DNA of 64,000 bases, taken from contig NZ_JAFMSU010000003.1 of NCBI RefSeq assembly GCF_017916365.1, forward strand, positions 682,001 to 746,000. Direction: 5' to 3'. The number at the start of each line of letters is the position of its first letter. Within the stretch, counting starts at the first letter, position 1. The notes beneath the pieces were generated by a model. That model was not told the origin of the DNA and searched no databases. It worked only from the letters and a program-made list of their open reading frames with translations. Position numbers and translations under genes: made by a program. Shown one piece after another: positions 1-64,000 of this stretch. Origin of the DNA: Rufibacter roseolus (GTDB lineage Bacteria; Bacteroidota; Bacteroidia; Cytophagales; Hymenobacteraceae).

Positions 1-776
1 ACCTCGGCACACTCAAAGTCCACGCTCTTGAAGGAAAGCAGCTGGTTGCGGAGCACCAGGTTTCCGTTCTGCGCAATGATGATTTCTCCGTCGTAAATCA
101 TTTTACCGGCCTCGTTGCCCAGCAGGTTCACGTACAGGTAGGTGCACTCAAACTGCCGTGATGCATCCACCACCAAGTGGTAACGCACATCAGTTTTGCT
201 CATGGCAAAGTGGCTGGCGCTGGGGTTGATGATGAGTTGCACACCTTTGGGTTTGTGCCGGTACGCGGGTCGGTTCTCGTTGCGCCAGGCGTCCTCGCAA
301 ATCTCAAAGGCGAACTTGATGCCCTGATGCTCATAGATGATATCACCTATGGGATAGGTCTTGCCAAAGGCTTCAAACTCTGCTACTGTATCCGGAATCC
401 AGGAACTGAACCAGCGCGGCTCATAGTGCACGCCGTCGTTGGCCAGGAACTGCTTGGCCGTGAAACCCAGAATTTCTTTGTCCCTGATGACGCAGGCGCA
501 GTTATAAGTGGTGTTGTTCAGCCGGATAGGCAAACCCACACAGACAATCACACCCTCGCACCAATCCTTTATCTCCAGCAACCGCTCAAAGCACTCCACA
601 CTCACCCATTCGCTCAGGAAAAGATCCTCGCAGCCGTACCCGGGAATACTCATCTCAGGTAGGCAAAGGATGTCTACGTTCTGTTCTTTGGCCTGCTCAA
701 TGGCAGATTTGATGTTACGGAGGTTGTTATCCCAATCCAGGGGGGTTTGGTTGAGGGCGGCGCCGGCAAGTTTCAT
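1..776 (-). CDS. nadE: Glutamine-dependent NAD+ synthetase, N-terminal part (runs off window)
   Basis: Reverse-strand reading frame opening with ATG at 774-776 and still open at base 1, so only about the first 258 residues are present. They form the nitrilase-type glutaminase domain that makes ammonia for the C-terminal NAD synthetase domain, which must lie beyond the window edge. Visible family marks are the start MKLAGAALNQTPLDWDNN, the catalytic Glu in LCLPEMSIPGYGCEDLF (about residue 41) and the nucleophile cysteine in FAFEICEDAW. NadE converts deamido-NAD+ to NAD+ with glutamine and ATP in the cytosol. It is separated from rnc by a 430-bp gap, so it is probably transcribed alone or with genes outside the window. 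The family call is firm; the length is unknown. Confidence 0.9.
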   Translation of the reverse strand, partial: MKLAGAALNQTPLDWDNNLRNIKSAIEQAKEQNVDILCLPEMSIPGYGCEDLFLSEWVSVECFERLLEIKDWCEGVIVCVGLPIRLNNTTYNCACVIRDKEILGFTAKQFLANDGVHYEPRWFSSWIPDTVAEFEAFGKTYPIGDIIYEHQGIKFAFEICEDAWRNENRPAYRHKPKGVQLIINPSASHFAMSKTDVRYHLVVDASRQFECTYLYVNLLGNEAGKMIYDGEIIIAQNGNLVLRNQLLSFKSVDFECAE

Positions 777-946
777 AGGATGCTAGTATTTATACTTTTC
801 TAACGCAAGAACAGCCTTGCAAGTTAAAAACCGGCCGCAACAGCGCTAAAGCCTGTTGTGCCTGAGTTATACAAAACTAAGAACCATGCCCCAAGAACCA
901 AGAAACCGTGCAGAAACTAAGGCAAACGCCTCAGCTATAAAGCTGC

Positions 947-982
947 ATTCTCAAGCTGTTTTTCTGTTAATAAGCCAGAAAT
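947..982. repeat. 36-nt palindromic repeat, degenerate copy
   Basis: Carries AAGCTGTTTTTCTG on the left and AAGCCAGAAAT on the right. It is a weak copy: the right half of the centre has drifted. Confidence 0.45.
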
Positions 983-1159
983 AAAAGGGCTAATTAGGTT
1001 CGCTTTAAGAGGATTCAGGAAAGGAAATACAGGTTATTTGCACCATAAAGATTACTCTTATTTAAGCCATAAATCAATGCAACTCCAAACGGCTAAGCAG
1101 TTCAAAATGAATACCTTTCCGGAAGTCCATAATGTATAAAACAGGAAATAAAACCTGCT

Positions 1160-1195
1160 GTTTTAAGGCTGGTTTGAGAAAATAAGCCGGAATTA
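1160..1195. repeat. 36-nt palindromic repeat
   Basis: Left arm GTTTTAAGGCTGGTTT, right arm GAAAATAAGCCGGAATTA. It lies just downstream of the rnc stop codon. Confidence 0.6.
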
Positions 1196-1204
1196 GAAGT
1201 AAAT

Positions 1205-1957
1205 TCAGGAAAGGATAATGCCCGTGGATTTGAGCACTTCCATACTTTTCTCGGCGGCGGCTTGCTCCGCCTTCTTTTTGGAGAGACCACTGCCCGAGGC
1301 AATAATGTCATTGTCTACCACCACGGCGGCGGTAAACTCAGTGGTACTGCCAGACTGTTTCTGCCCCACAATCTCAAACCTGATGCTACGGTTCTGGCCC
1401 TGTGCCCACTCAATGAGTTTGCTCTTGAAATTGCTGGTAGTGGTGGTGAGCTGGTGCAGGTCAAAGTGCGGCTTCACCAGCTTCTTCAGGATGAACCTTT
1501 TGGTGTCTTCATAGCCTTTGTCCAGGTACACGGCGCCTACCAGGGCCTCCAGCGCGTTACCGTTGATGAACTTATGGCGGGTTACCCCAGAAACGTTGTC
1601 TACTTTGATGAGCGAGTGCAAACCTACCTTCACGGCCAGGTTGTTCAATGACTCGCGGTTCACCATGCGGGACCGGATCTCGGTTAAGAATCCTTCGTCT
1701 TTGTAAGGGTATTTCTTGAAAAGGTACTCGGCCACCACAGCCCCCAGAATGGCATCGCCCAAAAACTCCAGTCTTTCGTTTGTCTCCTGGTTTCCTTTTA
1801 GGTTCTGGCGCACGAAAGACGTGTGCGTGAACGCTAACTGGTACAAGTGCAGGTTATCTGGGGCCATACCCGTAATGTGGGTAATGGCGTTCACAAAAGC
1901 CTTGTCCTTGTAAAAGAATTTATGGATTGCGCGAAAGACCGGTCTAATCGGGCTCAA
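1205..1957 (-). CDS. rnc: Ribonuclease III
   Basis: A 250-aa double-strand RNA endonuclease for rRNA and mRNA processing. The signature NERLEFLGDAIL sits at residues 60-71, a second acidic cluster NALEALVGAVYLDKG at 134-148, and a double-stranded-RNA-binding domain at about 175-245 ending in LSKKKAEQAAAEKSMEVL. The start is a TTG (reverse complement of 1955-1957), two bases after the fabF stop. The next in-frame Met (residue 31) would cut into the domain, so TTG is preferred. In the second cluster the position equivalent to E. coli Asp114 reads Asn (N134), while the following Glu (E137) is kept. The gene is third in an acpP-fabF-rnc unit, an order common in Bacteroidota. Confidence 0.93.
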   Translation of the reverse strand: MSPIRPVFRAIHKFFYKDKAFVNAITHITGMAPDNLHLYQLAFTHTSFVRQNLKGNQETNERLEFLGDAILGAVVAEYLFKKYPYKDEGFLTEIRSRMVNRESLNNLAVKVGLHSLIKVDNVSGVTRHKFINGNALEALVGAVYLDKGYEDTKRFILKKLVKPHFDLHQLTTTTSNFKSKLIEWAQGQNRSIRFEIVGQKQSGSTTEFTAAVVVDNDIIASGSGLSKKKAEQAAAEKSMEVLKSTGIILS

Positions 1958-1959
1958 TG

Positions 1960-3213
1960 CTATTCGGTGAATTTCTTGAAAATCACAGAGGTGTTATGTC
2001 CGCCAAATCCGAAGGTATTGCTGAGGGCAATGTTTACTTCGCGCTCTTGAGCTTTGTTGAAAGTAAAGTTCAGCTTAGGGTTGAATTGCTCATCATCCGT
2101 GATGTGGTTGATGGTAGGCGGAACAATACCGTTTTGGATAGCCAGAATAGAAGCAACCGCCTCAATAGCACCGGCAGCACCCAATAAGTGACCGGTCATG
2201 GATTTGGTGGAGCTGATATTCAGGTTATAGGCGTGGTCACCGAATACGTGCTCAATGGCTTTGGCCTCTCCTACGTCGCCGAGCGGCGTAGAGGTACCGT
2301 GCACGTTGATGTAGTCTACCTGCTCAGGAGAGATTCCGGCATCGCGGAGGGCGTTCTGCATTACGTTGCGGGCGCCTAAACCGTCTGGGTGTGGAGCCGT
2401 GATGTGGTAGGCATCGGCAGACATTCCGCCGCCAATGATTTCGGCGTAGATTTTAGCGCCTCTGGCTTTGGCGTGCTCGTATTCTTCCAGCACAATAGCC
2501 GCAGCACCTTCGCCCAATACAAAGCCATCGCGGTCTTTGTCAAACGGACGGGAAGCAGTCTCTGGGGAATCATTACGCTCAGAAAGGGCTTTCAAAGCGT
2601 TGAAACCACCAACACCGGCTTCGGTAACGGCTGCTTCAGAACCACCGCTCAACACAATATCAGCCATTCCCAACCGGATATAGTTGAAAGAGTCAATAAG
2701 GGCGTTGGTAGCAGAAGCACAAGCCGATACAGTCACAAAGTTAGGACCTCTGAAGCCGTATTTGATGGAGATATGACCGGCGCTGATGTCGGCGATCATT
2801 TTTGGGATAAAGAAAGGATTGAATCGTGGTGTTCCGTCACCGTTAGCAAAGTTCACACACTCTTCCTGGAAGGTACGCAAACCACCAATGCCGGAGCCCC
2901 AGATCACCCCAATACGGTCTTTGTCCAAAGACTCGTCTTGCAGGTTAGCATCCTGTACCGCCTGATCGGCGACAATTACCGCAAATTGGGTAAAGAGGTC
3001 CATCTTACGGGCCTCTTTACGCTCAAAATATTGCTCAGGATCGTACCCTTTTACTTCGCAGGCAAATTGGGTTTTAAATTTTGACGCATCAAAGCGGGTG
3101 ATGGGCGCTGCCCCACTCACCCCATTCACGAGGCCGTTCCAGTATTCAGAGACGGTATTCCCCAGAGGGGTAAGCGCACCAAGGCCAGTTACGACAACTC
3201 TCTTAAGCTCCAT
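1960..3213 (-). CDS. fabF: Beta-ketoacyl-ACP synthase II
   Basis: 417 aa, usual length. It is a condensing enzyme that elongates acyl-ACP with malonyl-ACP in fatty-acid synthesis. The Cys-His-His catalytic triad is visible: C165 in TVSACASATN, H305 in NVHGTSTPLGD and H342 in TKSMTGHLLGAAGA. It starts with ATG at 3211-3213, 76 bp downstream of acpP, and its stop lies two bases before the rnc start, so the three genes are probably cotranscribed. Its substrate carrier is encoded directly upstream. Confidence 0.97.
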   Translation of the reverse strand: MELKRVVVTGLGALTPLGNTVSEYWNGLVNGVSGAAPITRFDASKFKTQFACEVKGYDPEQYFERKEARKMDLFTQFAVIVADQAVQDANLQDESLDKDRIGVIWGSGIGGLRTFQEECVNFANGDGTPRFNPFFIPKMIADISAGHISIKYGFRGPNFVTVSACASATNALIDSFNYIRLGMADIVLSGGSEAAVTEAGVGGFNALKALSERNDSPETASRPFDKDRDGFVLGEGAAAIVLEEYEHAKARGAKIYAEIIGGGMSADAYHITAPHPDGLGARNVMQNALRDAGISPEQVDYINVHGTSTPLGDVGEAKAIEHVFGDHAYNLNISSTKSMTGHLLGAAGAIEAVASILAIQNGIVPPTINHITDDEQFNPKLNFTFNKAQEREVNIALSNTFGFGGHNTSVIFKKFTE

Positions 3214-3289
3214 ACGCTGCTAGTAGAGGGAAAGAACCTATATTAATTAGGTAAATTTGGATCGATAAAAGGAAAAAAGAGGAAGGAGA

Positions 3290-3526
3290 TTACTTTGCGT
3301 GCTCTTCCAGGTAGCTGATCGCTTGGCCTACCGTTGCAATGTTCTCAGCTTGATCATCTGGAATAGACACATTGAATTCTTTTTCAAATTCCATGATCAA
3401 TTCTACAGTATCAAGAGAGTCGGCACCCAGGTCGTTTGTAAAGCTAGCCTCAGGCGTTACCTCAGATTCTTCAACGCCTAATTTGTCAATAATGATAGCT
3501 CTTACTTTTTCTGCGATTTCTGACAT
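3290..3526 (-). CDS. acpP: Acyl carrier protein
   Basis: 78-aa acidic carrier protein. The phosphopantetheine attachment serine is S37 in the motif [16 protein letters not shown]. It carries growing acyl chains for FabF, encoded immediately downstream, and for lipid A and phospholipid synthesis. Length and sequence are typical. It heads the acpP-fabF-rnc unit and is transcribed divergently from the IPExxxVDY-pyk unit across an AT-rich spacer of about 180 bp. Confidence 0.97.
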
Positions 3527-3562
3527 TTTTTTAGAAGTTTTTTAAAACACAGTGCAAAGAAA

Positions 3563-3570
3563 TAGATTTG
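3563..3570 (+). promoter_or_regulatory. Possible -7 box for IPExxxVDY-pyk
   Basis: TAGATTTG fits the Bacteroidota TAnnTTTG -7 consensus on the plus strand, 134 bp before the start at 3704. No clear TTTG -33 box is seen, so this is tentative. Confidence 0.3.
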
Positions 3571-3703
3571 GAAACACAATGCCAAACAAATTACGAGAGA
3601 TTGTTTTATTGTGATACTTTTCTGAGAAGTTCACTTGAGTTTCCATTTGACTTCTTTAAATTGCCAACCCAACCTAAAGTACAACCAGCGCACCGCAACT
3701 CAC

Positions 3704-4129
3704 ATGAAATCTTTCCGTCTAGACGTTGAATACGATTTTGATTTCGACTTATATGGAGTTGTCTCATCCAGCAAGGAGCACACCCTTGCCTGGGCGCTGA
3801 ACAAGTACTTTAAAATTCGGCTGGTGAAACAGACCGACCTATGCATTGACTTCCTCAACAAGGGTCGGTTAATCATCTCCAACTACCTGCACCGCGCAGA
3901 GCACGGCACACTGCGTTTGTTCCGCAACCGGTCTGTAGGAACCAGCACTTTGGCGGCGCCTTTCCTGGTGCCGGATATCAAAGAATATGATTATGTAATA
4001 CAGGTGTCTGGCGGACTCAGCCAGCTTCAGCAAGAGATCCTGCAGACCCTTAATGCCGTACCGCTGGTGCAGTACGTGCGTTCCTTTGACCCACATTGTT
4101 TACGTTATAAAGAAAACCTGCTTTTTTAG
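3704..4129 (+). CDS. IPExxxVDY family protein
   Basis: 141 aa from the ATG at 3704. The open frame extends upstream to 3635, but the extension is low quality and the family normally begins near MKSFRLDVEYDFDFDLYG. The protein belongs to a small Bacteroidota-specific family named for a C-terminal IPExxxVDY motif, here drifted to VPDIKEYDYVIQV at about residues 90-102. Its biochemical role is not established. It sits three bases upstream of pyk and is probably cotranscribed with it, an arrangement conserved in the phylum. No signal peptide or membrane segment is present, so it is likely cytosolic. Confidence 0.85.
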   Translation: MKSFRLDVEYDFDFDLYGVVSSSKEHTLAWALNKYFKIRLVKQTDLCIDFLNKGRLIISNYLHRAEHGTLRLFRNRSVGTSTLAAPFLVPDIKEYDYVIQVSGGLSQLQQEILQTLNAVPLVQYVRSFDPHCLRYKENLLF

Positions 4130-4132
4130 CGC

Positions 4133-5563
4133 ATGGCTATTCCCTTCAACAACACCAAGATTATTGCAACCGTTGGCCCCGCCAGCAACACCCCTGAGCG
4201 CCTTCGCGCCCTGATTCAGGAAGGGGTAGATGTTTTCCGTCTTAATTTCTCTCACGGCGCTCACCACGAACACCTGAAGGTGATTGAACACGTACGCGCC
4301 ATCAACGCTGCCGAAGGCTTCAATATATGCTTACTGCAAGATTTGCAGGGCCCCAAAATCAGGATCAATGATGTGCAGGACGGCGCCATAGAGATTGTGG
4401 AAGGCCAGCAACTGACTTTTGTCTATGACAAATCCATGGGTAACTCCCAGAAGTTGTCGCACAGCTACGCCCGCCTGGCCCAGGACGTGCGTCCCGGTGA
4501 TGCCATCCTGATTGACGACGGTAAACTGGAGGTGCGCGTTCTGAGCACTGATGGCGTGAACGAGGTGATCACCGAAGTGGTGTACGGCGGCGTGGTGAAA
4601 CCCCGCAAAGGCATGAACCTGCCAGACACCGTGGTAACCGCTCCTTCCCTAACCGAGAAAGACCTTCAGGACCTGCACTTCGGGCTAGACAATGATGTGG
4701 AGTGGGTAGCGCTTTCCTTTGTAAGAAAGGTAGAAGACATCCATGAGATCAAAAGTATCATCGCGGAGCGTGGCAAAGACGCCAAGGTGGTAGCCAAGAT
4801 TGAAAAGCCAGAGGCCATCCGCAACATTGACTCTATCATTGAGGCTACCGATGCCATCATGGTAGCCCGCGGAGACTTAGGGGTGGAAGTAGGTATGGAA
4901 GGCGTGCCTATGCTGCAGAAAATGATTGTGGAGAAATGCAACAAGCTGGGCAAACCTGTGATTGTAGCTACCCAGATGATGGAAAGCATGATCACCAACC
5001 CACGCCCTACCCGTGCAGAAACCAACGACGTAGCCAATGCGGTAATGGACGGCGCCGATACCTTGATGCTGAGCGCAGAGACTGCCGCCGGTGCGTATCC
5101 ATTGGAAACCATCCGGAGCATGAACCGCACCATCAAGTCTGTAGAATCCCAGGCTGCTGTGTATCACCGCAACTTTGTATTCAACAAACAATCACCTACG
5201 TTCTACAATGACACCGTAGTGGCAAGTGCCGTAACCCTGGCCCGTGACACAGACGCCCGTGCGCTTATCTGCCTTACCAAGTCTGGGTACACCGCCATTC
5301 AATTGGCCAAGCACCGCCCCAAAGCCAACATTTTCGTCTTCACTGACAACCGCGTGCTCCTGAACACCTTAAACCTGGTTTGGGGCATCAGAGGTTATTA
5401 CTATGACCGATTCGTGTCTACTGACGAAACCATTGCTGACCTCAAGGAAATCCTGGTGAAAGAAGGCCATTTAGAGACCGGCGACATCTTCATCAATATC
5501 GGTTCTATGCCGGTAATGGAGAAGAAGCGCGCCAACATGATCAAGTTGAGCGTGGTTCACTAA
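4133..5563 (+). CDS. pyk: Pyruvate kinase
   Basis: 476 aa, normal length. It transfers phosphate from phosphoenolpyruvate to ADP, the last step of glycolysis. Family marks are the N-terminal TKIIATVGPAS, the substrate motif LQDLQGPKIRI (68-78), the active-site lysine in VAKIEKPEAIRNI (K222) and the Mg2+-binding IMVARGDLGVEV (242-253). The C-terminal regulatory domain is present. The start ATG is three bases after the IPExxxVDY stop. A very long perfect hairpin follows at 5587-5660. Confidence 0.97.
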   Translation: MAIPFNNTKIIATVGPASNTPERLRALIQEGVDVFRLNFSHGAHHEHLKVIEHVRAINAAEGFNICLLQDLQGPKIRINDVQDGAIEIVEGQQLTFVYDKSMGNSQKLSHSYARLAQDVRPGDAILIDDGKLEVRVLSTDGVNEVITEVVYGGVVKPRKGMNLPDTVVTAPSLTEKDLQDLHFGLDNDVEWVALSFVRKVEDIHEIKSIIAERGKDAKVVAKIEKPEAIRNIDSIIEATDAIMVARGDLGVEVGMEGVPMLQKMIVEKCNKLGKPVIVATQMMESMITNPRPTRAETNDVANAVMDGADTLMLSAETAAGAYPLETIRSMNRTIKSVESQAAVYHRNFVFNKQSPTFYNDTVVASAVTLARDTDARALICLTKSGYTAIQLAKHRPKANIFVFTDNRVLLNTLNLVWGIRGYYYDRFVSTDETIADLKEILVKEGHLETGDIFINIGSMPVMEKKRANMIKLSVVH

Positions 5564-5586
5564 GAGCTCCAGAAGCTGGAGGTAAT

Positions 5587-5660
5587 AGCCAGACCCATAT
5601 AAAAGAAGAAGGCCAGTCTCATCACAGAGACTGGCCTTCTTCTTTTATATGGGTCTGGCT
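5587..5660 (+). terminator. Very long perfect hairpin after pyk
   Basis: Two perfectly complementary 34-base arms (5587-5620 and 5627-5660) around a 6-base loop ATCACA. It contains the terminator-like core AAGAAGAAGGCC / GGCCTTCTTCTT. It probably ends pyk transcription, but the stem is far longer than ordinary terminators. Confidence 0.8.
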
Positions 5661-5730
5661 TAGACAAATCAGGAACAGCAGCGTCAATTCAAATCCAATA
5701 TTCCACTTCTATCGGATCTAAAGAGAAGTT

Positions 5731-5766
5731 GTTTTAGAGCTGTTTTCAACCAAAGGGGCTTAAAAC
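5731..5766. repeat. 36-nt palindromic repeat
   Basis: Ends GTTTTAGAGCTGTTTTC and GGGGCTTAAAAC. It lies between the pyk and rpsT terminators. Confidence 0.6.
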
Positions 5767-5784
5767 AGAAAGCTACTACAATAC

Positions 5785-5813
5785 AAAAAGCCTTGCGGCT
5801 GGCAAGGCTTTTT
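5785..5813 (-). terminator. rpsT terminator
   Basis: 12-bp stem AAAAAGCCTTGC / GCAAGGCTTTTT with a GGCTG loop, downstream of the minus-strand rpsT. On the minus strand it ends in a T run. Confidence 0.8.
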
Positions 5814-5848
5814 GGTAATACCCAAGAAAGTAAATACTACCTAATAGA

Positions 5849-6106
5849 CTAGGCAGCTAAGTTATTCACGAAACGAGCCAATTTAGATTTGTTGTTGGCT
5901 GCTTTGTTTTTGTGGATCACGTTCTTCTTGGCCAACTTGTCCAGCATACCAGATACCGTCTTGAACAGCTCTTGCGCCTCGGCTTTGTCGGTTGTGGTTC
6001 TTAAACGCTTTACAAAGGTACGGGTCGTTTTCGCCTGATAGCGATTCAGCAAGCGTTTCGCGTTGTTAGATCTGATTCTTTTTAATGCTGACTTATGGTT
6101 AGCCAT
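5849..6106 (-). CDS. rpsT: 30S ribosomal protein S20
   Basis: 85 aa, very basic. It starts [18 protein letters not shown], which is diagnostic for bacterial S20, and contains the alanine- and lysine-rich helix [23 protein letters not shown]. It binds 16S rRNA in small-subunit assembly. It is a single-gene unit with its own terminator, facing the 3' end of pyk. Complete and unremarkable. Confidence 0.97.
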
Positions 6107-6605
6107 GGTTGTGAATATAGATAAATGCTTTTGACTCTGATTCTAAATGAGTTTGCAAAACTACAAGCTTGCCAGATAAATTCCAAGAAACTTGCCCAAA
6201 TTTAATCGGGTTTCTGCTTTTGCTCTTTCCTGCAAGGGAAGGAGAAGCGAAAGAGTTCCCGGCCAGGGCTCTTTTGCAATGCAAAGGTAACATTTCTCTA
6301 TTCCCAATTCCAGCTTTAAAGCAAAAGTTTTCCCCAGAGCCACATGTCCGCTTCAGTATCTCCTTCTCTGGTTTACATTGCAATAAAGGTGATGTCTCCC
6401 CAACAGCCCTACCTCCTACCCTTTCTCTTCCATAGGTGAAGCAGTCGTTAACACATATCGGCAGGCTCTCTTGCTATTTTAGCCAAGGTTTCTGACCAGA
6501 GAAATAGTATCCTTTTGGAAACCAGAAAGCTAACCGCGGTGTTTTACGGTTGATTTCGTAATTTTACGCCAGAAACAGATTTCACCTTTTAAATCAACCA
6601 TATCC
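6107..6605. other. Intergenic gap between rpsT and bacilliredoxin
   Basis: About 500 bp between divergent genes. An open frame of 88 codons (6169-6435) shows no protein-like composition and was not called. No tRNA or repeat was recognised. The stretch should hold the promoters of both flanking genes. TAATTTTA at 6559-6566 is one mismatch from a -7 box for the plus-strand gene. Confidence 0.5.
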
Positions 6606-7028
6606 ATGGCAATGTATCCTGAATATATGGTCGCTCCTATCCGGGAAGACCTTACCTCCGTTGGCTTCGAGCAATTGATGACGCCCGAAGAAGTGGAGTC
6701 TGTATTGAGCCAGAAAGAAGGCACCGTGTTGGTAGCCGTTAACTCTGTGTGCGGTTGCGCCGCCGCTAAAGCCCGTCCGGCCCTGAAAATGGCTGTGGCC
6801 AGCAGCGAGCAGAAACCAGCTAAACTGGTAACCGTGTTTGCCGGTATGGAAACCGAAGCCGTAGCCAAAGTACGTGAGTACATGCTGCCATATCCTCCTT
6901 CTTCCCCGTCTATTGCTCTTTTCAAAGACGGCGAACTGGTGCACGTGATTGAGCGTCACCATATTGAAGGCAATGACCTAACCCGCATTGTAGACAACCT
7001 GCAAGGCGCCTTTGAAGAATACTGCTAA
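6606..7028 (+). CDS. Bacilliredoxin of the BrxA/BrxB (YphP/YqiW) family
   Basis: 140 aa, thioredoxin-like fold. The redox motif is C49-G50-C51 in VNSVCGCAAAKARPAL, the hallmark of bacilliredoxins, and a further Cys is the last residue. In Bacillus these proteins remove bacillithiol from mixed disulfides on oxidised proteins. Many Bacteroidota make bacillithiol rather than glutathione, so the same role is likely here (inference). The gene is monocistronic with a strong terminator at 7048-7094. Confidence 0.92.
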   Translation: MAMYPEYMVAPIREDLTSVGFEQLMTPEEVESVLSQKEGTVLVAVNSVCGCAAAKARPALKMAVASSEQKPAKLVTVFAGMETEAVAKVREYMLPYPPSSPSIALFKDGELVHVIERHHIEGNDLTRIVDNLQGAFEEYC

Positions 7029-7047
7029 TCTGCGGTAGTCTTTAAGC

Positions 7048-7094
7048 TAAAAACAGAAGAGCCTGACTTTATTAGTCAGGCTCTTCTGTTTTTA
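7048..7094 (+). terminator. Terminator after the bacilliredoxin gene
   Basis: Perfect 21-bp stem TAAAAACAGAAGAGCCTGACT and its complement around loop TTATT, with T runs on both strands. Confidence 0.85.
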
Positions 7095-7127
7095 GGATGT
7101 TTCCAGAAAATCAGGCAGTAAATGCAA

Positions 7128-7160
7128 AGACCTGTGAGGTTTTCAAAACCTCACAGGTCT
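7128..7160. repeat. Palindromic repeat, ACCTGTGAGG type
   Basis: 16-bp arms AGACCTGTGAGGTTTT and its complement with a single central C. The same palindrome recurs in the composite element at 26.53 kb. Downstream bases 7255-7296 contain fragments (GGAAAGGCTTTGG, CGCTCGCAGGTCCTCCGGACG) that match modules of the composite repeat at 59.1 kb. Confidence 0.75.
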
Positions 7161-7335
7161 TATAGTCCACCTATTGTGGTGAAATTGTTGTGCGAAGAGT
7201 TAGCTTTAGCGCTCTCCGCACCAAGGGACAGCCAATCTCCTGATTGGCGTAACGGAAAGGCTTTGGCAATGACGCTCGCAGGTCCTCCGGACGCTACGAG
7301 GTCCTATGAGCCTCTCGGTTTTTGCCTGATACAGC

Positions 7336-8619
7336 TTACAACACCTTGAACCGCTCAAAGGCCAGCCGCTCCAGTTCCTCCTGGTGGTTGGGATGCGCGA
7401 TCCTGATGAGCTCTTTGGCGCGCTGCCGGAGGTTCTTGCCGTACAGATCCGCGATGCCATACTCCGTCACGATGTAGCGCACATGGGCGCGGGTGGTAGT
7501 GACACTGGCTCCGGCTTTCAGCACGTTCACGATCTTGGACTCGCCTTTGTTCGTGATGGACGGCAGCGCGATGATGGGTTTGCCGCCTTCAGACAGTGCC
7601 GCGCCACGCATAAAGTCCATCTGCCCGCCCACGCCCGAGAACTGGTACATGCCTATGCTATCGGCGCAGACCTGGCCGGTGAGGTCTACCTCAATGGCGC
7701 TGTTGATGGCGGTCACTTTGGGGTTCTGCCGGATGATGGCTGTATCATTGGTGAACACAGTCTCTTTCATCACCACCGATGGGTTATCGTGCAGGAAATC
7801 AAAGACCTTCTTGGAGCCGTTCACAAAACAAGACACGATCTTGTGCTTCAGGACTCTCTTCCGGGCCCCGGTAATCACCCCCTGCTCCACCAGAGGGATA
7901 ATACCGTCTGAGAACATCTCGGTATGGATGCCCAGGTCCTTGTGGTTGCCCAACTGCTGCAATACCGCATCGGGGATGCCGCCGATGCCCATCTGCAGCG
8001 TAGCGCCGTCTTCCACTAGTTCCGCCACCAGTTTGCCTATCTGCGTTTCCACTGTGCCGCAGGCTTTCCCGGTGTGCTCCGGCAGGGCCTCGTCTGACCA
8101 CACCTTGGCGTGGAACTTACTGATGTGCACAATGCCATCTCCGTGCGACCGCGGTACCCTGGGGTTCACCTCCGCAATTAAGGTTTTAGCCGTTTCCACC
8201 GCTGACAGCGCCACGTCTACCGAGGAGCCCAGCGTACAGTAGCCATGCGCATCCGGCGGGGACACCTGCACCAAGGCTACGTCCAGGGGCAGGATGTTTC
8301 GGCGGAATAAAAGCGAAATTTCACTCAGGAAAATAGGGATGTAATCGGCGGTGCCTTCATTGAGGGCCTGCCTGATATTGCCGCCCACAAAGCAGGCATT
8401 GGTCTTGAAACTTCCCGCGTGCTCAGGGTACGTGTAAGGCGCAGGACCCTCGGTGTGCATGTGGATGAACTCTACGTCGCGGAGCTCAGGCCCGCGGGCA
8501 GAGACGGCATTCACCAGCCGCAGCGGCGTCATGGCGGCCCCGTGCACAAAAACACGGTCTCCGGATTTAATCAGTTTAACGGCTTCCTCGGCGGTGGTGT
8601 AGTCAGGTTGGAGAGACAT
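7336..8619 (-). CDS. Acetyl-CoA hydrolase/transferase family protein
   Basis: 427 aa from the ATG at 8617-8619. The frame is open further upstream to a TTG at 8667, but without similarity to the family. It is a class I CoA-transferase fold with two domains. The catalytic glutamate that forms the glutamyl-CoA thioester is E234 in LGIHTEMFSDGII, and the GxGxP loop MGIGGIPDAV lies at 210-219. It most resembles 4-hydroxybutyrate or acetate:CoA transferases and acetyl-CoA hydrolases (Cat1/Ach1 group). The true acyl donor and acceptor cannot be told from sequence. It has no metabolic partner gene next to it and is followed by a repeat-containing spacer. Confidence 0.88.
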   Translation of the reverse strand: MSLQPDYTTAEEAVKLIKSGDRVFVHGAAMTPLRLVNAVSARGPELRDVEFIHMHTEGPAPYTYPEHAGSFKTNACFVGGNIRQALNEGTADYIPIFLSEISLLFRRNILPLDVALVQVSPPDAHGYCTLGSSVDVALSAVETAKTLIAEVNPRVPRSHGDGIVHISKFHAKVWSDEALPEHTGKACGTVETQIGKLVAELVEDGATLQMGIGGIPDAVLQQLGNHKDLGIHTEMFSDGIIPLVEQGVITGARKRVLKHKIVSCFVNGSKKVFDFLHDNPSVVMKETVFTNDTAIIRQNPKVTAINSAIEVDLTGQVCADSIGMYQFSGVGGQMDFMRGAALSEGGKPIIALPSITNKGESKIVNVLKAGASVTTTRAHVRYIVTEYGIADLYGKNLRQRAKELIRIAHPNHQEELERLAFERFKVL

Positions 8620-8692
8620 GAGATGTTTACAGGTTGATGCTTCAGGTTCTACGTAAATCTGCCGCAAAGATCAACTCTGTCTTTCATCACAA

Positions 8693-8732
8693 AAATGACA
8701 AAGGCCAGCACTTTGGCTGGCCTTTGTCATTT
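8693..8732. terminator. Hairpin between CoA-transferase and purD
   Basis: Perfect 17-bp stem AAATGACAAAGGCCAGC / GCTGGCCTTTGTCATTT with loop ACTTTG. It lies upstream of the CoA-transferase start and downstream of purD, on the minus strand, so it is not directly at a gene end. Confidence 0.6.
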
Positions 8733-8764
8733 CAAACCCGTTTTCTGTAAAACAGGCTTGAAAT
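8729..8764. repeat. 36-nt palindromic repeat
   Basis: Contains CCGTTTTCTGTAAAACAGG. It abuts the hairpin at 8693-8732. Confidence 0.65.
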
Positions 8765-8862
8765 GGAATCATTGGTTTTATGGGTGCCCCACCGGCATTA
8801 CACCCGTGGAACATGTATTTCAAGAGCTCTGCGGCCCTTCAACTCCCTCAGGCTTTTCACCT

Positions 8863-8898
8863 ATTTTAAGCCCGGTTTCTAGAAAACAGCCCTGAAAC
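8863..8898. repeat. 36-nt palindromic repeat
   Basis: Left TTTTAAGCCCGGTTTCT, right AGAAAACAGCCCTGAAAC. It is 34 bp past the purD stop. Confidence 0.7.
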
Positions 8899-8931
8899 CC
8901 GGGAACAATCGACGGAGCCGGATTTTTGTTT

Positions 8932-10236
8932 TTACAGTTGCTGGGCTAAAAACCGTTTCAAGTCAAACCCGATGTCGCGGCGGTAGTTGCGGCCTTCCCA
9001 GGTGATCTGCTCAGCGGCGATGTTGGCTTTCTCCAGCGCTTCTTCCATGTCCTGGCCCAAGGCCGTCACGGCAATCACGCGGCCACCATCGGTGACAATC
9101 TGTCCGGAGTGGGTCTGTTTGGTACCGGCATGGAAACAGAGGGTGTTTTCTGGTAAGGCTGTCTGCAAACCGCTGATCTCTTTTCCTTTTTCATAGTCTC
9201 CGGGATAACCGCCGGATACCAGGAAAATGGTGGTAGCCGAGCGTGAGTCCACCTCCAGTTGGAACTGACCAAGTTCGTGGTCATGCAGCGCCCGGAAAAG
9301 CTCAAACAGATCTGAGTTGATGCGGGGCAGAATGGCCTCTGTCTCTGGGTCGCCCAGGCGCACGTTGTACTCAATCACGTACGGGTCGCCGTTGGTGTTC
9401 ATCAACCCGATGAACAGGAAACCGGTGTACGGGATGCCTTCCTGCTGTAAGCCCTGCAAGGTGGGCTCAATAATGCGCTGGCGCACTTTGTTCATAAAGG
9501 CATCATCGGCGAACGGCACAGGGGAAACGGCGCCCATACCGCCAGTATTGAGGCCGGTATCGCCTTCCCCAATGCGCTTATAGTCCTTAGCCTCAGGCAG
9601 GAGCACGTACTCTTTACCATCGGTGAGAATGAACGCCGAAAGCTCAATACCCTGCAGGAATTCCTCTACTACCACTTTGCTGCCGGCCGCCCCAAACTGG
9701 TTCCCCTGGAGCATGCCGGTCAGGGCCGCACGGGCTTCTTCAAAATTCTGTGCGATGACCACACCCTTGCCGGCGGCAAGCCCATCAGCTTTGAGTACTA
9801 CGGGGTACGGGTGGTTCTGCAGGTAGGTAATACCCTGGTCAAAGGTCTGGGCGGTGAACGTCTCGTAGCGAGCGGTTGGAATGCCGTACTTGAGTAGGAA
9901 CTTCTTGGAAAAATCTTTGCTGCCTTCCAGCTGGGCACCGGCTTTGCGCGGCCCCACCACCAGGATGTGTTGCAGGTAATCCCGCTCCGCGAAATAATCT
10001 GCGATACCCTCTACCAGTGCCGCCTCCTGGCCTACCACCAGCATCATGATGTTGAAATCAGTGGCGAACTTGGCCAGTTCCTCAAAATCAGTGATAGAGA
10101 TGTCAACGTTGGTGGCAATCTGGGCTGTACCCGCATTACCGGGAGCTACAAAGATTCTTTCAGAATAAGGGCTTTGGCTAATCTTCCAGGCCAGGGCGTG
10201 CTCACGGCCGCCCGCTCCTATTATCAGTACGTTCAT
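8932..10236 (-). CDS. purD: Phosphoribosylamine--glycine ligase
   Basis: 434 aa from the ATG at 10234-10236. The open frame continues 44 codons upstream but with a non-homologous leader. It catalyses ATP-dependent ligation of glycine to phosphoribosylamine, the second step of purine synthesis. Marks are the N-terminal MNVLIIGAGGREHALAWK, the ATP-grasp loop LKADGLAAGKGVVIA and the metal/phosphate motif RLGDPETEAILPR. No other pur genes are adjacent, as is usual for scattered purine genes in this phylum. Complete. Confidence 0.96.
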   Translation of the reverse strand: MNVLIIGAGGREHALAWKISQSPYSERIFVAPGNAGTAQIATNVDISITDFEELAKFATDFNIMMLVVGQEAALVEGIADYFAERDYLQHILVVGPRKAGAQLEGSKDFSKKFLLKYGIPTARYETFTAQTFDQGITYLQNHPYPVVLKADGLAAGKGVVIAQNFEEARAALTGMLQGNQFGAAGSKVVVEEFLQGIELSAFILTDGKEYVLLPEAKDYKRIGEGDTGLNTGGMGAVSPVPFADDAFMNKVRQRIIEPTLQGLQQEGIPYTGFLFIGLMNTNGDPYVIEYNVRLGDPETEAILPRINSDLFELFRALHDHELGQFQLEVDSRSATTIFLVSGGYPGDYEKGKEISGLQTALPENTLCFHAGTKQTHSGQIVTDGGRVIAVTALGQDMEEALEKANIAAEQITWEGRNYRRDIGFDLKRFLAQQL

Positions 10237-10345
10237 ACAAGCAGGGTTTAAGCCTGGGCAAGGCACAGGCAAGTACAGAGATACGGTTCCGCCGTTTCGG
10301 GGCAATTTATTATAAAACACCACTAAAATGGTGCCACATAACAGA

Positions 10346-10381
10346 AACAGAAAAGCAGGTACTGCCACCTGCTTTTCTGTT
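10346..10381 (-). terminator. recQ terminator
   Basis: 15-bp stem AACAGAAAAGCAGGT / ACCTGCTTTTCTGTT with loop ACTGCC, just after the recQ stop on the minus strand. Confidence 0.8.
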
Positions 10382-10390
10382 TTCTACATC

Positions 10391-12568
10391 TTAGTTCGCG
10401 TATTTAGAGAGGAATTTGATCCGCATGAGACGGAGGTCATCCTCGGTATAATCATCGGTGCCCAGTTCTTTGATGGCGGCGGCCATGTTGTCTGTGGTGG
10501 CACTCATGAAATAGTCAATCACTTCCTGCTGACGGTCATCATCCAGCACCCCGTCTATGTAGTAGTCCAGGTTAAGCTTGGTACCGGAGTAGCAGATATG
10601 CTCAATCTCCTCAATGAGCTCAGACATGGTGAGGCCTTTGGACGAGGCGATCTCTTCCAGGTCCATCTTCTTGTCTATCTGCTGGATGACGTAGATTTTG
10701 AGCTTTGACTTGTTCACCGTGGTCTTCACCACCACATCGGCGGCGGTCACGATGTCATTCTCCTCCACGTATTTGGAGATCAGTTCCAGGAAGGGCTTCC
10801 CAAACTTCTGCACCTTGCCCATACCCACCCCGGCAATGTGCGCCAGGTCTTCTTTGGTGGTAGGGTATGTGGTAGCCATCTCTTTGATGGACGGGTCCTG
10901 GAATAGCACATAGGGCGGCAGGTTCATGTCCTTGGCCAGCTTCTTGCGCAGTGCCTTGAGCAGGTCAAAGAGAACCGCGTCATGGCCGGCGGCGGCCTGC
11001 GTTTCCTCCTTCTCCTCTTCCTGCTGCACTTCCTCGTCAAAGTTGTGGTCTTTGGCGAATTTGATGGAGTGCGGGCTTTCTAAGAAATCTTCACCTTTAT
11101 CTGTGATTTTCAAAGTTCCTACGTTTTCAATGTCTTTCTCCAAAAAGTCAAACAAAAGGGCTTGCCGGATAATTGAATTCCAGAACTGGGGCTCCTGCTC
11201 CTTGCCTACGCCAAACACTTCCAGTTGATCGTGGCTGTAGCTTTCTACATATTGGTCTTTGAACCCAATGAGCACATTGACCAGGTGATCTATGCCAAAA
11301 CGCTGGTTTGTCTGCACCACCGCCTTTAAAGCGTAGGTGAGTTCCTGCTCGGCCTCAAATTTCTCTTTAGGGTGTACGCAGTTGTCGCAGAACCCGCAGT
11401 CTTTGTCATACTGCTCACCAAAGTAGTGCAGCAGCTGGCGCCGGCGGCAAACCGCTGAGTCGGCGTAAGACGCCATCTCCTGTAATAATAACTTAGAATT
11501 GTCGCGTTCGGTTACAGGCTTGTCTTTGCTGAATTTCTCCAGCTTCACAATGTCATCGTAACTGTAGAACATGAGGCAGTTCCCCTCCAATCCGTCGCGT
11601 CCGCCGCGGCCGGTTTCCTGGTAGTAGCCTTCAATAGACTTAGGCGTGTCATAGTGGATCACGAACCGGACATCGGGTTTGTCAATCCCCATCCCGAAGG
11701 CAATAGTAGCCACAATCACATCCACGTCCTCATTGAGGAAAGCGTCCTGGTTGGCCATGCGCACGTTGGAGTCCAGTCCGGCGTGGTACGGCAGCGCTTT
11801 GATGTCGTTTACCTGCAGCAGCTCGGCAATCTCCTCTACCTTCTTGCGGCTCAGGCAATAGATAATCCCACTTTTGCCTTTGTGCTTTTTAATGTACTGG
11901 ATAAGCTGCTTTTTGGTATTGTGTTTAGGTCTTACCTCATAGTACAAATTTGTACGATTGAAAGAGGACTTGAACACGGAGGCATCGTCCATCTGCAGGT
12001 TTTTCTGGATGTCCAGCTGCACTTTGGGCGTGGCGGTGGCGGTCAGGGCAATGATAGGCAGGTTGCCTATGTTGTCAATGATACCTCTGATCTTGCGGTA
12101 CTCCGGCCTGAAGTCATGCCCCCACTCAGAGATACAGTGGGCTTCGTCAATGGCTACAAACGCGATTTTGGCTTGTTTCAGAAAATCCAGGGTATCTTCT
12201 TTGGTGAGGGACTCGGGTGCTACGTAGAGCAGTTTCACGTCGCCGCTCACCGTTTCCTTTTTCACCTTGTTCATCTCCGCCTTGGAGAGCGTGGAGTTCA
12301 GGAACTGGGCGTTCACCCCAAAAGCGTTCAACTGGTCCACCTGGTTTTTCATGAGCGCAATAAGCGGGGAAATCACAATAGCCGTGCCTTCCATGGCCAG
12401 GGCGGGCAACTGGTAGCAAAGTGACTTTCCGGCACCGGTTGGCATGATCACAAAGGTGTTCTTGCCGGCCATGATGTTCTCTATAATCGCCTCCTGGTTG
12501 CCCCTGAATTGACTATAGCCGAAAACTTCCTTTAATTTGTTCTTTAATGATTCTTGTTTTACTAACAT
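10391..12568 (-). CDS. recQ: ATP-dependent DNA helicase RecQ
   Basis: 725 aa from the ATG at 12566-12568 (MLVKQESLKNKLKEVFGYSQFRGNQ). The frame is open to 13123, but that extension runs antisense through the isomerase gene. It is a 3'-5' helicase for recombination and repair. Walker A is MPTGAGKSLCYQLPAL, the DEAH box AIDEAHCISEWGHDFRP, and motif VI QETGRGGRDGLEG. The RecQ zinc site is CRRRQLLHYFGEQYDKDC with CGFCDNC. A winged-helix RQC domain, an HRDC domain (ALRKKLAKDMNLPPYVLF) and a further acidic C-terminal helical segment follow. The length fits Bacteroidota RecQ. It is divergent from the isomerase gene with a short shared promoter region. Confidence 0.96.
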   Translation of the reverse strand: MLVKQESLKNKLKEVFGYSQFRGNQEAIIENIMAGKNTFVIMPTGAGKSLCYQLPALAMEGTAIVISPLIALMKNQVDQLNAFGVNAQFLNSTLSKAEMNKVKKETVSGDVKLLYVAPESLTKEDTLDFLKQAKIAFVAIDEAHCISEWGHDFRPEYRKIRGIIDNIGNLPIIALTATATPKVQLDIQKNLQMDDASVFKSSFNRTNLYYEVRPKHNTKKQLIQYIKKHKGKSGIIYCLSRKKVEEIAELLQVNDIKALPYHAGLDSNVRMANQDAFLNEDVDVIVATIAFGMGIDKPDVRFVIHYDTPKSIEGYYQETGRGGRDGLEGNCLMFYSYDDIVKLEKFSKDKPVTERDNSKLLLQEMASYADSAVCRRRQLLHYFGEQYDKDCGFCDNCVHPKEKFEAEQELTYALKAVVQTNQRFGIDHLVNVLIGFKDQYVESYSHDQLEVFGVGKEQEPQFWNSIIRQALLFDFLEKDIENVGTLKITDKGEDFLESPHSIKFAKDHNFDEEVQQEEEKEETQAAAGHDAVLFDLLKALRKKLAKDMNLPPYVLFQDPSIKEMATTYPTTKEDLAHIAGVGMGKVQKFGKPFLELISKYVEENDIVTAADVVVKTTVNKSKLKIYVIQQIDKKMDLEEIASSKGLTMSELIEEIEHICYSGTKLNLDYYIDGVLDDDRQQEVIDYFMSATTDNMAAAIKELGTDDYTEDDLRLMRIKFLSKYAN

Positions 12569-12627
12569 GTAATATGCTTGTTGTGAGAAACAAGGGTTTG
12601 TACTTTCTGTTGTTGTCTTGTCTAATA

Positions 12628-12662
12628 CAAATCTAACTTGAATATCACGAAAAATATCAAAA
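12628..12662 (-). promoter_or_regulatory. Candidate recQ promoter
   Basis: On the minus strand, TAGATTTG (complement of 12628-12635) matches the TAnnTTTG -7 box. TTTTG (complement of 12658-12662) lies 22 bases upstream, as expected for a -33 box. It would start transcription about 50 bases before the recQ ATG, and it overlaps the start of the isomerase gene. Confidence 0.4.
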
Positions 12663-13606
12663 GCATCGCAAAAAAAGTGTTGGAAGAGGAAGCCACCGCA
12701 ATCCTTAAACTCGCTGATTATATCAATGAGGATTTTGAGGCGTGCGTACAGGCAATTCTGGCCATCAAAGGCCGTGTGGTGGTCACGGGCATTGGCAAAA
12801 GCGCCAACATCGCCTCCAAAATTGTGGCCACGCTCAACTCTACCGGCACTCCGGCCCTTTTCATGCACGCCGCCGATGCCATACACGGGGACCTGGGCAT
12901 GATCCAGGCCGATGATTTCGTGATCTGCCTTTCCAAAAGCGGCAACACCCCAGAGATTAAAGTTCTGGTGCCGCTGCTCAAGCGCAAAGGCACCCAGTTG
13001 GCGGCCCTGGTGTCTAACGTAGATTCCTACCTGGCCCAGCAGTCTGATTTCATCCTGAACGCCACCATTGAGCGCGAAGCTTGCCCCAATAACCTGGCGC
13101 CTACTACCAGCACTACCGCGCACTTAGCTTTAGGTGATGCCCTGGCCGTTTGCCTTTTAGAGTCGCGCAACTTCAGCAAAGAGGATTTTGGGGCCCTGCA
13201 CCCCGGTGGCTCCCTGGGCAAGCGGCTTTACCTTAAGGTAGGTGATATCTACTCACTTAACGCCGCGCCGCAGGTGAACACCGGTGCCACCCTAAAAGAG
13301 ATCATTATTGAAATCTCCTCAAAACGACTGGGGGCTACTGCGGTTCTGGATAATTCTGGTAACTTAACGGGTATTATCACCGACGGGGACTTACGGCGCA
13401 TGCTCTCCAACTTTGAGAATCTGACGGGTATTACGGCCGCAGACATCATGACCCCTTCGCCGCTCACCATCGATTGTGATGAATATGCCGTAGAAGCCTT
13501 AGCCACGATGCAGAAGAAAAACATTACACAACTCATTGTCACCAAGAACGGCACTTTCACCGGTTTTGTGCACCTGCATGATTTACTTAAAGAAGGATTA
13601 GTATAA
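12638..13606 (+). CDS. kdsD: KpsF/GutQ-type sugar-phosphate isomerase (arabinose-5-phosphate isomerase)
   Basis: 322 aa. The start is a TTG at 12638; there is no in-frame ATG until residue 75 or so, and the resulting N-terminus aligns with the family. A SIS domain (about 30-180: VVVTGIGKSANIASKIVATLNSTGTPALF, CLSKSGNTPEI) is followed by the ALHPGGSLGKRL signature and two CBS domains (about 205-320). The family interconverts ribulose-5-phosphate and arabinose-5-phosphate, the first step to the Kdo sugar of LPS. Its stop lies one base before the ManC-like gene, so the two are cotranscribed and probably both serve surface polysaccharide synthesis. KdsD versus another sugar-phosphate isomerase cannot be separated by sight. 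Confidence 0.88.
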   Translation: MNITKNIKSIAKKVLEEEATAILKLADYINEDFEACVQAILAIKGRVVVTGIGKSANIASKIVATLNSTGTPALFMHAADAIHGDLGMIQADDFVICLSKSGNTPEIKVLVPLLKRKGTQLAALVSNVDSYLAQQSDFILNATIEREACPNNLAPTTSTTAHLALGDALAVCLLESRNFSKEDFGALHPGGSLGKRLYLKVGDIYSLNAAPQVNTGATLKEIIIEISSKRLGATAVLDNSGNLTGIITDGDLRRMLSNFENLTGITAADIMTPSPLTIDCDEYAVEALATMQKKNITQLIVTKNGTFTGFVHLHDLLKEGLV

Positions 13607-13607
13607 A

Positions 13608-14684
13608 ATGAACGACAATACCTATGTGGTAATCATGGCAGGTGGCATTGGGAGCCGCTTCTGGCCGTTTAGTAGGGTAAGTCATCCCAAGCAATTCCAT
13701 GATGTACTGGGCATTGGCGAAAGCATGATTCAAACCACCGTGAAACGGTTCCAGGACATTTGCCCCCCGGAGAACGTTTTCGTGGTTACGCACCGTGACT
13801 ATGACAGCCTGGTACGGGACCACCTGCCGGAACTCACCGATAACCAGATCCTGCTGGAGCCCATTGGCAGAAACACCGCCGCCTGCATTGCCTACGCCTG
13901 CTTTAAGATAGCCAAGCGCAACCCCAACGCCAATATTGTGATTGCCCCGGCAGACCACGTGATCCTGCGCGAAGAGTCTTTCAAGAACTGCGTGCGCGAA
14001 GCCCTGGCGGCCACTGCCGAAAACGAGATCCTGGTGACCCTGGGTATCAAACCTACCCGTCCGCATACCGGCTACGGTTACATCCAGTTTATTGACGATG
14101 AGCAGAACAGCCTCAAGAAGGTAAAAACGTTCACCGAGAAGCCCTCGCTGGAGATTGCCCAGATGTTCCTGGACAGCGGCGAGTTTGTCTGGAACGCCGG
14201 TATTTTCATCTGGAACGCCCAAGCCATTGTAAAAGCTTTCCACCAGTACCTGGGCGACATGGCCGAGACCTTTGACGAAGGCATCCCCGTGCTGGACACC
14301 GACCAGGAAGAGGCATTCATCAACCGAGCTTACTCCCATTGCCGTAACATCTCCATTGACTACGGCATCATGGAGAAAGCCGATAACGTGTTTGTGATTC
14401 TGGGTGATTTTGGCTGGTCTGATCTGGGCAGTTGGGACTCACTCTACAGCCTGTCTGAGAAAACCCCCGAGGGTAACGTCATTGAAGGAAACGTGCTGGC
14501 CTACGATGTCAAGAACTGCATCATTAAAACCCCGGCAAACCAACTGGTGGTGCTGCAAGGCTTAGAAGACTATATTGTGGCCGCCCATGACAACGTGTTC
14601 ATGGTCTGCCGCCGCGAAGACGAGCAAAAAGTAAAAGACTTCGTGGCCGATGCCAAGGCCATGAAAGGCCAGAACTTCATCTAA
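13608..14684 (+). CDS. manC: Mannose-1-phosphate guanylyltransferase
   Basis: 358 aa nucleotidyltransferase. The N-terminal signature VIMAGGIGSRFWPFSRVSHPKQF binds GTP and Mg2+, and the sugar-phosphate region includes TFTEKPSLEIAQMFL and FVWNAGIFIWN. It makes GDP-mannose from mannose-1-phosphate and GTP, the precursor of GDP-fucose and mannosylated glycans. It lacks the C-terminal isomerase domain of bifunctional ManC, so it is the monofunctional type. It starts one base after the isomerase stop and ends at a perfect 20-bp terminator. Confidence 0.92.
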   Translation: MNDNTYVVIMAGGIGSRFWPFSRVSHPKQFHDVLGIGESMIQTTVKRFQDICPPENVFVVTHRDYDSLVRDHLPELTDNQILLEPIGRNTAACIAYACFKIAKRNPNANIVIAPADHVILREESFKNCVREALAATAENEILVTLGIKPTRPHTGYGYIQFIDDEQNSLKKVKTFTEKPSLEIAQMFLDSGEFVWNAGIFIWNAQAIVKAFHQYLGDMAETFDEGIPVLDTDQEEAFINRAYSHCRNISIDYGIMEKADNVFVILGDFGWSDLGSWDSLYSLSEKTPEGNVIEGNVLAYDVKNCIIKTPANQLVVLQGLEDYIVAAHDNVFMVCRREDEQKVKDFVADAKAMKGQNFI

Positions 14685-14700
14685 GATTCCTTTCTCCTAT

Positions 14701-14745
14701 AAAAAGCGTCGGGGCTCCTGCAAACCAGGAGCCCCGACGCTTTTT
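14701..14745 (+). terminator. Terminator after manC
   Basis: Perfect 20-bp stem AAAAAGCGTCGGGGCTCCTG with its complement, loop CAAAC, T run on both strands. It probably also serves the convergent lipoprotein gene. Confidence 0.9.
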
Positions 14746-14763
14746 ATGTTATTGCTGAAATTC

Positions 14764-15171
14764 TTACTCCGGCTGCTGCAACCTCAACCTGTATACATCT
14801 GTGATATCGCCGCGCTTGCGGGTAAAGGTAACCTCCTGGTTTTGGGTGCTCACAACGTAGGCACCATCCAGAATCAACGTCCAGTCAAACTCCGCGGTCC
14901 AGAAGGAATTATCCTTGAACACTATCTCCTGTCCTTCCACGTGGTAGGTGCCCTGCCCAATGGCCGGGTATTTCACGTGGTCACTGCTTCCAGAAAATGA
15001 AACTCCGTCTAAAACCAAAGTGACATTGGCGACATCATAATCTGCGGTTGGGCTTGACCTCTGGAACTGCCCCACATAGGTTCCACTGGGCAGCATGGCA
15101 GGCTCCTCGTCTTTGTCAAAGCAGGAAAACGAAAGGAAGGCCAGCAACAGGAGTAGTAAGTTCTTTTTCAT
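14764..15171 (-). CDS. Small predicted lipoprotein, unknown function
   Basis: 135 aa from the ATG at 15169-15171, chosen because it opens a clean signal peptide, MKKNLLLLLLAFLSFSC. The lipobox cysteine is residue 17, followed by acidic FDKDEEP. The mature part is beta-rich (GTYVGQFQRSS, VTLVLDGVSFSG, GTYHVEGQEIVFKDN), resembling small lipocalin-like or heat-resistant-lipoprotein barrels, but I do not recognise a family. It is likely anchored to the inner or outer membrane. It is convergent with manC. Confidence 0.7.
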   Translation of the reverse strand: MKKNLLLLLLAFLSFSCFDKDEEPAMLPSGTYVGQFQRSSPTADYDVANVTLVLDGVSFSGSSDHVKYPAIGQGTYHVEGQEIVFKDNSFWTAEFDWTLILDGAYVVSTQNQEVTFTRKRGDITDVYRLRLQQPE

Positions 15172-15400
15172 AAAAGTGGCTTTTTCTTCAAGACCCTGCC
15201 TAGAGTCAAAAGGCTGCATGAGCCTTTCCAAAGATCATGAATTTTTGACTGCTTTTCGCGATCAGCTAAATTCCATCCGGTTGGCCTTTGTGCTTGTTGA
15301 TAGTAACACCAACAAGGGCGAGGTATTGACAATATGAACCTGACTAGCTGACGAAATGAACCTGACCGTCAGATTTATCCCATAGAGGAACAAAATACAA

Positions 15401-15447
15401 AAAGCGCTTCAGGCCTGTTTTCCCAAAAACAGGCCCGAAGCGCTTTA
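15401..15447 (-). terminator. rlmB terminator containing the 36-nt repeat
   Basis: Outer stem AAAGCGCTTC / GAAGCGCTTT encloses a copy of the 36-nt palindrome (15407-15440) with arms AGGCCTGTTTT and AAAACAGGCC. The repeat and terminator are fused into one long hairpin. Confidence 0.75.
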
Positions 15448-15470
15448 TACTATAATCAAATACGTTAAGG

Positions 15471-16283
15471 CTATTCTGCTTTCCGCTGTCTCAGGGCTTC
15501 ATAGAGGATGATGCCGCTGGCCACCGATACGTTCAGAGACTGCACCTGGCCGATCATCGGGATTTTCACGCGCACATCGGCTCTCTTGAGGTACTCAGGG
15601 GAAATACCGTCTTCCTCGCTGCCCATGAGCACGGCAATAGGACCGGTCAAATCCACAGCGGCATCGGTGAGGTTATCATCGGCTTTCTCTGTACAGGCCA
15701 CCACCCTTATGCCTGATTGCTTCAAGAAATGCAGGGTGTCTTTGAGGTTGGGCTCGCGGCAAACCGGGATCAGGTTCAGGGCACCGGCTGAGGTTTTAAG
15801 GGCATCGGCGTTGATCTGGGCAGCTCCGCGGCTCGGAATCACAATAGCGTCCACGCCCATACACTCGGCGTTACGGGCAATCGCCCCGAAGTTCCGCACA
15901 TCGGTGATGCGGTCCAGCACCAGCAACAACGGATCTTTGCCCTTTTCAAAAAGAGAGGCCACAATCTCATCCAGCGGAGAATAGGAAATCGCGGAGAGGT
16001 AGGCCACAGCACCCTGGTGGTTCTTGCGAGTTAATTGGTCCAGCTTCTCATTGGGCACCAGGGAAATCGGAATCTGGGCCTCGCGCGCCAGCTCGGTGAT
16101 CTCCTGGCTGATGCTATGCTTGGTGCCTTTGAGCAGATAGATCTTCTCCATGGTCTTGCCGGCGTGCAAGGCTTCCAGTATCGGCCGCAGGCCGAACACC
16201 ATCTCCATTTTATCTACCTTGGGTTGGGTAAAGTGTCTTGGCTTGCCGCCGCCTTCTCTATCTCTGTAATTTCTGTTCTCCAT
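15471..16283 (-). CDS. rlmB: 23S rRNA (guanosine-2'-O)-methyltransferase, RlmB type
   Basis: 270 aa from the ATG at 16281-16283. A longer frame to 16334 adds only a non-homologous leader. It is a TrmH/SpoU-class methylase. The N-terminal substrate-binding domain runs from MVFGLRPILEALHAGK. The knotted catalytic domain has the three SPOUT motifs: VLDRITDVRNFGAIARNAE, VLMGSEEDGISPE and SLNVSVASGIILYEALR. It is predicted to 2'-O-methylate a guanosine in 23S rRNA. The first 30 residues are basic, glycine-rich and probably disordered. TrmH-family specificity is hard to assign by sequence alone, so the gene symbol is tentative. Confidence 0.88.
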   Translation of the reverse strand: MENRNYRDREGGGKPRHFTQPKVDKMEMVFGLRPILEALHAGKTMEKIYLLKGTKHSISQEITELAREAQIPISLVPNEKLDQLTRKNHQGAVAYLSAISYSPLDEIVASLFEKGKDPLLLVLDRITDVRNFGAIARNAECMGVDAIVIPSRGAAQINADALKTSAGALNLIPVCREPNLKDTLHFLKQSGIRVVACTEKADDNLTDAAVDLTGPIAVLMGSEEDGISPEYLKRADVRVKIPMIGQVQSLNVSVASGIILYEALRQRKAE

Positions 16284-16450
16284 GGATGTTATGCGTTGAT
16301 CTGCAGCCAGGCTGCTTTTCTGATTTGCCTGCAAAGGTAGCCGTATTTCCGCAGAAATGAAGCAGAAGCTTCCGCTCCCGGCTCAGGGCGTTCTGCCGGG
16401 CACCCTTTCCTACTTTCTGCTTCTTTGAAGTACGTAAGAACAGACCTCCT

Positions 16451-16486
16451 GTTTTTAACCTGGTTTTCTGAAAAGAAGCCGCAAAC
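16451..16486. repeat. 36-nt palindromic repeat
   Basis: GTTTTTAACCTGGTTTTCTG then AAAAGAAGCCGCAAAC. It lies between the DUF2723 gene and rlmB. Confidence 0.65.
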
Positions 16487-16505
16487 AGCAGTCTGGTGAA
16501 AAGCA

Positions 16506-16535
16506 GAAGGGCCGGATATTTCTACCCGGCCCTTC
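16506..16535 (-). terminator. Terminator after the DUF2723 gene
   Basis: 10-bp GC-rich stem GAAGGGCCGG / CCGGCCCTTC with a 10-base loop, 18 bp past the stop on the minus strand. The following T run is weak. Confidence 0.6.
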
Positions 16536-16553
16536 CGTTATAATCAATCCATC

Positions 16554-19500
16554 TTACTTGCCCATCTGGCCGTAGTACTGCATGAACTTCTGCTCAATCT
16601 CAGCGGATTTCTGGGTCATGCCAACCTGGCGCGACACCTGAATCAACTGCTGCATGATGAAGAGGTTAATGCGGATCTCGGTCTCAAACATGGAGCTTTG
16701 CGTGAAGTAATACCGCAGGGCAGCGTCTGACCGAGCTGACATGGTGTTCACGATTTCCTGGGCGCGTTTCTGCTCGCCTACCTCGTACAACGGCACTACA
16801 AACGGCGGAATGTAGTAGTCATACGGGATGGATTTATCCGGTAGCTGTGCGAAGCAGTAATCCATGATCTTCTTGGCTGTGGCTTTGTCGCCGGCTTTCA
16901 GGTACTCCAGGGTGAGCTGATAATACTTGTCGCGGGCATTGGCTGGGAAACGCAGGTAATTCTCATCGTAGAAAATATCCGTACGGTCAAGGTTGCGCCA
17001 GGAGAACTTGTTCATCATGTTGTCATACATAATGTCCTTGGCGATGTAGCCCATCTGATCCTGGCTTCTGCTCTGCACCGGCACAATTCTGTAGGCCAGG
17101 CCTTCCAGTTGCAGGTAGTTGTCCAAGCCCATGAAGTCAGAGTTGTCGGCGGTGGTAGAGAAGTACACGGGGCGCTTCCAGTTGTTGTTCGCCAACAGGT
17201 CAAGGATTGCCAGGTGCTTTTTCTCCAGGCCGCCTTTGTCAATGGTGAAGCGCATCTGACTCACGATGGAGTCTCTGTAGGCCGCCGGCACCGCATTGGC
17301 GGCGATGACGGCGTTCTTGTCCACGTTCAGGAAGAAGTTCTTGGTAGGGAAAGACAGGTAAGTGCGTCCGGCCCGGTCCCCAATCTGCAGCGCCTGGTGG
17401 TTCTGCTTCACCAACTGGATGTATTGCTTCAGGTCAATGCCGTTGGCTACCTCGGGTCGTTCCACGTACGGCAGGTAGTCGTTGATGCCCTGGCGGTAGT
17501 TTTCGTTTTCCAGGCTCATCGGGAACGGCTCAGACTTGTAGGCCTGGCGCTTCATTTGGTCCAGGTACCAGTCGGTGTTCATGTAAGAGAGTACGGCTAC
17601 GCGCACATCCGTCCGGAAGCCTTCCACTTCCTGGGCGTACCAAAGCGGGAACGTATCGTTGTCACCGTTGGTGAACAGGATGGCGTTAGGCGCCACGGAG
17701 CTCAACAGGTTCTTGGCCGAGTCAACAGAGTGGTAACGGTCTGAGCGGTCATGGTCATCCCAGCCCTGGGCTGCCATAATGCCGGGGATAAGTAAACCCA
17801 CCACCGTAGCCACTACGCCAGCCAGCACATCAGATTTCAGAGTGCGACGGAGGAAATCGGCGATCGCCAACACACCCAGGCCAATCCAGATACAGTAAGC
17901 GTAGAAAGCACCGGCGAAGGTGTAATCGCGCTCGCGCGGCTCAATAGGCGGTTGGTTCAGGTAAATGACAATGGCAATACCGGTAAAGAAGAACAGAAGG
18001 CCCACCACAAAGGCATCGCGCTGTTTTCTCCTGATTTGGAAAATCAAGCCCAGAATCCCCAGCGCCAATGGCAGCATGTAGAAGTTGTTGCGGGCTTTGC
18101 TCTCGGCTATGCGGGCTGGCAGACCATTATTGCCTTCCCAAGGCCACAACACGCCAGACTGCTGAATATCGCCCTCGCGGCCCACGAAGTTCCAGCCGAA
18201 GTAACGCCAGAACATGTGGCCCATCTGGTAACGGAACAAGAAGCTCATGTTCGCCCCGAAGCTTGGCTTCTGGCCTTCCTGAATGTCTACCCATTTCTTA
18301 TACTGGGCAATATGACCAGGTTGGTTGCTGTACAGACGCGGTAACAGGGTCTTGTCTTTTGAATCGTATACCGTCTCCATCTTCCGGCCTACCTCAATGT
18401 ATTTGTCTTTGCCTTTGATATACTGGGCAGCGCCTTCTTTCTGGTCAATAGGCTCCGCGTTGAACTGCGGCCCAAAGAGCAACGGACGGTCACCGTACTG
18501 CTCCCGCTTAAGGTAAGACACAAAGCTCACGATGTTCTCTGGGTCGTTCTCGTCAATGGTGGGGTCGTAGCCAGAACGGATAGGAATGATCAGGTAAGAA
18601 GAGTACCCGATAAGCACGAAGATGAAGCTCAGCAAAGCCGTATGCAGCGTACGGTTTCCGGTTCTGATGGCGTAACGCACCGCCCAAACAATTGCTGCGA
18701 TGAACAGCACCACAAAGAAGATCACCCCAGAGCCAAACGGCAACCCGAAGCTGTTCACGAACATCACCTCAAAGGAGCCGGCAATGGAAGGCAAGCCCGG
18801 GATAACACCCACCAGCACTACGCCTAAAATCACGGCGCTTACCACCAAAGTAATAAGAGCGCCTTTGTTTGAGTACTTTTTAAGACGGAAAAAGAAAATA
18901 AAGGCCAAAGCCGGGATAGCTACCAGGTTCAGCAAGTGAACGCCAATGGAAAGACCCACCATGTAGGCGATAAGGATGAGCCATTTGTCTGAAACGGCAT
19001 CATGGGCGCGGCTTTCCCAGCGGAGCATGGCCCATACCACAAAAGCGGTAAAGAAGGATGAAAAGGCGTACACCTCGGCCTCTACCGCGGAGAACCAGAA
19101 AGAATCAGAGAACGTGAATGCCAACGCACCAACAGCAGCAGCCCCCATGATGGCAATAGTCTGCCCCAGGGTGGGCTCTACCAAGGTTTCTTCTGGAGCG
19201 GTAGCCGTAGCCATGGCACCCAGGGTGCTGGGGCGTTGGTTTGGCACCAACAGTTTACGGGCCAGGATACTGATGGTCCAGAACAGGAAAAGCACGGTAA
19301 AGGAGCTGGAAAGCGCCGAGAGCAGGTTCACCCACCAGGCCACTTGTGCCGGCTCACTCGCAAACAAAGAGAAAATACGCCCCAACAACAGGTAAAAAGG
19401 AGCTCCGGGGGGGTGTGGCACTAAGAGTTTATAGGAACAGGCAATAAATTCTCCGCTGTCCCAGAAACTGGCCGTTGGCTCCAGGGTAAGTACATACGCG

Positions 19501-19562
19501 ATGGTTGCCACCGCAAATACCAGCCAACCTACCAGATTGTTGATCCGATTGTATTGCAACAT
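16554..19562 (-). CDS. DUF2723 family membrane protein, GT-C-like (protein O-mannosyltransferase/TMEM260 relative)
   Basis: 1,002 aa. The N-terminal half has about 12 hydrophobic helices and begins INNLVGWLVFAVATIAYVLTLEPTASFWDSGEFIA. The acidic WDSGEF in the first loop is the presumed catalytic site of GT-C glycosyltransferases. The C-terminal half is soluble and periplasmic or TPR-like (DKYYQLTLEYLKAGDKATAKKIMDYC). DUF2723 proteins are widespread in Bacteroidota, and the human homologue TMEM260 is a protein O-mannosyltransferase, so a role in glycosylating exported proteins is a reasonable inference. It lies directly upstream, on the same strand, of nothing related except the following T9SS cargo gene, 125 bp away. 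Start at ATG 19560-19562. Confidence 0.88.
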   Translation of the reverse strand: MLQYNRINNLVGWLVFAVATIAYVLTLEPTASFWDSGEFIACSYKLLVPHPPGAPFYLLLGRIFSLFASEPAQVAWWVNLLSALSSSFTVLFLFWTISILARKLLVPNQRPSTLGAMATATAPEETLVEPTLGQTIAIMGAAAVGALAFTFSDSFWFSAVEAEVYAFSSFFTAFVVWAMLRWESRAHDAVSDKWLILIAYMVGLSIGVHLLNLVAIPALAFIFFFRLKKYSNKGALITLVVSAVILGVVLVGVIPGLPSIAGSFEVMFVNSFGLPFGSGVIFFVVLFIAAIVWAVRYAIRTGNRTLHTALLSFIFVLIGYSSYLIIPIRSGYDPTIDENDPENIVSFVSYLKREQYGDRPLLFGPQFNAEPIDQKEGAAQYIKGKDKYIEVGRKMETVYDSKDKTLLPRLYSNQPGHIAQYKKWVDIQEGQKPSFGANMSFLFRYQMGHMFWRYFGWNFVGREGDIQQSGVLWPWEGNNGLPARIAESKARNNFYMLPLALGILGLIFQIRRKQRDAFVVGLLFFFTGIAIVIYLNQPPIEPRERDYTFAGAFYAYCIWIGLGVLAIADFLRRTLKSDVLAGVVATVVGLLIPGIMAAQGWDDHDRSDRYHSVDSAKNLLSSVAPNAILFTNGDNDTFPLWYAQEVEGFRTDVRVAVLSYMNTDWYLDQMKRQAYKSEPFPMSLENENYRQGINDYLPYVERPEVANGIDLKQYIQLVKQNHQALQIGDRAGRTYLSFPTKNFFLNVDKNAVIAANAVPAAYRDSIVSQMRFTIDKGGLEKKHLAILDLLANNNWKRPVYFSTTADNSDFMGLDNYLQLEGLAYRIVPVQSRSQDQMGYIAKDIMYDNMMNKFSWRNLDRTDIFYDENYLRFPANARDKYYQLTLEYLKAGDKATAKKIMDYCFAQLPDKSIPYDYYIPPFVVPLYEVGEQKRAQEIVNTMSARSDAALRYYFTQSSMFETEIRINLFIMQQLIQVSRQVGMTQKSAEIEQKFMQYYGQMGK

Positions 19563-19640
19563 GATGTGTTAAAGATTGAACCCTCGAAATTAGCAATTTT
19601 CTGCACGTTTAGCCTCTTGCAGACCCCAATAAATAAAAAA

Positions 19641-19662
19641 AGAGCCAGCGCAGGCTGGCTCT
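19641..19662 (-). terminator. Terminator after the T9SS cargo gene
   Basis: 9-bp stem AGAGCCAGC / GCTGGCTCT with loop GCAG and an A run on the plus strand (T run on the minus transcript). Confidence 0.8.
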
Positions 19663-19686
19663 TCCTATAACTTAGGCAGCTGAAAA

Positions 19687-20319
19687 TTATTGCTGCTGCA
19701 GAATGAGTCGTTTGGTTTCCACCATTTTTTCGTTTACCAATAGGCTGTAGAAATAGATACCAGCCGGCAAAGGCGAAAGATCCACCATGATGGTCTCAGA
19801 GGAAGCAGGCTTGCTCACCGGAATCTCTTTGTACACTTTACCAATGGCGTTGGAGATCCTGATCTTGTAGTTGTCATCGCCAAGCGAACTCAACGAGATC
19901 TTGGTCATACCCCTGGAGGGGTTAGGATACGCGCTGAGGGAAGGAATGACCTTGGGCTCCTTCACCCCCTGGTTCCCTGATAGAATCCTGCTGGTGCTGG
20001 CGTACAGGGCTGTGATTTGGCGCAGACCAGGCTTTGGCGTTTTGGCGCCTGTATTTTTTGTCAGGTACAACAATGGCGAATACTTTTTCACGTTCGGGTT
20101 GTAGGAAGCAAGGGTTGAGGCCGCCGGTATCCCAAAATCCGTGATCGCTAAATTGGCAGAAGTACGCCAGTTCAGGAAAACGGTATCGGATTCAGACGTA
20201 CTGGCCGCACGGGAACCCAGAGGCAAACCGCCCCGAATCTCGCCCAGAGAGGATGCTTTACTGCCTAAAACCATGCCCAGGGTTAGAACGCCCAGGATAA
20301 CGCGTGTAAAAATTTTCAT
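19687..20319 (-). CDS. Secreted protein with T9SS type A C-terminal sorting domain
   Basis: 210 aa from the ATG at 20317-20319. The N-terminus MKIFTRVILGVLTLGMVLGSKASS is a Sec signal peptide. The middle (residues 25-125) is Ser/Thr-rich without a recognised domain. The last 75-80 residues form a type A sorting domain: SLSAYPNPSRGMTKISL, then IRISNAIGKVYKEI, then LPAGIYFYSLLVNEKMVETKRLIL. Such domains direct export through the type IX system and attachment to the surface. The cargo part is unusually small and has no enzyme signature. T9SS use agrees with the gldH gene at 36.4 kb. Confidence 0.85.
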   Translation of the reverse strand: MKIFTRVILGVLTLGMVLGSKASSLGEIRGGLPLGSRAASTSESDTVFLNWRTSANLAITDFGIPAASTLASYNPNVKKYSPLLYLTKNTGAKTPKPGLRQITALYASTSRILSGNQGVKEPKVIPSLSAYPNPSRGMTKISLSSLGDDNYKIRISNAIGKVYKEIPVSKPASSETIMVDLSPLPAGIYFYSLLVNEKMVETKRLILQQQ

Positions 20320-20460
20320 ACCATATATGCCAAGAAGTTGGTGACTAAATGCGGAATCGTTCAAATATAGCAACGGATCTTTAAACTACAAACTAAACTA
20401 TAGAATATTTCCTATCTATAACTATAAAAAAATCAATAAAGCCTTTGTTCTGTACAAGCT

Positions 20461-20496
20461 ACTTTAAGCCTGTATTTCAAAAATTGGGCCAAAAAC
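20461..20496. repeat. 36-nt palindromic repeat
   Basis: ACTTTAAGCCTGTATTTC then AAAAATTGGGCCAAAAAC, immediately after the birA stop (minus strand). Confidence 0.65.
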
Positions 20497-20498
20497 AA

Positions 20499-21263
20499 CT
20501 ACTCTTCCATCACAAATTTGATCTCCTGGAACTGGAAGAACTGCAATTTTTGTTCTATGAGTACCGCCAACCGCCCAGTCGCGTCAACCCCTGTGATTTG
20601 CCCCGGCAGCACCTGCCCTCCTACCTCGTAAGAGTGCCATTCCTGGTAACGGTACAAATGCTGCAGGTACTCCCTTTTCTGGGCTTCGCCGGCCCCGGTC
20701 CGCAGTGCCAGGTACCGTCGCTCCAGATTTTCCAGTAACTTGCTGATGGCCTTGGGCAGGGGAATTTGTTCTCCGGTGAGCAAGGCCAGGGAGGTAGCCC
20801 GTGGGTGGACAAAAGAAACCTGGTTCACGTTGAGGCCAATACCAATAACACTGTGCTGCAGGAACCGCCCGCTCACGGCGTTCTCAATCAAGATGCCACC
20901 CGCTTTCCGGTCTCTGTAGTATAGATCGTTAGGCCATTTAAGGGCTACCCCTTCGGGCAGGTATTCCCGCAGAAGGTCAAGCGCAGCCAGGGAGACGGCA
21001 ATGTTGAGCGAAAATTGGTGCTGGGCCTCTAAAAAGGTTGGCTTTAATATGACAGATAACGTAATGTTTTTGTCAGGCTCCACGTCCCAGGTATTGCCAC
21101 GTTGGCCGCGCCCACCGGTTTGGGCACCCGCCACTATGACACAACCATCAGTGGCGCCATTTTTGTTAAGAAGCAGATGCGCCTCTGTGTTAGTGGAGGC
21201 ACATTCTGGCATAAAAACCAATTGCTGGCCTATAAAAAGGGTATTTAGCGAAAATTTATGCAA
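20499..21263 (-). CDS. birA: Biotin--[acetyl-CoA-carboxylase] ligase
   Basis: 254 aa, class I ligase without the N-terminal DNA-binding domain of E. coli BirA, so it should not repress biotin genes itself. The biotin/ATP loop is TGGRGQRGNTW (49-59), with KWPND at 109-113 and the lysine in YYRDRKAGGILIEN (K120). It attaches biotin to the carboxyl carrier of acetyl-CoA carboxylase. The C-terminal SH3-like domain (SYEVGGQVLPGQITGVDATGR) is present. It is divergent from rsfS, with a 40-bp spacer. Confidence 0.93.
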   Translation of the reverse strand: MHKFSLNTLFIGQQLVFMPECASTNTEAHLLLNKNGATDGCVIVAGAQTGGRGQRGNTWDVEPDKNITLSVILKPTFLEAQHQFSLNIAVSLAALDLLREYLPEGVALKWPNDLYYRDRKAGGILIENAVSGRFLQHSVIGIGLNVNQVSFVHPRATSLALLTGEQIPLPKAISKLLENLERRYLALRTGAGEAQKREYLQHLYRYQEWHSYEVGGQVLPGQITGVDATGRLAVLIEQKLQFFQFQEIKFVMEE

Positions 21264-21272
21264 AGACTTTAG

Positions 21273-21280
21273 TATTTTTG
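21273..21280 (+). promoter_or_regulatory. -7 box of the rsfS-ftsH promoter
   Basis: TATTTTTG fits TAnnTTTG, 24 bases before the rsfS ATG. No perfect TTTG -33 box is visible upstream. Confidence 0.45.
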
Positions 21281-21303
21281 AAGATCAAATTTATATTTCC
21301 CAG

Positions 21304-21702
21304 ATGAAACACAACACGATTCAGGACAATTCCGACATATTGGCAGAACTGGTAGTAAAAGGCATGCAAGAAAGAAAAGCAGCTGACATTGTCGTTCTAA
21401 ACCTGAAATCTTTGAAGAATGCCGTCTCTGACTACTTTATCATAAGCTCCGCTAGCTCAGACACCCAACTAGACGCTATTGCTACGTCTATTGAGGAAGA
21501 AGTTTTCAAGCTAACGAAAGAACATCCCTGGCAGAGTGAAGGCCGGACCAACCGCGAATGGGTGGTACTAGACTACGTAGACGTAGTGGCCCACATTTTC
21601 CTCAAGGATAAGCGTAATTTCTATGCCCTGGAAGAGCTTTGGGGTGATGCCGAGATTACGCACGTAGAGCCTACCACAGGCACTACATCGGCGGTGGTTT
21701 AA
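21304..21702 (+). CDS. rsfS: Ribosome silencing factor RsfS
   Basis: 132 aa from ATG 21304. The frame is open from 21001, but the upstream part overlaps birA in antisense. Iojap/RsfS fold: AADIVVLNLKSLKNAVSDYFIISSASSDTQLDAIA, EGRTNREWVVLDYVDVVAHIF and the C-terminal YALEELWGDAE. It binds ribosomal protein L14 and blocks subunit joining when nutrients are scarce. It starts an operon with ftsH, whose start follows within 50 bp. This pairing is common in Bacteroidota. Confidence 0.95.
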   Translation: MKHNTIQDNSDILAELVVKGMQERKAADIVVLNLKSLKNAVSDYFIISSASSDTQLDAIATSIEEEVFKLTKEHPWQSEGRTNREWVVLDYVDVVAHIFLKDKRNFYALEELWGDAEITHVEPTTGTTSAVV

Positions 21703-21750
21703 ACAATGCCCCCGTCCGGAGGTTTACTTTTTATTGAGAGAGAACAACCC

Positions 21751-23862
21751 ATGACAGACAAACCAGAAAAAAAGAGAAAAAGAAAAATAATACCCAATAC
21801 CCCGCCCCGCCCAACCATGCAGATCTGGGTTCTGGCGGCCTTGGTGATCTTTATTTTCGGACTTACTTACTATAACAACCTCAACGCCACCATTGAAATC
21901 CGGCAGCCCCGGTTTGAGGAGATGCTGTTGGCCCAGGATGTGAAGAAAGTAGCAGTAGTGAACAACAACGTGGCAGAGGTGACCTTGAAAGAGGAAGCCC
22001 TGAAGAACGATAAGTACCGGGCAGAACTGGAGAGCCGCGGGGGTGGGTTCAGCATGAACACGCAGGGCGCGCAATATCACTTCCCTATTATCACTGCCGA
22101 GAGCTTTAAGCAGGATCTGGACCAACTGCAGGCCAATATCCCGCGTGAGCAGCGCGTGCCTTTGGAAATTGAGAAGCGCACCGGTCTTCTGGAGCTCCTC
22201 ATGGGCTGGCCGTTCTTTATCCTACTCATGGTAGGTTTCTGGTTCCTGATGCGCCGCATGGCGGGCGGAGGAGCCGGTGGACAGATCTTCAACATCGGAA
22301 AATCGCGCGCCGCCCTGTTTGACGCCGAGAACCGCGTGAAGATCACCTTCAAAGACGTAGCCGGGCTTGAGGAAGCTAAAGAAGAGATCCAGGAGATTGT
22401 AGAGTTCCTGAAGAACCCCACCAAATTCACCATCCTGGGAGGTAAAATCCCTAAGGGTGCATTGCTGGTAGGCCCTCCGGGTACCGGTAAAACCCTCTTG
22501 GCGAAAGCCGTTGCCGGCGAGGCTGAGGTTCCGTTCTTCTCTCTTTCGGGTTCAGACTTCGTGGAGATGTTTGTGGGGGTAGGTGCCGCCCGCGTGCGTG
22601 ACTTGTTCAAGCAGGCTAAAGCCAAAGCCCCATGTATCATCTTCATTGACGAGATTGACGCCATCGGGCGTTCCCGTAGCCGCGGGCAGATGCCGGGTGG
22701 TAACGATGAACGCGAGAACACCTTGAACTCCCTGCTGGTGGAGATGGACGGTTTCGCCACTGATTCAGGCGTGATCATCCTGGCTGCCACCAACCGCCCA
22801 GACATCCTTGACTCCGCTTTGCTGCGTCCCGGACGTTTTGACCGCCAGATCAGCATTGACAAGCCAGACATCAACGGCCGTACCCACATCTTCGGGGTAC
22901 ACTTGGGTCCTTTGACCTTAGCCGATGACGTGGACGCGAAAAAACTGGCTGCCCAGACCCCTGGGTTCGCCGGGGCCGAGATCGCGAACGTGTGTAACGA
23001 GGCTGCCCTCATCGCCGCGCGTCGCAACAAGAAGGCCATTGAGATGAAAGACTTCAACGATGCCATTGACCGCGTGATTGGTGGTTTGGAGAAGAAAAAC
23101 AAGATCATCTCTCCGCAGGAAAAGAAAATTGTGGCTTACCACGAGGCTGGTCACGCCATTGCCGGTTGGTTCCTGGAGCACTGCGATCCGTTGGTGAAAG
23201 TGAGCATCGTTCCGCGTGGCGTGGCTGCGTTGGGATACGCTCAGTACTTGCCTAAAGAGCAGTTCCTGTACAACACCGAGCAGTTGGTAGACGAGATGTG
23301 TATGGCCCTGGGTGGCCGTGCGGCTGAGCAGATCGTGTTCGGGAAAATCTCTACAGGAGCCTTGAGTGACCTGGAGCGGATTACCAAAATGGCTTACAGC
23401 ATTGTGACCATGTATGGCATGAATGACCGTATAGGCAACCTGTCGTTCTATGACTCCAAGCAGCCGGATAACACGTTTACGAAGCCTTATTCAGAAACTA
23501 CCGCAGAAACGATTGACTCTGAGGTACGCCTGCTGGTAGGTGACGCGTATAACCGCACCCTGCAGCTGTTGTCTGACAGACGGACCGAACTGGAACTGGT
23601 GGCGCAGGAACTGTTAGAGAAGGAGATCCTTTTCCAGCACGACCTGGAGCGTCTGGTAGGCCCAAGGCCTTTCGAGGGATTGACCAACTACCAGGCCCAT
23701 ACCGCCGGCACAGACCGCAGCAAGACGCAGAGCGAATTGGCCGGTGAAAGCCATATCACAACCCCAACCGGTGCCCAGCAAAACCAGGAAGACACGCCCA
23801 CGGCTGCAGAGCCAACCGGCGCACCGTCTTCCACCGGCGAAGGAACTACGTTCAATTCGTAG
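21751..23862 (+). CDS. ftsH: ATP-dependent zinc metalloprotease FtsH
   Basis: 703 aa from the ATG at 21751. An earlier in-frame ATG at 21706 would add 15 residues and is less likely because the basic leader [12 protein letters not shown] starts here. Two membrane helices (about 24-41 and 150-166) flank a periplasmic loop. The AAA domain has Walker A GPPGTGKT (241-248), Walker [12 protein letters not shown] and an SRH arginine region. The protease zinc site is HEAGH (464-468). It degrades membrane and short-lived cytosolic proteins. The last 70 residues are Thr/Pro/Gln-rich and disordered. The final codons and the TAG stop lie inside a copy of the 36-nt palindrome. Confidence 0.97.
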
Positions 23863-23889
23863 CCCTTTTCTGAAAAACAGGCCCTAAAC
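23854..23889. repeat. 36-nt palindromic repeat overlapping the ftsH stop
   Basis: Contains GCCCTTTTCTGAAAAACAG followed by GCCCTAAAC. The ftsH TAG (23860-23862) is part of the left arm. Confidence 0.6.
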
Positions 23890-23900
23890 GGAAATTCAAA

Positions 23901-24551
23901 ATGTACGAAGCCAAATCCAAAGAGATTGTGCTCCGCAAGGTAAGAGAGGCGCTGGCTAAGTCAGCGCCTTTTCTGCCTCCTACCCCAGACTTCTCCACCT
24001 CGGTTTACGGGCCGCTGCTGGAAGACCTCTCGGTGCTTTTCGCGGAGACCTTTATCCGCAACAGTGGCACCTTTGTGTACTGCGAGAACGAGGAGGATTT
24101 CTTTGACCAGCTGTTTGAGTTCAAGAAAGAGCGCGGCATTGACAACCTGTACGTGTGGGAACCGGCCCTGAAGAAGATCCTGCACGCCGGGGGCATCAAC
24201 TTCAACGGCACCGAGGACGACTTCATCAACAATGCCCAGGCGTCGCTCACCACCTGTGAGGCACTGGTGGCGCGTACCGGCAGCATTCTGGTTTCCTCAG
24301 CCAACGCCAGCGGCCGGAGATTGTCCGTTTACCCTGCCATGCACCTGGTGGTGGCCAAACTGTCGCAACTGGTGCCCGATATCAAGCAAGCCCTGCAGTT
24401 TGTGCAGGGAAAATACGGCAACCGTTTGCCGTCTATGCTTTCACTGGTAAGCGGCCCCAGCCGTACTGCCGACATTGAGAAAACCTTAGTCATGGGCGCC
24501 CACGGCCCCAAAGAACTTATCCTGTTCCTCGTTGATGATCACACCGATTGA
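23901..24551 (+). CDS. LUD domain (LutC/YkgG family) protein
   Basis: 216 aa. LUD-domain proteins include LutB/LutC of L-lactate oxidation, but stand-alone copies like this one next to ftsH and lpxH are common in Bacteroidota and have no proven role. Visible family marks are the acidic NGTEDDFINNAQASLTTCEALVARTGSILVSS block (about 101-133) and the C-terminal GPSRTADIEKTLVMGAHGPKELILFLVD. No iron-sulfur LutB partner or lactate gene is adjacent, so lactate use should not be assumed. The 3' end overlaps lpxH by 17 bases, showing translational coupling. Confidence 0.85.
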   Translation: MYEAKSKEIVLRKVREALAKSAPFLPPTPDFSTSVYGPLLEDLSVLFAETFIRNSGTFVYCENEEDFFDQLFEFKKERGIDNLYVWEPALKKILHAGGINFNGTEDDFINNAQASLTTCEALVARTGSILVSSANASGRRLSVYPAMHLVVAKLSQLVPDIKQALQFVQGKYGNRLPSMLSLVSGPSRTADIEKTLVMGAHGPKELILFLVDDHTD

Positions 24552-25314
24552 CCACCTGCCGCCCGGTAAAAAAGTCTACTTCGCTTCAGATTTCCACTTA
24601 GGGGTTCCGTCTCCGGAGCAAAGCCTGGCGCGCGAGAAAAAGATTGTGCGGTGGTTAGATCAGATCAAGGCAGATGCGCACGCCATTTTCCTTTTGGGAG
24701 ACATTTTCGATTTCTGGTTTGAATATAAGCACGCTATCCCGCGGGGGTTTATCCGCTTACAAGGAAAACTCGCAGAGATCGCCGACAGTGGCATTCCTAT
24801 CTACCTTTTCACGGGAAACCATGACATGTGGATGTTCGACTACTTCCCAAAGGAACTGAACATCCCCGTGCTGAGGAAACCCGTCTCCACCAAAATCGGC
24901 AACCATACGTTCTACATCGGCCACGGTGACGGGTTAGGCCCGAAGGATTACACCTATAAGGTCCTGAAGCGGATTTTCGCCAACAAAATGAGCCAGTGGT
25001 TTTTCGCGCGCATCCACCCTAACATGGGCATCGGGCTGGCTACTTTCTGGTCGCGCCGCAGCCGGATACAGAATACCAAGGTAGACGAGGTCTTCAAAGG
25101 CGATGAAGAATGGCTCGTGCACTATTGCCAGCGCGTGGAAGGAAGGCAGCACCATGATTTCTACGTTTTCGGGCACCGCCACCTGCCGCTGGATCTGCCT
25201 ATCGGTGAGCGCAGCCGTTACCTGAACCTGGGAGAATGGGTCAATTTTTGCTCCTACGCCGTATATAATGGACAGGACCTCACCCTCACGTATTTTGAAA
25301 AGCAGCCTGCCTAA
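24535..25314 (+). CDS. lpxH: UDP-2,3-diacylglucosamine diphosphatase
   Basis: 259 aa from the ATG at 24535; a TTG lies one codon earlier. It is a metallophosphoesterase that cleaves UDP-2,3-diacylglucosamine to lipid X in lipid A synthesis. The metal-binding motifs are in order: FASDFHLG, LLGDIFDFWFEY, FTGNHDMWMFDY, GHGDGLGPKD and FGHRHLP. The FDFWFEY and DMWMFDY aromatics are typical of LpxH-type enzymes in Bacteroidota. It overlaps the LUD gene upstream and the propeller-like gene downstream. Confidence 0.92.
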   Translation: MITPIDHLPPGKKVYFASDFHLGVPSPEQSLAREKKIVRWLDQIKADAHAIFLLGDIFDFWFEYKHAIPRGFIRLQGKLAEIADSGIPIYLFTGNHDMWMFDYFPKELNIPVLRKPVSTKIGNHTFYIGHGDGLGPKDYTYKVLKRIFANKMSQWFFARIHPNMGIGLATFWSRRSRIQNTKVDEVFKGDEEWLVHYCQRVEGRQHHDFYVFGHRHLPLDLPIGERSRYLNLGEWVNFCSYAVYNGQDLTLTYFEKQPA

Positions 25315-26134
25315 GTTCTGCCTGTGCATCCTGGCCTGGTTCTTCTTGGTGCCTTTGTCTGGCCAGGCGCAAACTCCGACTTGGATACTGGCCTACCAGT
25401 TGCCGGCCAAGGGCAATGCCCTGCTTTCCATTGACCGCTTTGACCGCGCCTATCTCGCAGACACCCGGCAGAACATCATTCAGCTTGACACCGTGGGCAA
25501 GGTCCTTAACACCTTCTCGCAGCCTACGCAGGGACGCGTGGCCATGGTAGAGGCCTGGAGTCCGGCCAAGATATCAGTGTTCTATGATGACCGGCAGCGG
25601 GTGCAACTCCTGGACCGTTTCCTCACGCCTCTAGGCCTAGCCGATCTACGGGAATACACCGATGGCACCATCAGGGCCGCTACCCTGGCTGCCGATGACC
25701 GGCTCTGGCTTTTTGACGAGACCACTTTCCGCCTCCTCAAGGTAGACACCCGCGTAAACCGGGTAGTGTTTGAAAATCCGCTGGAACTGCTGCTGGACCG
25801 CAGGCAGCACGATATCACCTTTATGCGCGAGTACCAGGGCAAGCTGTATATGGTAGACCGCTCCTCGGGCATTTACGTGTTTGACAACATGGGTAACTAC
25901 CAGAAAAAGCTGCCCCTCCCTAGCCTATCCTATGTTGGCTTTGTAGGCGATGAACTGTACTACCTTTCAGACAACCAACTTCATTTCCAGCACCTCTACA
26001 CCTTCCAGACCCGCACCGTTACCTTACCAGAACAGTCCCTCCCCTACCGGCAGGTATTAATAGGTGACAAATTCGTTTACCTGCTTACGAACGACACCCT
26101 CTTCGCTTACCGCCGGAAGCAAGGATTGTTTTAA
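25295..26134 (+). CDS. Secreted beta-propeller-like protein, unknown function
   Basis: 279 aa if begun at the TTG at 25295, which gives a neat signal peptide (MKSSLPKFCLCILAWFFLVPLSGQAQ) and a 20-base overlap with lpxH. An ATG at 25268 would give 288 aa with a hydrophilic leader before the same signal. The mature part consists of repeated beta-strand blocks (LLSIDRFDRAYLADTRQNIIQLD, DRLWLFDETTFRLLKVD, KLYMVDRSSGIYVFDNMGNYQKK), as in six-bladed propellers, but no catalytic motif is seen. It is probably periplasmic. Cotranscription with lpxH suggests an envelope role (inference). Confidence 0.75.
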   Translation: MKSSLPKFCLCILAWFFLVPLSGQAQTPTWILAYQLPAKGNALLSIDRFDRAYLADTRQNIIQLDTVGKVLNTFSQPTQGRVAMVEAWSPAKISVFYDDRQRVQLLDRFLTPLGLADLREYTDGTIRAATLAADDRLWLFDETTFRLLKVDTRVNRVVFENPLELLLDRRQHDITFMREYQGKLYMVDRSSGIYVFDNMGNYQKKLPLPSLSYVGFVGDELYYLSDNQLHFQHLYTFQTRTVTLPEQSLPYRQVLIGDKFVYLLTNDTLFAYRRKQGLF

Positions 26135-26225
26135 GCGTGTTTTTGTGGAATTAGGCTAAAAAGAGTTTGGCTGCATGTTGCTCATTTTTGTAAAAACGCT
26201 CCATAAACTGCATATGAGAATAAAT

Positions 26226-26250
26226 AAAGGCACCTCTTTTGGGTGCCTTT
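26226..26250 (+). terminator. Terminator of the rsfS-ftsH-lpxH operon
   Basis: Stem AAAGGCACC / GGTGCCTTT with loop TCTTTTG, followed by TTTCG. Confidence 0.8.
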
Positions 26251-26284
26251 TTCGTTGATTACACGAATTGCGTTTGGAACCGTG

Positions 26285-26306
26285 GGAGACAAGGCGATAC
26301 CTGGTC
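26285..26306. repeat. Short interspersed repeat GGAGACAAGGCG type
   Basis: GGAGACAAGGCGATACCTGG. Near-identical copies occur at 41248-41270 and, inverted, at 59367-59395. Confidence 0.7.
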
Positions 26307-26446
26307 TATACATTGTTTAATTTTTAGAAAGCGTAGATCAGTAGGTGTAAACACTCCTCCTCGCTCCTCTCAACGGTGAAGTCTTGGATATAATAAAAGG
26401 ATAGGGGTACTAGTGAATTGGCCTTTAAGCGGACCTAAATGCGGTC

Positions 26447-26720
26447 TTGAGGCTAGTGCCTCACAGCAGTTGCAAACTGCCGGCCATTTTGGGTCCAAGT
26501 CGCAGACTTGAACCATGTCATATACAGAAGACCTCACAGGTTTTGAAAACCTGTGAGGTTTGGTGCGTTCCTACCGGCGCATTAACTTTTCCAGCCTTTC
26601 GGTTGAGCGCCTTGTCAGGTTCCGGTGCCGACAGGCATTGCGACCGCTAGGGAGCAAAGTAAGCTGGCGCAGCGCGAGGCCGGAAGGCGGGGCCCCGCGG
26701 CCGTGAGCGCTCGGAGCCTA
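26447..26720 (+). repeat. Modular composite repeat, copy A
   Basis: Starts with three small hairpins (TGAGGC-TAGT-GCCTCA; GCAGTTGCAAACTGC; CAAGTC-GCA-GACTTG). Then comes AACCATGTCATATACAGAAG, the palindrome ACCTCACAGG-TTTTGAAAA-CCTGTGAGGT, GCGTTCCTACC, CCAGCCTTTCGGTTGAGCGCC, a variable part, and GCAGCGCGAGGCCGGA ending GTGAGCGCTCGGAGCC. The same order, inverted and with exchanged inner modules, is at 58981-59250. Confidence 0.8.
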
Positions 26721-26832
26721 CCTATGGAACAGTTATGCTCATGAACTAACAGAAACAGCGGTCCTCCGCCAGCACAAGCGGACTATGTGTACCAACCCAC
26801 ATACAACCAAGCCCACAATAACTGAAACTTCC

Positions 26833-27159
26833 TTATTCCTTCGCTAAAAACTTCAACCCCAACACGCCGGCAATAATCAACCCAATGCAAACCAGGCGCA
26901 AAGCGTCCTTGGGTTCATTGAAAAGAATCATCCCTAAAATGGCAGTGCCCACGGCGCCGATTCCGGTCCAGGAGGCGTAGGCGGTACCCACGGGCAAAGT
27001 GCGCATTGCTTGGGCCAGCAAGACAAAACTCAGGATCATGATGACCACGGTAACAACAGTAGGCACCAGCCTGGAAAACCCTTCTGTATATTTTAAACCA
27101 ATAGCCCAGCCAATCTCGCAAAGGCCCGCCAACACTAAATACCACCAGGCAGAATTCAT
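26833..27159 (-). CDS. SMR family exporter, Gdx/SugE type
   Basis: 108 aa with four membrane helices, the standard small multidrug resistance length. The proton/substrate-coupling glutamate is E15 in LAGLCEIGWAIGLKYTEGFSRL. The stretch LPVGTAYASWTGIGAVGTAILGMILFNEP is typical of the Gdx (SugE) subgroup, which exports guanidinium, rather than the EmrE drug-efflux subgroup. It acts as an antiparallel dimer in the inner membrane. The upstream 150 bp shows no recognisable guanidine riboswitch. It is a single gene beside the repeat island. Confidence 0.9.
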   Translation of the reverse strand: MNSAWWYLVLAGLCEIGWAIGLKYTEGFSRLVPTVVTVVIMILSFVLLAQAMRTLPVGTAYASWTGIGAVGTAILGMILFNEPKDALRLVCIGLIIAGVLGLKFLAKE

Positions 27160-27667
27160 AGATGTCTCTCTTTAAAAATTGGAAGAATCAGGAAGCTTAA
27201 TCTGTAGATACCACAGCTTCAGGGTATTAATTTCCGCCTTGGTCAGGATTATCTTGCCGGCTTGCGGTGAAAAGATCTAATTGCAAACTTAGCGGAGGTA
27301 ATATCCCACTGGGATTCTTACGCAAACTTATGAAAAAAGCCGACAGGCCCTTTTGCTTCTTTTGCCGGCGCAGACCAGGCCTTTAGGCAAACGGATGCAA
27401 AAAAGGGCATTCGGATTCTGATTAAATTTACCACCCGGGCGGGCACATTCTTTGCTTTTAGGCAGGAACACCAGACCCGGTCTAAAGATATTTTAAGGCT
27501 GTTTTTCAAAAAGTAAGCTTAGAACAGAACGTCAAACTTCAACCATTACCAGTATGAGGAGAGCGCACGAAACGGATTCTTTCACGGCGGCAGAGCGCTT
27601 TCATACTTTTTGAACTATGCTTCTCTCCACAGAGTTTTTGGACAGGCTGTTTGTGCAGTCGCCATTT
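27160..27667. other. Intergenic region between gdx-like gene and kinase
   Basis: Divergent promoter region. It contains possible small hairpins (ATACC...GGTAT near 27200) and one 36-nt palindrome at 27490-27525. The 63-codon open frame at 27318-27509 is not protein-like. Confidence 0.5.
27490..27525. repeat. 36-nt palindromic repeat
   Basis: TTTTAAGGCTGTTTTTC then AAAAAGTAAGCTTAGAAC. Confidence 0.65.
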
Positions 27668-28729
27668 ATGAAAAAGAAGTTTCAATTCAAGAACAAGCAC
27701 CTGTTGCGCTATCTGGGCAACACAGGCATTGCTTTTCTTATTTTCTGGACGTTCTTCTTTATCCACCGGGTAGGCGTGCGTGATTTTGAGGCGTTGGATG
27801 TTTTCCGGTTGCTCTACAATGCCTTGATGGTAAACGTGGTACTGGAAGGAACCCGCCGTATTGCCAAACGCCTGAGCCGGAAATATGACTGGCGCGAGTA
27901 CGGGCTGCGCCGCTTCATCTATGAATGGGTGGCCGTGCAGATCTACATCCTGCTGGTGATGGTGTTGTTTGAGATCATGCCAAGGTTGGTATTCGGGCAG
28001 ATGGAGTATGACTTCCAGGACCCCAACGCCATGCGCGACCTCAAAGAAGTGTTTGTGTTTGGCAGCATCATCCTGCTGTTTGTGCACTTCATCAGGTCTG
28101 GCATCTACTTCTACAACCAGTGGCACCGTTACCTAATGCAGTCTGAGAAGCTGAAGAAGGAAACCATTAAAGTGCAGTTTGAGTCTTTAAAGCAGCAAGT
28201 GAATCCGCACTTTCTGTTCAATAGTCTTAATGCCCTTTCCTCGCTCATTTACAAAGACCAGGACCTGGCCGCCAAGTTTGTGGAGCAGCTGTCAAAAGTG
28301 TACCGCTACGTGCTGGAGAACAAAGATAAAGAGCTGGTGACCCTCAACACCGAGCTGGACTTTATCTATTCTTACCTCTTTTTGCTCAAAATCAGATTCA
28401 GGGAGAACCTGCGGGTGAACATGGACGTGCCCGATCATCTGCTCAATCACCAGGTAGCCCCACTCACCATGCAGCTGCTCATGGAAAACGCCATCAAGCA
28501 TAACATCGTGAGCCGCGATGAGCCCTTGTTCATTGACGTGTTTGTGGAGGGCGATTATATCATCATCAAGAACAACCTGCAGCTAAGAGAGAGCAGCGAA
28601 GAGTCAACCGGCGTGGGTCTGAAAAACATCATTAACCGCTATAAATTCATCACCGATAAAAAAGTGGACGTGGAGGTAACAGCCCACGATTTCATTGCTA
28701 AATTACCGCTTCTAAACAAAGCCGCCTGA
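27668..28729 (+). CDS. Sensor histidine kinase, LytS/YehU-like
   Basis: 353 aa from ATG 27668; an upstream ATG at 27617 would add 17 residues. The N-terminal part has four hydrophobic helices (about 15-35, 48-62, 85-103, 128-147) that anchor and perhaps sense. Then comes the His_kinase domain, with the phospho-accepting H181 in LKQQVNPHFLFNSLNALSSLIY and the ATP-binding region MQLLMENAIKHNIV and GVGLKNIINRY. It pairs with the LytTR regulator, whose ATG overlaps its stop by one base (TGATG). The signal is unknown. Confidence 0.92.
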   Translation: MKKKFQFKNKHLLRYLGNTGIAFLIFWTFFFIHRVGVRDFEALDVFRLLYNALMVNVVLEGTRRIAKRLSRKYDWREYGLRRFIYEWVAVQIYILLVMVLFEIMPRLVFGQMEYDFQDPNAMRDLKEVFVFGSIILLFVHFIRSGIYFYNQWHRYLMQSEKLKKETIKVQFESLKQQVNPHFLFNSLNALSSLIYKDQDLAAKFVEQLSKVYRYVLENKDKELVTLNTELDFIYSYLFLLKIRFRENLRVNMDVPDHLLNHQVAPLTMQLLMENAIKHNIVSRDEPLFIDVFVEGDYIIIKNNLQLRESSEESTGVGLKNIINRYKFITDKKVDVEVTAHDFIAKLPLLNKAA

Positions 28730-29514
28730 TGAACATTCTCCTGATTGAAGACGAGTACCTGGCTTCAGAAAAACTGGAAGCCCAACTGCTGCGCTACGAC
28801 CCCAGCATCCAGGTGGTAGGCACTATTGATTCTATCCGCAACGCGGTGAAGTGGTTTGAGTCCAATCCGGCGCCCGATCTGGCTTTCCTGGACATCCACT
28901 TGTCTGACGGCAACAGTTTTGAGATTTTCCAGAAGGTGGAGGTGAAGTGCCCCATCATCTTCACCACGGCTTATGACGAGTATGCCGTGAAAGCGTTCAA
29001 GGTGAACAGCATTGATTACCTGCTCAAGCCCATCAGCAACGAGGACCTGGGCGCGGCCATGGACAAATTCAAGGCGTTGCGGCAAAGCCAGCCCGCGCCA
29101 GCTCCGGCTTTAGACATGCAGCAGATCATGGCGCTCCTGAACCGCAACTCCGCCCCTGCCACCGATACGCCTAATTACAAAACCCGGTTCCTAGTGAAAA
29201 CCGGCCAGAAAATACGCTCGGTCTCCACCGATGAGATCGCCTATTTCTACGCCGAGGACAAGATCGTTTTCCTTATCACCAACGCCGGCCAGCGCTTCAT
29301 CACCGACTATACCCTGGACACCCTGCAAGAGCTGCTGGACCCTGAGCATTTCAGCCGACTCAACCGCCAGTTCATTGCCCACATCCACTCCATTGACGAG
29401 ATCCACCCTTACCTTAAAGGCCGCCTTAAGGTGTACGTTAAACCTGTTACCGATAAGGAAATCATCATCAGCAACGAGCGGGCCGCGGCTTTCAAAGAGT
29501 GGCTTGGCAAATAG
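28729..29514 (+). CDS. LytTR family response regulator
   Basis: 261 aa. The receiver domain runs at about 1-120, with acidic pocket E7-D8 and phosphorylation site D55 in LAFLDIHLSDG. A flexible Pro/Ala linker precedes the LytTR DNA-binding domain at about 155-258 (FLVKTGQKIRSVSTDEIAYFYAEDK, HFSRLNRQFIAHI, GRLKVYVKP). It is translationally coupled to the kinase. LytTR regulators bind direct repeats upstream of targets; none were identified here. Confidence 0.93.
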   Translation: MNILLIEDEYLASEKLEAQLLRYDPSIQVVGTIDSIRNAVKWFESNPAPDLAFLDIHLSDGNSFEIFQKVEVKCPIIFTTAYDEYAVKAFKVNSIDYLLKPISNEDLGAAMDKFKALRQSQPAPAPALDMQQIMALLNRNSAPATDTPNYKTRFLVKTGQKIRSVSTDEIAYFYAEDKIVFLITNAGQRFITDYTLDTLQELLDPEHFSRLNRQFIAHIHSIDEIHPYLKGRLKVYVKPVTDKEIIISNERAAAFKEWLGK

Positions 29515-29516
29515 TT

Positions 29517-29552
29517 ATTTAGAGCCTGTTTTCAGGAAAATAAGCTCGAAAT
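29517..29552. repeat. 36-nt palindromic repeat
   Basis: ATTTAGAGCCTGTTTTCAGG then AAAATAAGCTCGAAAT. It starts two bases after the response-regulator stop. Confidence 0.65.
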
Positions 29553-29670
29553 AGAATCATCTTTCATCAGTTGGCCAAGTCACCAATCCAGACTTAGCCA
29601 ACTGATTTTTTGTTTATGGGCATAGCCCGAAAATTCCCTTACAAGCAGAAAATTGGGTTAGGAGCCTTTA

Positions 29671-30183
29671 CTACTGAGGATTTGCCGCAGCAGCAACTTT
29701 TGTCAAGTCTTTCAACATCCAGATGTTGCAGGCAAAATGGCCGGAATTACCTAGTGCGTGGGGTAACGGTTTGAAACCAGCTTTGGTGTACATGCTCACA
29801 GCTTTAGCCAGCTCGGGGAAAGACTCCAGATACAGTTGTTTATAGCCCAGTTCCCGGGCCAGCTCCATGTTTCTCTCCAGCAGTTGCAGCCCGATTCCTC
29901 TGCCGCGGGTCTCAGCGGAAAGGTAGAATTTCACCAACTCGGCACAGCCCTCCGGCAGGCCATCAGTGGGGAAAACGCCGCAGCCGCCAATGATCTCTCC
30001 GTTCTCCACGGCCACCAGGTAAACACTGCCTGGCGCGAGGAAAAGATGGTACAGGTCATCGGTGGTGGGGTCTGTGTAGACGGTGCCCGGCTTATCTATT
30101 TTGAATTCCCTGAACACCTTTCTGATGAGTTCCGCCAGTGGCAGGTTGTCTTTTTCTTCTATGGCTCTGATGGTAATACTCAT
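29671..30183 (-). CDS. GNAT family N-acetyltransferase
   Basis: 170 aa from the ATG at 30181-30183; the open frame starts earlier without homology. The acetyl-CoA pyrophosphate loop is ETRGRGIGLQLLERNMELA, preceded by strand ELVKFYLS and followed by the common YTKAGFKPLP. The substrate is not predictable; similar proteins are annotated as MarR-associated or generic acetyltransferases. It is a single gene, convergent with the two-component operon. Confidence 0.85.
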   Translation of the reverse strand: MSITIRAIEEKDNLPLAELIRKVFREFKIDKPGTVYTDPTTDDLYHLFLAPGSVYLVAVENGEIIGGCGVFPTDGLPEGCAELVKFYLSAETRGRGIGLQLLERNMELARELGYKQLYLESFPELAKAVSMYTKAGFKPLPHALGNSGHFACNIWMLKDLTKVAAAANPQ

Positions 30184-30314
30184 GTTGCTGGGTTGCTCAA
30201 GTTCAGGTAAAACAGGGAGACAGTTCTTGTCTGGCCGCAAAAGTATGGAAGGAAAACTGAACTGCTGAAATTAGCCATCTAAAAAATACTTTTTGGAAAG
30301 GTACTTCGGTCGCA

Positions 30315-30350
30315 GTTTCAAGCGTATTTTCCTAAAATTAAAGCCAAAAC
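30315..30350. repeat. 36-nt palindromic repeat, degenerate copy
   Basis: GTTTCAAGCGTATTTTCC then TAAAATTAAAGCCAAAAC. Confidence 0.5.
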
Positions 30351-30718
30351 AACTTTGGGCTTGATGCAAGCCCCCTCTCCTTTCAGAATAATTTTTTTCT
30401 GTTACTCCCTCTTTTTTCGGCTGTTTTTGTAGCTGTTGCCCTTGAAAGTCTGCTTTTCAAAACCGGATTTTTCAGGAGAATACCCAGCTTTTTAGCCCAA
30501 TAAGCACCCAAAAGCCTCAAGTAAGTTGGTGGGTTTAGGTCACTTCCGTAGAAACACCGTATAAATACGTATTTACTCCTGAACAAAGCACTTACTGAAA
30601 CTTTCGGGTCCTCAGGAAGTAAAAAATACCTGTGTTATGAAATCTTATCAGGGATTGGTGCAAACCGCCTTGCTTGGAGACACGGCACAACTACAAAATA
30701 TGTCTCACTTTAACCCCA

Positions 30719-30724
30719 AGGAGA
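30719..30724 (+). promoter_or_regulatory. Strong Shine-Dalgarno site
   Basis: AAGGAG seven bases before the ATG at 30731. It decides the start of the dehydrogenase and is unusual in a phylum where such sites are rare. Confidence 0.7.
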
Positions 30725-30730
30725 ATTCTT

Positions 30731-31885
30731 ATGCTAGCCATGAATTACCGGGGACCTTTACGGGTCCGGATAGATCAAAAACCAATGCCTGAAATCCTGC
30801 ACCCCCAGGATGCAATTGTTAGGGTAACCAGGTCGTGTATTTGCGGATCAGATTTGCACTTATACAACGGTTCAGTGCCGGACACCCGCGTAGGCATGAC
30901 CTTCGGGCATGAATTCACTGGTATAGTAGAAGAAGTTGGTTCTGAGGTAACCAAAGTGAAGGTGGGCGACCACGTGCTGGTGCCGTTTAACATTGCCTGT
31001 GGCCAGTGTGTTTTCTGTAAGCAGGAATTGTACGGTAACTGCCACGAATCCAATCCACAAGCAACGGCTGTAGGCGGTATCTTCGGGTACTCACACACGG
31101 CGGGTGGCTATAATGGTGGTCAGGCCGAGTATGTGCGTGTGCCTTACGCCAACGTGGGCCCTACCGTGATCCCTGAGGGGATGGACCCGGATGATGCCGT
31201 TCTCCTGACCGATGTGGTGCCAACCGGCTACCAGGCCGCCGAGATGGGCGGTATCCAGCCCGGCGATACTGTGGTAGTGTTTGGTGCCGGCCCCGTGGGG
31301 ATTATGGCTGCCAAATGCTCCTGGTTATTCGGGGCAGGGCGCGTGATCATTATTGACGAGGTGGAGTACCGCCTGGAGTTTGCCAAAAACTACGCGCAGT
31401 GCGAAGCCTACAACTTCAGGGAGTTTGGTGACCCAGCCGTGTTCATCAAAAAACAAACCGATTGGCTGGGCGCCGATGTCTGCATTGACGCCGTAGGTGC
31501 CGAGGCCACCGGTAATGCCCTGCAAACCATCACTGGCCGCAAACTGCTTATCCAGGCAGGCTCTGCTACTGCCTTGCACTGGGCCATTAACTGCGTGAAA
31601 AAAGGCGGGATTGTCTCTATTGTTGGGGTGTACGGACCTACCGATAACCTGGTACCCATTGGGAACGTGCTGAACAAAGGCATTACCATCCGGGCCAATC
31701 AGGCATCGGTGAAGCGCCTGCTGCCCAGATTGATTGAACACGTGCAAAACGGAATTCTGAACCCCAAAGGGCTTATCACGCACCGTATACCATTGGAAGA
31801 GGTTTCTGATGCGTACCGCATGTTCTCTGAGAAACTGGACAACTGCATCAAACCTGTTCTTATTCCACCATCAGCAAGAATTTAA
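30731..31885 (+). CDS. Zinc-dependent alcohol dehydrogenase family protein
   Basis: 384 aa from ATG 30731, fixed by a strong Shine-Dalgarno site; the open frame extends to 30674. It is a medium-chain dehydrogenase. The catalytic zinc ligands are in SCICGSDLHLYNG and GHEFTGIVEEVG, and the structural-zinc lobe is IACGQCVFCKQELYGNCH. The NAD-binding Rossmann motif is VVVFGAGPVGIMAAKC. The extended loop after the structural zinc (SNPQATAVGGIFGYSHTAGGYNGGQAEYVRVPYA) is typical of the glutathione-independent formaldehyde dehydrogenase-like group. It forms a two-gene unit with the membrane-anchored protein downstream (12-bp gap). Confidence 0.9.
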   Translation: MLAMNYRGPLRVRIDQKPMPEILHPQDAIVRVTRSCICGSDLHLYNGSVPDTRVGMTFGHEFTGIVEEVGSEVTKVKVGDHVLVPFNIACGQCVFCKQELYGNCHESNPQATAVGGIFGYSHTAGGYNGGQAEYVRVPYANVGPTVIPEGMDPDDAVLLTDVVPTGYQAAEMGGIQPGDTVVVFGAGPVGIMAAKCSWLFGAGRVIIIDEVEYRLEFAKNYAQCEAYNFREFGDPAVFIKKQTDWLGADVCIDAVGAEATGNALQTITGRKLLIQAGSATALHWAINCVKKGGIVSIVGVYGPTDNLVPIGNVLNKGITIRANQASVKRLLPRLIEHVQNGILNPKGLITHRIPLEEVSDAYRMFSEKLDNCIKPVLIPPSARI

Positions 31886-31897
31886 AGGAAATTGACT

Positions 31898-32407
31898 ATG
31901 GAAACCACACCAAATAAATATGCCCATATCATTGGCTGGGGAATAGACGCAGACCCCAAGAATGACCCCACGTACCCCATGAGAAACCGCGCCGGCGAAG
32001 AGGAAAAAGGCTACACCTGGACCCGACCCACGCAGCAACCGGTGAACATTGAAGTACACCACTCCATAGAACGCCCCAATGTGACCGCAGTTTTCGGGAC
32101 GGCGGTTCCGCCCAGCGGTCTCAGCGGTATGATCCGCCGGCTGGCTTTCAAGAAAAGCGAGAACGACTACGGCCACTGGCTTCCGCTCATTCTGGCAGAC
32201 CGCGTAAACGTGGTAGAGGGAATCATTGAGGACATCAAGAACGGTAAGTTCCCCAATATCCCTGCAGAGAAAGGCATGAAGGCAGAATGGCAGCACAACC
32301 GCGGCGGCCTCCTTCGCCAACTGGCGGTAACTGCCATCATTGGCTACGGAATAGTCGCTTATTTCAGGGCCAAAAAGAGAAGAGAGCAAGAGGATTATGA
32401 CTATTAA
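31898..32407 (+). CDS. Conserved protein of unknown function with C-terminal membrane anchor
   Basis: 169 aa from ATG 31898. A TTG two codons earlier is ignored because AAAGGAAATTGAC fits a ribosome site for the ATG. I do not recognise a domain. The N-terminal two thirds are polar with many Pro and Asn (GWGIDADPKNDPTYPMRN, VFGTAVPPSGLSGMIRR, HWLPLILADRVNVVEGIIEDI). A single hydrophobic helix near the end (LLRQLAVTAIIGYGIVAYF) is followed by a basic tail RAKKRREQ, as in a tail-anchored protein with its bulk perhaps on the other side. It is cotranscribed with the dehydrogenase and followed by a strong terminator. A role with that enzyme is inferred only from context. Confidence 0.75.
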   Translation: METTPNKYAHIIGWGIDADPKNDPTYPMRNRAGEEEKGYTWTRPTQQPVNIEVHHSIERPNVTAVFGTAVPPSGLSGMIRRLAFKKSENDYGHWLPLILADRVNVVEGIIEDIKNGKFPNIPAEKGMKAEWQHNRGGLLRQLAVTAIIGYGIVAYFRAKKRREQEDYDY

Positions 32408-32426
32408 TCCCTCTGCTTGACTTCAG

Positions 32427-32475
32427 AAACAGAAAACCCCGGCAGATTCTAAAGATCTGCCGGGGTTTTCTGTTT
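32427..32475 (+). terminator. Terminator of the dehydrogenase operon
   Basis: 21-bp perfect stem beginning AAACAGAAAACCCCGGCAGAT, loop TCTAAAG, then a T run. Confidence 0.9.
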
Positions 32476-32489
32476 TTTCGCTATTGCAT

Positions 32490-32525
32490 AGTTTTCCTCT
32501 GGTTTGAAGAAAACGAGCTAAAAAC
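32490..32525. repeat. 36-nt palindromic repeat, weak copy
   Basis: GTTTTCCTCTGGTTTGAAG then AAAACGAGCTAAAAAC. Only the ends and centre match the family. Confidence 0.35.
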
Positions 32526-32537
32526 TGGTACAAGCTT

Positions 32538-33200
32538 TTATGTACAACTTGAGAAACTAAAAACGGTATTACCCTTCTCCTTTATAATTTTGATGTCATC
32601 GGCGGCATCGGCGCCCACCATCATGCGCTCAATAAACCAGTACGCCTCGTTGTAAGAAATGCTGAACGCATATTCGTAACTTCCACAGCCATCACCCCAG
32701 GTAGAATGAAAGACCAATCCCCGGGGGTACGTTTTTTCCTCTATTTCAAAATCTATTTCCCCACCCTGCGCCGTTAAACTCTTTTTAGACGTCTTCAGGG
32801 TTGGCTTCCCGAACAAAGAAACCAGCCAAGCGTCTTCTTCATAGCTACCCAAGGCCAATCCTTTGTATTTGGAGAGCATTCCGTCAAACACATACCCCAT
32901 TGCATTACCAGTGCTCACTTTTACCCAATGCCCCTGGAGGTTCAGTTTTCCGCCCGCAAAATCAGTTACCGGTATTTGGAGTGACTTCCTGGGTGGTGCG
33001 TCCTCTGCTATGGTGACCTGGGTGTTATAGTCCAGTTTGGACAGAACAGCAGATTGGGAATCAGGTGATTTTCTCAGGTTCAAACCTTTAGTAGGCGCTA
33101 CAAACAGTTTGTCTCCTGCTTTGTACTTCTCCGCCCCTTCTGTAAAATGAGGCAGGAGATTGAGGCAAAAAACAAACAGAAAGAGGGATAGAAATCGCAT
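32538..33200 (-). CDS. Secreted SH3-domain protein, unknown function
   Basis: 220 aa. Signal peptide MRFLSLFLFVFCLNLLPHFTEGA (1-23). A bacterial SH3 domain follows at about 28-110 (KLFVAPTKGLNLRKSPDSQSAVLSKLDYNTQVTI, HWVKVSTGNAMGYVFDGML). The C-terminal half (about 115-220) is beta-rich with GDGCGSYEYAFSISYNEAYWFIERM and ends in Cys-Thr. The two cysteines could form a disulfide. SH3b domains often bind peptidoglycan, but no enzyme domain is attached. It is monocistronic. Confidence 0.78.
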   Translation of the reverse strand: MRFLSLFLFVFCLNLLPHFTEGAEKYKAGDKLFVAPTKGLNLRKSPDSQSAVLSKLDYNTQVTIAEDAPPRKSLQIPVTDFAGGKLNLQGHWVKVSTGNAMGYVFDGMLSKYKGLALGSYEEDAWLVSLFGKPTLKTSKKSLTAQGGEIDFEIEEKTYPRGLVFHSTWGDGCGSYEYAFSISYNEAYWFIERMMVGADAADDIKIIKEKGNTVFSFSSCT

Positions 33201-33327
33201 AAATTTGATTTGTATAAGGGGATTTAGAATATAATAATAGAATTTAAATACTGAGTAGAAAGACCTTTTGCGGATACGGTTAAAATATTGAGGTTCTTAT
33301 TTCATTTCTGATCCGATAATGATACTT

Positions 33328-33363
33328 ATTTCCGGCCTATTTTCCCAAAAACACTTCTAAAAC
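33328..33363. repeat. 36-nt palindromic repeat
   Basis: ATTTCCGGCCTATTTTCCC then AAAAACACTTCTAAAAC, adjacent to the stop of the following minus-strand gene. Confidence 0.6.
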
Positions 33364-33369
33364 ACCGCC

Positions 33370-34224
33370 TTACAGAGGCCACAGCATCTCATACTGGCCC
33401 AGTAGTTCAGCCATTTTCCGTTTCTTGAAAAACCGCAGCAGGCGCTCGCCTTTGGCATCCACGTTTATGACGCTGACTATGGACGATGGCGTGAGGGAGA
33501 CCAGTTGTTGCAACAGGGCCTGCCCAATGCCCTTCTCGCGCCAGGCAGGGGCTACTGCTAGTTGGGCGATGGCTCCGGTGAGCGGATAGATGATGCCATA
33601 GCCTACGCATTTGCCCTGGGCGTGCGCCTCCACTATCTGTACATCAGAAGAGGTGCGGTCAATGGCGGCAGTATGCAGATGCCAGCTGGGCTCCACCTCC
33701 CAAAACGATTGGTAAAGCGGCCAGTCCGGCACATAAACCTTCTGGAAAGTGACATCTGCGGGCGAGTGACCATGCCAGGCAAGATCTGCTTTGTTGTGCC
33801 TGAAAACGTGGAAAGACCGGATCACCTCAAAGCCCAGCCCCTGGTAAATACCAAACGCCCGCTTGTTCTCCTGTATCACCTCCAACAGGCACTGCTCTAC
33901 GCCGTACTCCTTCAGGTAAGGCAGGCAGAACTCATACATCTTGGGGGTGAGGCCTTGTCCGCGCGCTTTGGTAACCACCCCGGTCCCGCTGTTGTACGCC
34001 GTCTTTTTGCCCTCCCATTCGCCCAGGTTCTGGAAGATAAAACCCACCGGTTCCTTTTGGTCCAGCGCTAGCGGAGATAGAGATAGGTTGGTACCATCGC
34101 GGCGCAGTTTCAGGGCCATCACCTCCGGGGTAAGCGACAGAGGCATGATGTAGTTAGAGAAAGCGGCATTGAAGAGGGAGGTCAACTGGTCAACCGTCTG
34201 GTTCTGGGCAAAAGCAAAGGTCAT
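33370..34224 (-). CDS. Double-GNAT acetyltransferase
   Basis: 284 aa from the ATG at 34222-34224; a TTG 30 bases earlier opens the frame but gives no better match. There are two tandem GNAT folds. The first (about 1-140) has TGVVTKARGQGLTPKMYEFCLPYLKEYG with acceptor loop IYQGLGFEVIRSF. The second (about 180-284) has IAQLAVAPAWREKGIGQALLQQL. Such tandem enzymes acetylate small molecules or peptides; the substrate is unknown. It is a single gene facing the SH3 gene. Confidence 0.83.
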   Translation of the reverse strand: MTFAFAQNQTVDQLTSLFNAAFSNYIMPLSLTPEVMALKLRRDGTNLSLSPLALDQKEPVGFIFQNLGEWEGKKTAYNSGTGVVTKARGQGLTPKMYEFCLPYLKEYGVEQCLLEVIQENKRAFGIYQGLGFEVIRSFHVFRHNKADLAWHGHSPADVTFQKVYVPDWPLYQSFWEVEPSWHLHTAAIDRTSSDVQIVEAHAQGKCVGYGIIYPLTGAIAQLAVAPAWREKGIGQALLQQLVSLTPSSIVSVINVDAKGERLLRFFKKRKMAELLGQYEMLWPL

Positions 34225-34490
34225 AGAAACTGGTAATTGGAGATCAAAGCCCAAATAACGGAAACAGAAACCATGATCAAAACCTGGGCTTTTCCATCAT
34301 GAAAGAATGAACTTTAAGAAAATCCTCCATCTGGCAAATTCCCCAGTATAGCCTGTTATCGGCTTCCATTGTCCAGGCTAAACAGGGGGTTGCCGGCGCT
34401 AATTTTGGTCCGGTGCCTGGGCCAAATATGTTCTGGATGATAAGAAAAGGAACGAGCAGCCGCTTCTTTTTTGTTCAGGGGTTTTGAGGT

Positions 34491-34526
34491 TTCAAGGCTG
34501 TTTAGAGCAAATTAGCCTCAAAACGC
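34491..34526. repeat. 36-nt palindromic repeat
   Basis: GTTTCAAGGCTGTTTAGAG then CAAATTAGCCTCAAAAC. Confidence 0.65.
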
Positions 34527-34709
34527 CCTGTTTATAACTTAACGAATCGTGCCAAGCTATTCGGATTTAGTTATTATATTTGTTAATTAGGCTCTCAGTA
34601 TTTGCCGTAGAAAAGCGTAAGATTGCCTTTTACCCCCGTTATTCTCCCCATTAATTCGCTTACATTCAGGAGGATAAATCTTACTTTTTCCGGGGTTAGG
34701 CACCTTGCT

Positions 34710-34737
34710 TTTGGGGCTGCGTGAGTAATTATTTTTG
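34710..34737 (+). promoter_or_regulatory. ricT-gldH promoter
   Basis: TTTG at 34710-34713 and TATTTTTG at 34730-34737 fit the Bacteroidota -33/-7 pattern. Transcription would start about 30 bases before the GTG. Confidence 0.55.
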
Positions 34738-34757
34738 AAAACAAGAATTATCTATAT

Positions 34758-34770
34758 AAAGGAAATTGAC
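34758..34770 (+). promoter_or_regulatory. Ribosome-binding leader of ricT
   Basis: AAAGGAAATTGAC directly before the GTG start. The identical 13 bases precede the gene at 31898. Confidence 0.6.
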
Positions 34771-34772
34771 CT

Positions 34773-36419
34773 GTGGGATGTAGTTCATGTTCTAGTGGCG
34801 GCTGCGGCTCCAAAACCACTTCCCTTGCCGATGGCACCGAGGTAGTTGCGGGTTGCAAAAGCAACGGCGGTTGCAGCACGGGAGGCTGTAACCGGTTAAA
34901 TGTATTTGACTGGCTCTCAGACATGGAGATTCCCGTGTCTTTTAAAGAGTTTGATATAGTAGAAATCCGCTTCAAAGGCGGACGTAAAGAGTTTTTCAGG
35001 AACGTAAACCGGCTGCCGCTCATTACCGGCGATGCCGTGGTGGTAGACGTACCTAACGGTCACCACATTGGCCACGTGTCTCTCAAAGGCGAACTGGTTC
35101 GCCTGCAGATGAACAAGAAGAAGGTCCAGAACAACGACGAGATCCGGAGCATCTACCGCGTGGCCACCGAGAAAGACATGGAGAAGTTCAACCTCGCCCG
35201 CGAGCAGGAACCCACCACCATGTACCGCGCCCGCGCCATTGTGCAGGAACTGAAGCTTAAAATGAAGCTCTCAGACGTAGAGTACCAGGCCGATAAAACC
35301 AAGGCCACCTTCTTCTACTCCGCCGATGACCGCGTGGATTTCAGGGAACTAATCAAGAAACTGGCCGAGGAATTCAAGGTACGCATTGAGATGCGCCAGA
35401 TAAGCTTGCGCCATGAGGCCGGCCGTTTGGGTGGTATCGGGTCCTGCGGCCGCGAATTGTGCTGCTCTACCTGGCTCACCGATTTCCGGAGCGTGTCCAC
35501 CACCGCAGCGCGTTACCAGAACCTGTCTCTGAACCCCAGCAAGTTATCCGGCCAGTGCGGGCGCCTCAAGTGTTGCCTTAACTATGAGCTGGAAACCTAC
35601 ATGGATGCCCTCAAAGACATCCCTAACGTGAACCGTCCGCTCCAGACCAAAGCCGGCGATGCTTTCCTGCAGAAGACCGACATTTTCCGGCGCATCATGT
35701 GGTTCGGATACCGTGGCGACAGCAACTGGTTTCCGGTAACCGTGGAGCGCGTGCAGGAGGTATTGAAGATGAACGCCGCCGGCGAAATGCCTGAGAACCT
35801 GGCCGAGGAAGTGAAGAAGCAACTACCTGAAGTAGTAGACTTCGTGGAAGCTTTGGAAGGCAACCTTGACCGCCTGGACGAGCAATACAAAACCAAGAAG
35901 AAGCGCAAGAAAAAGAAAAAAGACGGAGGCAACGCCGCCACTGCTACTGAAGTGTTGGCCCAGGCCACTCCTACCCCCGAAGTGCGCAGAGACCGTCCAT
36001 CGGGCCGAGCGGTGCAGGGTGAACCCAAGCCCCGCCAGGAACGCGGTGAGCGCCCTGCTGGCGGAGAAGGGAAACCACCCAGGCCAGAGCGCGAGCAGCA
36101 GGCCAAAGGTCAGCAGCAGCAAGGCAAACCCCGCCAGGAGCGTGAGCGTGATCCTAACCGGCAGCCTAAAGAAGGCGGCAACCGGGAAGGCGGAAACCGG
36201 CCACCGCGCCAGGAGCGGCCCCAAGGGCAGCGTCCGCCGCAGAATAGGCCTCAGCCGGTAACCCAGGGAGCTGCGCCCGCTACGGTAGGTGCTCCAGAAA
36301 GACCAGAAGGTGGCCCAAGGGCAGAAGGGGAACAACGCTCCAGACGCAACCGCAACCGTAATCACCGGAACCGCAAACCGGGCAACCCAGAAGGCGGCAC
36401 TCCAAAAGCAGAAGGATGA
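34773..36419 (+). CDS. ricT: PSP1-domain protein, RicT type, with long disordered tail
   Basis: 548 aa beginning with GTG. The N-terminus is strikingly cysteine-rich (MGCSSCSSGGCGSKTTS, then GCKSNGGCSTGGCN: seven Cys in 32 residues), as expected for the iron-sulfur site reported for Ric proteins. The PSP1 core (about 40-290) has GSCGRELCCSTWL and SGQCGRLKCCLNYE. In Bacillus, RicT with RicA/RicF guides RNase Y-dependent mRNA maturation; RicA/F are not seen here. From about residue 370 the chain is disordered: a Lys run (TKKKRKKKKKDGG), then Arg/Gln/Gly/Pro repeats (QERERDPNRQPKEGGNREGG), suggesting RNA binding. The stop overlaps the gldH start (ATGA). Confidence 0.9.
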   Translation: MGCSSCSSGGCGSKTTSLADGTEVVAGCKSNGGCSTGGCNRLNVFDWLSDMEIPVSFKEFDIVEIRFKGGRKEFFRNVNRLPLITGDAVVVDVPNGHHIGHVSLKGELVRLQMNKKKVQNNDEIRSIYRVATEKDMEKFNLAREQEPTTMYRARAIVQELKLKMKLSDVEYQADKTKATFFYSADDRVDFRELIKKLAEEFKVRIEMRQISLRHEAGRLGGIGSCGRELCCSTWLTDFRSVSTTAARYQNLSLNPSKLSGQCGRLKCCLNYELETYMDALKDIPNVNRPLQTKAGDAFLQKTDIFRRIMWFGYRGDSNWFPVTVERVQEVLKMNAAGEMPENLAEEVKKQLPEVVDFVEALEGNLDRLDEQYKTKKKRKKKKKDGGNAATATEVLAQATPTPEVRRDRPSGRAVQGEPKPRQERGERPAGGEGKPPRPEREQQAKGQQQQGKPRQERERDPNRQPKEGGNREGGNRPPRQERPQGQRPPQNRPQPVTQGAAPATVGAPERPEGGPRAEGEQRSRRNRNRNHRNRKPGNPEGGTPKAEG

Positions 36420-36901
36420 TGATAAAAAGTTTTCGTGTAATAGTGTCACTGCTGAGCCTGGGCCTGTTCCTGGCCAGCTGTGACGCCAACCGCGTGTTTG
36501 AAGAAAACCAGGATATTGAGAACAACCAGTGGCCCGTGGCCCTAGCCCCCAAGTTTGAGTTCGAGATCTCAGACACCACGCAGCAGTACAACGTGTTCCT
36601 CAATGTGCGCAATGCCATTCAGTACCCGTTTTACAACCTGTACCTGCGGCATTACCTCATAGGGCCAGACGGCAAACAGATCAACTCCATGCTGCATGAG
36701 ATGTACCTCATGGACCCCAAAACCGGCGAGCCCAAAGGCAACGGCACCGGCGACATCTTTGACCACCGGTTCAGGGCTCTCAAGAACGTGCGTTTCTCCA
36801 AATCGGGAAAATACCAGATCAAACTAAATCAGTACATGCGCCAGGATCCTTTGCCAGGCATTATGTCTGTGGGCGTGCGGGTAGAGCAAGCAGCCCCTTA
36901 A
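36416..36901 (+). CDS. gldH: Gliding motility lipoprotein GldH
   Basis: 161 aa. Signal peptide with lipobox LGLFLASC (Cys at about residue 22), then DANRVFEENQDIENNQWP, the conserved start of GldH. The rest is a beta-sandwich-like domain ending PGIMSVGVRVE. In Flavobacterium johnsoniae, GldH is needed for gliding and type IX secretion-related functions. The coupling to ricT (start overlaps stop) is conserved in the phylum. It may be used for T9SS even if the strain does not glide. Confidence 0.92.
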   Translation: MMIKSFRVIVSLLSLGLFLASCDANRVFEENQDIENNQWPVALAPKFEFEISDTTQQYNVFLNVRNAIQYPFYNLYLRHYLIGPDGKQINSMLHEMYLMDPKTGEPKGNGTGDIFDHRFRALKNVRFSKSGKYQIKLNQYMRQDPLPGIMSVGVRVEQAAP

Positions 36902-36927
36902 TTAACATAAAATATAAATTTTTGAGC

Positions 36928-36977
36928 GTCGTTTCTGGCCTGATTTTCGCAAATCATGCTGGAAACGACTTTTTTTT
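36928..36977 (+). terminator. Terminator after gldH built on the 36-nt repeat
   Basis: Stem GTCGTTTC / GAAACGAC plus an inner imperfect stem, followed by TTTTTTTT. The repeat copy is 36931-36966. Confidence 0.8.
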
Positions 36978-37071
36978 GGCGGCTACTTTCCCCAGCGCCG
37001 GGGCTGTATTTTTACTGAGGCAACCCTGCTTCCAGAAATGAGTATGTGAACGAACCGAATCACTGCTAACT

Positions 37072-38193
37072 ATGAAAATTACCCTTGAGCTGCTTGGCTG
37101 TATTGCCATTTTGGCCTCTCTACTGACCATGGTAAAGAGTACTTATTGGTGGATCAGAATCCTGGATTTCCCCAGGGTTCAGGTAGCTATTTTATGTACG
37201 GTCATCCTGGGGCTGTACGGCTGGCTATACGGGTATGAGTTGCTTACCCAGAAGATCTTTGCGGGGCTGCTGGTTCTGGCCATTGTGAATGAACTGGTGC
37301 ACGTGTACAAGTTCACCCCTTTTGTGCGGGTACAGGCCCTCAGATCCAAGATAAAGGCCCCTAAAAATTCCTTCGGGGTCATGATTTCCAACGTGCGGAT
37401 GTCCAACACTCGGTATGACCGCTTTTTGAAGGTAGTGCGCGAGAACGACCCAGACCTGCTGCTCATCAACGAGCCTAATCACCGCTGGGCCAATGCCATC
37501 TCTGAACTGGACCAACGCTACCCGTATTGCATTAAAGAGCCCCTGGAGAATACCTACGGCATGATGTTCTACAGCAAGTTCAAACTCACGCATACCGAGG
37601 TTAGGTACCTGGTGGAGGAAGGCATTCCCTCTTTTTACATGTTAGTGGAATTGCCCTCCGGGCTCAAGTTTGATTTGTTTACCGTGCACCCGCAGCCACC
37701 CCACCTGAACAAAGACACAGATACCCGCGAGGCTGAGCTGCTCACCGTAGCCAAAATGGCGAAAGACTCCCCATACGCTAGCATTGTCATTGGCGACTTG
37801 AACGATGTGGCCTGGTCTTACACCACCAACCTATTCCGGAAAATAAGTGGACTCCTGGATCCCCGAATCGGGCGCGGCTTCTTCAACACCTACAATGCGT
37901 TTGTGCCGTTCTTCCGGTACTCCCTGGACCACATTTTCTATGATCCCGCTTTCCGGTTGATCAGGATAAAACGTCTGCCTTTTTTCGGGTCAGACCACTT
38001 CCCCATGTTCATCAGGCTGAATTATGAACCATTAGAGGCAGATGAGCACGAGGTGCCCGAGCCTAACGAGGAAGAGCAGGAAGACGCGGAGGAACTCCTC
38101 AATAAACTGGATGTAGATGTACCTACCAACATCAGCACGAACATCAACACCAACACGGTTACCGCGCAGGGCAACAACACGGGGCAAACATAA
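37072..38193 (+). CDS. Endonuclease/exonuclease/phosphatase family membrane protein
   Basis: 373 aa. Two or three N-terminal hydrophobic helices (about 5-20, 33-50, 60-78) precede an EEP domain (about 98-325). The motifs are MISNVRMSNTRYDRFLKVV, DLLLINEPN, HPQPPHLNKDTDTREAEL, VIGDLNDVAWS and GSDHFPMFIRL, the catalytic Asn/Asp/His pattern of DNase I-like metal phosphohydrolases. The substrate may be a nucleic acid, phosphoinositide or lipid and is unknown. The last 45 residues are acidic then Asn/Thr-rich and disordered. It is monocistronic. Confidence 0.85.
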   Translation: MKITLELLGCIAILASLLTMVKSTYWWIRILDFPRVQVAILCTVILGLYGWLYGYELLTQKIFAGLLVLAIVNELVHVYKFTPFVRVQALRSKIKAPKNSFGVMISNVRMSNTRYDRFLKVVRENDPDLLLINEPNHRWANAISELDQRYPYCIKEPLENTYGMMFYSKFKLTHTEVRYLVEEGIPSFYMLVELPSGLKFDLFTVHPQPPHLNKDTDTREAELLTVAKMAKDSPYASIVIGDLNDVAWSYTTNLFRKISGLLDPRIGRGFFNTYNAFVPFFRYSLDHIFYDPAFRLIRIKRLPFFGSDHFPMFIRLNYEPLEADEHEVPEPNEEEQEDAEELLNKLDVDVPTNISTNINTNTVTAQGNNTGQT

Positions 38194-38308
38194 AAGTCCT
38201 TTGCAGAAATTGGTTGTACGTTAGCAGTCTTTGCGCCCGGTCTCTGCTCATTTTGAGGGCATTCTCCTCTTCCCTTATCCAGCCTTTCTACCTGATTGAT
38301 TACTCTCT

Positions 38309-38351
38309 GCCAGCGGCGCTTTCCCGATTAAGACAGGAAAGCGCCGCTGGC
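38309..38351 (+). terminator. Terminator after the EEP-family gene
   Basis: Perfect 16-bp stem GCCAGCGGCGCTTTCC and complement with an 11-base loop, 115 bp past the stop. Confidence 0.75.
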
Positions 38352-38838
38352 ATTTCTGTTTCTTTTGTGCATTACTTAAAGCCCTCTGCCACCAAATCTG
38401 CAAGCGTTATAATCTTCCCCTTCGATAGAAGGGGAGGCCTTCTAAGAACGAATCGTTTCTGTTAAAGAACGGTTTCATGACAGTTTTATACTCTTGTGTT
38501 TACAGCCTCACATGAGGTGTTGAGCCTGATTGTGGCAGCAACTGTTTTGGGTTCGTTATCAACAAGATAGGCCTGAAACAGATAGCTCCATTTTTGAGGC
38601 TTTTCTAAAAACCCGGCATCTCCAACAGTCGGCAAAATCATTTTCATAATTTAAGCTTCATTTTAAGCAAAGTTTTTAAGGCTATTCTCCTACAGATTCT
38701 TTCTTGATTAAAAAATCGCAATGAATGAGTTAACCATGCAAACACCCGTTCGTATAGTATAAACACTTGCCATAGAATCTGGTATAATTTCAGGGTCTCC
38801 GGCAAGGGTATTCAAAACACCATTCACAAACTAAAAAC

Positions 38839-38844
38839 AAGGAG
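38839..38844 (+). promoter_or_regulatory. Strong Shine-Dalgarno site
   Basis: AAGGAG eight bases before the ATG at 38853. It implies high translation of the low-complexity protein. Confidence 0.7.
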
Positions 38845-38852
38845 ATTTAACC

Positions 38853-40982
38853 ATGAAAGACAATCAAAAAGAGCAGCAAAACGATAACCAGAGCTCCTCT
38901 TCTACCGGGTCATCCGGTGGGATGGGCACCAATGCTTCTTCCTCCTCTTCATCAGGTACCGTGGGCCAAAGCTCAACTTCAGGTTCCTCTCCTGGATCTC
39001 TAGGTTCTTCCGGCTCACAAGGAACTTCTGGTTTACAAGGCAGCACTGGCTCACCAACCGGCGCTTCTAGTGGAACTGCCTCTGGTGGAACTTCTTCTGG
39101 CACCGGCACATCAGACAGCTCCAGCTCTCCTACCGCCACTAGTGGTTCTTCCACTACTTCTAAAAAAGGATCTTCTTCTACTACCAATAGCGCTTCGGGA
39201 AGCAAAACCTCTGGAAGCAAAACATCCACTTCGGCTTCAACATCTTCTGCTACGCCAAAAGCCGGCGGCAGATCAGGCTCCTCCACTTCTGCCAAAGCGT
39301 CTGGAGATAAATCAAGCTCCGGCAAATCATCTAAGTCAGGCGCTTCTTCCGGCTCAGACAGTGCTTCAGGATCTTCTGCTTCTATGGGCAGCGGCATGGG
39401 CTACGGCGGCTCACAAGGCGGCGACTACGGCAACCAGGGCAGCTCTTCTATGAGCGGCATCAGCGGTGGCGGTAACTTCAACGGCGAGCAAGGTGGTTAC
39501 GGATCACAGGGTAACCAAGGCGGCTATGGCTCACAAGGCGGCCAGGGCGGATACGGTTCTCAGGGAGGCAACAGCGGCAGCTTCGGCGGCGGCAGCTCCT
39601 GGAACAACCATGACGACCAGCACAACCGTTACGGCGGACAAGGCGGTGGCAACTACGGAAACCAGGGCGGCTCTAACTATGGTCAGGGCGGTTACGGATC
39701 ACAGGGCAACCAGGGTGGTTCTAACTACGGCCAGGGCGGCTACGGCGGATCTATGGGCCACTCCGGCGGACAAGGCTTTGGCGGTGGTTCCGGCATGGGC
39801 AGCAATCCATACGGAATGAGCTCCCAAGGCGGATACGCCGGTAATTCTTCCCGTTCAGAGTCTGACCGCGGCGGCTATTCAAACTACGGCGGCTCCGGCT
39901 ATTACGGAAACCAGATGGGCTACGGCACTGAGAGCGGCTACGGCATGCACGGTGGCGGAGGCCAGGGCAGCGGCCACGGCGGATACAGCCAAGGCTATAG
40001 CAACCAGCAAGGCGGCTCTTATGGCTCTATGGGCTCCCGTGGCGGATCTTACAGCGAAGAGTACGGCTCACGCGGTGGATCTTCCCGCGGTGGTTATGAC
40101 GGAAACTCAGACTTTGACGGCGGCTACAGCCAAGGCGGAACCAGATACAGCACCCAAAACCAAGGTGGCCAGGGCGGCTCTAACTATGGTTCACATGACA
40201 TGGGCTCCAGAGGCGGCTACGGCGGATCTATGGGTTCAGACATGGGATCACGCGGAGGCTACGGCTCTTCACAGGGCGGCAACCAGGATTGGCAAGGCAG
40301 CGGCGGTTCACGCGGCCAGAACCGCGGTGGCGATAGCAGTGGCTACGGCTCTATGAGCGGCGGCAGCGGCCAGGGCGGTTACAGCACCTATAACTCACAA
40401 GGTGGCGATTTCGGCTCCCGTTCTTCACAAGGCGGAAGCGGAAGCCATGGCTCTTCACAAGGTGGCTACGGCTCAATGGGCGGTGGCAACTACGGTGGCT
40501 CCAGCTACGGGTCCAGCCAGGGATCACAAGGCGGCAACTACGGTGGCTCCGGCAGCGGAAGCTTTGGAGGCTCCAACTACGGAAACATGGGTAATGACAT
40601 GGGCTCCCGCGGTGGTTACGGCTCTTCAGGAACCGGATCAAGACAAGGCGGCTATGACCATGACCGCGGACACGGCGGTGCTTCTACCGGCGGTGGTTAC
40701 GGCGACCAAAGCCGTGATTACGGCATGGGCGGATACGGCCAGGGCGGTAGCAGCTACGGCGGCTCCAGCGGATACGGTTCTTCCTCTTCCGGCGGCATGG
40801 GTTCACGCGGCGGCTACGGCGGCACTCAGGGCGGACAATCCAGCTTTGGGGGCGGTGGTTCCGGCTACGAGAACCGTAACCAGTATCGTCCAGACCAGGA
40901 TCATGATGACCGTCGCTCCAGCGGTGACAGAGATCGCCAGGACCGTTCATCACGGGGCGGTTCTTCCAGAGATGACCGTTAA
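38853..40982 (+). CDS. Large low-complexity Ser/Gly/Tyr/Gln/Arg protein (prion-like and RGG-like)
   Basis: 709 aa, almost wholly repetitive, with no signal peptide or membrane segment, so probably cytosolic. It has three blocks. Residues 1-183 are Ser/Thr/Gly with Lys (last Lys at 161) and no Tyr. From Tyr184 to about 675 it is Gly-rich with short repeats such as GGYGSQGNQGG, GGSNYGQGGYGSQ, MGSRGGYGSSQGG and SRGG, without Lys or Cys. The last 30-35 residues are Arg/Asp/Ser (RPDQDHDDRRSSGDRDRQD, SSRGGSSRDDR). This resembles eukaryotic FET/hnRNP domains that form condensates. I know no family for it. It could be a stress or desiccation protein, an RNA-granule scaffold, or a structural protein. 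The start is fixed by AAGGAG. A terminator follows. Confidence 0.8.
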   Translation: MKDNQKEQQNDNQSSSSTGSSGGMGTNASSSSSSGTVGQSSTSGSSPGSLGSSGSQGTSGLQGSTGSPTGASSGTASGGTSSGTGTSDSSSSPTATSGSSTTSKKGSSSTTNSASGSKTSGSKTSTSASTSSATPKAGGRSGSSTSAKASGDKSSSGKSSKSGASSGSDSASGSSASMGSGMGYGGSQGGDYGNQGSSSMSGISGGGNFNGEQGGYGSQGNQGGYGSQGGQGGYGSQGGNSGSFGGGSSWNNHDDQHNRYGGQGGGNYGNQGGSNYGQGGYGSQGNQGGSNYGQGGYGGSMGHSGGQGFGGGSGMGSNPYGMSSQGGYAGNSSRSESDRGGYSNYGGSGYYGNQMGYGTESGYGMHGGGGQGSGHGGYSQGYSNQQGGSYGSMGSRGGSYSEEYGSRGGSSRGGYDGNSDFDGGYSQGGTRYSTQNQGGQGGSNYGSHDMGSRGGYGGSMGSDMGSRGGYGSSQGGNQDWQGSGGSRGQNRGGDSSGYGSMSGGSGQGGYSTYNSQGGDFGSRSSQGGSGSHGSSQGGYGSMGGGNYGGSSYGSSQGSQGGNYGGSGSGSFGGSNYGNMGNDMGSRGGYGSSGTGSRQGGYDHDRGHGGASTGGGYGDQSRDYGMGGYGQGGSSYGGSSGYGSSSSGGMGSRGGYGGTQGGQSSFGGGGSGYENRNQYRPDQDHDDRRSSGDRDRQDRSSRGGSSRDDR

Positions 40983-41011
40983 TAGAATTATTAGGTAATT
41001 TCATCTATAGA

Positions 41012-41042
41012 AAAGCCCCGTTGGTTTCCAGCGGGGCTTTTT
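41012..41042 (+). terminator. Terminator after the low-complexity gene
   Basis: 14-bp stem AAAAGCCCCGTTGG / CCAGCGGGGCTTTT (one G-U pair) with a 3-base loop and a T run. Confidence 0.85.
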
Positions 41043-41071
41043 GCTTGCTGCAAAACCTCCCTCCTTATCTG

Positions 41072-41140
41072 ATTCAAGTTTTCAATTTGGACCCAAAATG
41101 ACCTGAAGTTTGCAACTTCAGTGAGGCTTAAGGCCTCAAA
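41072..41140 (-). repeat. Three-hairpin repeat, partial copy
   Basis: CAAGTTTTCAATTTGGACCC, then TGAAGTTTGCAACTTCA and GAGGCTTAAGGCCTC. The sequence is related to the first module of the composite repeats at 26.4 and 59.2 kb. Confidence 0.75.
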
Positions 41141-41208
41141 ATAACAAGGTTGATAACACAGCAACAGTAATACAAGCAACTACCTGTTCTACGGAGGCAT
41201 GTACATGA

Positions 41209-41232
41209 GCAACCACAAGGGATTGCCCCTAC
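41209..41232. repeat. Short repeat GCAACCACAAGGGATTGCCC
   Basis: Same sequence at 47779-47802 and, inverted, at 47544-47569. Confidence 0.75.
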
Positions 41233-41247
41233 ATGATCAGATAACGT

Positions 41248-41270
41248 GGAGACAAGGCGATGCCTGGTCA
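41248..41270. repeat. Short repeat GGAGACAAGGCG type
   Basis: GGAGACAAGGCGATGCCTGG. Matches 26285-26306 and 59367-59395. Confidence 0.7.
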
Positions 41271-41327
41271 CTACATGATCGGCAGCGCCAGTTAAGTCAA
41301 ATCCTTAATCAGCTTTCCTCTAAAACC

Positions 41328-41380
41328 GAAGCGCCCGTTTACAGCTGTTTCCTGAAAAACTGCTGTAAAACGGGCGCTTC
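41328..41380. terminator. Terminator fused with a 36-nt repeat
   Basis: Outer stem GAAGCGCCCGTTT / AAACGGGCGCTTC encloses the palindrome copy 41337-41371. It serves the minus-strand NmrA gene. Confidence 0.75.
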
Positions 41381-41405
41381 TTCTTAGGGCATTTGCCGCT
41401 TGTAT

Positions 41406-42275
41406 TTAGAAACAATCGCGGTAAACCTGTACAAACTCTTCAAAGGTGTAGGGCTTCCGACCGATGATTTCCTGTACATCACTGGTGACACCAGAGGCGT
41501 AGCCAGTCCGGGTAATGGCGTTCAGTTCCAGCAAACTTTCGGTCATCCAGTCGGGCATGCCTTGCTGTTGCATGGCGGTACGAGCGGCTTCTTCGGGTAA
41601 GTCAACGTATTGGATGGTGCGGCCTAATACCCTTGAGAAAATATCGGCGACCTCCTTCCCGCTGAGGGCCTGCGGACCGGTGAGTGTGTAAGCCTTGCCG
41701 TTATGTTCATCGGGGTTCAGGAGGATTTCCGCGGCCACATCGCCAATGTCCCGCACATCAATATGGGAGACCCGCCCTTCGCCGGCAGGCTGGTAAAAGG
41801 TGTTGCTTTCCTTGATGGTGTGCGCGTATATGTTGACGAAGTTCTGCATGAAAGACCCTGGCCGCAGCATGGTATAATTCATGCCCGTTCCTTTGAGATA
41901 TTCCTCGGCCTGGCGGTGCCAGCGGCCCAACTGAATGCCTGGCTCAGACTCTGCCCCGCTCGCTGAAAGCCGGATCACGTGCTTCACGCCGGCGGCCTGG
42001 GCGGCATCAATCAGCTTCTGGGCCATTTCCACCTGGTTTTGGGCAAAAGGTGTGATAAGGAGCGCAGTAGTGACGCCGGTAAAGGCCACCGCCAGGCTCT
42101 CGGGTCGGTCAAAGTTGATTTCCACCAGGTCTACGCCCGGCAGGCGTTTCAGGCTGTCTCCTTTGATCAATGAGTGTACCCCAGCCCGAACATCAGCCCC
42201 TGCCGCTGAAAGTGCCTTGACGGTGGCAGAACCTACGGTACCGGTAGCGCCGGTTACTAAGATGATATGAGCCAT
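41406..42275 (-). CDS. NmrA-like NAD(P)-binding reductase
   Basis: 289 aa atypical short-chain dehydrogenase. The Rossmann motif is IILVTGATGTVGSATVKAL (4-22) and the NmrA-type substrate half contains KHVIRLSASGAESEPG and YTMLRPGSFMQNFVNI. The usual Tyr-x-x-x-Lys catalytic pair is absent, as in NmrA and QOR2-type quinone reductases that sense or reduce with NAD(P)H. It is monocistronic, and the substrate is unknown. Confidence 0.88.
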   Translation of the reverse strand: MAHIILVTGATGTVGSATVKALSAAGADVRAGVHSLIKGDSLKRLPGVDLVEINFDRPESLAVAFTGVTTALLITPFAQNQVEMAQKLIDAAQAAGVKHVIRLSASGAESEPGIQLGRWHRQAEEYLKGTGMNYTMLRPGSFMQNFVNIYAHTIKESNTFYQPAGEGRVSHIDVRDIGDVAAEILLNPDEHNGKAYTLTGPQALSGKEVADIFSRVLGRTIQYVDLPEEAARTAMQQQGMPDWMTESLLELNAITRTGYASGVTSDVQEIIGRKPYTFEEFVQVYRDCF

Positions 42276-42353
42276 ACGGATGCGGTTGATTGTGTGTTTA
42301 GAAGATCTGGTACTTCTTACGGTAGAAGCTCAGGCCCGGTAACAGGCCCATGG

Positions 42354-42389
42354 GTTTTCAGGCCGATTTTGCAGAAAGCGACCCAAAAC
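42354..42389. repeat. 36-nt palindromic repeat
   Basis: GTTTTCAGGCCGATTTTGC then AGAAAGCGACCCAAAAC, between the NmrA gene start and the lipoprotein terminator. Confidence 0.6.
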
Positions 42390-42401
42390 TACAGCTCATT
42401 A

Positions 42402-42451
42402 CTTTTCATGCTCAGCCTGAAAAGCTACTTTTTAAGGCTGAGCATGAAAAG
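42402..42451 (-). terminator. Terminator reaching into the coding end of the lipoprotein gene
   Basis: Perfect 17-bp stem CTTTTCATGCTCAGCCT / AGGCTGAGCATGAAAAG. The upstream arm (as transcribed) encodes the last residues FMLSL of the minus-strand gene. Confidence 0.7.
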
Positions 42452-43354
42452 ACGGCCGGCCTCGTTGGAGATCATCATGTCAGAATCGTTCACGAAAACC
42501 AGCCCCTCGGCCTGACCAACTTTACCCAGCGGAATCTGCTCTTTCTTGCCCTTGAACACGCCTTCAGGGCTACTCTCTTCAAAGAGGTACACCCAGCCTT
42601 CACCCAGTAGCGCAATGTGGCGACCATCCGGCGATACGTCTGCGGCGGTGATTTTGGTGCTGATCTGGATGCTGTCCAGCGGTGCTACGGTCTGCGATGC
42701 ACCGGGTTGGTTGGCTACTTTGTAAAGCTTCACCCAGTCGCCTTTGCCGCGGTTTTTGGTGAAGAGGTAAAAAGCATTGTTGTGCATCAGAAAGCCTTCC
42801 ACGTCAAAATTCTGGTTCGCTTTTGAAGGCGGAAATTCGGTCTGGTCTGCGTACTTGAACGGAATGGAGCCCACCACTTTTTTGGCTTTCTCGTCTACTT
42901 TCAGGATCTGCAGGTCCTTACGGGTGTTCTCGTTGTTGCCCATATCCCCTATGTACAGGAAACCGTCATCGCCGCGGGTTACGTCTTCCCAATCATTATT
43001 TTTAGCGCCCTGTACAGCCATAGTCTCAAGCAATTCGCCGGACTGGTTCACCTTGTAAAGCACCGCTTCATTGCCCGCGTCTGGGTGGGTCCAGAAGTTG
43101 CCGTCACCGGATGCCTCCAGGCCTGAGCTCTCGGGCACGGTTTTCTTGCCCATCTTACTCACCTCCAGCAGGTCATAGTTGTTGTTGACGGCAAAGCCCT
43201 CAGAAGCGGGATTTTTGTCTTTCTTTTTGTCTTTCTTCTCCTTTTTGGCCGAGGAGTCCAGGTTGGCGTCCTCATTTTTCGCCGATCCGGTGTCACAGGC
43301 CACGGCCACCAGCAGACACAGGCCCACGCCGATTTCCAGCAATTTATCTTTCAT
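42425..43354 (-). CDS. Beta-propeller lipoprotein, SdiA-regulated/SMP-30-like
   Basis: 309 aa. Signal peptide with lipobox LLVAVAC (Cys20), then a Lys/Asp/Ser-rich linker (30-50). A propeller-like domain follows with ESSGLEASGDGNFWTHPDAGNEAVLYKVNQSGELLETM, NDWEDVTRGDDGFLYIGDMGNNENTRKDL and ITAADVSPDGRHIALLGEGWVYLF. This fits the Bacteroidota group of Ca-binding propeller lipoproteins sometimes labelled SdiA-regulated. The function is unknown. Its ATG overlaps the end of the helicase gene by 11 bases, so the two are cotranscribed. Confidence 0.82.
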   Translation of the reverse strand: MKDKLLEIGVGLCLLVAVACDTGSAKNEDANLDSSAKKEKKDKKKDKNPASEGFAVNNNYDLLEVSKMGKKTVPESSGLEASGDGNFWTHPDAGNEAVLYKVNQSGELLETMAVQGAKNNDWEDVTRGDDGFLYIGDMGNNENTRKDLQILKVDEKAKKVVGSIPFKYADQTEFPPSKANQNFDVEGFLMHNNAFYLFTKNRGKGDWVKLYKVANQPGASQTVAPLDSIQISTKITAADVSPDGRHIALLGEGWVYLFEESSPEGVFKGKKEQIPLGKVGQAEGLVFVNDSDMMISNEAGRLFMLSLKK

Positions 43355-46300
43355 AGTCTTGGTACAGTTCGGTTAGTTTTTGCCAGACCTTCTCGGGCTG
43401 GTTCCAGAACTGACGACTGTACACGGCGCCGTATTTCCAGCCCCGGGCCTTGAGGCGCAGCGGCACATCAGCGTGCGATGCTTTTGCTGAAGGCCGGCGG
43501 TAGTACAAATCGTCATCGGTAAGTACTACGGCCTGGTACTGGTTGCCGTTGCGGAAAGTAAGATCTGCGAAGGGAAGTTCCAGCGACAACTGCGTTTTAG
43601 CCCCGTTTTTCCCAAACTCATGTAAAAGCTGCGGATATAAAAGAAGTGCCGAAGGAATACCCGCCGCAGGCGCTGGCTGGGGCGTGAACCCGTTCTCGCT
43701 CACCCCGCGGGCGAAGGCCAGGTACTCGCGCAGCAGTCTGGGGCCGGGATGCTTTACGTTCTCCGTCGGGAACTGCTCTGGCCAGAGGCTGGTCACCACG
43801 CACACCCGCTTAATCGCGCGCGTGATGGCCACGTTCAGCCGGTTCTCGCCTTTGGCCGCGTTCAGGCTCCCGAACATGGCGCGCACCGTGCCGGTGGCAT
43901 CCGGCGCATACCCGATGGAGAAGATGATGTACTGCCGCTCATCGCCCTGGATGTTCTCAATGTTCTTGATGATGAGTTCCTCGGGCAGTTTCACGTTCTG
44001 GGCCGAAGCCGCTTCTTCCAAAAGGTCCTGCACCAACTGCTGCTGCGGGAAGTTGAACGTGATGACCCCTATGTTGGTCTCGCCTTTGGTCATTAGCTCA
44101 AACACCAGGTCACGCACACGCTCGGCCTCCACCTTATTGGTTTGATTTTCCCAAACGCCGTCAACCTTCAGGTACTGCAGCGCGGGCTCAGCGGTGTTCA
44201 TGGCCTCCAGTTTAGGAATTAGCTGCAGCTTGTGGCGGTAGAAATTCTGGTTGGAGAACTGGATGAGCTCTGGGTACTGGCTGCGGTAATGCTCAGAAAG
44301 CAAGGTCTGCGGCAGGTGCAGCGCGCTCAGTTGCAACAGTGACTCCACCAGCAGTTCCTCGGTCTCTTCTTCATCCGTCCCGAAGCGCACGCGGTACAGA
44401 TCCGAGGGTCCCAACTGCTGCTCATCGCCGGCAATCACCGCTTGGTTACCCCTGATCATGGCCGGAATTCCCACCTCCGCGAAGCACTGCGAGGCCTCGT
44501 CAAAGATGACCAGGTCAAAGATGCGCTCCAGCGGAAACAACGCCGACACCGTCTCGGGCGAGGCCAGCCAGCACGGCAACAGCTGACGGATTTCGTCCCC
44601 AAACTCAGCGTTTAGTTTACGCAGCGGGAACAGCATACGCTTTTTGCTTACCTGCGTAAGCAAGCGCCGGTAGGTCACCGGATTGCCCAACCGGTTGTAC
44701 TCCATGTTCTGGTAGGTCTGCTCGCGCAGGTTGAGGAGGATAATCTGGCGGCTCAGATCTGCTTTCTGTTTGATTTTGTCCTGCAGTTCAGCTTCCAGGC
44801 GCTCCAGTTCGCCGGTACTCACAATGGTGAGCACCGGGTGCTGGCCCTCCAGGTGTTGGACCCAGGCCAGCAGTACGCTGTTCTCCAGGGCCTGCAACTG
44901 CGCCTCCACACCTTCCGGGATGGCGGCGCGCAGATCATCCAGCCAGCCCTTGAGCTCCGGCGAAAGCGTCTGCACCAGCTCGTCAAAGAGAACCATGCGC
45001 TCGAAGTGTTCGGCCAGGCTCTGGCTCATGCGCTGGGTAGCGGCGGCATCCGTGGCGATGGTTTCAATCTGCGAGGGAGTCAGCCACTTTGCCCACTCGC
45101 GCTGCTCTTCCTGCAGCTGTGATAGTTTTGGCAGCGTTTTGGTAAAAACGGCCATAAAACGCTCCGCCGGTAATGGCAGCAGGGCATCGGGCAGAACGTC
45201 ATAGGCGGCCAGCCGCTGAATTACCTTGCGCTGTTCCCAGGCCTCCTGCAAAGCGGCTAATTCCTGCTTTGCTTCTGGCGCGAAGAAATCCGCGGGAAGT
45301 TCCAGCGTGGGTTCCAGGGTCTGTAGGTTCTGCCATTGCGTCTGCAGCGCGGTCCACTGTTGGAGGGCGGTGCGCAGGTGCTCTACCGCGGTGTCTGCGT
45401 TCGTCAGGTTTTTGCCTTCGGCGAAGGCCGCGAGTTTCTTTTTATCTGAGGAGAAAGCCCACTGGATTTTACCCAGGAACCCGCTGTGCGCCTGGTCATA
45501 CGCCGCCAGAAGTTGGGTTACCTGCTGAACCTCTGCATGGGTGAGTTTGGTCTGGACGGTGGCGGAGTCTTTCTGGAGTTGGGTGAGCTGTACCTCGCGT
45601 TGGCGGTAGTCTTTGGTTTGGGCCAGATTTCCAAAAAACAGCCTCAAAACGGCTTTGTCGCGTAGGGCTTCCTGCACCGCCAGTAGTGCGGGCAATTCCT
45701 GCATGAGCGCCTGGAGTCCATCCCAGACCTCTGCTTGTGTAGGCAATAATTCCTGTACCTGTCCTGCTACGGCTTGCACTTCGGCTGGAATCTGGGAAAG
45801 CAGTTGCGTGAGTTTCTGGCGCTCGGCCCAGGTATGGAGATGGAAAGAGCGGCGGTCGTTCCACGGGAAATCGGGGCTTTGCAGCAACACGGCGTCTTGG
45901 AGGTAATGCAGCAGGCGCGGCCGCCACTCCTGCCAGGAAGAAGCCGTGAAGTTCAGGTAAATGCCCTGGGCGGGCAGATGCGGCGCACGCGGATTGCTGC
46001 GCAGATACAGTTCTTTCGGGGACCATCCGGAGGCGCTGGTGTCAAACAGGGCTTCCTTGAGATCGTTCAGCCGTTCGGAGATCTGGTTGATGCGGCGGCT
46101 GGTTTCCAGGAACTGCCGCTCGGCCTGGATGTTGCCCAGGGCCACGTTCTGCCGCTTGTACTCCTCTACCTGCTCAATCTGGTACCTGATTTTGGAGAAT
46201 ACCGCCGGCCGGTCCAGGTTGAGGTCATGCACCAGCGCAGAGAACTGGTCCAGGCCCGTAGTAGACAGGCGTTGGTACACTACATCCAGGGCAGCGCGTT

Positions 46301-47339
46301 TCTGACAGACCACCAGCACGCTTTTACCGCGGGCCAAATAATCAGAGACCAGGTTGCAGATGAGCTGTGATTTACCTGTGCCCGGAGGTCCCTGCACCAC
46401 CACGCTTTGGCCGGCTTTCACCTGGCGCAGCGCCGCTTCCTGCGAGGAATCGGCGTCAAAGGCGGTGAAGAGTTGCTGTTCCAGTTGGGCGTGCGTGGCG
46501 TTCACCTCAGTTTGGGGCAAAAGCAATTCCTCTAAAGACTCAGCAGGCGGATTCTCCAGCAGGTCATCATAATCAGCGAGTTGGTAAGAACCGGCCTGCG
46601 GGAAAATGCCCAGCACAGCCTCGGGTTGGAGCTTGAGTTGGCCTGGTTTCCAGGTTTTCTCCAGGTCTTCGCGTTTGTAGGCCTTGAAAGGCTGTAGTCC
46701 GTCTTTGAGGAGTTCCTGGTTGAAGTTGATTTCCAGGTTGCTCTCCTTCAGGAGCTCGTATAGTTTGGTTTTGAACTGCAGGTCATCGGAGGGAAATTCA
46801 TCGAAATCCTCCTCCATGAGCGCTTCATCGGGTACTACATTCAGGTAATGGGCGTAGGCCAGCAAAAAGCTCTTGTTGAAGAACGCAGGCGCATCCTCGG
46901 GCCGGGTCAGTTGCCACTGGCGCTTCTCGTTCACGCGCAGTTCCACCGGGAAAAAAATTAAAGGGCAGCGCACCAAAGTCCCATCGGGGAAAGCGCCTTC
47001 CACGAAGGGCCAGCCCACGAACAGTTCCTTCGCACCGCGCTCTTCCCAGATCATGTGGGCCCGCCGCTGGATGGTTTTCAGGCTTTTGGTGAGCGGCGCC
47101 AGAGCCGCATCGCGGGCATCGGCTACCTCGCACAAGGTAATGGTCTGCCTTCCGGCCAGGAGGTCTTTGACGTAGTCGTAAGCCGGACTTTTATGGGCAA
47201 AATCCAGCGCCTGAACATCCAGGTGTAGGCTAGCCGAGGGTTTGAGCAAGACCAACGAACGGTTAGAGCCACTCAGGTTCAGGAGCCGGCGCTGGTATTG
47301 TTTCAACAGGTGCGGAAGGGACGTGGAGGGGTTAGTCAT
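43344..47339 (-). CDS. Giant SF1 helicase (DUF4011/AAA_11-AAA_12) with C-terminal nuclease-like domain
   Basis: 1,331 aa from the ATG at 47337-47339. The N-terminal DUF4011-like region runs at about 1-300. Walker A is VVVQGPPGTGKSQLICNLV at about 310. A long helical insert with coiled coil follows (about 400-870). Then come Walker B DLVIFDEASQCF and the motif VI region RLNVAITRAIKRVCVVTS. The last 80 residues (TDDDLYYRRPSAKASHADVP, then LKARGWKYGAVYSRQFWNQP) resemble the MTES_1575/Vsr-like endonuclease domain of such helicases, but the usual VE-x-DG acidic motif is altered. Relatives are often defence-associated. Bases 45616-45650 contain a copy of the 36-nt repeat in frame. The gene overlaps the lipoprotein gene downstream. 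Confidence 0.85.
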   Translation of the reverse strand: MTNPSTSLPHLLKQYQRRLLNLSGSNRSLVLLKPSASLHLDVQALDFAHKSPAYDYVKDLLAGRQTITLCEVADARDAALAPLTKSLKTIQRRAHMIWEERGAKELFVGWPFVEGAFPDGTLVRCPLIFFPVELRVNEKRQWQLTRPEDAPAFFNKSFLLAYAHYLNVVPDEALMEEDFDEFPSDDLQFKTKLYELLKESNLEINFNQELLKDGLQPFKAYKREDLEKTWKPGQLKLQPEAVLGIFPQAGSYQLADYDDLLENPPAESLEELLLPQTEVNATHAQLEQQLFTAFDADSSQEAALRQVKAGQSVVVQGPPGTGKSQLICNLVSDYLARGKSVLVVCQKRAALDVVYQRLSTTGLDQFSALVHDLNLDRPAVFSKIRYQIEQVEEYKRQNVALGNIQAERQFLETSRRINQISERLNDLKEALFDTSASGWSPKELYLRSNPRAPHLPAQGIYLNFTASSWQEWRPRLLHYLQDAVLLQSPDFPWNDRRSFHLHTWAERQKLTQLLSQIPAEVQAVAGQVQELLPTQAEVWDGLQALMQELPALLAVQEALRDKAVLRLFFGNLAQTKDYRQREVQLTQLQKDSATVQTKLTHAEVQQVTQLLAAYDQAHSGFLGKIQWAFSSDKKKLAAFAEGKNLTNADTAVEHLRTALQQWTALQTQWQNLQTLEPTLELPADFFAPEAKQELAALQEAWEQRKVIQRLAAYDVLPDALLPLPAERFMAVFTKTLPKLSQLQEEQREWAKWLTPSQIETIATDAAATQRMSQSLAEHFERMVLFDELVQTLSPELKGWLDDLRAAIPEGVEAQLQALENSVLLAWVQHLEGQHPVLTIVSTGELERLEAELQDKIKQKADLSRQIILLNLREQTYQNMEYNRLGNPVTYRRLLTQVSKKRMLFPLRKLNAEFGDEIRQLLPCWLASPETVSALFPLERIFDLVIFDEASQCFAEVGIPAMIRGNQAVIAGDEQQLGPSDLYRVRFGTDEEETEELLVESLLQLSALHLPQTLLSEHYRSQYPELIQFSNQNFYRHKLQLIPKLEAMNTAEPALQYLKVDGVWENQTNKVEAERVRDLVFELMTKGETNIGVITFNFPQQQLVQDLLEEAASAQNVKLPEELIIKNIENIQGDERQYIIFSIGYAPDATGTVRAMFGSLNAAKGENRLNVAITRAIKRVCVVTSLWPEQFPTENVKHPGPRLLREYLAFARGVSENGFTPQPAPAAGIPSALLLYPQLLHEFGKNGAKTQLSLELPFADLTFRNGNQYQAVVLTDDDLYYRRPSAKASHADVPLRLKARGWKYGAVYSRQFWNQPEKVWQKLTELYQDYER
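45616..45650. repeat. 36-nt palindromic repeat inside the helicase gene
   Basis: GTTTGGGCCAGATTTCC then AAAAAACAGCCTCAAAAC. On the coding strand it encodes AVLRLFFGNLAQ without breaking the frame. Confidence 0.65.
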
Positions 47340-47543
47340 CTGGTATTTAAAGGAACTGGAATCAATAAAAGCGAATGCCAGGGGCAATCTTTAAGAAGTA
47401 AACTGCTTTGGATGGAAAACGGTTACTTCTCTTTCTTTGGTACACCTGTACGTGCCCGCACCCGCCACGGTAAATTAAGGAATGTAGGCTGCATTACAAA
47501 TCTGGCTGGATTAGGTGGGGCTTCGCTGTAGGTTTGTTTTGAT

Positions 47544-47569
47544 GTAGGGGCAATCCCTTGTGGTTGCCC
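47544..47569. repeat. Short repeat, inverted copy
   Basis: GTAGGGGCAATCCCTTGTGG, the reverse complement of 41209-41232 and 47779-47802. Confidence 0.75.
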
Positions 47570-47730
47570 TATTCGGTGCAGAGCGTAGGTTCAGTTGTTA
47601 GTGATAACACCGGCAACGTCGGCAACTTGATTTTAGGGAATGCCATTGATCAGCACGAGTAAATCATCCTCCTACCCCCTTCAAAGGGGGACATCTAAAT
47701 AGCGTTTCTATGTCTTGGATGACCTTCGCC

Positions 47731-47753
47731 GTTGTTGGTGTTATCACCAACAA
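47731..47753. repeat. Palindrome TTGTTGGTGTTATCACCAAC
   Basis: An identical 22-nt palindrome occurs at 59476-59497. Confidence 0.75.
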
Positions 47754-47778
47754 CCTATATTGCGGTGGCCGGCGCAAA

Positions 47779-47802
47779 GGCAACCACAAGGGATTGCCCC
47801 TA
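47779..47802. repeat. Short repeat GCAACCACAAGGGATTGCCC
   Basis: Direct copy of 41209-41232. Confidence 0.75.
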
Positions 47803-47823
47803 CAGACTGAATACCTAACTAAA

Positions 47824-47869
47824 AACCTGTTTAGCAGCCGTTTTATGAAAATCAGCCGCTAAACGGGTT
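47824..47869. repeat. 36-nt palindromic repeat with extended stem (terminator-like)
   Basis: Core 47829-47864, GTTTAGCAGCCGTTTTATG then AAAATCAGCCGCTAAAC. The flanks AACCT/GGGTT extend the stem. It follows the stop of the minus-strand PAS kinase and may terminate it. Confidence 0.7.
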
Positions 47870-47884
47870 TGTGCAAATAGCCGT

Positions 47885-50800
47885 TTACACCGCCCCTACC
47901 GCCGGGTTTGACAAGGGGAATGAGATGCTGATGGTGGTGCCCTGGCCCGGGGCCGAGTCTATTTCAATGGTGCCGTTGAGCAGCTTTACCCGGTCATGGA
48001 TGGCTTTGAGGCCCATGCCTTTGTGGCCCACTTGGTTGGGCACAAAGCCCTGGCCGTTGTCTTCGGCCTCCAGCACCAAGGCGCCCCGTTGCTCACGTAG
48101 CAGAAGCCCGCCTTGGGTGGCGTTGGCGTGTTTCACAATGTTGTTGGCCAGTTCCTGGGCAATGCGGTAAATGGCCAGTTCCATGTGTTTCTCCAGCGGC
48201 GTGTGCAGGTTGAATACCCAACATTTCAGCTTCAGTTGCTTGCAGCTTAAGGTAGAACAGATGTCTTTGATGGCCGCCTGCAGCCCCAGGTCAGACAAGG
48301 GAGTGGGAATCAGTTCATGCGACAGGGAACGCGTTTGTTGGATGGCCTTTTCCAGAATGGCGTCTACTTTGGCGGTTTTTTCCAGCAGGTGCTTGTTCTT
48401 CAGAATTTCCTCTTCCCCAATGACCTGGTTCAGGTTCAGTTTGGCTGCATACAGGAGCTGCGCGATGCCGTTGTGCAGGCCTTCGGCAATGCGGCGGCGT
48501 TCCTCGTCCTGCGTATTCAGGATAGCCACCAGCAATTCCTTTTGCTGGTTCAGCCTGATGGTGAGGTTCTCCTCTTCCAGCCGGTGCATCTCGGTGATGT
48601 CCCAGTTCACGCCTAGCACTTTGGAGGGGGTACCGTCTGCCCCTACCACCACAGTGCCTTTCACTTTCTGCCTTCTTAGTCCCTTGTAGGTGTTCAGGCG
48701 CAAGGTTTCCTCAAAGGGTTGTGGGTCTTGCCGGAGGGCGTTCAGGATGCGGTCGCCAATGGGTTTGTCTTCCTCCACCACGGCCTCCAGGAAATTCTGG
48801 GCCCAGGAGCCTTTGGTTCTGTCTACCTCCAGCAGCCGTCCTAACCCCTCTGACCAGGTGATGGTACCCAAGGCGATGTCATACTCCCAACTACCCATGC
48901 CTGCCAGTTCCTCGGCCTGCTGCAGAATGTTGAGGTGCTTTCTGATCTGCTCTTCGGCTTGTTTTACAAAAGAGATATCATGGGCAATACTCAGCACGGT
49001 GTCTACAGTGCCATCTGGGCTAAATTCTGGCACCAGGCGCGCCAATAAGTTTATCCGGCCTTCCGGTGTATCTATATCACAATCATGGTCCTTGGCCTTT
49101 CCGGTAGAAAAAACTTCTTCCAGACTCTGGTTGAATGGCAAGGCTACTTCCGGGGGAATACCCATCTCCTGGTTGGTTTTACCTAACCCTGAGCCTGTTT
49201 CCAAGCCTAGTTTATTTTCAAAATTATGATTGCAATACACCAGCCGGGCGTTCCTTTCCCAGCGCGAGATAAGGCTGGGCATGTTCTCTACCAGCAGCCC
49301 GAATTGATCTTGTTGCTTTTTGATCTCCAAACGGGCCTTCACGCGGTCTGTGATATCAATATACAGCACTATGAGGCCAGTAGGCGAAGGAGTGATATTG
49401 TAGAAAAACCATTTATCTTCCTTCGGGCTGTGTACCCGCTTCAGGACCTGCTCCCGGCTTTGGTTGGCTCCAAAAATCACCTCGGCCATCTCTGAGTTCT
49501 GGTGTTGGGGGAGCACCTCAAAGTAGTTTTTGCCCAGCACCTCATCCTCTTTTTTAGACCAGGCCTCCAACGCCTTACGGTTGGCGTATTTGAACCGGAG
49601 TTGCTCATCCAGCTCAAAGCACACTTCATTGATGGTGTTCAGGATAAGATCGGTGCGGGTCTGGTCTGTGATGTCATAGATAGTACCCAGGTATTTGAGG
49701 GGTTTTCCATCCGCATCGCAGACAATGCGCCCTTTGCCTTTAATGTAGCGCATCTGTCCATTGGGCCAGTAAATACGCCGCACGTACTGGTAGGGCTCTT
49801 TGGTTTCCAGGGCCTGCGCCAGTTTTTCCCTTATCAAAGGAGCGTCTTCTGGGTGCGTAAAGGTGTCTACCCAGTCCAGCGAGGGCTGCACAGATTGCGG
49901 TTCATACCCCAATATCCGGAACATCTCATCAGAGAACCTGAAAGTCATGGTGTCTATCTCAGCCTCGTAGCTGCCGGTATGGCCCACGGCCTCGGCTTGT
50001 CGGAGCAGGGCTTCATTGGCTTCCAGCCTTTCCTGGGCCAGTTTCTGCTCGGTGATGTCCTGCATGGTGCCGTGCACCCTCTGTTGGAGGCCCTCAGCAC
50101 CTATCTGGATAGTGGTAGCCCGGGTGTGCACCACCTTGGTCTGCCCATCGGCCCGGATGATGCGGTAGGTAAGGTCAAAATTCTCTTTGGTTTGGTAAAA
50201 CCGCTGCATGGCCTCCTCAAACCGGGCTTTGTCACTGGGGTGTATAAAAGAGGCAAACTTTTCAAAGGTGGCTGGCTCCTGCTGCGGCTTCAACCCGAAG
50301 ATCCGGTACATTTCATCTGACCAGATTAAGTCTTCCTGTGGCAAATCGGCCTCAAAACTCCCGATGTGGCCCATCGCTTGGGCTTCTTTCAGACGGCGCT
50401 CCTCTTCCCTGAACTGTTGTTGTAAATCCTGGGCTAAGTTTAAGCCTTGCTGCAATGCCTGCAGCTCCAGGGCCAGCAGGTGCACTTCCTTCTGTTCTTT
50501 GACCAATGGAGTGACATCGGTCACTTTATGGATGATGCAGAGCACTTCCCCAGCCTCGTTGAGTACGGGCACGTTTATGGGTATCCAGTGCTTTTCTTCA
50601 AAACCATGCCCTTTGGGCACGTCATAGTGCTGCACGGGCATCTGGTGCGGCTTTTTGGTTTCCAGCACGGTCTGCAGGGAGGCATGCAGGTTTTTCACGG
50701 CCTTGGCCTCTGGGTTAGCCGGGTTGTCTGGGAAGGCATCAAACAAATATTTCCCCAGAAGGTCTTCCTGCTTGCTTAAGGTAGCGCTGAGATAAGCCTG

Positions 50801-50923
50801 GGTCACGAACAGAATGCGCAGCTCCGGCGACAGGATCAGGTATGGGTCAGGAGCCGCCCGCAGGATCCGTTCCAGAACTGATTCCTCTAATTGGTGCTCT
50901 CCTATGATTTCTTCCTGTCTCAT
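47885..50923 (-). CDS. Soluble multi-PAS sensor histidine kinase
   Basis: 1,012 aa from the ATG at 50921-50923; the frame opens 29 codons earlier without homology. There are no membrane segments. I count six PAS domains, the boundaries marked by recurring closes such as GTMQDITEQ, GTIYDITDQ, LYIDITDR, IAHDISFV and GVNWDITEM. Several begin with the PAS_3 pattern GHIGSFEADLPQEDLIWSDEMYRIFG. The kinase core is of HisKA_3 type: DEERRRIAEGLHNGIAQLLYAAKLNL carries the phospho-accepting His, with Asn in place of the common Asp after it. The ATPase part has ELANNIVKHANAT, EDNGQGFVP and GMGLKAIHDRVKLLNG. NarL-type partners are expected but none is adjacent, so it is an orphan. Confidence 0.9.
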   Translation of the reverse strand: MRQEEIIGEHQLEESVLERILRAAPDPYLILSPELRILFVTQAYLSATLSKQEDLLGKYLFDAFPDNPANPEAKAVKNLHASLQTVLETKKPHQMPVQHYDVPKGHGFEEKHWIPINVPVLNEAGEVLCIIHKVTDVTPLVKEQKEVHLLALELQALQQGLNLAQDLQQQFREEERRLKEAQAMGHIGSFEADLPQEDLIWSDEMYRIFGLKPQQEPATFEKFASFIHPSDKARFEEAMQRFYQTKENFDLTYRIIRADGQTKVVHTRATTIQIGAEGLQQRVHGTMQDITEQKLAQERLEANEALLRQAEAVGHTGSYEAEIDTMTFRFSDEMFRILGYEPQSVQPSLDWVDTFTHPEDAPLIREKLAQALETKEPYQYVRRIYWPNGQMRYIKGKGRIVCDADGKPLKYLGTIYDITDQTRTDLILNTINEVCFELDEQLRFKYANRKALEAWSKKEDEVLGKNYFEVLPQHQNSEMAEVIFGANQSREQVLKRVHSPKEDKWFFYNITPSPTGLIVLYIDITDRVKARLEIKKQQDQFGLLVENMPSLISRWERNARLVYCNHNFENKLGLETGSGLGKTNQEMGIPPEVALPFNQSLEEVFSTGKAKDHDCDIDTPEGRINLLARLVPEFSPDGTVDTVLSIAHDISFVKQAEEQIRKHLNILQQAEELAGMGSWEYDIALGTITWSEGLGRLLEVDRTKGSWAQNFLEAVVEEDKPIGDRILNALRQDPQPFEETLRLNTYKGLRRQKVKGTVVVGADGTPSKVLGVNWDITEMHRLEEENLTIRLNQQKELLVAILNTQDEERRRIAEGLHNGIAQLLYAAKLNLNQVIGEEEILKNKHLLEKTAKVDAILEKAIQQTRSLSHELIPTPLSDLGLQAAIKDICSTLSCKQLKLKCWVFNLHTPLEKHMELAIYRIAQELANNIVKHANATQGGLLLREQRGALVLEAEDNGQGFVPNQVGHKGMGLKAIHDRVKLLNGTIEIDSAPGQGTTISISFPLSNPAVGAV

Positions 50924-51256
50924 ACCCCTGTGCTTCTGCGGCTCCGTTCTTTTCCCTAACCTCCCTGGTTCAGGAATACCCTTGGTCCTGGGTCTAAAAA
51001 CCAGGCACACCCGTTGTTCAGAGAGATTACGGTTGCTTTACTAAAATATTGGTATTCTTCTGATTTGTACGTGGAAAGTGCCGGATTAACCTCCAAAATC
51101 AGTGTTTATACTAGATATTTTACTTTACCACGTTTTAGGGCTGCTTTTTAGAAATGGCCGCGTAAACAGTGGGGTAATCAAAAGGCTTACGAAAAAATAC
51201 CCCCGGGCTTCTTCTCCTTGTCTATTGGAATATCCTCTATTCTGGCGTGCCTGCCG
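50924..51256. other. Intergenic region between PAS kinase and HhH gene
   Basis: About 330 bp containing one 36-nt palindrome (51132-51167). Presumably holds the kinase promoter. No gene seen. Confidence 0.5.
51132..51167. repeat. 36-nt palindromic repeat
   Basis: GTTTTAGGGCTGCTTTTTAG then AAATGGCCGCGTAAAC. Confidence 0.65.
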
Positions 51257-52210
51257 CTATGGGGCACTCAGGTAAGCCTGCATCTTCTGGAACCTAGCCT
51301 CGTCCAGGATCTTTATTTTGCGCAGTTCTGCCACGCTGGGGTATGGGCCGTGCTGGGTCCGGTAATTGACAATGGCTTTGGCCAGAGCGTAGCCGATGTA
51401 AGGATGTTGCCGCAGTTCGTCAAAAGAGGTGGTGTTGAGGTTGATGCGCTTAGGTTCATAAGCCCTGGAGATGAAGCCGTACTTCCGCACACTGTCCACC
51501 ACCTCGGGCGCCAACCCATACACCTCCGCCACCTGCTCCACCGAGTGGAAGCCCCCTACCTTGTCCCGGAACTTCACAATGCGGGCCGACAGCTTGCTAC
51601 CGATGCCTCTGATTCGCATCAAATCAATGGTATCAGCGGTGTTCAGGTCAAAAGGCTGCAGTTCCCAGCGCTTCTTTGGGTATTCTGTTTTGGACCTGTT
51701 TTCCGGATAAGGACCTGAAAATGGTCGGTCTTTGGCATAGGTGCGCGCGTAGCCTGGACTTTCATCCGGCAGGTTTATGTACGGATACCACATCTGGAAA
51801 AGTGAGTCGGGCAGGCCGTAGATTTTCTGCAATTGGGCTTTGCTCTTGAAGTCACCGGCTTTGGCGCGGTAGTTCAAAATCCGCTGTGCGATATATTTAT
51901 TCAGGCCCAGTTCCTGCCACTGCGCCACAGTAAGTTCATTGGGGTTGAACCGGTACAGTTTAATGGATTTGCGTTTGTACTTCTCTGCCCGTTCCGCATC
52001 AGCGACCTCTTTCTGGTTGTCCAGTTGTACTACCAGGCTGTCCAGGATTTTCTGGTCGGCGGTGGGGTCATAGGGAACATCGTCCTGGAAAAAGAAAAAT
52101 GGCGCCACCACGAGCACCACCATGAGAAAGATGAGAATGAAAAACTGCGTCAGCTCCCGCTGGGAGAACGAGAAGTAATCCTTTATGGAGCGTAGCAGAC
52201 GTTTCAGCAT
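51257..52210 (-). CDS. ComEA-like helix-hairpin-helix DNA-binding membrane protein
   Basis: 317 aa. One N-terminal membrane helix (about 21-42, LTQFFILIFLMVVLVVAPFFFF) with the rest periplasmic. There are three helix-hairpin-helix units: NPNELTVAQWQELGLNKYIAQRILNYR (about 90-130), DLNTADTIDLMRIRGIGSKLSARIVKFR (188-215) and NLNTTSFDELRQHPYIGYALAKAIVNYR (257-285). The ComEA-type domain binds DNA during uptake in competent bacteria, and the triple arrangement is usual for Bacteroidota proteins of this length. The linker FSGPYPENRSKTE is encoded by a copy of the 36-nt repeat (51687-51722). Confidence 0.88.
   Translation of the reverse strand: MLKRLLRSIKDYFSFSQRELTQFFILIFLMVVLVVAPFFFFQDDVPYDPTADQKILDSLVVQLDNQKEVADAERAEKYKRKSIKLYRFNPNELTVAQWQELGLNKYIAQRILNYRAKAGDFKSKAQLQKIYGLPDSLFQMWYPYINLPDESPGYARTYAKDRPFSGPYPENRSKTEYPKKRWELQPFDLNTADTIDLMRIRGIGSKLSARIVKFRDKVGGFHSVEQVAEVYGLAPEVVDSVRKYGFISRAYEPKRINLNTTSFDELRQHPYIGYALAKAIVNYRTQHGPYPSVAELRKIKILDEARFQKMQAYLSAP
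51687..51722. repeat. 36-nt palindromic repeat inside the HhH gene
   Basis: GTTTTGGACCTGTTTTCCGG then ATAAGGACCTGAAAAT. It is read in a different frame from the copy in the helicase gene and encodes a linker between HhH domains. Confidence 0.65.
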
Positions 52211-52296
52211 AGAGTCATTCTACGGCGAAACATTAAGAATGTTGAATATTTAGGTTTACCTAAGGGGCTGTATTGGGTTGTTGTTTATTTTCTGGT

Positions 52297-52362
52297 TCAA
52301 GTTTTCAACTTGGACCTACCATGGTCTGCAGTTTGCAACTGCAGTGAGGCGCCAGCCTCAAA
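52297..52362 (-). repeat. Three-hairpin repeat
   Basis: CAAGTTTTCAACTTGGACC, CTGCAGTTTGCAACTGCAG and GAGGCGCCAGCCTC. Related to 41072-41140 and to the first module of the composite repeat. Confidence 0.75.
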
Positions 52363-52436
52363 GGCACTTTCTGGGTCTTTACCTGTAACTACCTTCCTAC
52401 TCATCCTCCAGCGCTTGTTCCTCCGTTTGGAGGTTT

Positions 52437-52466
52437 GTCACTTTTCTCCTTGATGAGAAAAGTGAC
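52437..52466. repeat. Hairpin GTCACTTTTCTC
   Basis: 12-bp arms GTCACTTTTCTC and GAGAAAAGTGAC. No second copy in this window. Confidence 0.5.
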
Positions 52467-52714
52467 CAAAAGAATCAAGAAGCCTCAAACTCGCTGACGC
52501 TCGGACAGTGAGGCTTCAATCAAGGTACCACCTGGCTAAAGCTATCTGTTGCATCGTAGACGTAGGCCATTACTGCTTGGCACGACCCTACTTGCGGCAG
52601 GCCAGTGCTCGGCCTCACTGTAGGCCTTCACCCCGGTCTGCCGCAGGAGACAGCTTCCTTAGGTGCTGTTGCATGCCATGCCACCTACAATTGGGGATTA
52701 AAGGTCTTGAACGA

Positions 52715-52749
52715 GAACGGCCCTCCTGCATAATGCAAAAGGGCCGTTC
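52715..52749 (-). terminator. Terminator after the RmlD-like gene
   Basis: 10-bp stem GAACGGCCCT / AGGGCCGTTC with a TGCATAATGCA inner hairpin, 16 bp past the stop on the minus strand. Confidence 0.7.
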
Positions 52750-52765
52750 CGGTTAACTTGTCTTT

Positions 52766-53665
52766 TTATATCTGCTCTGCAACAATGGCAATGCTTTCTT
52801 TAAACGTGCGGGGCTGATAGCCTAGCTGCGTTTTAGCCTTTGTGATGTCAAAGCCGGTGCGCGGCGGGCGTTTGGCGGGTTGGGTGAAGATAGAACCGTC
52901 TACTTCCTCAATCAGGCTTTTGTCCAGGTTGAAGTACTCGGCTACCTGAATGGCCATCTGGTACGGGGTGAGCAGTTCTTCGCCGGAAATGTTGAAGATG
53001 CCCTGCGCATCGTGTTTGGCGGCGAGCCAGCAGCCCTGGGCCAGGTCCTCGGCGAGGGTGGGCGTGCGGAGCTGGTCGTTCACCACTTTGATCTGCTTGC
53101 CTTGCTCCAGGGAGCCTTTCACCCACAGCACAATGTTGGACCGGCCGTAGTCATGCACAATCCCGAAGACCAGCACCGTGCGCAGGATTGCCCATTTGCA
53201 GGCGGCGTTTTTCACCAGTTCTTCGGCGGCCAGTTTGCTCTCGCCATAGAAATTTACCGGGGCACCTTCCGCGTCTTCTGAATAAGGGCCGTTTTCGCCA
53301 TCAAAGATAAAATCTGTGGAGACGTGGATGAGGTGCACGCCGTGCCGCTCCGAGGCCTTCACCAGGTTCTCTACTGCGTCTACATTCTGCTTCCAGCACT
53401 CTTCGCGTTGGCTCTCGCAGTCGTCCACGTTGGTCATGGCGGCCGTGTGGATGATGTGCGTAGGCTGCGTTTCCGCGATCACGCTTTCCACCTGCCCGGC
53501 ATCGGTCACGTCCATGGCGGCGAAGGCCACGTGCGGATACAATCCGGCTAGTTTGTTCTGGCCCCTAGAGGAGGCGATGAGTTTGATGTGGGGCTCGGTG
53601 TGGAGCAGGCCAATCAGTTTCTGCCCCAGTAGACCGTTGGAGCCGGTAATGAGGATCGTCTTCAT
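52766..53665 (-). CDS. dTDP-4-dehydrorhamnose reductase-like (RmlD/RfbD) SDR
   Basis: 299 aa extended short-chain dehydrogenase. The Rossmann motif ILITGSNGLLGQKL (4-17), STDFIFDGENGPYSEDAEGAPVNFYGESKLAAEE with the YxxxK pair (YGESK) and the C-terminal RPPRTGFDITKAKTQLGYQPRTF match RmlD-type sugar reductases. RmlD makes dTDP-rhamnose, but no other rml gene is nearby, so the sugar is uncertain. It ends 11 bp from the cyclophilin stop and shares the strand with hemC-holB, a probable four-gene unit. Confidence 0.85.
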   Translation of the reverse strand: MKTILITGSNGLLGQKLIGLLHTEPHIKLIASSRGQNKLAGLYPHVAFAAMDVTDAGQVESVIAETQPTHIIHTAAMTNVDDCESQREECWKQNVDAVENLVKASERHGVHLIHVSTDFIFDGENGPYSEDAEGAPVNFYGESKLAAEELVKNAACKWAILRTVLVFGIVHDYGRSNIVLWVKGSLEQGKQIKVVNDQLRTPTLAEDLAQGCWLAAKHDAQGIFNISGEELLTPYQMAIQVAEYFNLDKSLIEEVDGSIFTQPAKRPPRTGFDITKAKTQLGYQPRTFKESIAIVAEQI

Positions 53666-53676
53666 AGTGGAGAGGT

Positions 53677-54297
53677 CTATTCGTAGCGGTAGCCGTACAA
53701 TTTAGTGATTTTCTTTTTAGGCATCTTCTTAGCGGTTACCGTCATTTTGATGTCAGTGGTAGGCCGGTCACGGTAGTCTTTGGGCGCCTCCGCGATTTTG
53801 TCAATCACACTCAAGCCATCAATCACTTGACCGTACACCGTATATTGTTTGTCCAGGAACGGAACGCCTTCATGGTTCTCCACCAGGTAAAACTGCGATC
53901 CGCTGGATTCTCTTTTGGGGTTCATATTATCTCCCATGCGAGCAGCGGCCAAGGCGCCGTAAATGTGTTTGTGGTGCGGCAGAATCTCGGCGGGAACGGT
54001 GTAGCCCGGGTCACCGGCTCCGTCGTTGTTGGGATCCTCGTCCTTGGTGTTGGGGTCGCCGCCCTGGATCATGAAATCGTTGATCACGCGGTGGAAGGTG
54101 GTGCCGTCATAGAATTTATGTTTCACCAGTTTCAGGAAGTTCTCGCGGTGCTTGGGCGTATCTTCAAACAACACCAACCGGATGGTGCCTTGGTTTGTGG
54201 AAATGGTAACCAGATAGTCTTTTTTGCTTTTCTTCTGGGCGAAGGCGGCCGTACCCAACAAGATCAATAAGGCTAACAGGTAAAGCGTTTTTTTCAT
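53677..54297 (-). CDS. Periplasmic cyclophilin-type peptidyl-prolyl isomerase
   Basis: 206 aa. Signal peptide MKKTLYLLALLILLGTAAFAQ (1-21). The cyclophilin fold shows TFHRVINDFMIQGGDPN and GSQFYLVENHEGVPFLDKQYTVYGQVIDG, with the catalytic Arg in FHRVI. It speeds folding at prolyl bonds in exported proteins. The C-terminus is basic (AKKMPKKKITKLYGYRYE). It sits between hemC and the RmlD-like gene on the same strand. Confidence 0.92.
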   Translation of the reverse strand: MKKTLYLLALLILLGTAAFAQKKSKKDYLVTISTNQGTIRLVLFEDTPKHRENFLKLVKHKFYDGTTFHRVINDFMIQGGDPNTKDEDPNNDGAGDPGYTVPAEILPHHKHIYGALAAARMGDNMNPKRESSGSQFYLVENHEGVPFLDKQYTVYGQVIDGLSVIDKIAEAPKDYRDRPTTDIKMTVTAKKMPKKKITKLYGYRYE

Positions 54298-54349
54298 ATC
54301 AATTTTAGATAAACAGGCTCAAAACAGCAGCCTCTCTTTTTTTGTCCTT

Positions 54350-55294
54350 TTATGCTTTTTCTTCTCTGATGGCTTTTAAAATCCTGTCCCCGCCTTTGCT
54401 GAGTACGGTATGCGCCAATTGCTCGCCCATGGTTTCAGCCTGGTCTGCAGGAGCGGTCAGCTCTTCCACAATGAGTTCCTGCCCATCCAGGCTGATGATG
54501 CCGGCTTTGAGGGTAATGGTCTCTCCCTCTATGGTCGCCAAGGCGAAGGACGGGATGCTACAGCCGCCTTCCATGGTGCGCAGATACGCCCGCTCAGCCA
54601 GGAGGCAAAGGTGTGTGGGTTTGTGGTCCAGGGCCAGTTTCAGGTTCAGTTTGCGCTCCAGCGATAGGTTTTTGGAGCACTCAATGGCCACGCTGCCCTG
54701 CCCGGCGGCCGGGATGAATTTGTCTAGCGGAAGGTGCTGCGCCACCATGTGGTCGTACTGCATACGGGACACGCCGGCGTAGGCCAGCAGAATGGCATCG
54801 TACTGACCGTCTTTCAGCTTCTGGATGCGGGTCTGTAGGTTACCCCGGCACTCAGACGTGATCACGTTGGGGTAGAAACGCTTGAGCATGGACCGGCGGC
54901 GGGTAGAAGACGTGCCGATCACCTGCTGCCCCTCGCCCAGCTTGAACAAGGGATCAAAGGAAATCACCACGTCATGCACTTTCTCGCGCTCCATGAACGC
55001 CAAGAGTTCCAGATCATCGGGGATGGTGGACTGCACGTCTTTGGCGCTGTGCACGGCAATGTCGGTGGCGCCGGTGCGCAGGCTTTCCTCCAGTTCCTCG
55101 GTGAACACGCCCTTCGCGCCTATTTTATCCAAAGAACGGTCTAACACGAGGTCTCCCTTGGTGGTGATGGTCACAATCTCCACTTCCATGCCGTGGGCAC
55201 GCAGCGTATCTGCCACGTGATGGGCCTGCCACAAAGCAAGCCGACTGCCACGCGTAGCGATGCGGATGGGAGACGTTGGTTCAGTTGTTTCCAT
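54350..55294 (-). CDS. hemC: Hydroxymethylbilane synthase (porphobilinogen deaminase)
   Basis: 314 aa. It polymerises four porphobilinogen units in heme synthesis. The dipyrromethane cofactor cysteine is C245 in RTMEGGCSIPSFA, the catalytic Asp lies in VHSAKDVQSTIP, and the substrate-binding arginines in GTSSTRRRSMLKRF and ECRGNLQTRIQKL. Length and motifs are normal. It ends about 50 bp before the cyclophilin gene and starts 10 bp after the holB stop. Confidence 0.96.
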   Translation of the reverse strand: METTEPTSPIRIATRGSRLALWQAHHVADTLRAHGMEVEIVTITTKGDLVLDRSLDKIGAKGVFTEELEESLRTGATDIAVHSAKDVQSTIPDDLELLAFMEREKVHDVVISFDPLFKLGEGQQVIGTSSTRRRSMLKRFYPNVITSECRGNLQTRIQKLKDGQYDAILLAYAGVSRMQYDHMVAQHLPLDKFIPAAGQGSVAIECSKNLSLERKLNLKLALDHKPTHLCLLAERAYLRTMEGGCSIPSFALATIEGETITLKAGIISLDGQELIVEELTAPADQAETMGEQLAHTVLSKGGDRILKAIREEKA

Positions 55295-55303
55295 GTGCTC
55301 TGT

Positions 55304-56425
55304 TTATGCCACCGGCCTGATGAGCTGGGCAATTTGAATAGAGGTATTTAAAAACGTAATTTTAGGGTGCGCATTCCGCTCAATGTGGTAGTGCGCCTCG
55401 TTTAATTCATGCGATAGTTGCGCGCCATTGCCCTGGTGGATCAACTTGGCGAACTTCTGCACGAAATCCAGCTCCGGTGGCGGCAGAAACGCGATCAGCT
55501 TGCTGTCTACGCCATACAAGAGCACTTTCCGGAGCAGCCCCAGGGCAAACTGCAGGAAGTTCTTCTGGTTCTCGCGGCCCAGCTTCTGGAAATCCTCGCT
55601 CTGCTCCAGCACGCCGTCAAACTTGTGGTTGTAGCACAGGCGCATCCAGCTCAGGAAGAACGTGAAATAGTCCGAGGTCATTTCCTGGCTCAGCACCCGG
55701 GCGGCCTGCAGATTCCCCTCGGCCAAAGAAACGACTTGATAGGCGCGTTCCCGCTCGGTGCCCTGCTGCTCTACCAGGTATTGGATTACTTCTTCATCAG
55801 TAAAGGCGCGCACTTTGACCAGCTGGGTTCTGGACAGGATAGTAGGCATGATCTTATCTGAGGCGTTGCTCACGAGCAAAAACACCGTAGCGGCAGGCGG
55901 CTCTTCCAGGAGCTTCAACAGGGCGTTGGCGGCGCTGGCGTTCATGAGCTCAGGGAGCCAGATGACAATAACCTTGTATTTCGCCTCGAAGGCTTTGAGT
56001 GAGGTCATGCGCACCAGCTCGCGGCTTTCGCCCACCGGAATGGTGCCCTGTTTGTTCTCGGCCCCGATGAACTGCATCCAGTCATTGAGGGTCTGGTAGG
56101 GGCTGTCGCTGAGGAAAGCGCGCCACTGGGTCACAAAGTTCTTGCTCAGGGCATCCTGGTCTTTCACTTTGGTCACCGGCATCACAAAATTCAGATCGGG
56201 GTGGATGCGTTTGCTGATTTTGTTGCAACTGGGGCACACGCCGCAGGAATCCTGAGGCTGCGGGTCCTCGCAGTTGAGGTATTGGGCATAGGCCAGCGCC
56301 AGCGCCAGGTTGGCGCTTCCCTCCGATCCTAAGAAAAGCTGGGCGTGGGCCACGTGCTGTGACTTCACCGAGTTCAGCAGCAGTTGCTTGGTTTCCTGGT
56401 GGCCGTAAATCTGGGAAAACTGCAC
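55304..56425 (-). CDS. holB: DNA polymerase III subunit delta'
   Basis: 373 aa from a GTG (reverse complement of 56423-56425); no suitable ATG is near. It is a clamp-loader subunit. The P-loop is degenerate (FLGSEGSANLALALA, no GKT), as expected for delta', which does not hydrolyse ATP. A zinc module uses C52, C61, C64 and C67 (DSCGVCPSC). The sensor region is ANALLKLLEEPPAATVFLLVSNASDKIMPTILSR, where SRT is the SRC-like arginine-finger motif. It heads the holB-hemC-cyclophilin-rmlD-like run. Confidence 0.92.
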   Translation of the reverse strand: MQFSQIYGHQETKQLLLNSVKSQHVAHAQLFLGSEGSANLALALAYAQYLNCEDPQPQDSCGVCPSCNKISKRIHPDLNFVMPVTKVKDQDALSKNFVTQWRAFLSDSPYQTLNDWMQFIGAENKQGTIPVGESRELVRMTSLKAFEAKYKVIVIWLPELMNASAANALLKLLEEPPAATVFLLVSNASDKIMPTILSRTQLVKVRAFTDEEVIQYLVEQQGTERERAYQVVSLAEGNLQAARVLSQEMTSDYFTFFLSWMRLCYNHKFDGVLEQSEDFQKLGRENQKNFLQFALGLLRKVLLYGVDSKLIAFLPPPELDFVQKFAKLIHQGNGAQLSHELNEAHYHIERNAHPKITFLNTSIQIAQLIRPVA

Positions 56426-56494
56426 GTATGAAGGTTAATTTTAAATCTAAGGCCCGGATTCTCTGCTCCCGCGCCATTTGGTCTGTAAAGATAA

Positions 56495-56556
56495 CGGCGC
56501 CGGACCGTTTTTGCCCTACTTTTCAGAAAATAGAGTGAAAACCATCCGGCGCCGGA
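56495..56556. repeat. 36-nt palindromic repeat in a larger GC-rich hairpin
   Basis: Repeat core 56507-56542. Flanks GGCGCCGG and CCGGCGCC pair to lengthen the stem, giving a terminator-like structure after the GlmU-family gene (minus strand). Confidence 0.6.
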
Positions 56557-56575
56557 GTTCTATGTTTTAGGCGTC

Positions 56576-57805
56576 TTAAGCAGTGGAACCCGCCGGCACC
56601 GTTTCCCAGGTGCGGAAGGTTTTGGTCTCCTCAAACACATGGTTAAAAATCTTGCGGTCCTCCTCAGAGACCGAAAGGCCGCGGCGGCCTACTACGGCCT
56701 GGGCCACCTCGTAGAACTTAAGGAGTTTAAAAGTTTGGGACTCTGCACCACTGCCCCAGCTAAACGAAGGAACGAAGTTAGGCGGATACCCGGCTCCGAA
56801 CACGTTGGCGCCCACGCCCACCACCGTCCCGGTGTTGAACATAGTGTTAATGCCGCACTTGGCGTGGTCGGCCATGATGGTGCCGCAGAACTGCAGGCCG
56901 GTGTCTTCCATTTTCTCCTGGGCGTGGCTGTAGAGCCGCACGTTGGAGTAGTTGTTCTTGAGGTTGGAGGTGTTAGAATCGGCCCCGAAGTTGCACCACT
57001 CCCCTACCACCGAATTACCCAGGAATCCGTCATGCCCTTTGTTGGAGTATCCGAAGAACACGCAGTTACTGATCTCGCCTCCCACTTTGCAGTATGGGCC
57101 CACCGTCACATCGCCGCGCATCTTGCCGCCCATGTTGATCACAGATTCCTCGCAGATGGCAAACGGTCCCCTGATCACGGTACCCTCCTGCACCTGCACG
57201 TTCTTCCCGATGTAGATAGGCCCAGCCTCGGCGTTCAGGATAGCGGCTTTGAAAATCACGCCTTCCTCAATGAAGATATCCTCCGGCTTATAGGCCACCG
57301 TGTGCGGATCTGAGATTTTCTGGCTCACGCGGCCTTGGGTAACCAGCTTGAAATCCTCCCGAATTTGGGGTCCGTTGAACTTGAAGATGTCCCACAAGTG
57401 GCGTATCACCGTATGCGCCGGAAGCTCCACCTGTACTCTCTCGGAGGTGTTGTGCTGATAAACCTCTTCAATGCTTCTCAGGTCCAGATGATCTGCGTTG
57501 AGGGCCACCAAGAGCCCGTCCTGATACAGGGTGCCACCCACCGGCAATTGCTTTATCTGAGCCAGCAGTTCCGGGGTAGGGCAGATGGCACCGTTGATAT
57601 AAAGGTTATTGCCATCAGCTAGATGCTGCGGGAATTTACCCTGCAGGTAGCCCTGCGTGAGGTGAGAAACCAATTCCCTGGAAAGGGTTTGCCACTTCTC
57701 AGCAATGGTCAGGATCCCGATGCGGATCTGGGCCACGGGCCGGGTATAGGTGAGCGGCAGCAGGTTGGCCCGCAGAACCGGGTCGTCAAAGAGAATGATG
57801 TTCAT
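56576..57805 (-). CDS. GlmU-family nucleotidyltransferase/hexapeptide protein
   Basis: 409 aa. The N-terminal 160 residues are a reduced nucleotidyltransferase-like domain starting MNIILFDDPVLRANLLPLTYTRPVAQIR, typical of the Bacteroidota GlmU-family proteins. It lacks the GxGxR glycine-rich loop of true GlmU, so uridylyltransferase activity is doubtful. From about 190 to 360 it is a left-handed beta-helix of hexapeptide repeats (PIYIGKNVQVQEGTVIRGPF, GEWCNFGADSNTSNLKNNYSNVRL), fitting an acyltransferase. The exact reaction is not known. It is upstream of the holB unit, separated by a hairpin. Confidence 0.85.
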   Translation of the reverse strand: MNIILFDDPVLRANLLPLTYTRPVAQIRIGILTIAEKWQTLSRELVSHLTQGYLQGKFPQHLADGNNLYINGAICPTPELLAQIKQLPVGGTLYQDGLLVALNADHLDLRSIEEVYQHNTSERVQVELPAHTVIRHLWDIFKFNGPQIREDFKLVTQGRVSQKISDPHTVAYKPEDIFIEEGVIFKAAILNAEAGPIYIGKNVQVQEGTVIRGPFAICEESVINMGGKMRGDVTVGPYCKVGGEISNCVFFGYSNKGHDGFLGNSVVGEWCNFGADSNTSNLKNNYSNVRLYSHAQEKMEDTGLQFCGTIMADHAKCGINTMFNTGTVVGVGANVFGAGYPPNFVPSFSWGSGAESQTFKLLKFYEVAQAVVGRRGLSVSEEDRKIFNHVFEETKTFRTWETVPAGSTA

Positions 57806-57820
57806 AAGGCAAAAATAAAA

Positions 57821-57847
57821 AAGTCTTCCTGAGGTTCAGGAAGACTT
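57821..57847 (-). terminator. rpmE terminator
   Basis: 12-bp stem AAGTCTTCCTGA / TCAGGAAGACTT with a 3-base loop. On the minus strand it is followed by a T run (complement of 57811-57820). Confidence 0.85.
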
Positions 57848-57870
57848 CTGTACGGAGAACCGCAATACGC

Positions 57871-58113
57871 TTATTTTTTGTAACGCTGCTTGAACTTGTC
57901 AATACGGCCGGCAGTATCCACGTAGATGTTTTTACCGGTGTAGAACGGGTGCGAAGCAGAAGAAACCTCCACTTTAACCACTGGGTAAGTCTTGCCGTCT
58001 TCCATGGTGATGGTCTCGTTAGAGTTCATGGTAGAACGGGTGATGAATTTGAAGTCTGAGGAAGTGTCCTGGAAAACGACTTCTCTGTATTCAGGATGGA
58101 TGTCCTTTTTCAT
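57871..58113 (-). CDS. rpmE: 50S ribosomal protein L31 type B
   Basis: 80 aa. Starts [23 protein letters not shown] and has [29 protein letters not shown], typical of type B L31. The CxxC zinc ligands of type A L31 are absent, so this is the zinc-independent form. It binds at the central protuberance of the large subunit. Single gene. Confidence 0.97.
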
Positions 58114-58284
58114 TATGCTATATTTTTAACTACGGATTTCTGGAATAGGACTGCAAAAGTAAGGCATTCGCCTTACAATTAAAACCTTTTCCTAGAAATA
58201 TTTTCAAAGATACAACTCTGCCATGTACCATGCGGCTGTTTTGGCGATTATTTTGGTAATTTGGCCCCTAAACAGCAACACGCC

Positions 58285-58794
58285 ATGGTCTTAACAAAAG
58301 AGAACCGCATCCTGGACCACCACCAGATCCTGCAGAAAATCAAGCGCATGGCGTTTGAAATCTACGAACAGAACTTTGAGGAAAAGCAGCTGGTGCTGGC
58401 CGGCATCCATGAGAACGGCTACTTTCTGGCGCAAGCCCTGGCCCAGGAACTCAGGGAGATTTCACCTCTGGAGGTACAATTGGTAGGCGTCTCCCTGCAC
58501 AAAACCGAACCCCTCACCCACGATATCCAGGTGGAGCCTTCCCTTTCCACTTTGACCCACACCCCTGTGGTCTTGGTAGACGATGTACTGAATACCGGCA
58601 GAACGCTGGCCTACACCCTGCGGGAGTTTTTGGAGAAAGACTGCAAGAAGTTGGAGATTGCCACACTTATCAACCGTCACCACCCGCTTTACCCTATTTC
58701 CGCTACTTACACCGGTTATTCTTTGGCTACGACCCTGCGGGAGCATATCAGGGTAGTGTGGACAGAGGATGAATGGAATGCTTATTTGTTGTAG
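58285..58794 (+). CDS. Phosphoribosyltransferase, PyrR-like
   Basis: 169 aa from the ATG at 58285; the frame opens at a TTG at 58261. It is a type I phosphoribosyltransferase. The PRPP loop is VVLVDDVLNTGRTLAYTLREFL and the N-terminal part LVLAGIHENGYFLAQALAQEL matches PyrR/uracil-type enzymes. Upstream regulatory RNA typical of PyrR attenuation is not visible. It could be a salvage phosphoribosyltransferase or a pyr regulator. It ends one base pair before a 36-nt repeat (58796-58831). Confidence 0.85.
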   Translation: MVLTKENRILDHHQILQKIKRMAFEIYEQNFEEKQLVLAGIHENGYFLAQALAQELREISPLEVQLVGVSLHKTEPLTHDIQVEPSLSTLTHTPVVLVDDVLNTGRTLAYTLREFLEKDCKKLEIATLINRHHPLYPISATYTGYSLATTLREHIRVVWTEDEWNAYLL

Positions 58795-58795
58795 G

Positions 58796-58831
58796 GTTTT
58801 AAGGCTGGTTTTGAGAAATTGGATTTGAAAC
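58796..58831. repeat. 36-nt palindromic repeat
   Basis: GTTTTAAGGCTGGTTTTGAG then AAATTGGATTTGAAAC. Confidence 0.6.
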
Positions 58832-58980
58832 GATCTTTTCTTCTTTCAAAGACATACTTGGCGCACTTAGCCTCTTGCCTTAGTGAAGCGTTCCTAAACA
58901 ATTTATAAAATCGTAGTCCGCTTTTGCTGGCGAAGGGCCGCTGTTAGCGTAGGTTCATAAGCTTTACTGTTGCATCGCTG

Positions 58981-59250
58981 GGCTCCGAGCGCTCACGGCC
59001 GCGAGGCCCCGCCATCCGGCCTCGCGCTGCTGTTTTAGCCTTGGCCAGTAGGCCTGCCGCATCCGCGGCACCAGGTCTAAAACAAAGGCGCTCAACCGAA
59101 AGGCTGGGATTGGGAATATGGTAGGAACGCCTCAGACCTCGCAGCGTCCGGAGGTCCTGCGAGCGTCTTCTATATTTGACATGGTTTAAGTCTGTGACTT
59201 GGACCAAAAATGACCGGCAGTTTGCAACTGCCGTGAGGCGCTAGCCTCAA
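58981..59250 (-). repeat. Modular composite repeat, copy B (inverted)
   Basis: On the minus strand the order is: three hairpins, AACCATGTCAAATATAGAAG, the palindrome ACGCTCGCAGG-ACCTCCGG-ACGCTGCGAGGT, GGCGTTCCTACC, CCAGCCTTTCGGTTGAGCGCC, a variable part, and GCAGCGCGAGGCCGGA ending GTGAGCGCTCGGAGCC. Compared with copy A, two inner palindromic modules are exchanged while the frame parts are kept. Confidence 0.8.
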
Positions 59251-59366
59251 AGTCTACATTTCGTCTGCTCACTTGCTGTTCCGAAGCATTCCCCCTTCCA
59301 TTCACCCAAAATTCTTCCAACGGGATGATTATACCTGCCGATCCACACATTTCCCATTAACCAAAT

Positions 59367-59395
59367 GTAGAGACCAGGCACCGCCTTGTCTCCAA
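59367..59395. repeat. Short repeat GGAGACAAGGCG type, inverted
   Basis: GTAGAGACCAGGCACCGCC. Reverse complement of the copies at 26285 and 41248. Confidence 0.7.
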
Positions 59396-59475
59396 CAGTT
59401 CCACCGCAATAGACAGTGGCAACGAAAAAGGGCACCCATAAGAGGTGCCCCTACTATTTGCTTATCTGCCCACTC

Positions 59476-59497
59476 TTGTTGGTGTTATCACCAACAA
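59476..59497. repeat. Palindrome TTGTTGGTGTTATCACCAAC
   Basis: 22-nt palindrome identical to 47731-47753. Confidence 0.75.
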
Positions 59498-59535
59498 CCC
59501 TTAAGGGTTTACTATCATTATTCTCCCCCTTGCTG

Positions 59536-59570
59536 CTTTAGGCCTATTTTCCTGAAAACAACTTCTAAAC
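59536..59570. repeat. 36-nt palindromic repeat
   Basis: CTTTAGGCCTATTTTCC then TGAAAACAACTTCTAAAC. It lies 20 bases past the mlaD stop (minus strand). Confidence 0.6.
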
Positions 59571-59591
59571 GCTAGCCACAACCTTATACAA

Positions 59592-60701
59592 TCAATACGC
59601 CAGTCCCGGAGTAGCAGCGGGTGTTTCTGCGGGCTCGTTGCTGGTAGTAGCGGGGACAGGTTGCTTTTTCTTGTCTTGCTTCTCTTCCAGTTTTTGGAGG
59701 CGTTCCTGGCGCTGCTGCTCGCGTTCCTTTTGTTTGGCGTCGCGTTTGGCTTTGCGGCGGAAGAAGCCGTTGAGCAGGATGCTGTGCTGCAGGCTTTCCA
59801 TGTTGGCGTCCAGTTTATCGGTGCCGGCTTCCAGGTTCTGCATGGTCAGTTGCAAGTCCAGGGCAAACTGCTCGTCGTTGAGGAGCACGCCCAGGGCGTT
59901 GTTGTTGCTGTTGAGCTTATCTGAGGTGCGGTTAAGTTTGCTCGTAAGCTGATTGGTGGTGGCCATCACCTTCTCCAGTTGAGCCACAGTGGCCTGCAGT
60001 TTGTTGAAAGTGACCGTATCGGTGAGTAGATCATCGGCGAGGCCGCCTTCGGTGTTTAGTTTATTGGAGAACTGCGCCAGAGCCTGCGAGGCCCGCACAC
60101 TGGTGGCCGAAGTTCTCTGCAGGTTGGCCAGGATGGCCTGGAAATTCTGGGCAAGCTGGTCATCGGTGAGCAGCGCGCCCGCCAAGCCTTCGCCGTTGGC
60201 CAGGCCGGAACTGAGTTTTTTGAAATCAGTGGTGATGGCTACCAGGTTCTTGTTGTTTTCCTGAAAAGTCGCCATCATTTCCTCGGTGCTGAGCTGGGCC
60301 TCGGTTCCTAGACGGTCGCCTTCCTGGATAGAAGGCATCTGCGGACTGCCGCCGTAGAGCACAATGGCCTTGTTCCCGATGAAACTCTCAGAGCCTATGC
60401 GGGCTTTCACGTCCTTGCGGATGTATTTCTGCGATTCCTCGGTGATGTCCATGGTGATGGCTACCTGCGAGGGTCCCTCGAAGGCAATACGCTTCACCAC
60501 GCCTACCCGTACCCCGGAGAAAAGCACCTGGTTTCCTATCTTAAGGCCGGTGACATCGTCAAAGATAGCCGATACCTGGATGGTTTTGGTGAAACGCTTT
60601 TGCTGGCCGCCTAGCACAAAGATGCCTACCACCAGTATCACCAGCGCTAAAAACACAAAGATGCCTACTACAACGGCTCGCCTATTTTCTACTGCACTCA
60701 T
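59592..60701 (-). CDS. mlaD: MlaD family (MCE domain) lipid transport protein
   Basis: 369 aa. One N-terminal membrane helix (about 10-31, VVVGIFVFLALVILVVGIFVLGG), then an MCE domain at about 40-118 (IQVSAIFDDVTGLKIGNQVLFSGVRVGVVKRI). A long helical region with repeated LLTDDQLAQNFQAILANL-like heptads forms a periplasmic tunnel or tether. The last 60 residues are Lys/Gln/Glu-rich then Pro/Thr-rich. Its ATG directly follows the mlaF stop. With MlaE and MlaF it moves phospholipids between outer and inner membranes. It is longer than E. coli MlaD (183 aa), as usual in Bacteroidota. Confidence 0.92.
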   Translation of the reverse strand: MSAVENRRAVVVGIFVFLALVILVVGIFVLGGQQKRFTKTIQVSAIFDDVTGLKIGNQVLFSGVRVGVVKRIAFEGPSQVAITMDITEESQKYIRKDVKARIGSESFIGNKAIVLYGGSPQMPSIQEGDRLGTEAQLSTEEMMATFQENNKNLVAITTDFKKLSSGLANGEGLAGALLTDDQLAQNFQAILANLQRTSATSVRASQALAQFSNKLNTEGGLADDLLTDTVTFNKLQATVAQLEKVMATTNQLTSKLNRTSDKLNSNNNALGVLLNDEQFALDLQLTMQNLEAGTDKLDANMESLQHSILLNGFFRRKAKRDAKQKEREQQRQERLQKLEEKQDKKKQPVPATTSNEPAETPAATPGLAY

Positions 60702-61475
60702 TTAGTCTATAAAGTTGTAATCATGGAATAATTTCACCCGCTCATCTGGGGTGTCAAACACCTCATCAAAGGTGCCCTGGCGCTGGAACTGCCCGTCCAG
60801 GAGCATCACCACGCGGTCACCCACGTCTTTGGCGCAGGTAAGGTCATGGGTGATGATGATGGAAGAGGTATTGAAACGGCTCTGCACCTCGTTGATAAGG
60901 TTGTTGATGTCAATACAGGTAATAGGGTCCAGACCCGCGGTGGGCTCATCGTAGAGCATGATCTCGGGCTGCAGGATAAGCGTACGGGCAATGCCTATGC
61001 GTTTGCGCTGACCGCCGGAGAGCTCAGACGGCATCTGGTTGATGGTCTGGGAGAGGCCCACCGCATCCAGCACGACGGCCACCATGCGGTCTACCTCGGC
61101 GCGGGTCATGTCGCGGCGGTTACGCACCAGCGGAAACTCCAGGTTCTTCCGAATTGTCATGCTGTCATACAGGGCGCTGTTCTGGAACGAGAACCCAATC
61201 TTCAGGCGCAGCTCGTCCAGTTCACGGCCCCTCAGTTTGGGCACTTCCTTGCCCAGCACGTTCACAGTACCGGTATCGGGCTTGAGCAGACCGGCGATGA
61301 TCTTGATCAGCACAGATTTACCGGTTCCTGATTTACCCAGCACCACCAGGTTCTCGCCTTTATATAAATCCAAATCCACGCCGCGCAACACGTCCAGATC
61401 GCCGAAGGATTTCTCCAGGCCTCTGATGTTGATGACGCAGTTGCTTCTGTCTATAACGGGTTGTGTCTCCTTCAT
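60702..61475 (-). CDS. mlaF: MlaF family ABC transporter ATP-binding protein
   Basis: 257 aa. Walker A GKSGTGKSVLIK (about 48-59), signature LSGGQRKRIGIARTL, Walker B IMLYDEPTAGLDP and H-loop IIITHDL are all present. It powers the MlaE permease on the cytosolic side. The start is 13 bases after the mlaE stop and it abuts mlaD, so mlaE-mlaF-mlaD is one operon. The periplasmic MlaC and MlaB subunits of E. coli are not encoded here. Confidence 0.95.
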   Translation of the reverse strand: MKETQPVIDRSNCVINIRGLEKSFGDLDVLRGVDLDLYKGENLVVLGKSGTGKSVLIKIIAGLLKPDTGTVNVLGKEVPKLRGRELDELRLKIGFSFQNSALYDSMTIRKNLEFPLVRNRRDMTRAEVDRMVAVVLDAVGLSQTINQMPSELSGGQRKRIGIARTLILQPEIMLYDEPTAGLDPITCIDINNLINEVQSRFNTSSIIITHDLTCAKDVGDRVVMLLDGQFQRQGTFDEVFDTPDERVKLFHDYNFID

Positions 61476-61488
61476 CAGATTAACTAAA

Positions 61489-62307
61489 TTAAAGGTACCG
61501 GAGCGCCGTGATCACCTGCAAAGACAGCAACTCCTCTATAAATACCAGGAACATAGCCGTTACTACGGAAGAATTGGCCGCCTTGCCCACGCCTTCGGTG
61601 CCTTTTGACGAATGGTAGCCTTTATAGCAGCCCACCACGCCAATGGTAAAGCCAAAAAGCGCCGATTTGATCACTGAGGAAAAAATATCCAGGAAGGTGA
61701 TGGCATCGAACACCTGGGTGAAATAGGTGGTGAAGCTGGTGCCCTCGTTCGCGTTCACATTCAAAAAAGCGCCCAATAAAGCAACCAACATGGTGTACAT
61801 CATGAGCGCCGGAATCATAAACGTGGTGGCCAGCACGCGGCTCACCACCAGAAACTTGAACGGATTGGTCGCCGATACCTCCATGGCCTCAATCTGCTCG
61901 GTCACCTTCATGGAGCCCAGCTCGGCGCCAATCATGGACCCGATACGGCCCGCTCCGATTAAGGCGGTCACCAACGGCGCTAAGGCCCGCACAATGGCCA
62001 GCGACACCAGTGAGGGCAGCCAGGATGTGGCCCCAAACTCAGCCAGCGAGGGCCGGGACTGGTTCATGAACACGATGCCTATGATAAAGCCGGTGAGCGA
62101 AATGAGCGGCAAGGACTTCACCCCTATCTCAAAACATTGCCGGATAATCTCTTTGAACTCATAAGGCGGCAGAAATACCTCCTTGAAAAAGCGGCCGATA
62201 AACGAAGCGATATTGGCCAGCTCCATGAAAATGCGGTCAAATCTGCGGGAGATTACCTGCGCACGGGGCCGTCTTACCGGTCTTTCGTCATCATTATGAA
62301 ATTTCAT
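61489..62307 (-). CDS. mlaE: MlaE family ABC transporter permease
   Basis: 272 aa with an N-terminal amphipathic interfacial helix and five membrane helices. The family-specific stretch is SLAIVRALAPLVTALIGAGRIGSMIGAELGSMKVTEQIEAMEV. It is the membrane core of the outer-membrane lipid asymmetry transporter. First gene of the mlaEFD operon. The N-terminus is basic (DDERPVRRPRAQVISRRFDR). Confidence 0.95.
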   Translation of the reverse strand: MKFHNDDERPVRRPRAQVISRRFDRIFMELANIASFIGRFFKEVFLPPYEFKEIIRQCFEIGVKSLPLISLTGFIIGIVFMNQSRPSLAEFGATSWLPSLVSLAIVRALAPLVTALIGAGRIGSMIGAELGSMKVTEQIEAMEVSATNPFKFLVVSRVLATTFMIPALMMYTMLVALLGAFLNVNANEGTSFTTYFTQVFDAITFLDIFSSVIKSALFGFTIGVVGCYKGYHSSKGTEGVGKAANSSVVTAMFLVFIEELLSLQVITALRYL

Positions 62308-62794
62308 CTACTGTCTTTGTTTTTCATCTTCGGCCTCCCTTTACTCTGGGGTGCCTGTCCAGCACTGGCTATTATGCGCCATGCAGCAATTCAAGGTCAG
62401 GGGTAACGAGCCTGTTTCTGATATCAGACATTTCTCACATGTACCCGTTTCAGGCCTGATTTCCTGGAAACAAGGCTAAAACTGCGAACCGATCCGCAAA
62501 AGCGGGAACGTCCTTGCGGCGTATACGGCTATCGCTTTCCTTAACTCAAAAAGTTCGGGCAAAATTACATCAAAAAGCCTGATGACCTATTAAAAAGGTT
62601 GAGAGTTCTGGGCAAGAGCCAGATGCGTGTGAAATCTGGAAGTTATTTCTGGGCCACGGCCTAGAAAACTCTGCGTTCTGGCTATTCTGGGGCGGTTACC
62701 ACATCCTGCCTCCCCATTCTAACGTTCTTTGAACTACCAGCTGCACCTAGTATCATTGCCGCACTTACTAACTTACGTTATACCAAAACGCAGT
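62308..62794. other. Intergenic region between mlaE and rdgB
   Basis: Divergent promoter region of about 490 bp with one 36-nt palindrome at 62447-62482. The open frame at 62137-62406 runs antisense over mlaE and is not called. No RNA gene recognised. Confidence 0.55.
62447..62482. repeat. 36-nt palindromic repeat
   Basis: GTTTCAGGCCTGATTTCCTG then GAAACAAGGCTAAAAC. One of the best-conserved copies. Confidence 0.7.
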
Positions 62795-63391
62795 ATGAAA
62801 ATCTGTTTTGCCTCAAACAATGCCCATAAACTAAAGGAAATCCAGCAGTTGCTGGGACCTCCCTTTGAACTCGTGAGCCTGGAAGACCTAGGCTGCACCC
62901 AGGAACTGGCCGAGGACCAGGACACCCTGGAAGGCAATGCCCTGCAGAAAGCGTCTTACGTTTGGGAGCGGTACCATGTGATCTGTTTCGCGGATGATAC
63001 CGGGCTAGAGGTAGAGGCGCTCAACAACGAACCGGGGGTGTACTCGGCGCGGTACGCCGGCCCGGAGCGGGATAACCAGTCCAACATGCAAAAAGTGCTG
63101 GAGAACCTAAAAGGCCGAAGCAACCGCAAGGCCCGGTTCAGGACGTCCATCGCGCTTTTTTTGGAAGAAGGCGAACAGCACCTGTTCAACGGCATTGTTG
63201 AAGGACATATCAATGAAGAGCCCCGCGGCGAGCAGGGCTTTGGCTACGACCCCATCTTCGTGCCCGAGGGGCATGACCGCACCTTCGCCCAGATGAATAG
63301 TCAGGAGAAAAACCAGATCAGCCACCGGGGCCGGGCTGTGCAGCAATTGGTGTCCTTTCTGCAGCACCGCTATGTACAAACCGGTACCTAA
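62795..63391 (+). CDS. rdgB: XTP/dITP diphosphatase (RdgB/HAM1 family)
   Basis: 198 aa from ATG 62795; the frame opens at 62729 with unrelated residues. It hydrolyses non-canonical purine nucleotides such as dITP and XTP to stop their incorporation into DNA. Marks: the N-terminal KICFASNNAHKLKEIQQLL, then FADDTGLEVEALNNEPGVYSARYAG, then GFGYDPIFVPEGHDRTFAQM and the C-terminal SHRGRAVQQL. Normal length. The uridine kinase gene follows 77 bp downstream with its own promoter-like box. Confidence 0.95.
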   Translation: MKICFASNNAHKLKEIQQLLGPPFELVSLEDLGCTQELAEDQDTLEGNALQKASYVWERYHVICFADDTGLEVEALNNEPGVYSARYAGPERDNQSNMQKVLENLKGRSNRKARFRTSIALFLEEGEQHLFNGIVEGHINEEPRGEQGFGYDPIFVPEGHDRTFAQMNSQEKNQISHRGRAVQQLVSFLQHRYVQTGT

Positions 63392-63436
63392 AGAAATTCT
63401 TTTGAACATGCGTTAGGCTGCATGCACACAAATGGT

Positions 63437-63444
63437 TAATTTTG
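63437..63444 (+). promoter_or_regulatory. -7 box upstream of the uridine kinase gene
   Basis: TAATTTTG matches TAnnTTTG, 25 bases before the ATG at 63469. No -33 box at the right spacing is clear. Confidence 0.45.
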
Positions 63445-63468
63445 CACCCCGTAAACCCATACTTATTT

Positions 63469-64000
63469 ATGCATCAAAAGCCGTTCATTGTAGGAATTAC
63501 GGGAGGAAGCGCGTCAGGAAAAACCACATTCCTGAGCAGACTACTGGCTTCGTATGCACCTGAGGACATTTGCCTGGTGTCTCAGGACAATTACTATCAC
63601 GACCGCGACAAACAGTTCATAGACGAGAACGGCTTTCATAACTTTGATTTGCCCAGCTCTATTGACAGCGCCGCGTACGCCCATGACATCCTCCAACTAA
63701 GTAAAGGAGAGACCGTTTACCGCAAAGAGTACACTTTCAATAATCCAAACGTGGTACCCCGCCAACTGGAGTTCAAGCCGGCTCCCATTGTGGTGGTGGA
63801 AGGCATCTTTGTGTTCTACTTTGAGGAGGTAGCCAAACTCCTGGACATGAAGGTGTACATAGACGCCAAGGAGTACATCAAGCTACAGCGCCGCATCATC
63901 CGTGACAAGGTGGAACGCGGTTATGACTTGGACGATGTGCTTTACCGTTACACGAACCACGTGGCCCCTACCTATGAGAAATACATCAAGCCGTTTAAGA
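63469..64000 (+). CDS. udk: Uridine kinase, 5' part (runs off window)
   Basis: Opens with ATG 63469 and is still open at the window end (177 codons). P-loop GITGGSASGKTTFLSRLL (about 9-26), then SQDNYYHDRDKQ, FDLPSSIDSAAYAHDI and VEGIFVFYFEEV, as in uridine kinases/phosphoribulokinase-like P-loop kinases. It phosphorylates uridine and cytidine in pyrimidine salvage. The last residues, RRIIRDKVERGYDLDDVLYRY, match the family's lid region. The C-terminus is missing because of the window edge. Confidence 0.92.
   Translation, partial: MHQKPFIVGITGGSASGKTTFLSRLLASYAPEDICLVSQDNYYHDRDKQFIDENGFHNFDLPSSIDSAAYAHDILQLSKGETVYRKEYTFNNPNVVPRQLEFKPAPIVVVEGIFVFYFEEVAKLLDMKVYIDAKEYIKLQRRIIRDKVERGYDLDDVLYRYTNHVAPTYEKYIKPFK

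Follow-up and report, generated by a model that had tools for sequence, protein, structure and literature searches.

The gene and its product

The window, by which we mean the whole analysed stretch of 64,000 nucleotides from Rufibacter roseolus (contig NZ_JAFMSU010000003.1, positions 682,001 to 746,000), carries a gene for a protein of 709 amino acids composed of three low-complexity blocks (Table 1). A preliminary description drawn from the letters alone had given the coordinates and composition of this protein, together with its lack of tyrosine in the first block and of lysine and cysteine in the second, and all of these were confirmed, as was the AAGGAG reported before the start codon. 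The gene appears to be monocistronic. Its 5′ untranslated leader (38758-38852 in the window; loci L144-L167 in genus g3) measures about 90-175 nt and by look is partly conserved within genera.

Table 1. The disordered-protein gene, its blocks and its flanking signals, in window coordinates.
Feature	Position	Strand	Basis
Disordered-protein gene	38853..40982	+	Open reading frame, ATG start, 709 aa
Ribosome-binding site AAGGAG	38839..38844	+	Read from sequence; eight bases 5′ of the ATG
Block 1, Tyr-free Ser/Thr/Gly/Lys, aa 1-183	38853..39401	+	Composition; kept in 53 orthologs
Block 2, Gly/Ser/Tyr/Gln/Arg without Lys or Cys, aa 184-675	39402..40877	+	Composition; aromatic spacing in 53/53 orthologs
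Block 3, Arg/Asp/Ser tail, aa 676-709	40878..40979	+	Composition, also of ortholog tails
Near-invariant Rufibacter core, aa 314-365, containing MGSNPYGMSSQGGYAGNSSRSESDRGGYSNYGGSGYYGNQMGYGTESGYG	39792..39947	+	52 columns without a gap; dN/dS 0.05
Anchor motif RGGSYSEEY, aa 396-404	40038..40064	+	Cross-genus signature RGGSY(N/S/G)(D/E)EY
ECF-type promoter TTAACC-N15-CGTATAG	38730..38757	+	Conserved 5′ of all orthologs
Intrinsic terminator-like hairpin, then T run	41012..41042	+	Sequence and comparison of 3′ flanks

By composition, the first block consists mostly of Ser (39%), Gly (19%), Thr (13%) and Lys (6%), with Ala also among its main residues and Arg occurring once, and the first Tyr of the protein is residue 184. 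From there on, Gly (39%), Ser (19%), Tyr (10%) and Gln (8%) predominate, accompanied by Asn and Arg, up to a tail whose 34 residues include nine Arg and nine Asp. Altogether, the protein holds 48 Tyr, 28 Arg and ten RGG motifs. Sequence searches with it against Pfam, NCBIfam and PDB chains gave no match, and an AlphaFold2 model based on 16 aligned orthologs has a mean pLDDT of 36 with no residue above 70, which, low pLDDT being indirect evidence of disorder, is consistent with a fully disordered protein. At the DNA level, tandem repetition is slight: two weak arrays, each with about two copies, were all that was found, so the gene did not arise by recent tandem expansion.

The window protein has no visible hydrophobic stretch at its N-terminus, in keeping with the lack of a signal peptide claimed for it, and the inspected N-termini of its orthologs show no visible signal peptide or membrane segment. 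This, and a neighbourhood of PSP1, GldH, Exo_endo_phos and NmrA genes with no adjacent secretion gene, argues against a Gly/Tyr-rich structural or adhesive glue of a silk- or cuticle-like kind, perhaps with Tyr cross-links and released by lysis or some other route. The length and the Gly/Ser/Tyr/Gln composition, which resemble those of structural materials, and the absence of Cys do speak for such a glue, which we nevertheless consider very improbable.

Orthologs and their distribution

Orthologs were found in 53 genomes of the Hymenobacteraceae, belonging to four genera; they are single, frame-intact and mostly syntenic, and about 533-756 aa long. Within Rufibacter, each of the 16 genomes has a single ortholog, full-length at 620-756 aa and with its frame intact. 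Beyond this genus, a search with the single sequence found no homolog, because those of other genera are too diverged, as synteny showed: six of six genomes from three other genera encode a syntenic protein of 533-648 aa with unchanged block order, and proteins across the four genera are often only 26-45% identical. The syntenic place lies beyond the Exo_endo_phos neighbour, with PSP1, GldH and, in several genomes, NmrA nearby. In the window, the PSP1-domain protein (RicT type; 34773-36419, + strand), encoded just 5′ of GldH, itself has a long, disordered-looking C-terminal tail rich in Arg, Gly, Pro and Asn.

A profile of 12 sequences matched 49 of 120 genomes of the family, each time inside one large frame, and four further orthologs that it missed were recovered by synteny. 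In-match stops were reported in two cases (one TAG in G013, one TAA in G012) and nowhere else; they conflict with the intact reading frames at the same places, and the matched stretches may extend past the end of the frame. Another 51 genomes of the family are counted as without a match to the profile, a class that may include some with diverged copies, and the profile had no match in two further genera of the family, where the three neighbourhoods checked hold no such reading frame. A profile search across the order (194 genomes) found nothing outside the family, and a DNA search for the anchor motif across the class found none in 395 genomes, a sample that contained no positive genome; the same DNA pattern does match 39 loci retrieved in the analysis.

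Conserved features and selection

The order of the three blocks is kept in 53 of 53 orthologs, and so is the segregation of the basic residues, with 703 Lys versus 66 Arg in block 1 and 8 Lys versus 1,641 Arg in block 2. Cys does not occur once in 33,691 residues; in the window gene, 396 of 710 codons are one step from a Cys codon. Each ortholog has 36-66 Tyr, and gaps between aromatic residues are more even than in shuffled sequences (CV 0.51 versus 0.91; p≤0.05 in 53 of 53), to which short YGSQG-type repeats contribute. In Rufibacter, alignment columns of Tyr rank with the most conserved (mean conservation 0.91, 65% invariant), compared with Gly (0.89), Ser (0.83), Arg (0.80), Asn (0.79) and Gln (0.75). 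The number of RGG motifs ranges from 1 to 16 per ortholog, that of RG/GR from about 14 to 18; in some relatives RGG falls to 1-6 while the number of Arg is unchanged. The anchor GGSY(N/S/G)(D/E/N)E is present in 51 of the orthologs, G070 having RGGSYDDEY instead and G124 none.

In genus g4, of lower G+C (GC3 0.44), block 2 gains Asn (338 codons) and has only two Lys codons; AAY and AAR codons are one step apart, yet Lys is nearly absent from this block. Two g4 orthologs (L063, L066) have Asn/Gln in place of Gly/Ser in block 2, which brings them nearer to the composition of yeast prions, and retain Tyr, Arg and the exclusion of Lys.

Within Rufibacter, dN/dS (Nei-Gojobori) is about 0.19 for the whole protein, 0.05 in the 52-residue core versus 0.29-0.31 in block 1 and the tail, and 0.08 for the closest pair (dN 0.031, dS 0.37), values to be read with dS saturated for many pairs and the alignment of repeats uncertain. 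Because block order, Lys/Arg segregation and the absence of Cys are conserved and purifying selection is seen, the sequences strongly indicate that the gene is under selection and not a result of neutral repeat growth, in agreement with the preliminary description, which had suggested selection from the separation of Lys and Arg. It had proposed a search for homologues with the same block order and a comparison of synonymous and non-synonymous change, both of which bear out its view, and had named missing homologues or broken frames as refutation, where we found 53 intact orthologs. Repeat expansion without function, to which the indel-rich repeat segments that differ between species might point, was rejected on the intact frames in 53 of 53, the dN/dS values, the conserved promoter described below, the absence of Cys, the Lys/Arg segregation and the scarcity of DNA-level tandem repeats, and we regard its probability as close to nil.

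A promoter shared with stress-type genes

In Rufibacter, the region upstream of the gene is variable except for a near-invariant TTAACC-N15-CGTATAG, and AAC-N15..17-CGTATA is found at most 260 nt 5′ of the start in 53 of 53 orthologs, where dinucleotide shuffles predict 0.28. Promoters recognised by ECF sigma factors, such as SigW of B. subtilis, have the general form AAC-N16-CGTA. A search of 29 genomes for the exact pattern, which is rare, yielded 78 sites, and the flanks of 63 were read. Classified by eye from the peptides, with representatives confirmed by Pfam, these 63 sites precede 1) the disordered-protein gene (18), 2) a DUF892/YciE-type gene (18), 3) a DUF4142 lipoprotein (5), 4) an NAD_binding_9 oxidoreductase (4), 5) YtxH-CsbD (2), 6) an SDR of general-stress type (2), 7) LysM (1) and 8) GAF (1), among others; a stricter tally by regular expression leaves the first class at 18 and lowers the second to 14. 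Several of these are classical general-stress families.

A relaxed pattern occurs 5 times in the source genome versus 6 times in a reversed control and is not enriched, and the case for a regulon therefore rests on the recurrence of the promoter before orthologous genes. Judged by this recurrence, AACC-N15-CGTATAG apparently marks an ECF-type general-stress regulon in Hymenobacteraceae, of which the disordered-protein gene, sharing its promoter with the stress-type genes, would be a member; a literature search found no description of such a regulon in the family, and nothing bearing directly on it turned up for general-stress sigma regulons of Bacteroidetes, stress proteomics of Pontibacter or protein disorder in Rufibacter. 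We recorded the regulon promoter in the window (38730-38757) and at L061, L082, L192, L193, L209 and L218. It is also present in both genera that lack the disordered protein, and downstream of it at L205 and L217 lie reading frames whose small low-complexity products have in common the motif L(T/R)G(E/N)NADD(N/S)SGSGG, possibly a functional substitute in genera without the FET-like protein. The stress role that the preliminary description had guessed at gains evidence from this promoter and from the other genes behind it, from which we infer induction by stress.

A candidate stress-induced scaffold

We think it somewhat probable that the protein is a stress-induced cytosolic scaffold that would form, through its Tyr and Arg stickers, a condensate or gel with a protective or sequestering effect. 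On this reading, the gene would be read as a single unit from an ECF-type general-stress promoter, and its single-copy, cytosolic and wholly disordered product would accumulate under stress, upon which the chains would associate into the condensate or gel. The regularly spaced Tyr would serve as stickers, with Arg as their partner and Gly/Ser/Gln as the spacer background; the Tyr-free, Lys-bearing N-terminal block would form a brush that is soluble and carries positive charge; and candidate docking sites would be the conserved core and the RGGSYNDEY motif. The benefit would likely be protection or sequestration during the stress. In FUS-type proteins, the saturation concentration is determined by Tyr and Arg stickers (PMC8847598). 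The even spacing and the composition could instead be maintained for solubility, or for a gel or structural use other than liquid condensates.

A hydrophilic protectant of the LEA/KGG type, soluble and acting by volume exclusion or water retention, with a composition selected for solubility and not for phase separation, would be compatible with the promoter in common with general-stress genes, the full disorder predicted by AlphaFold2 and the near-neutral net charge. We rate it as rather unlikely, since the 36-66 evenly spaced Tyr kept in all 53 orthologs come at a cost to solubility and suggest cohesion. LEA/KGG proteins are Lys/Glu-rich and aromatic-poor.

The charge also bears on the role of RNA, with which the protein might condense according to the preliminary description. 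Orthologs have a net charge near zero overall, with medians of +6 in block 1 and -5 in block 2 plus tail, so that nothing points specifically to condensation with RNA; because the cationic RGG domains of FUS differ in this, we give RNA co-condensation a lower weight and favour Tyr-driven self-association with charge balance. A granule protein whose RGG boxes bind RNA, giving ribonucleoprotein bodies like FUS/hnRNP granules, would draw on the RGG and RG/GR motifs of every ortholog and on the precedent of a Bacteroides Rho IDR that condenses with RNA under carbon starvation (PMC13269538). The negative charge of block 2 plus tail, the lack of an RRM or other RNA-binding domain in the Pfam search, and the drop of RGG to 1-6 in relatives where the number of Arg holds make it unlikely.

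The fuller form of the scaffold reading, a first free-standing bacterial analogue of a FET low-complexity protein, 530-760 aa long with no folded domain, driven by a general-stress sigma factor, with a Tyr/Arg sticker grammar kept by selection as the sequence drifts and forming a stress body (condensate or gel) in Hymenobacteraceae, we put forward tentatively, as possible but short of probable. Most known bacterial condensate proteins are disordered tails on enzymes, while here the whole protein has a sticker-and-spacer make-up; it has no annotation in Pfam or NCBIfam, occurs as a single copy and is conserved across four genera in 53 genomes, and our literature search found no free-standing, conserved protein of this kind with a stress promoter. 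It amounts to a natural evolutionary experiment on which low-complexity features selection keeps (Tyr spacing, exclusion of Lys, absence of Cys, charge balance), in bacterial hosts where mutants are testable in principle.

Comparison with known systems

Like the FET proteins (FUS/EWSR1/TAF15), the protein has a Lys-poor Tyr/Gly/Ser/Gln tract with Tyr and Arg stickers and evenly spaced aromatics, and its composition is that of a SYGQ-type low-complexity region, by analogy only, as it has no sequence match among PDB chains. It also combines two marks of phase-separating prion-like proteins, even aromatic stickers and, as predicted, intrinsic disorder. Unlike FET proteins, it is bacterial, has no NLS and no sequence homology that we could find, carries an extra Tyr-free Lys block, and lacks an RRM (no Pfam match), a RanBP2-type zinc finger (no Pfam match; no Cys in 53 orthologs) and polycationic RGG domains, the Arg around its ten RGG being balanced by Asp/Glu. 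The earlier label "FET-like" therefore stands as a sticker-and-spacer analogy, by numbers of Tyr and Arg and by aromatic spacing, and not as membership of the FET family, which we rejected on the lack of RRM, zinc finger and positively charged RGG domains.

With LEA and YciG/KGG proteins it has in common disorder and an apparent general-stress promoter, shared with DUF892/YciE-type genes, but it matches no LEA or KGG family in Pfam or NCBIfam, is Tyr/Gly-rich instead of Lys/Glu-rich and reaches 533-756 aa. The prions of Clostridium Rho and Campylobacter SSB resemble it in being bacterial and of prion-like, low-complexity composition; characterised bacterial prions are domains of known proteins (PMC11175392), and these two lie beside folded parts, whereas the Rufibacter protein is low complexity throughout and Gly-rich.

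The nearest studied case within Bacteroidota is the IDR of Rho from Bacteroides thetaiotaomicron (BtRho), which is likewise disordered and divided into sub-blocks that carry short conserved motifs; on carbon starvation it forms condensates with RNA and ppGpp (PMC13269538). The BtRho IDR sits on an enzyme and condenses with RNA by way of Lys/Glu motifs, while the Rufibacter protein is free-standing and built on Tyr and Arg; stress-linked condensation, demonstrated for the former, is what we propose for the latter.
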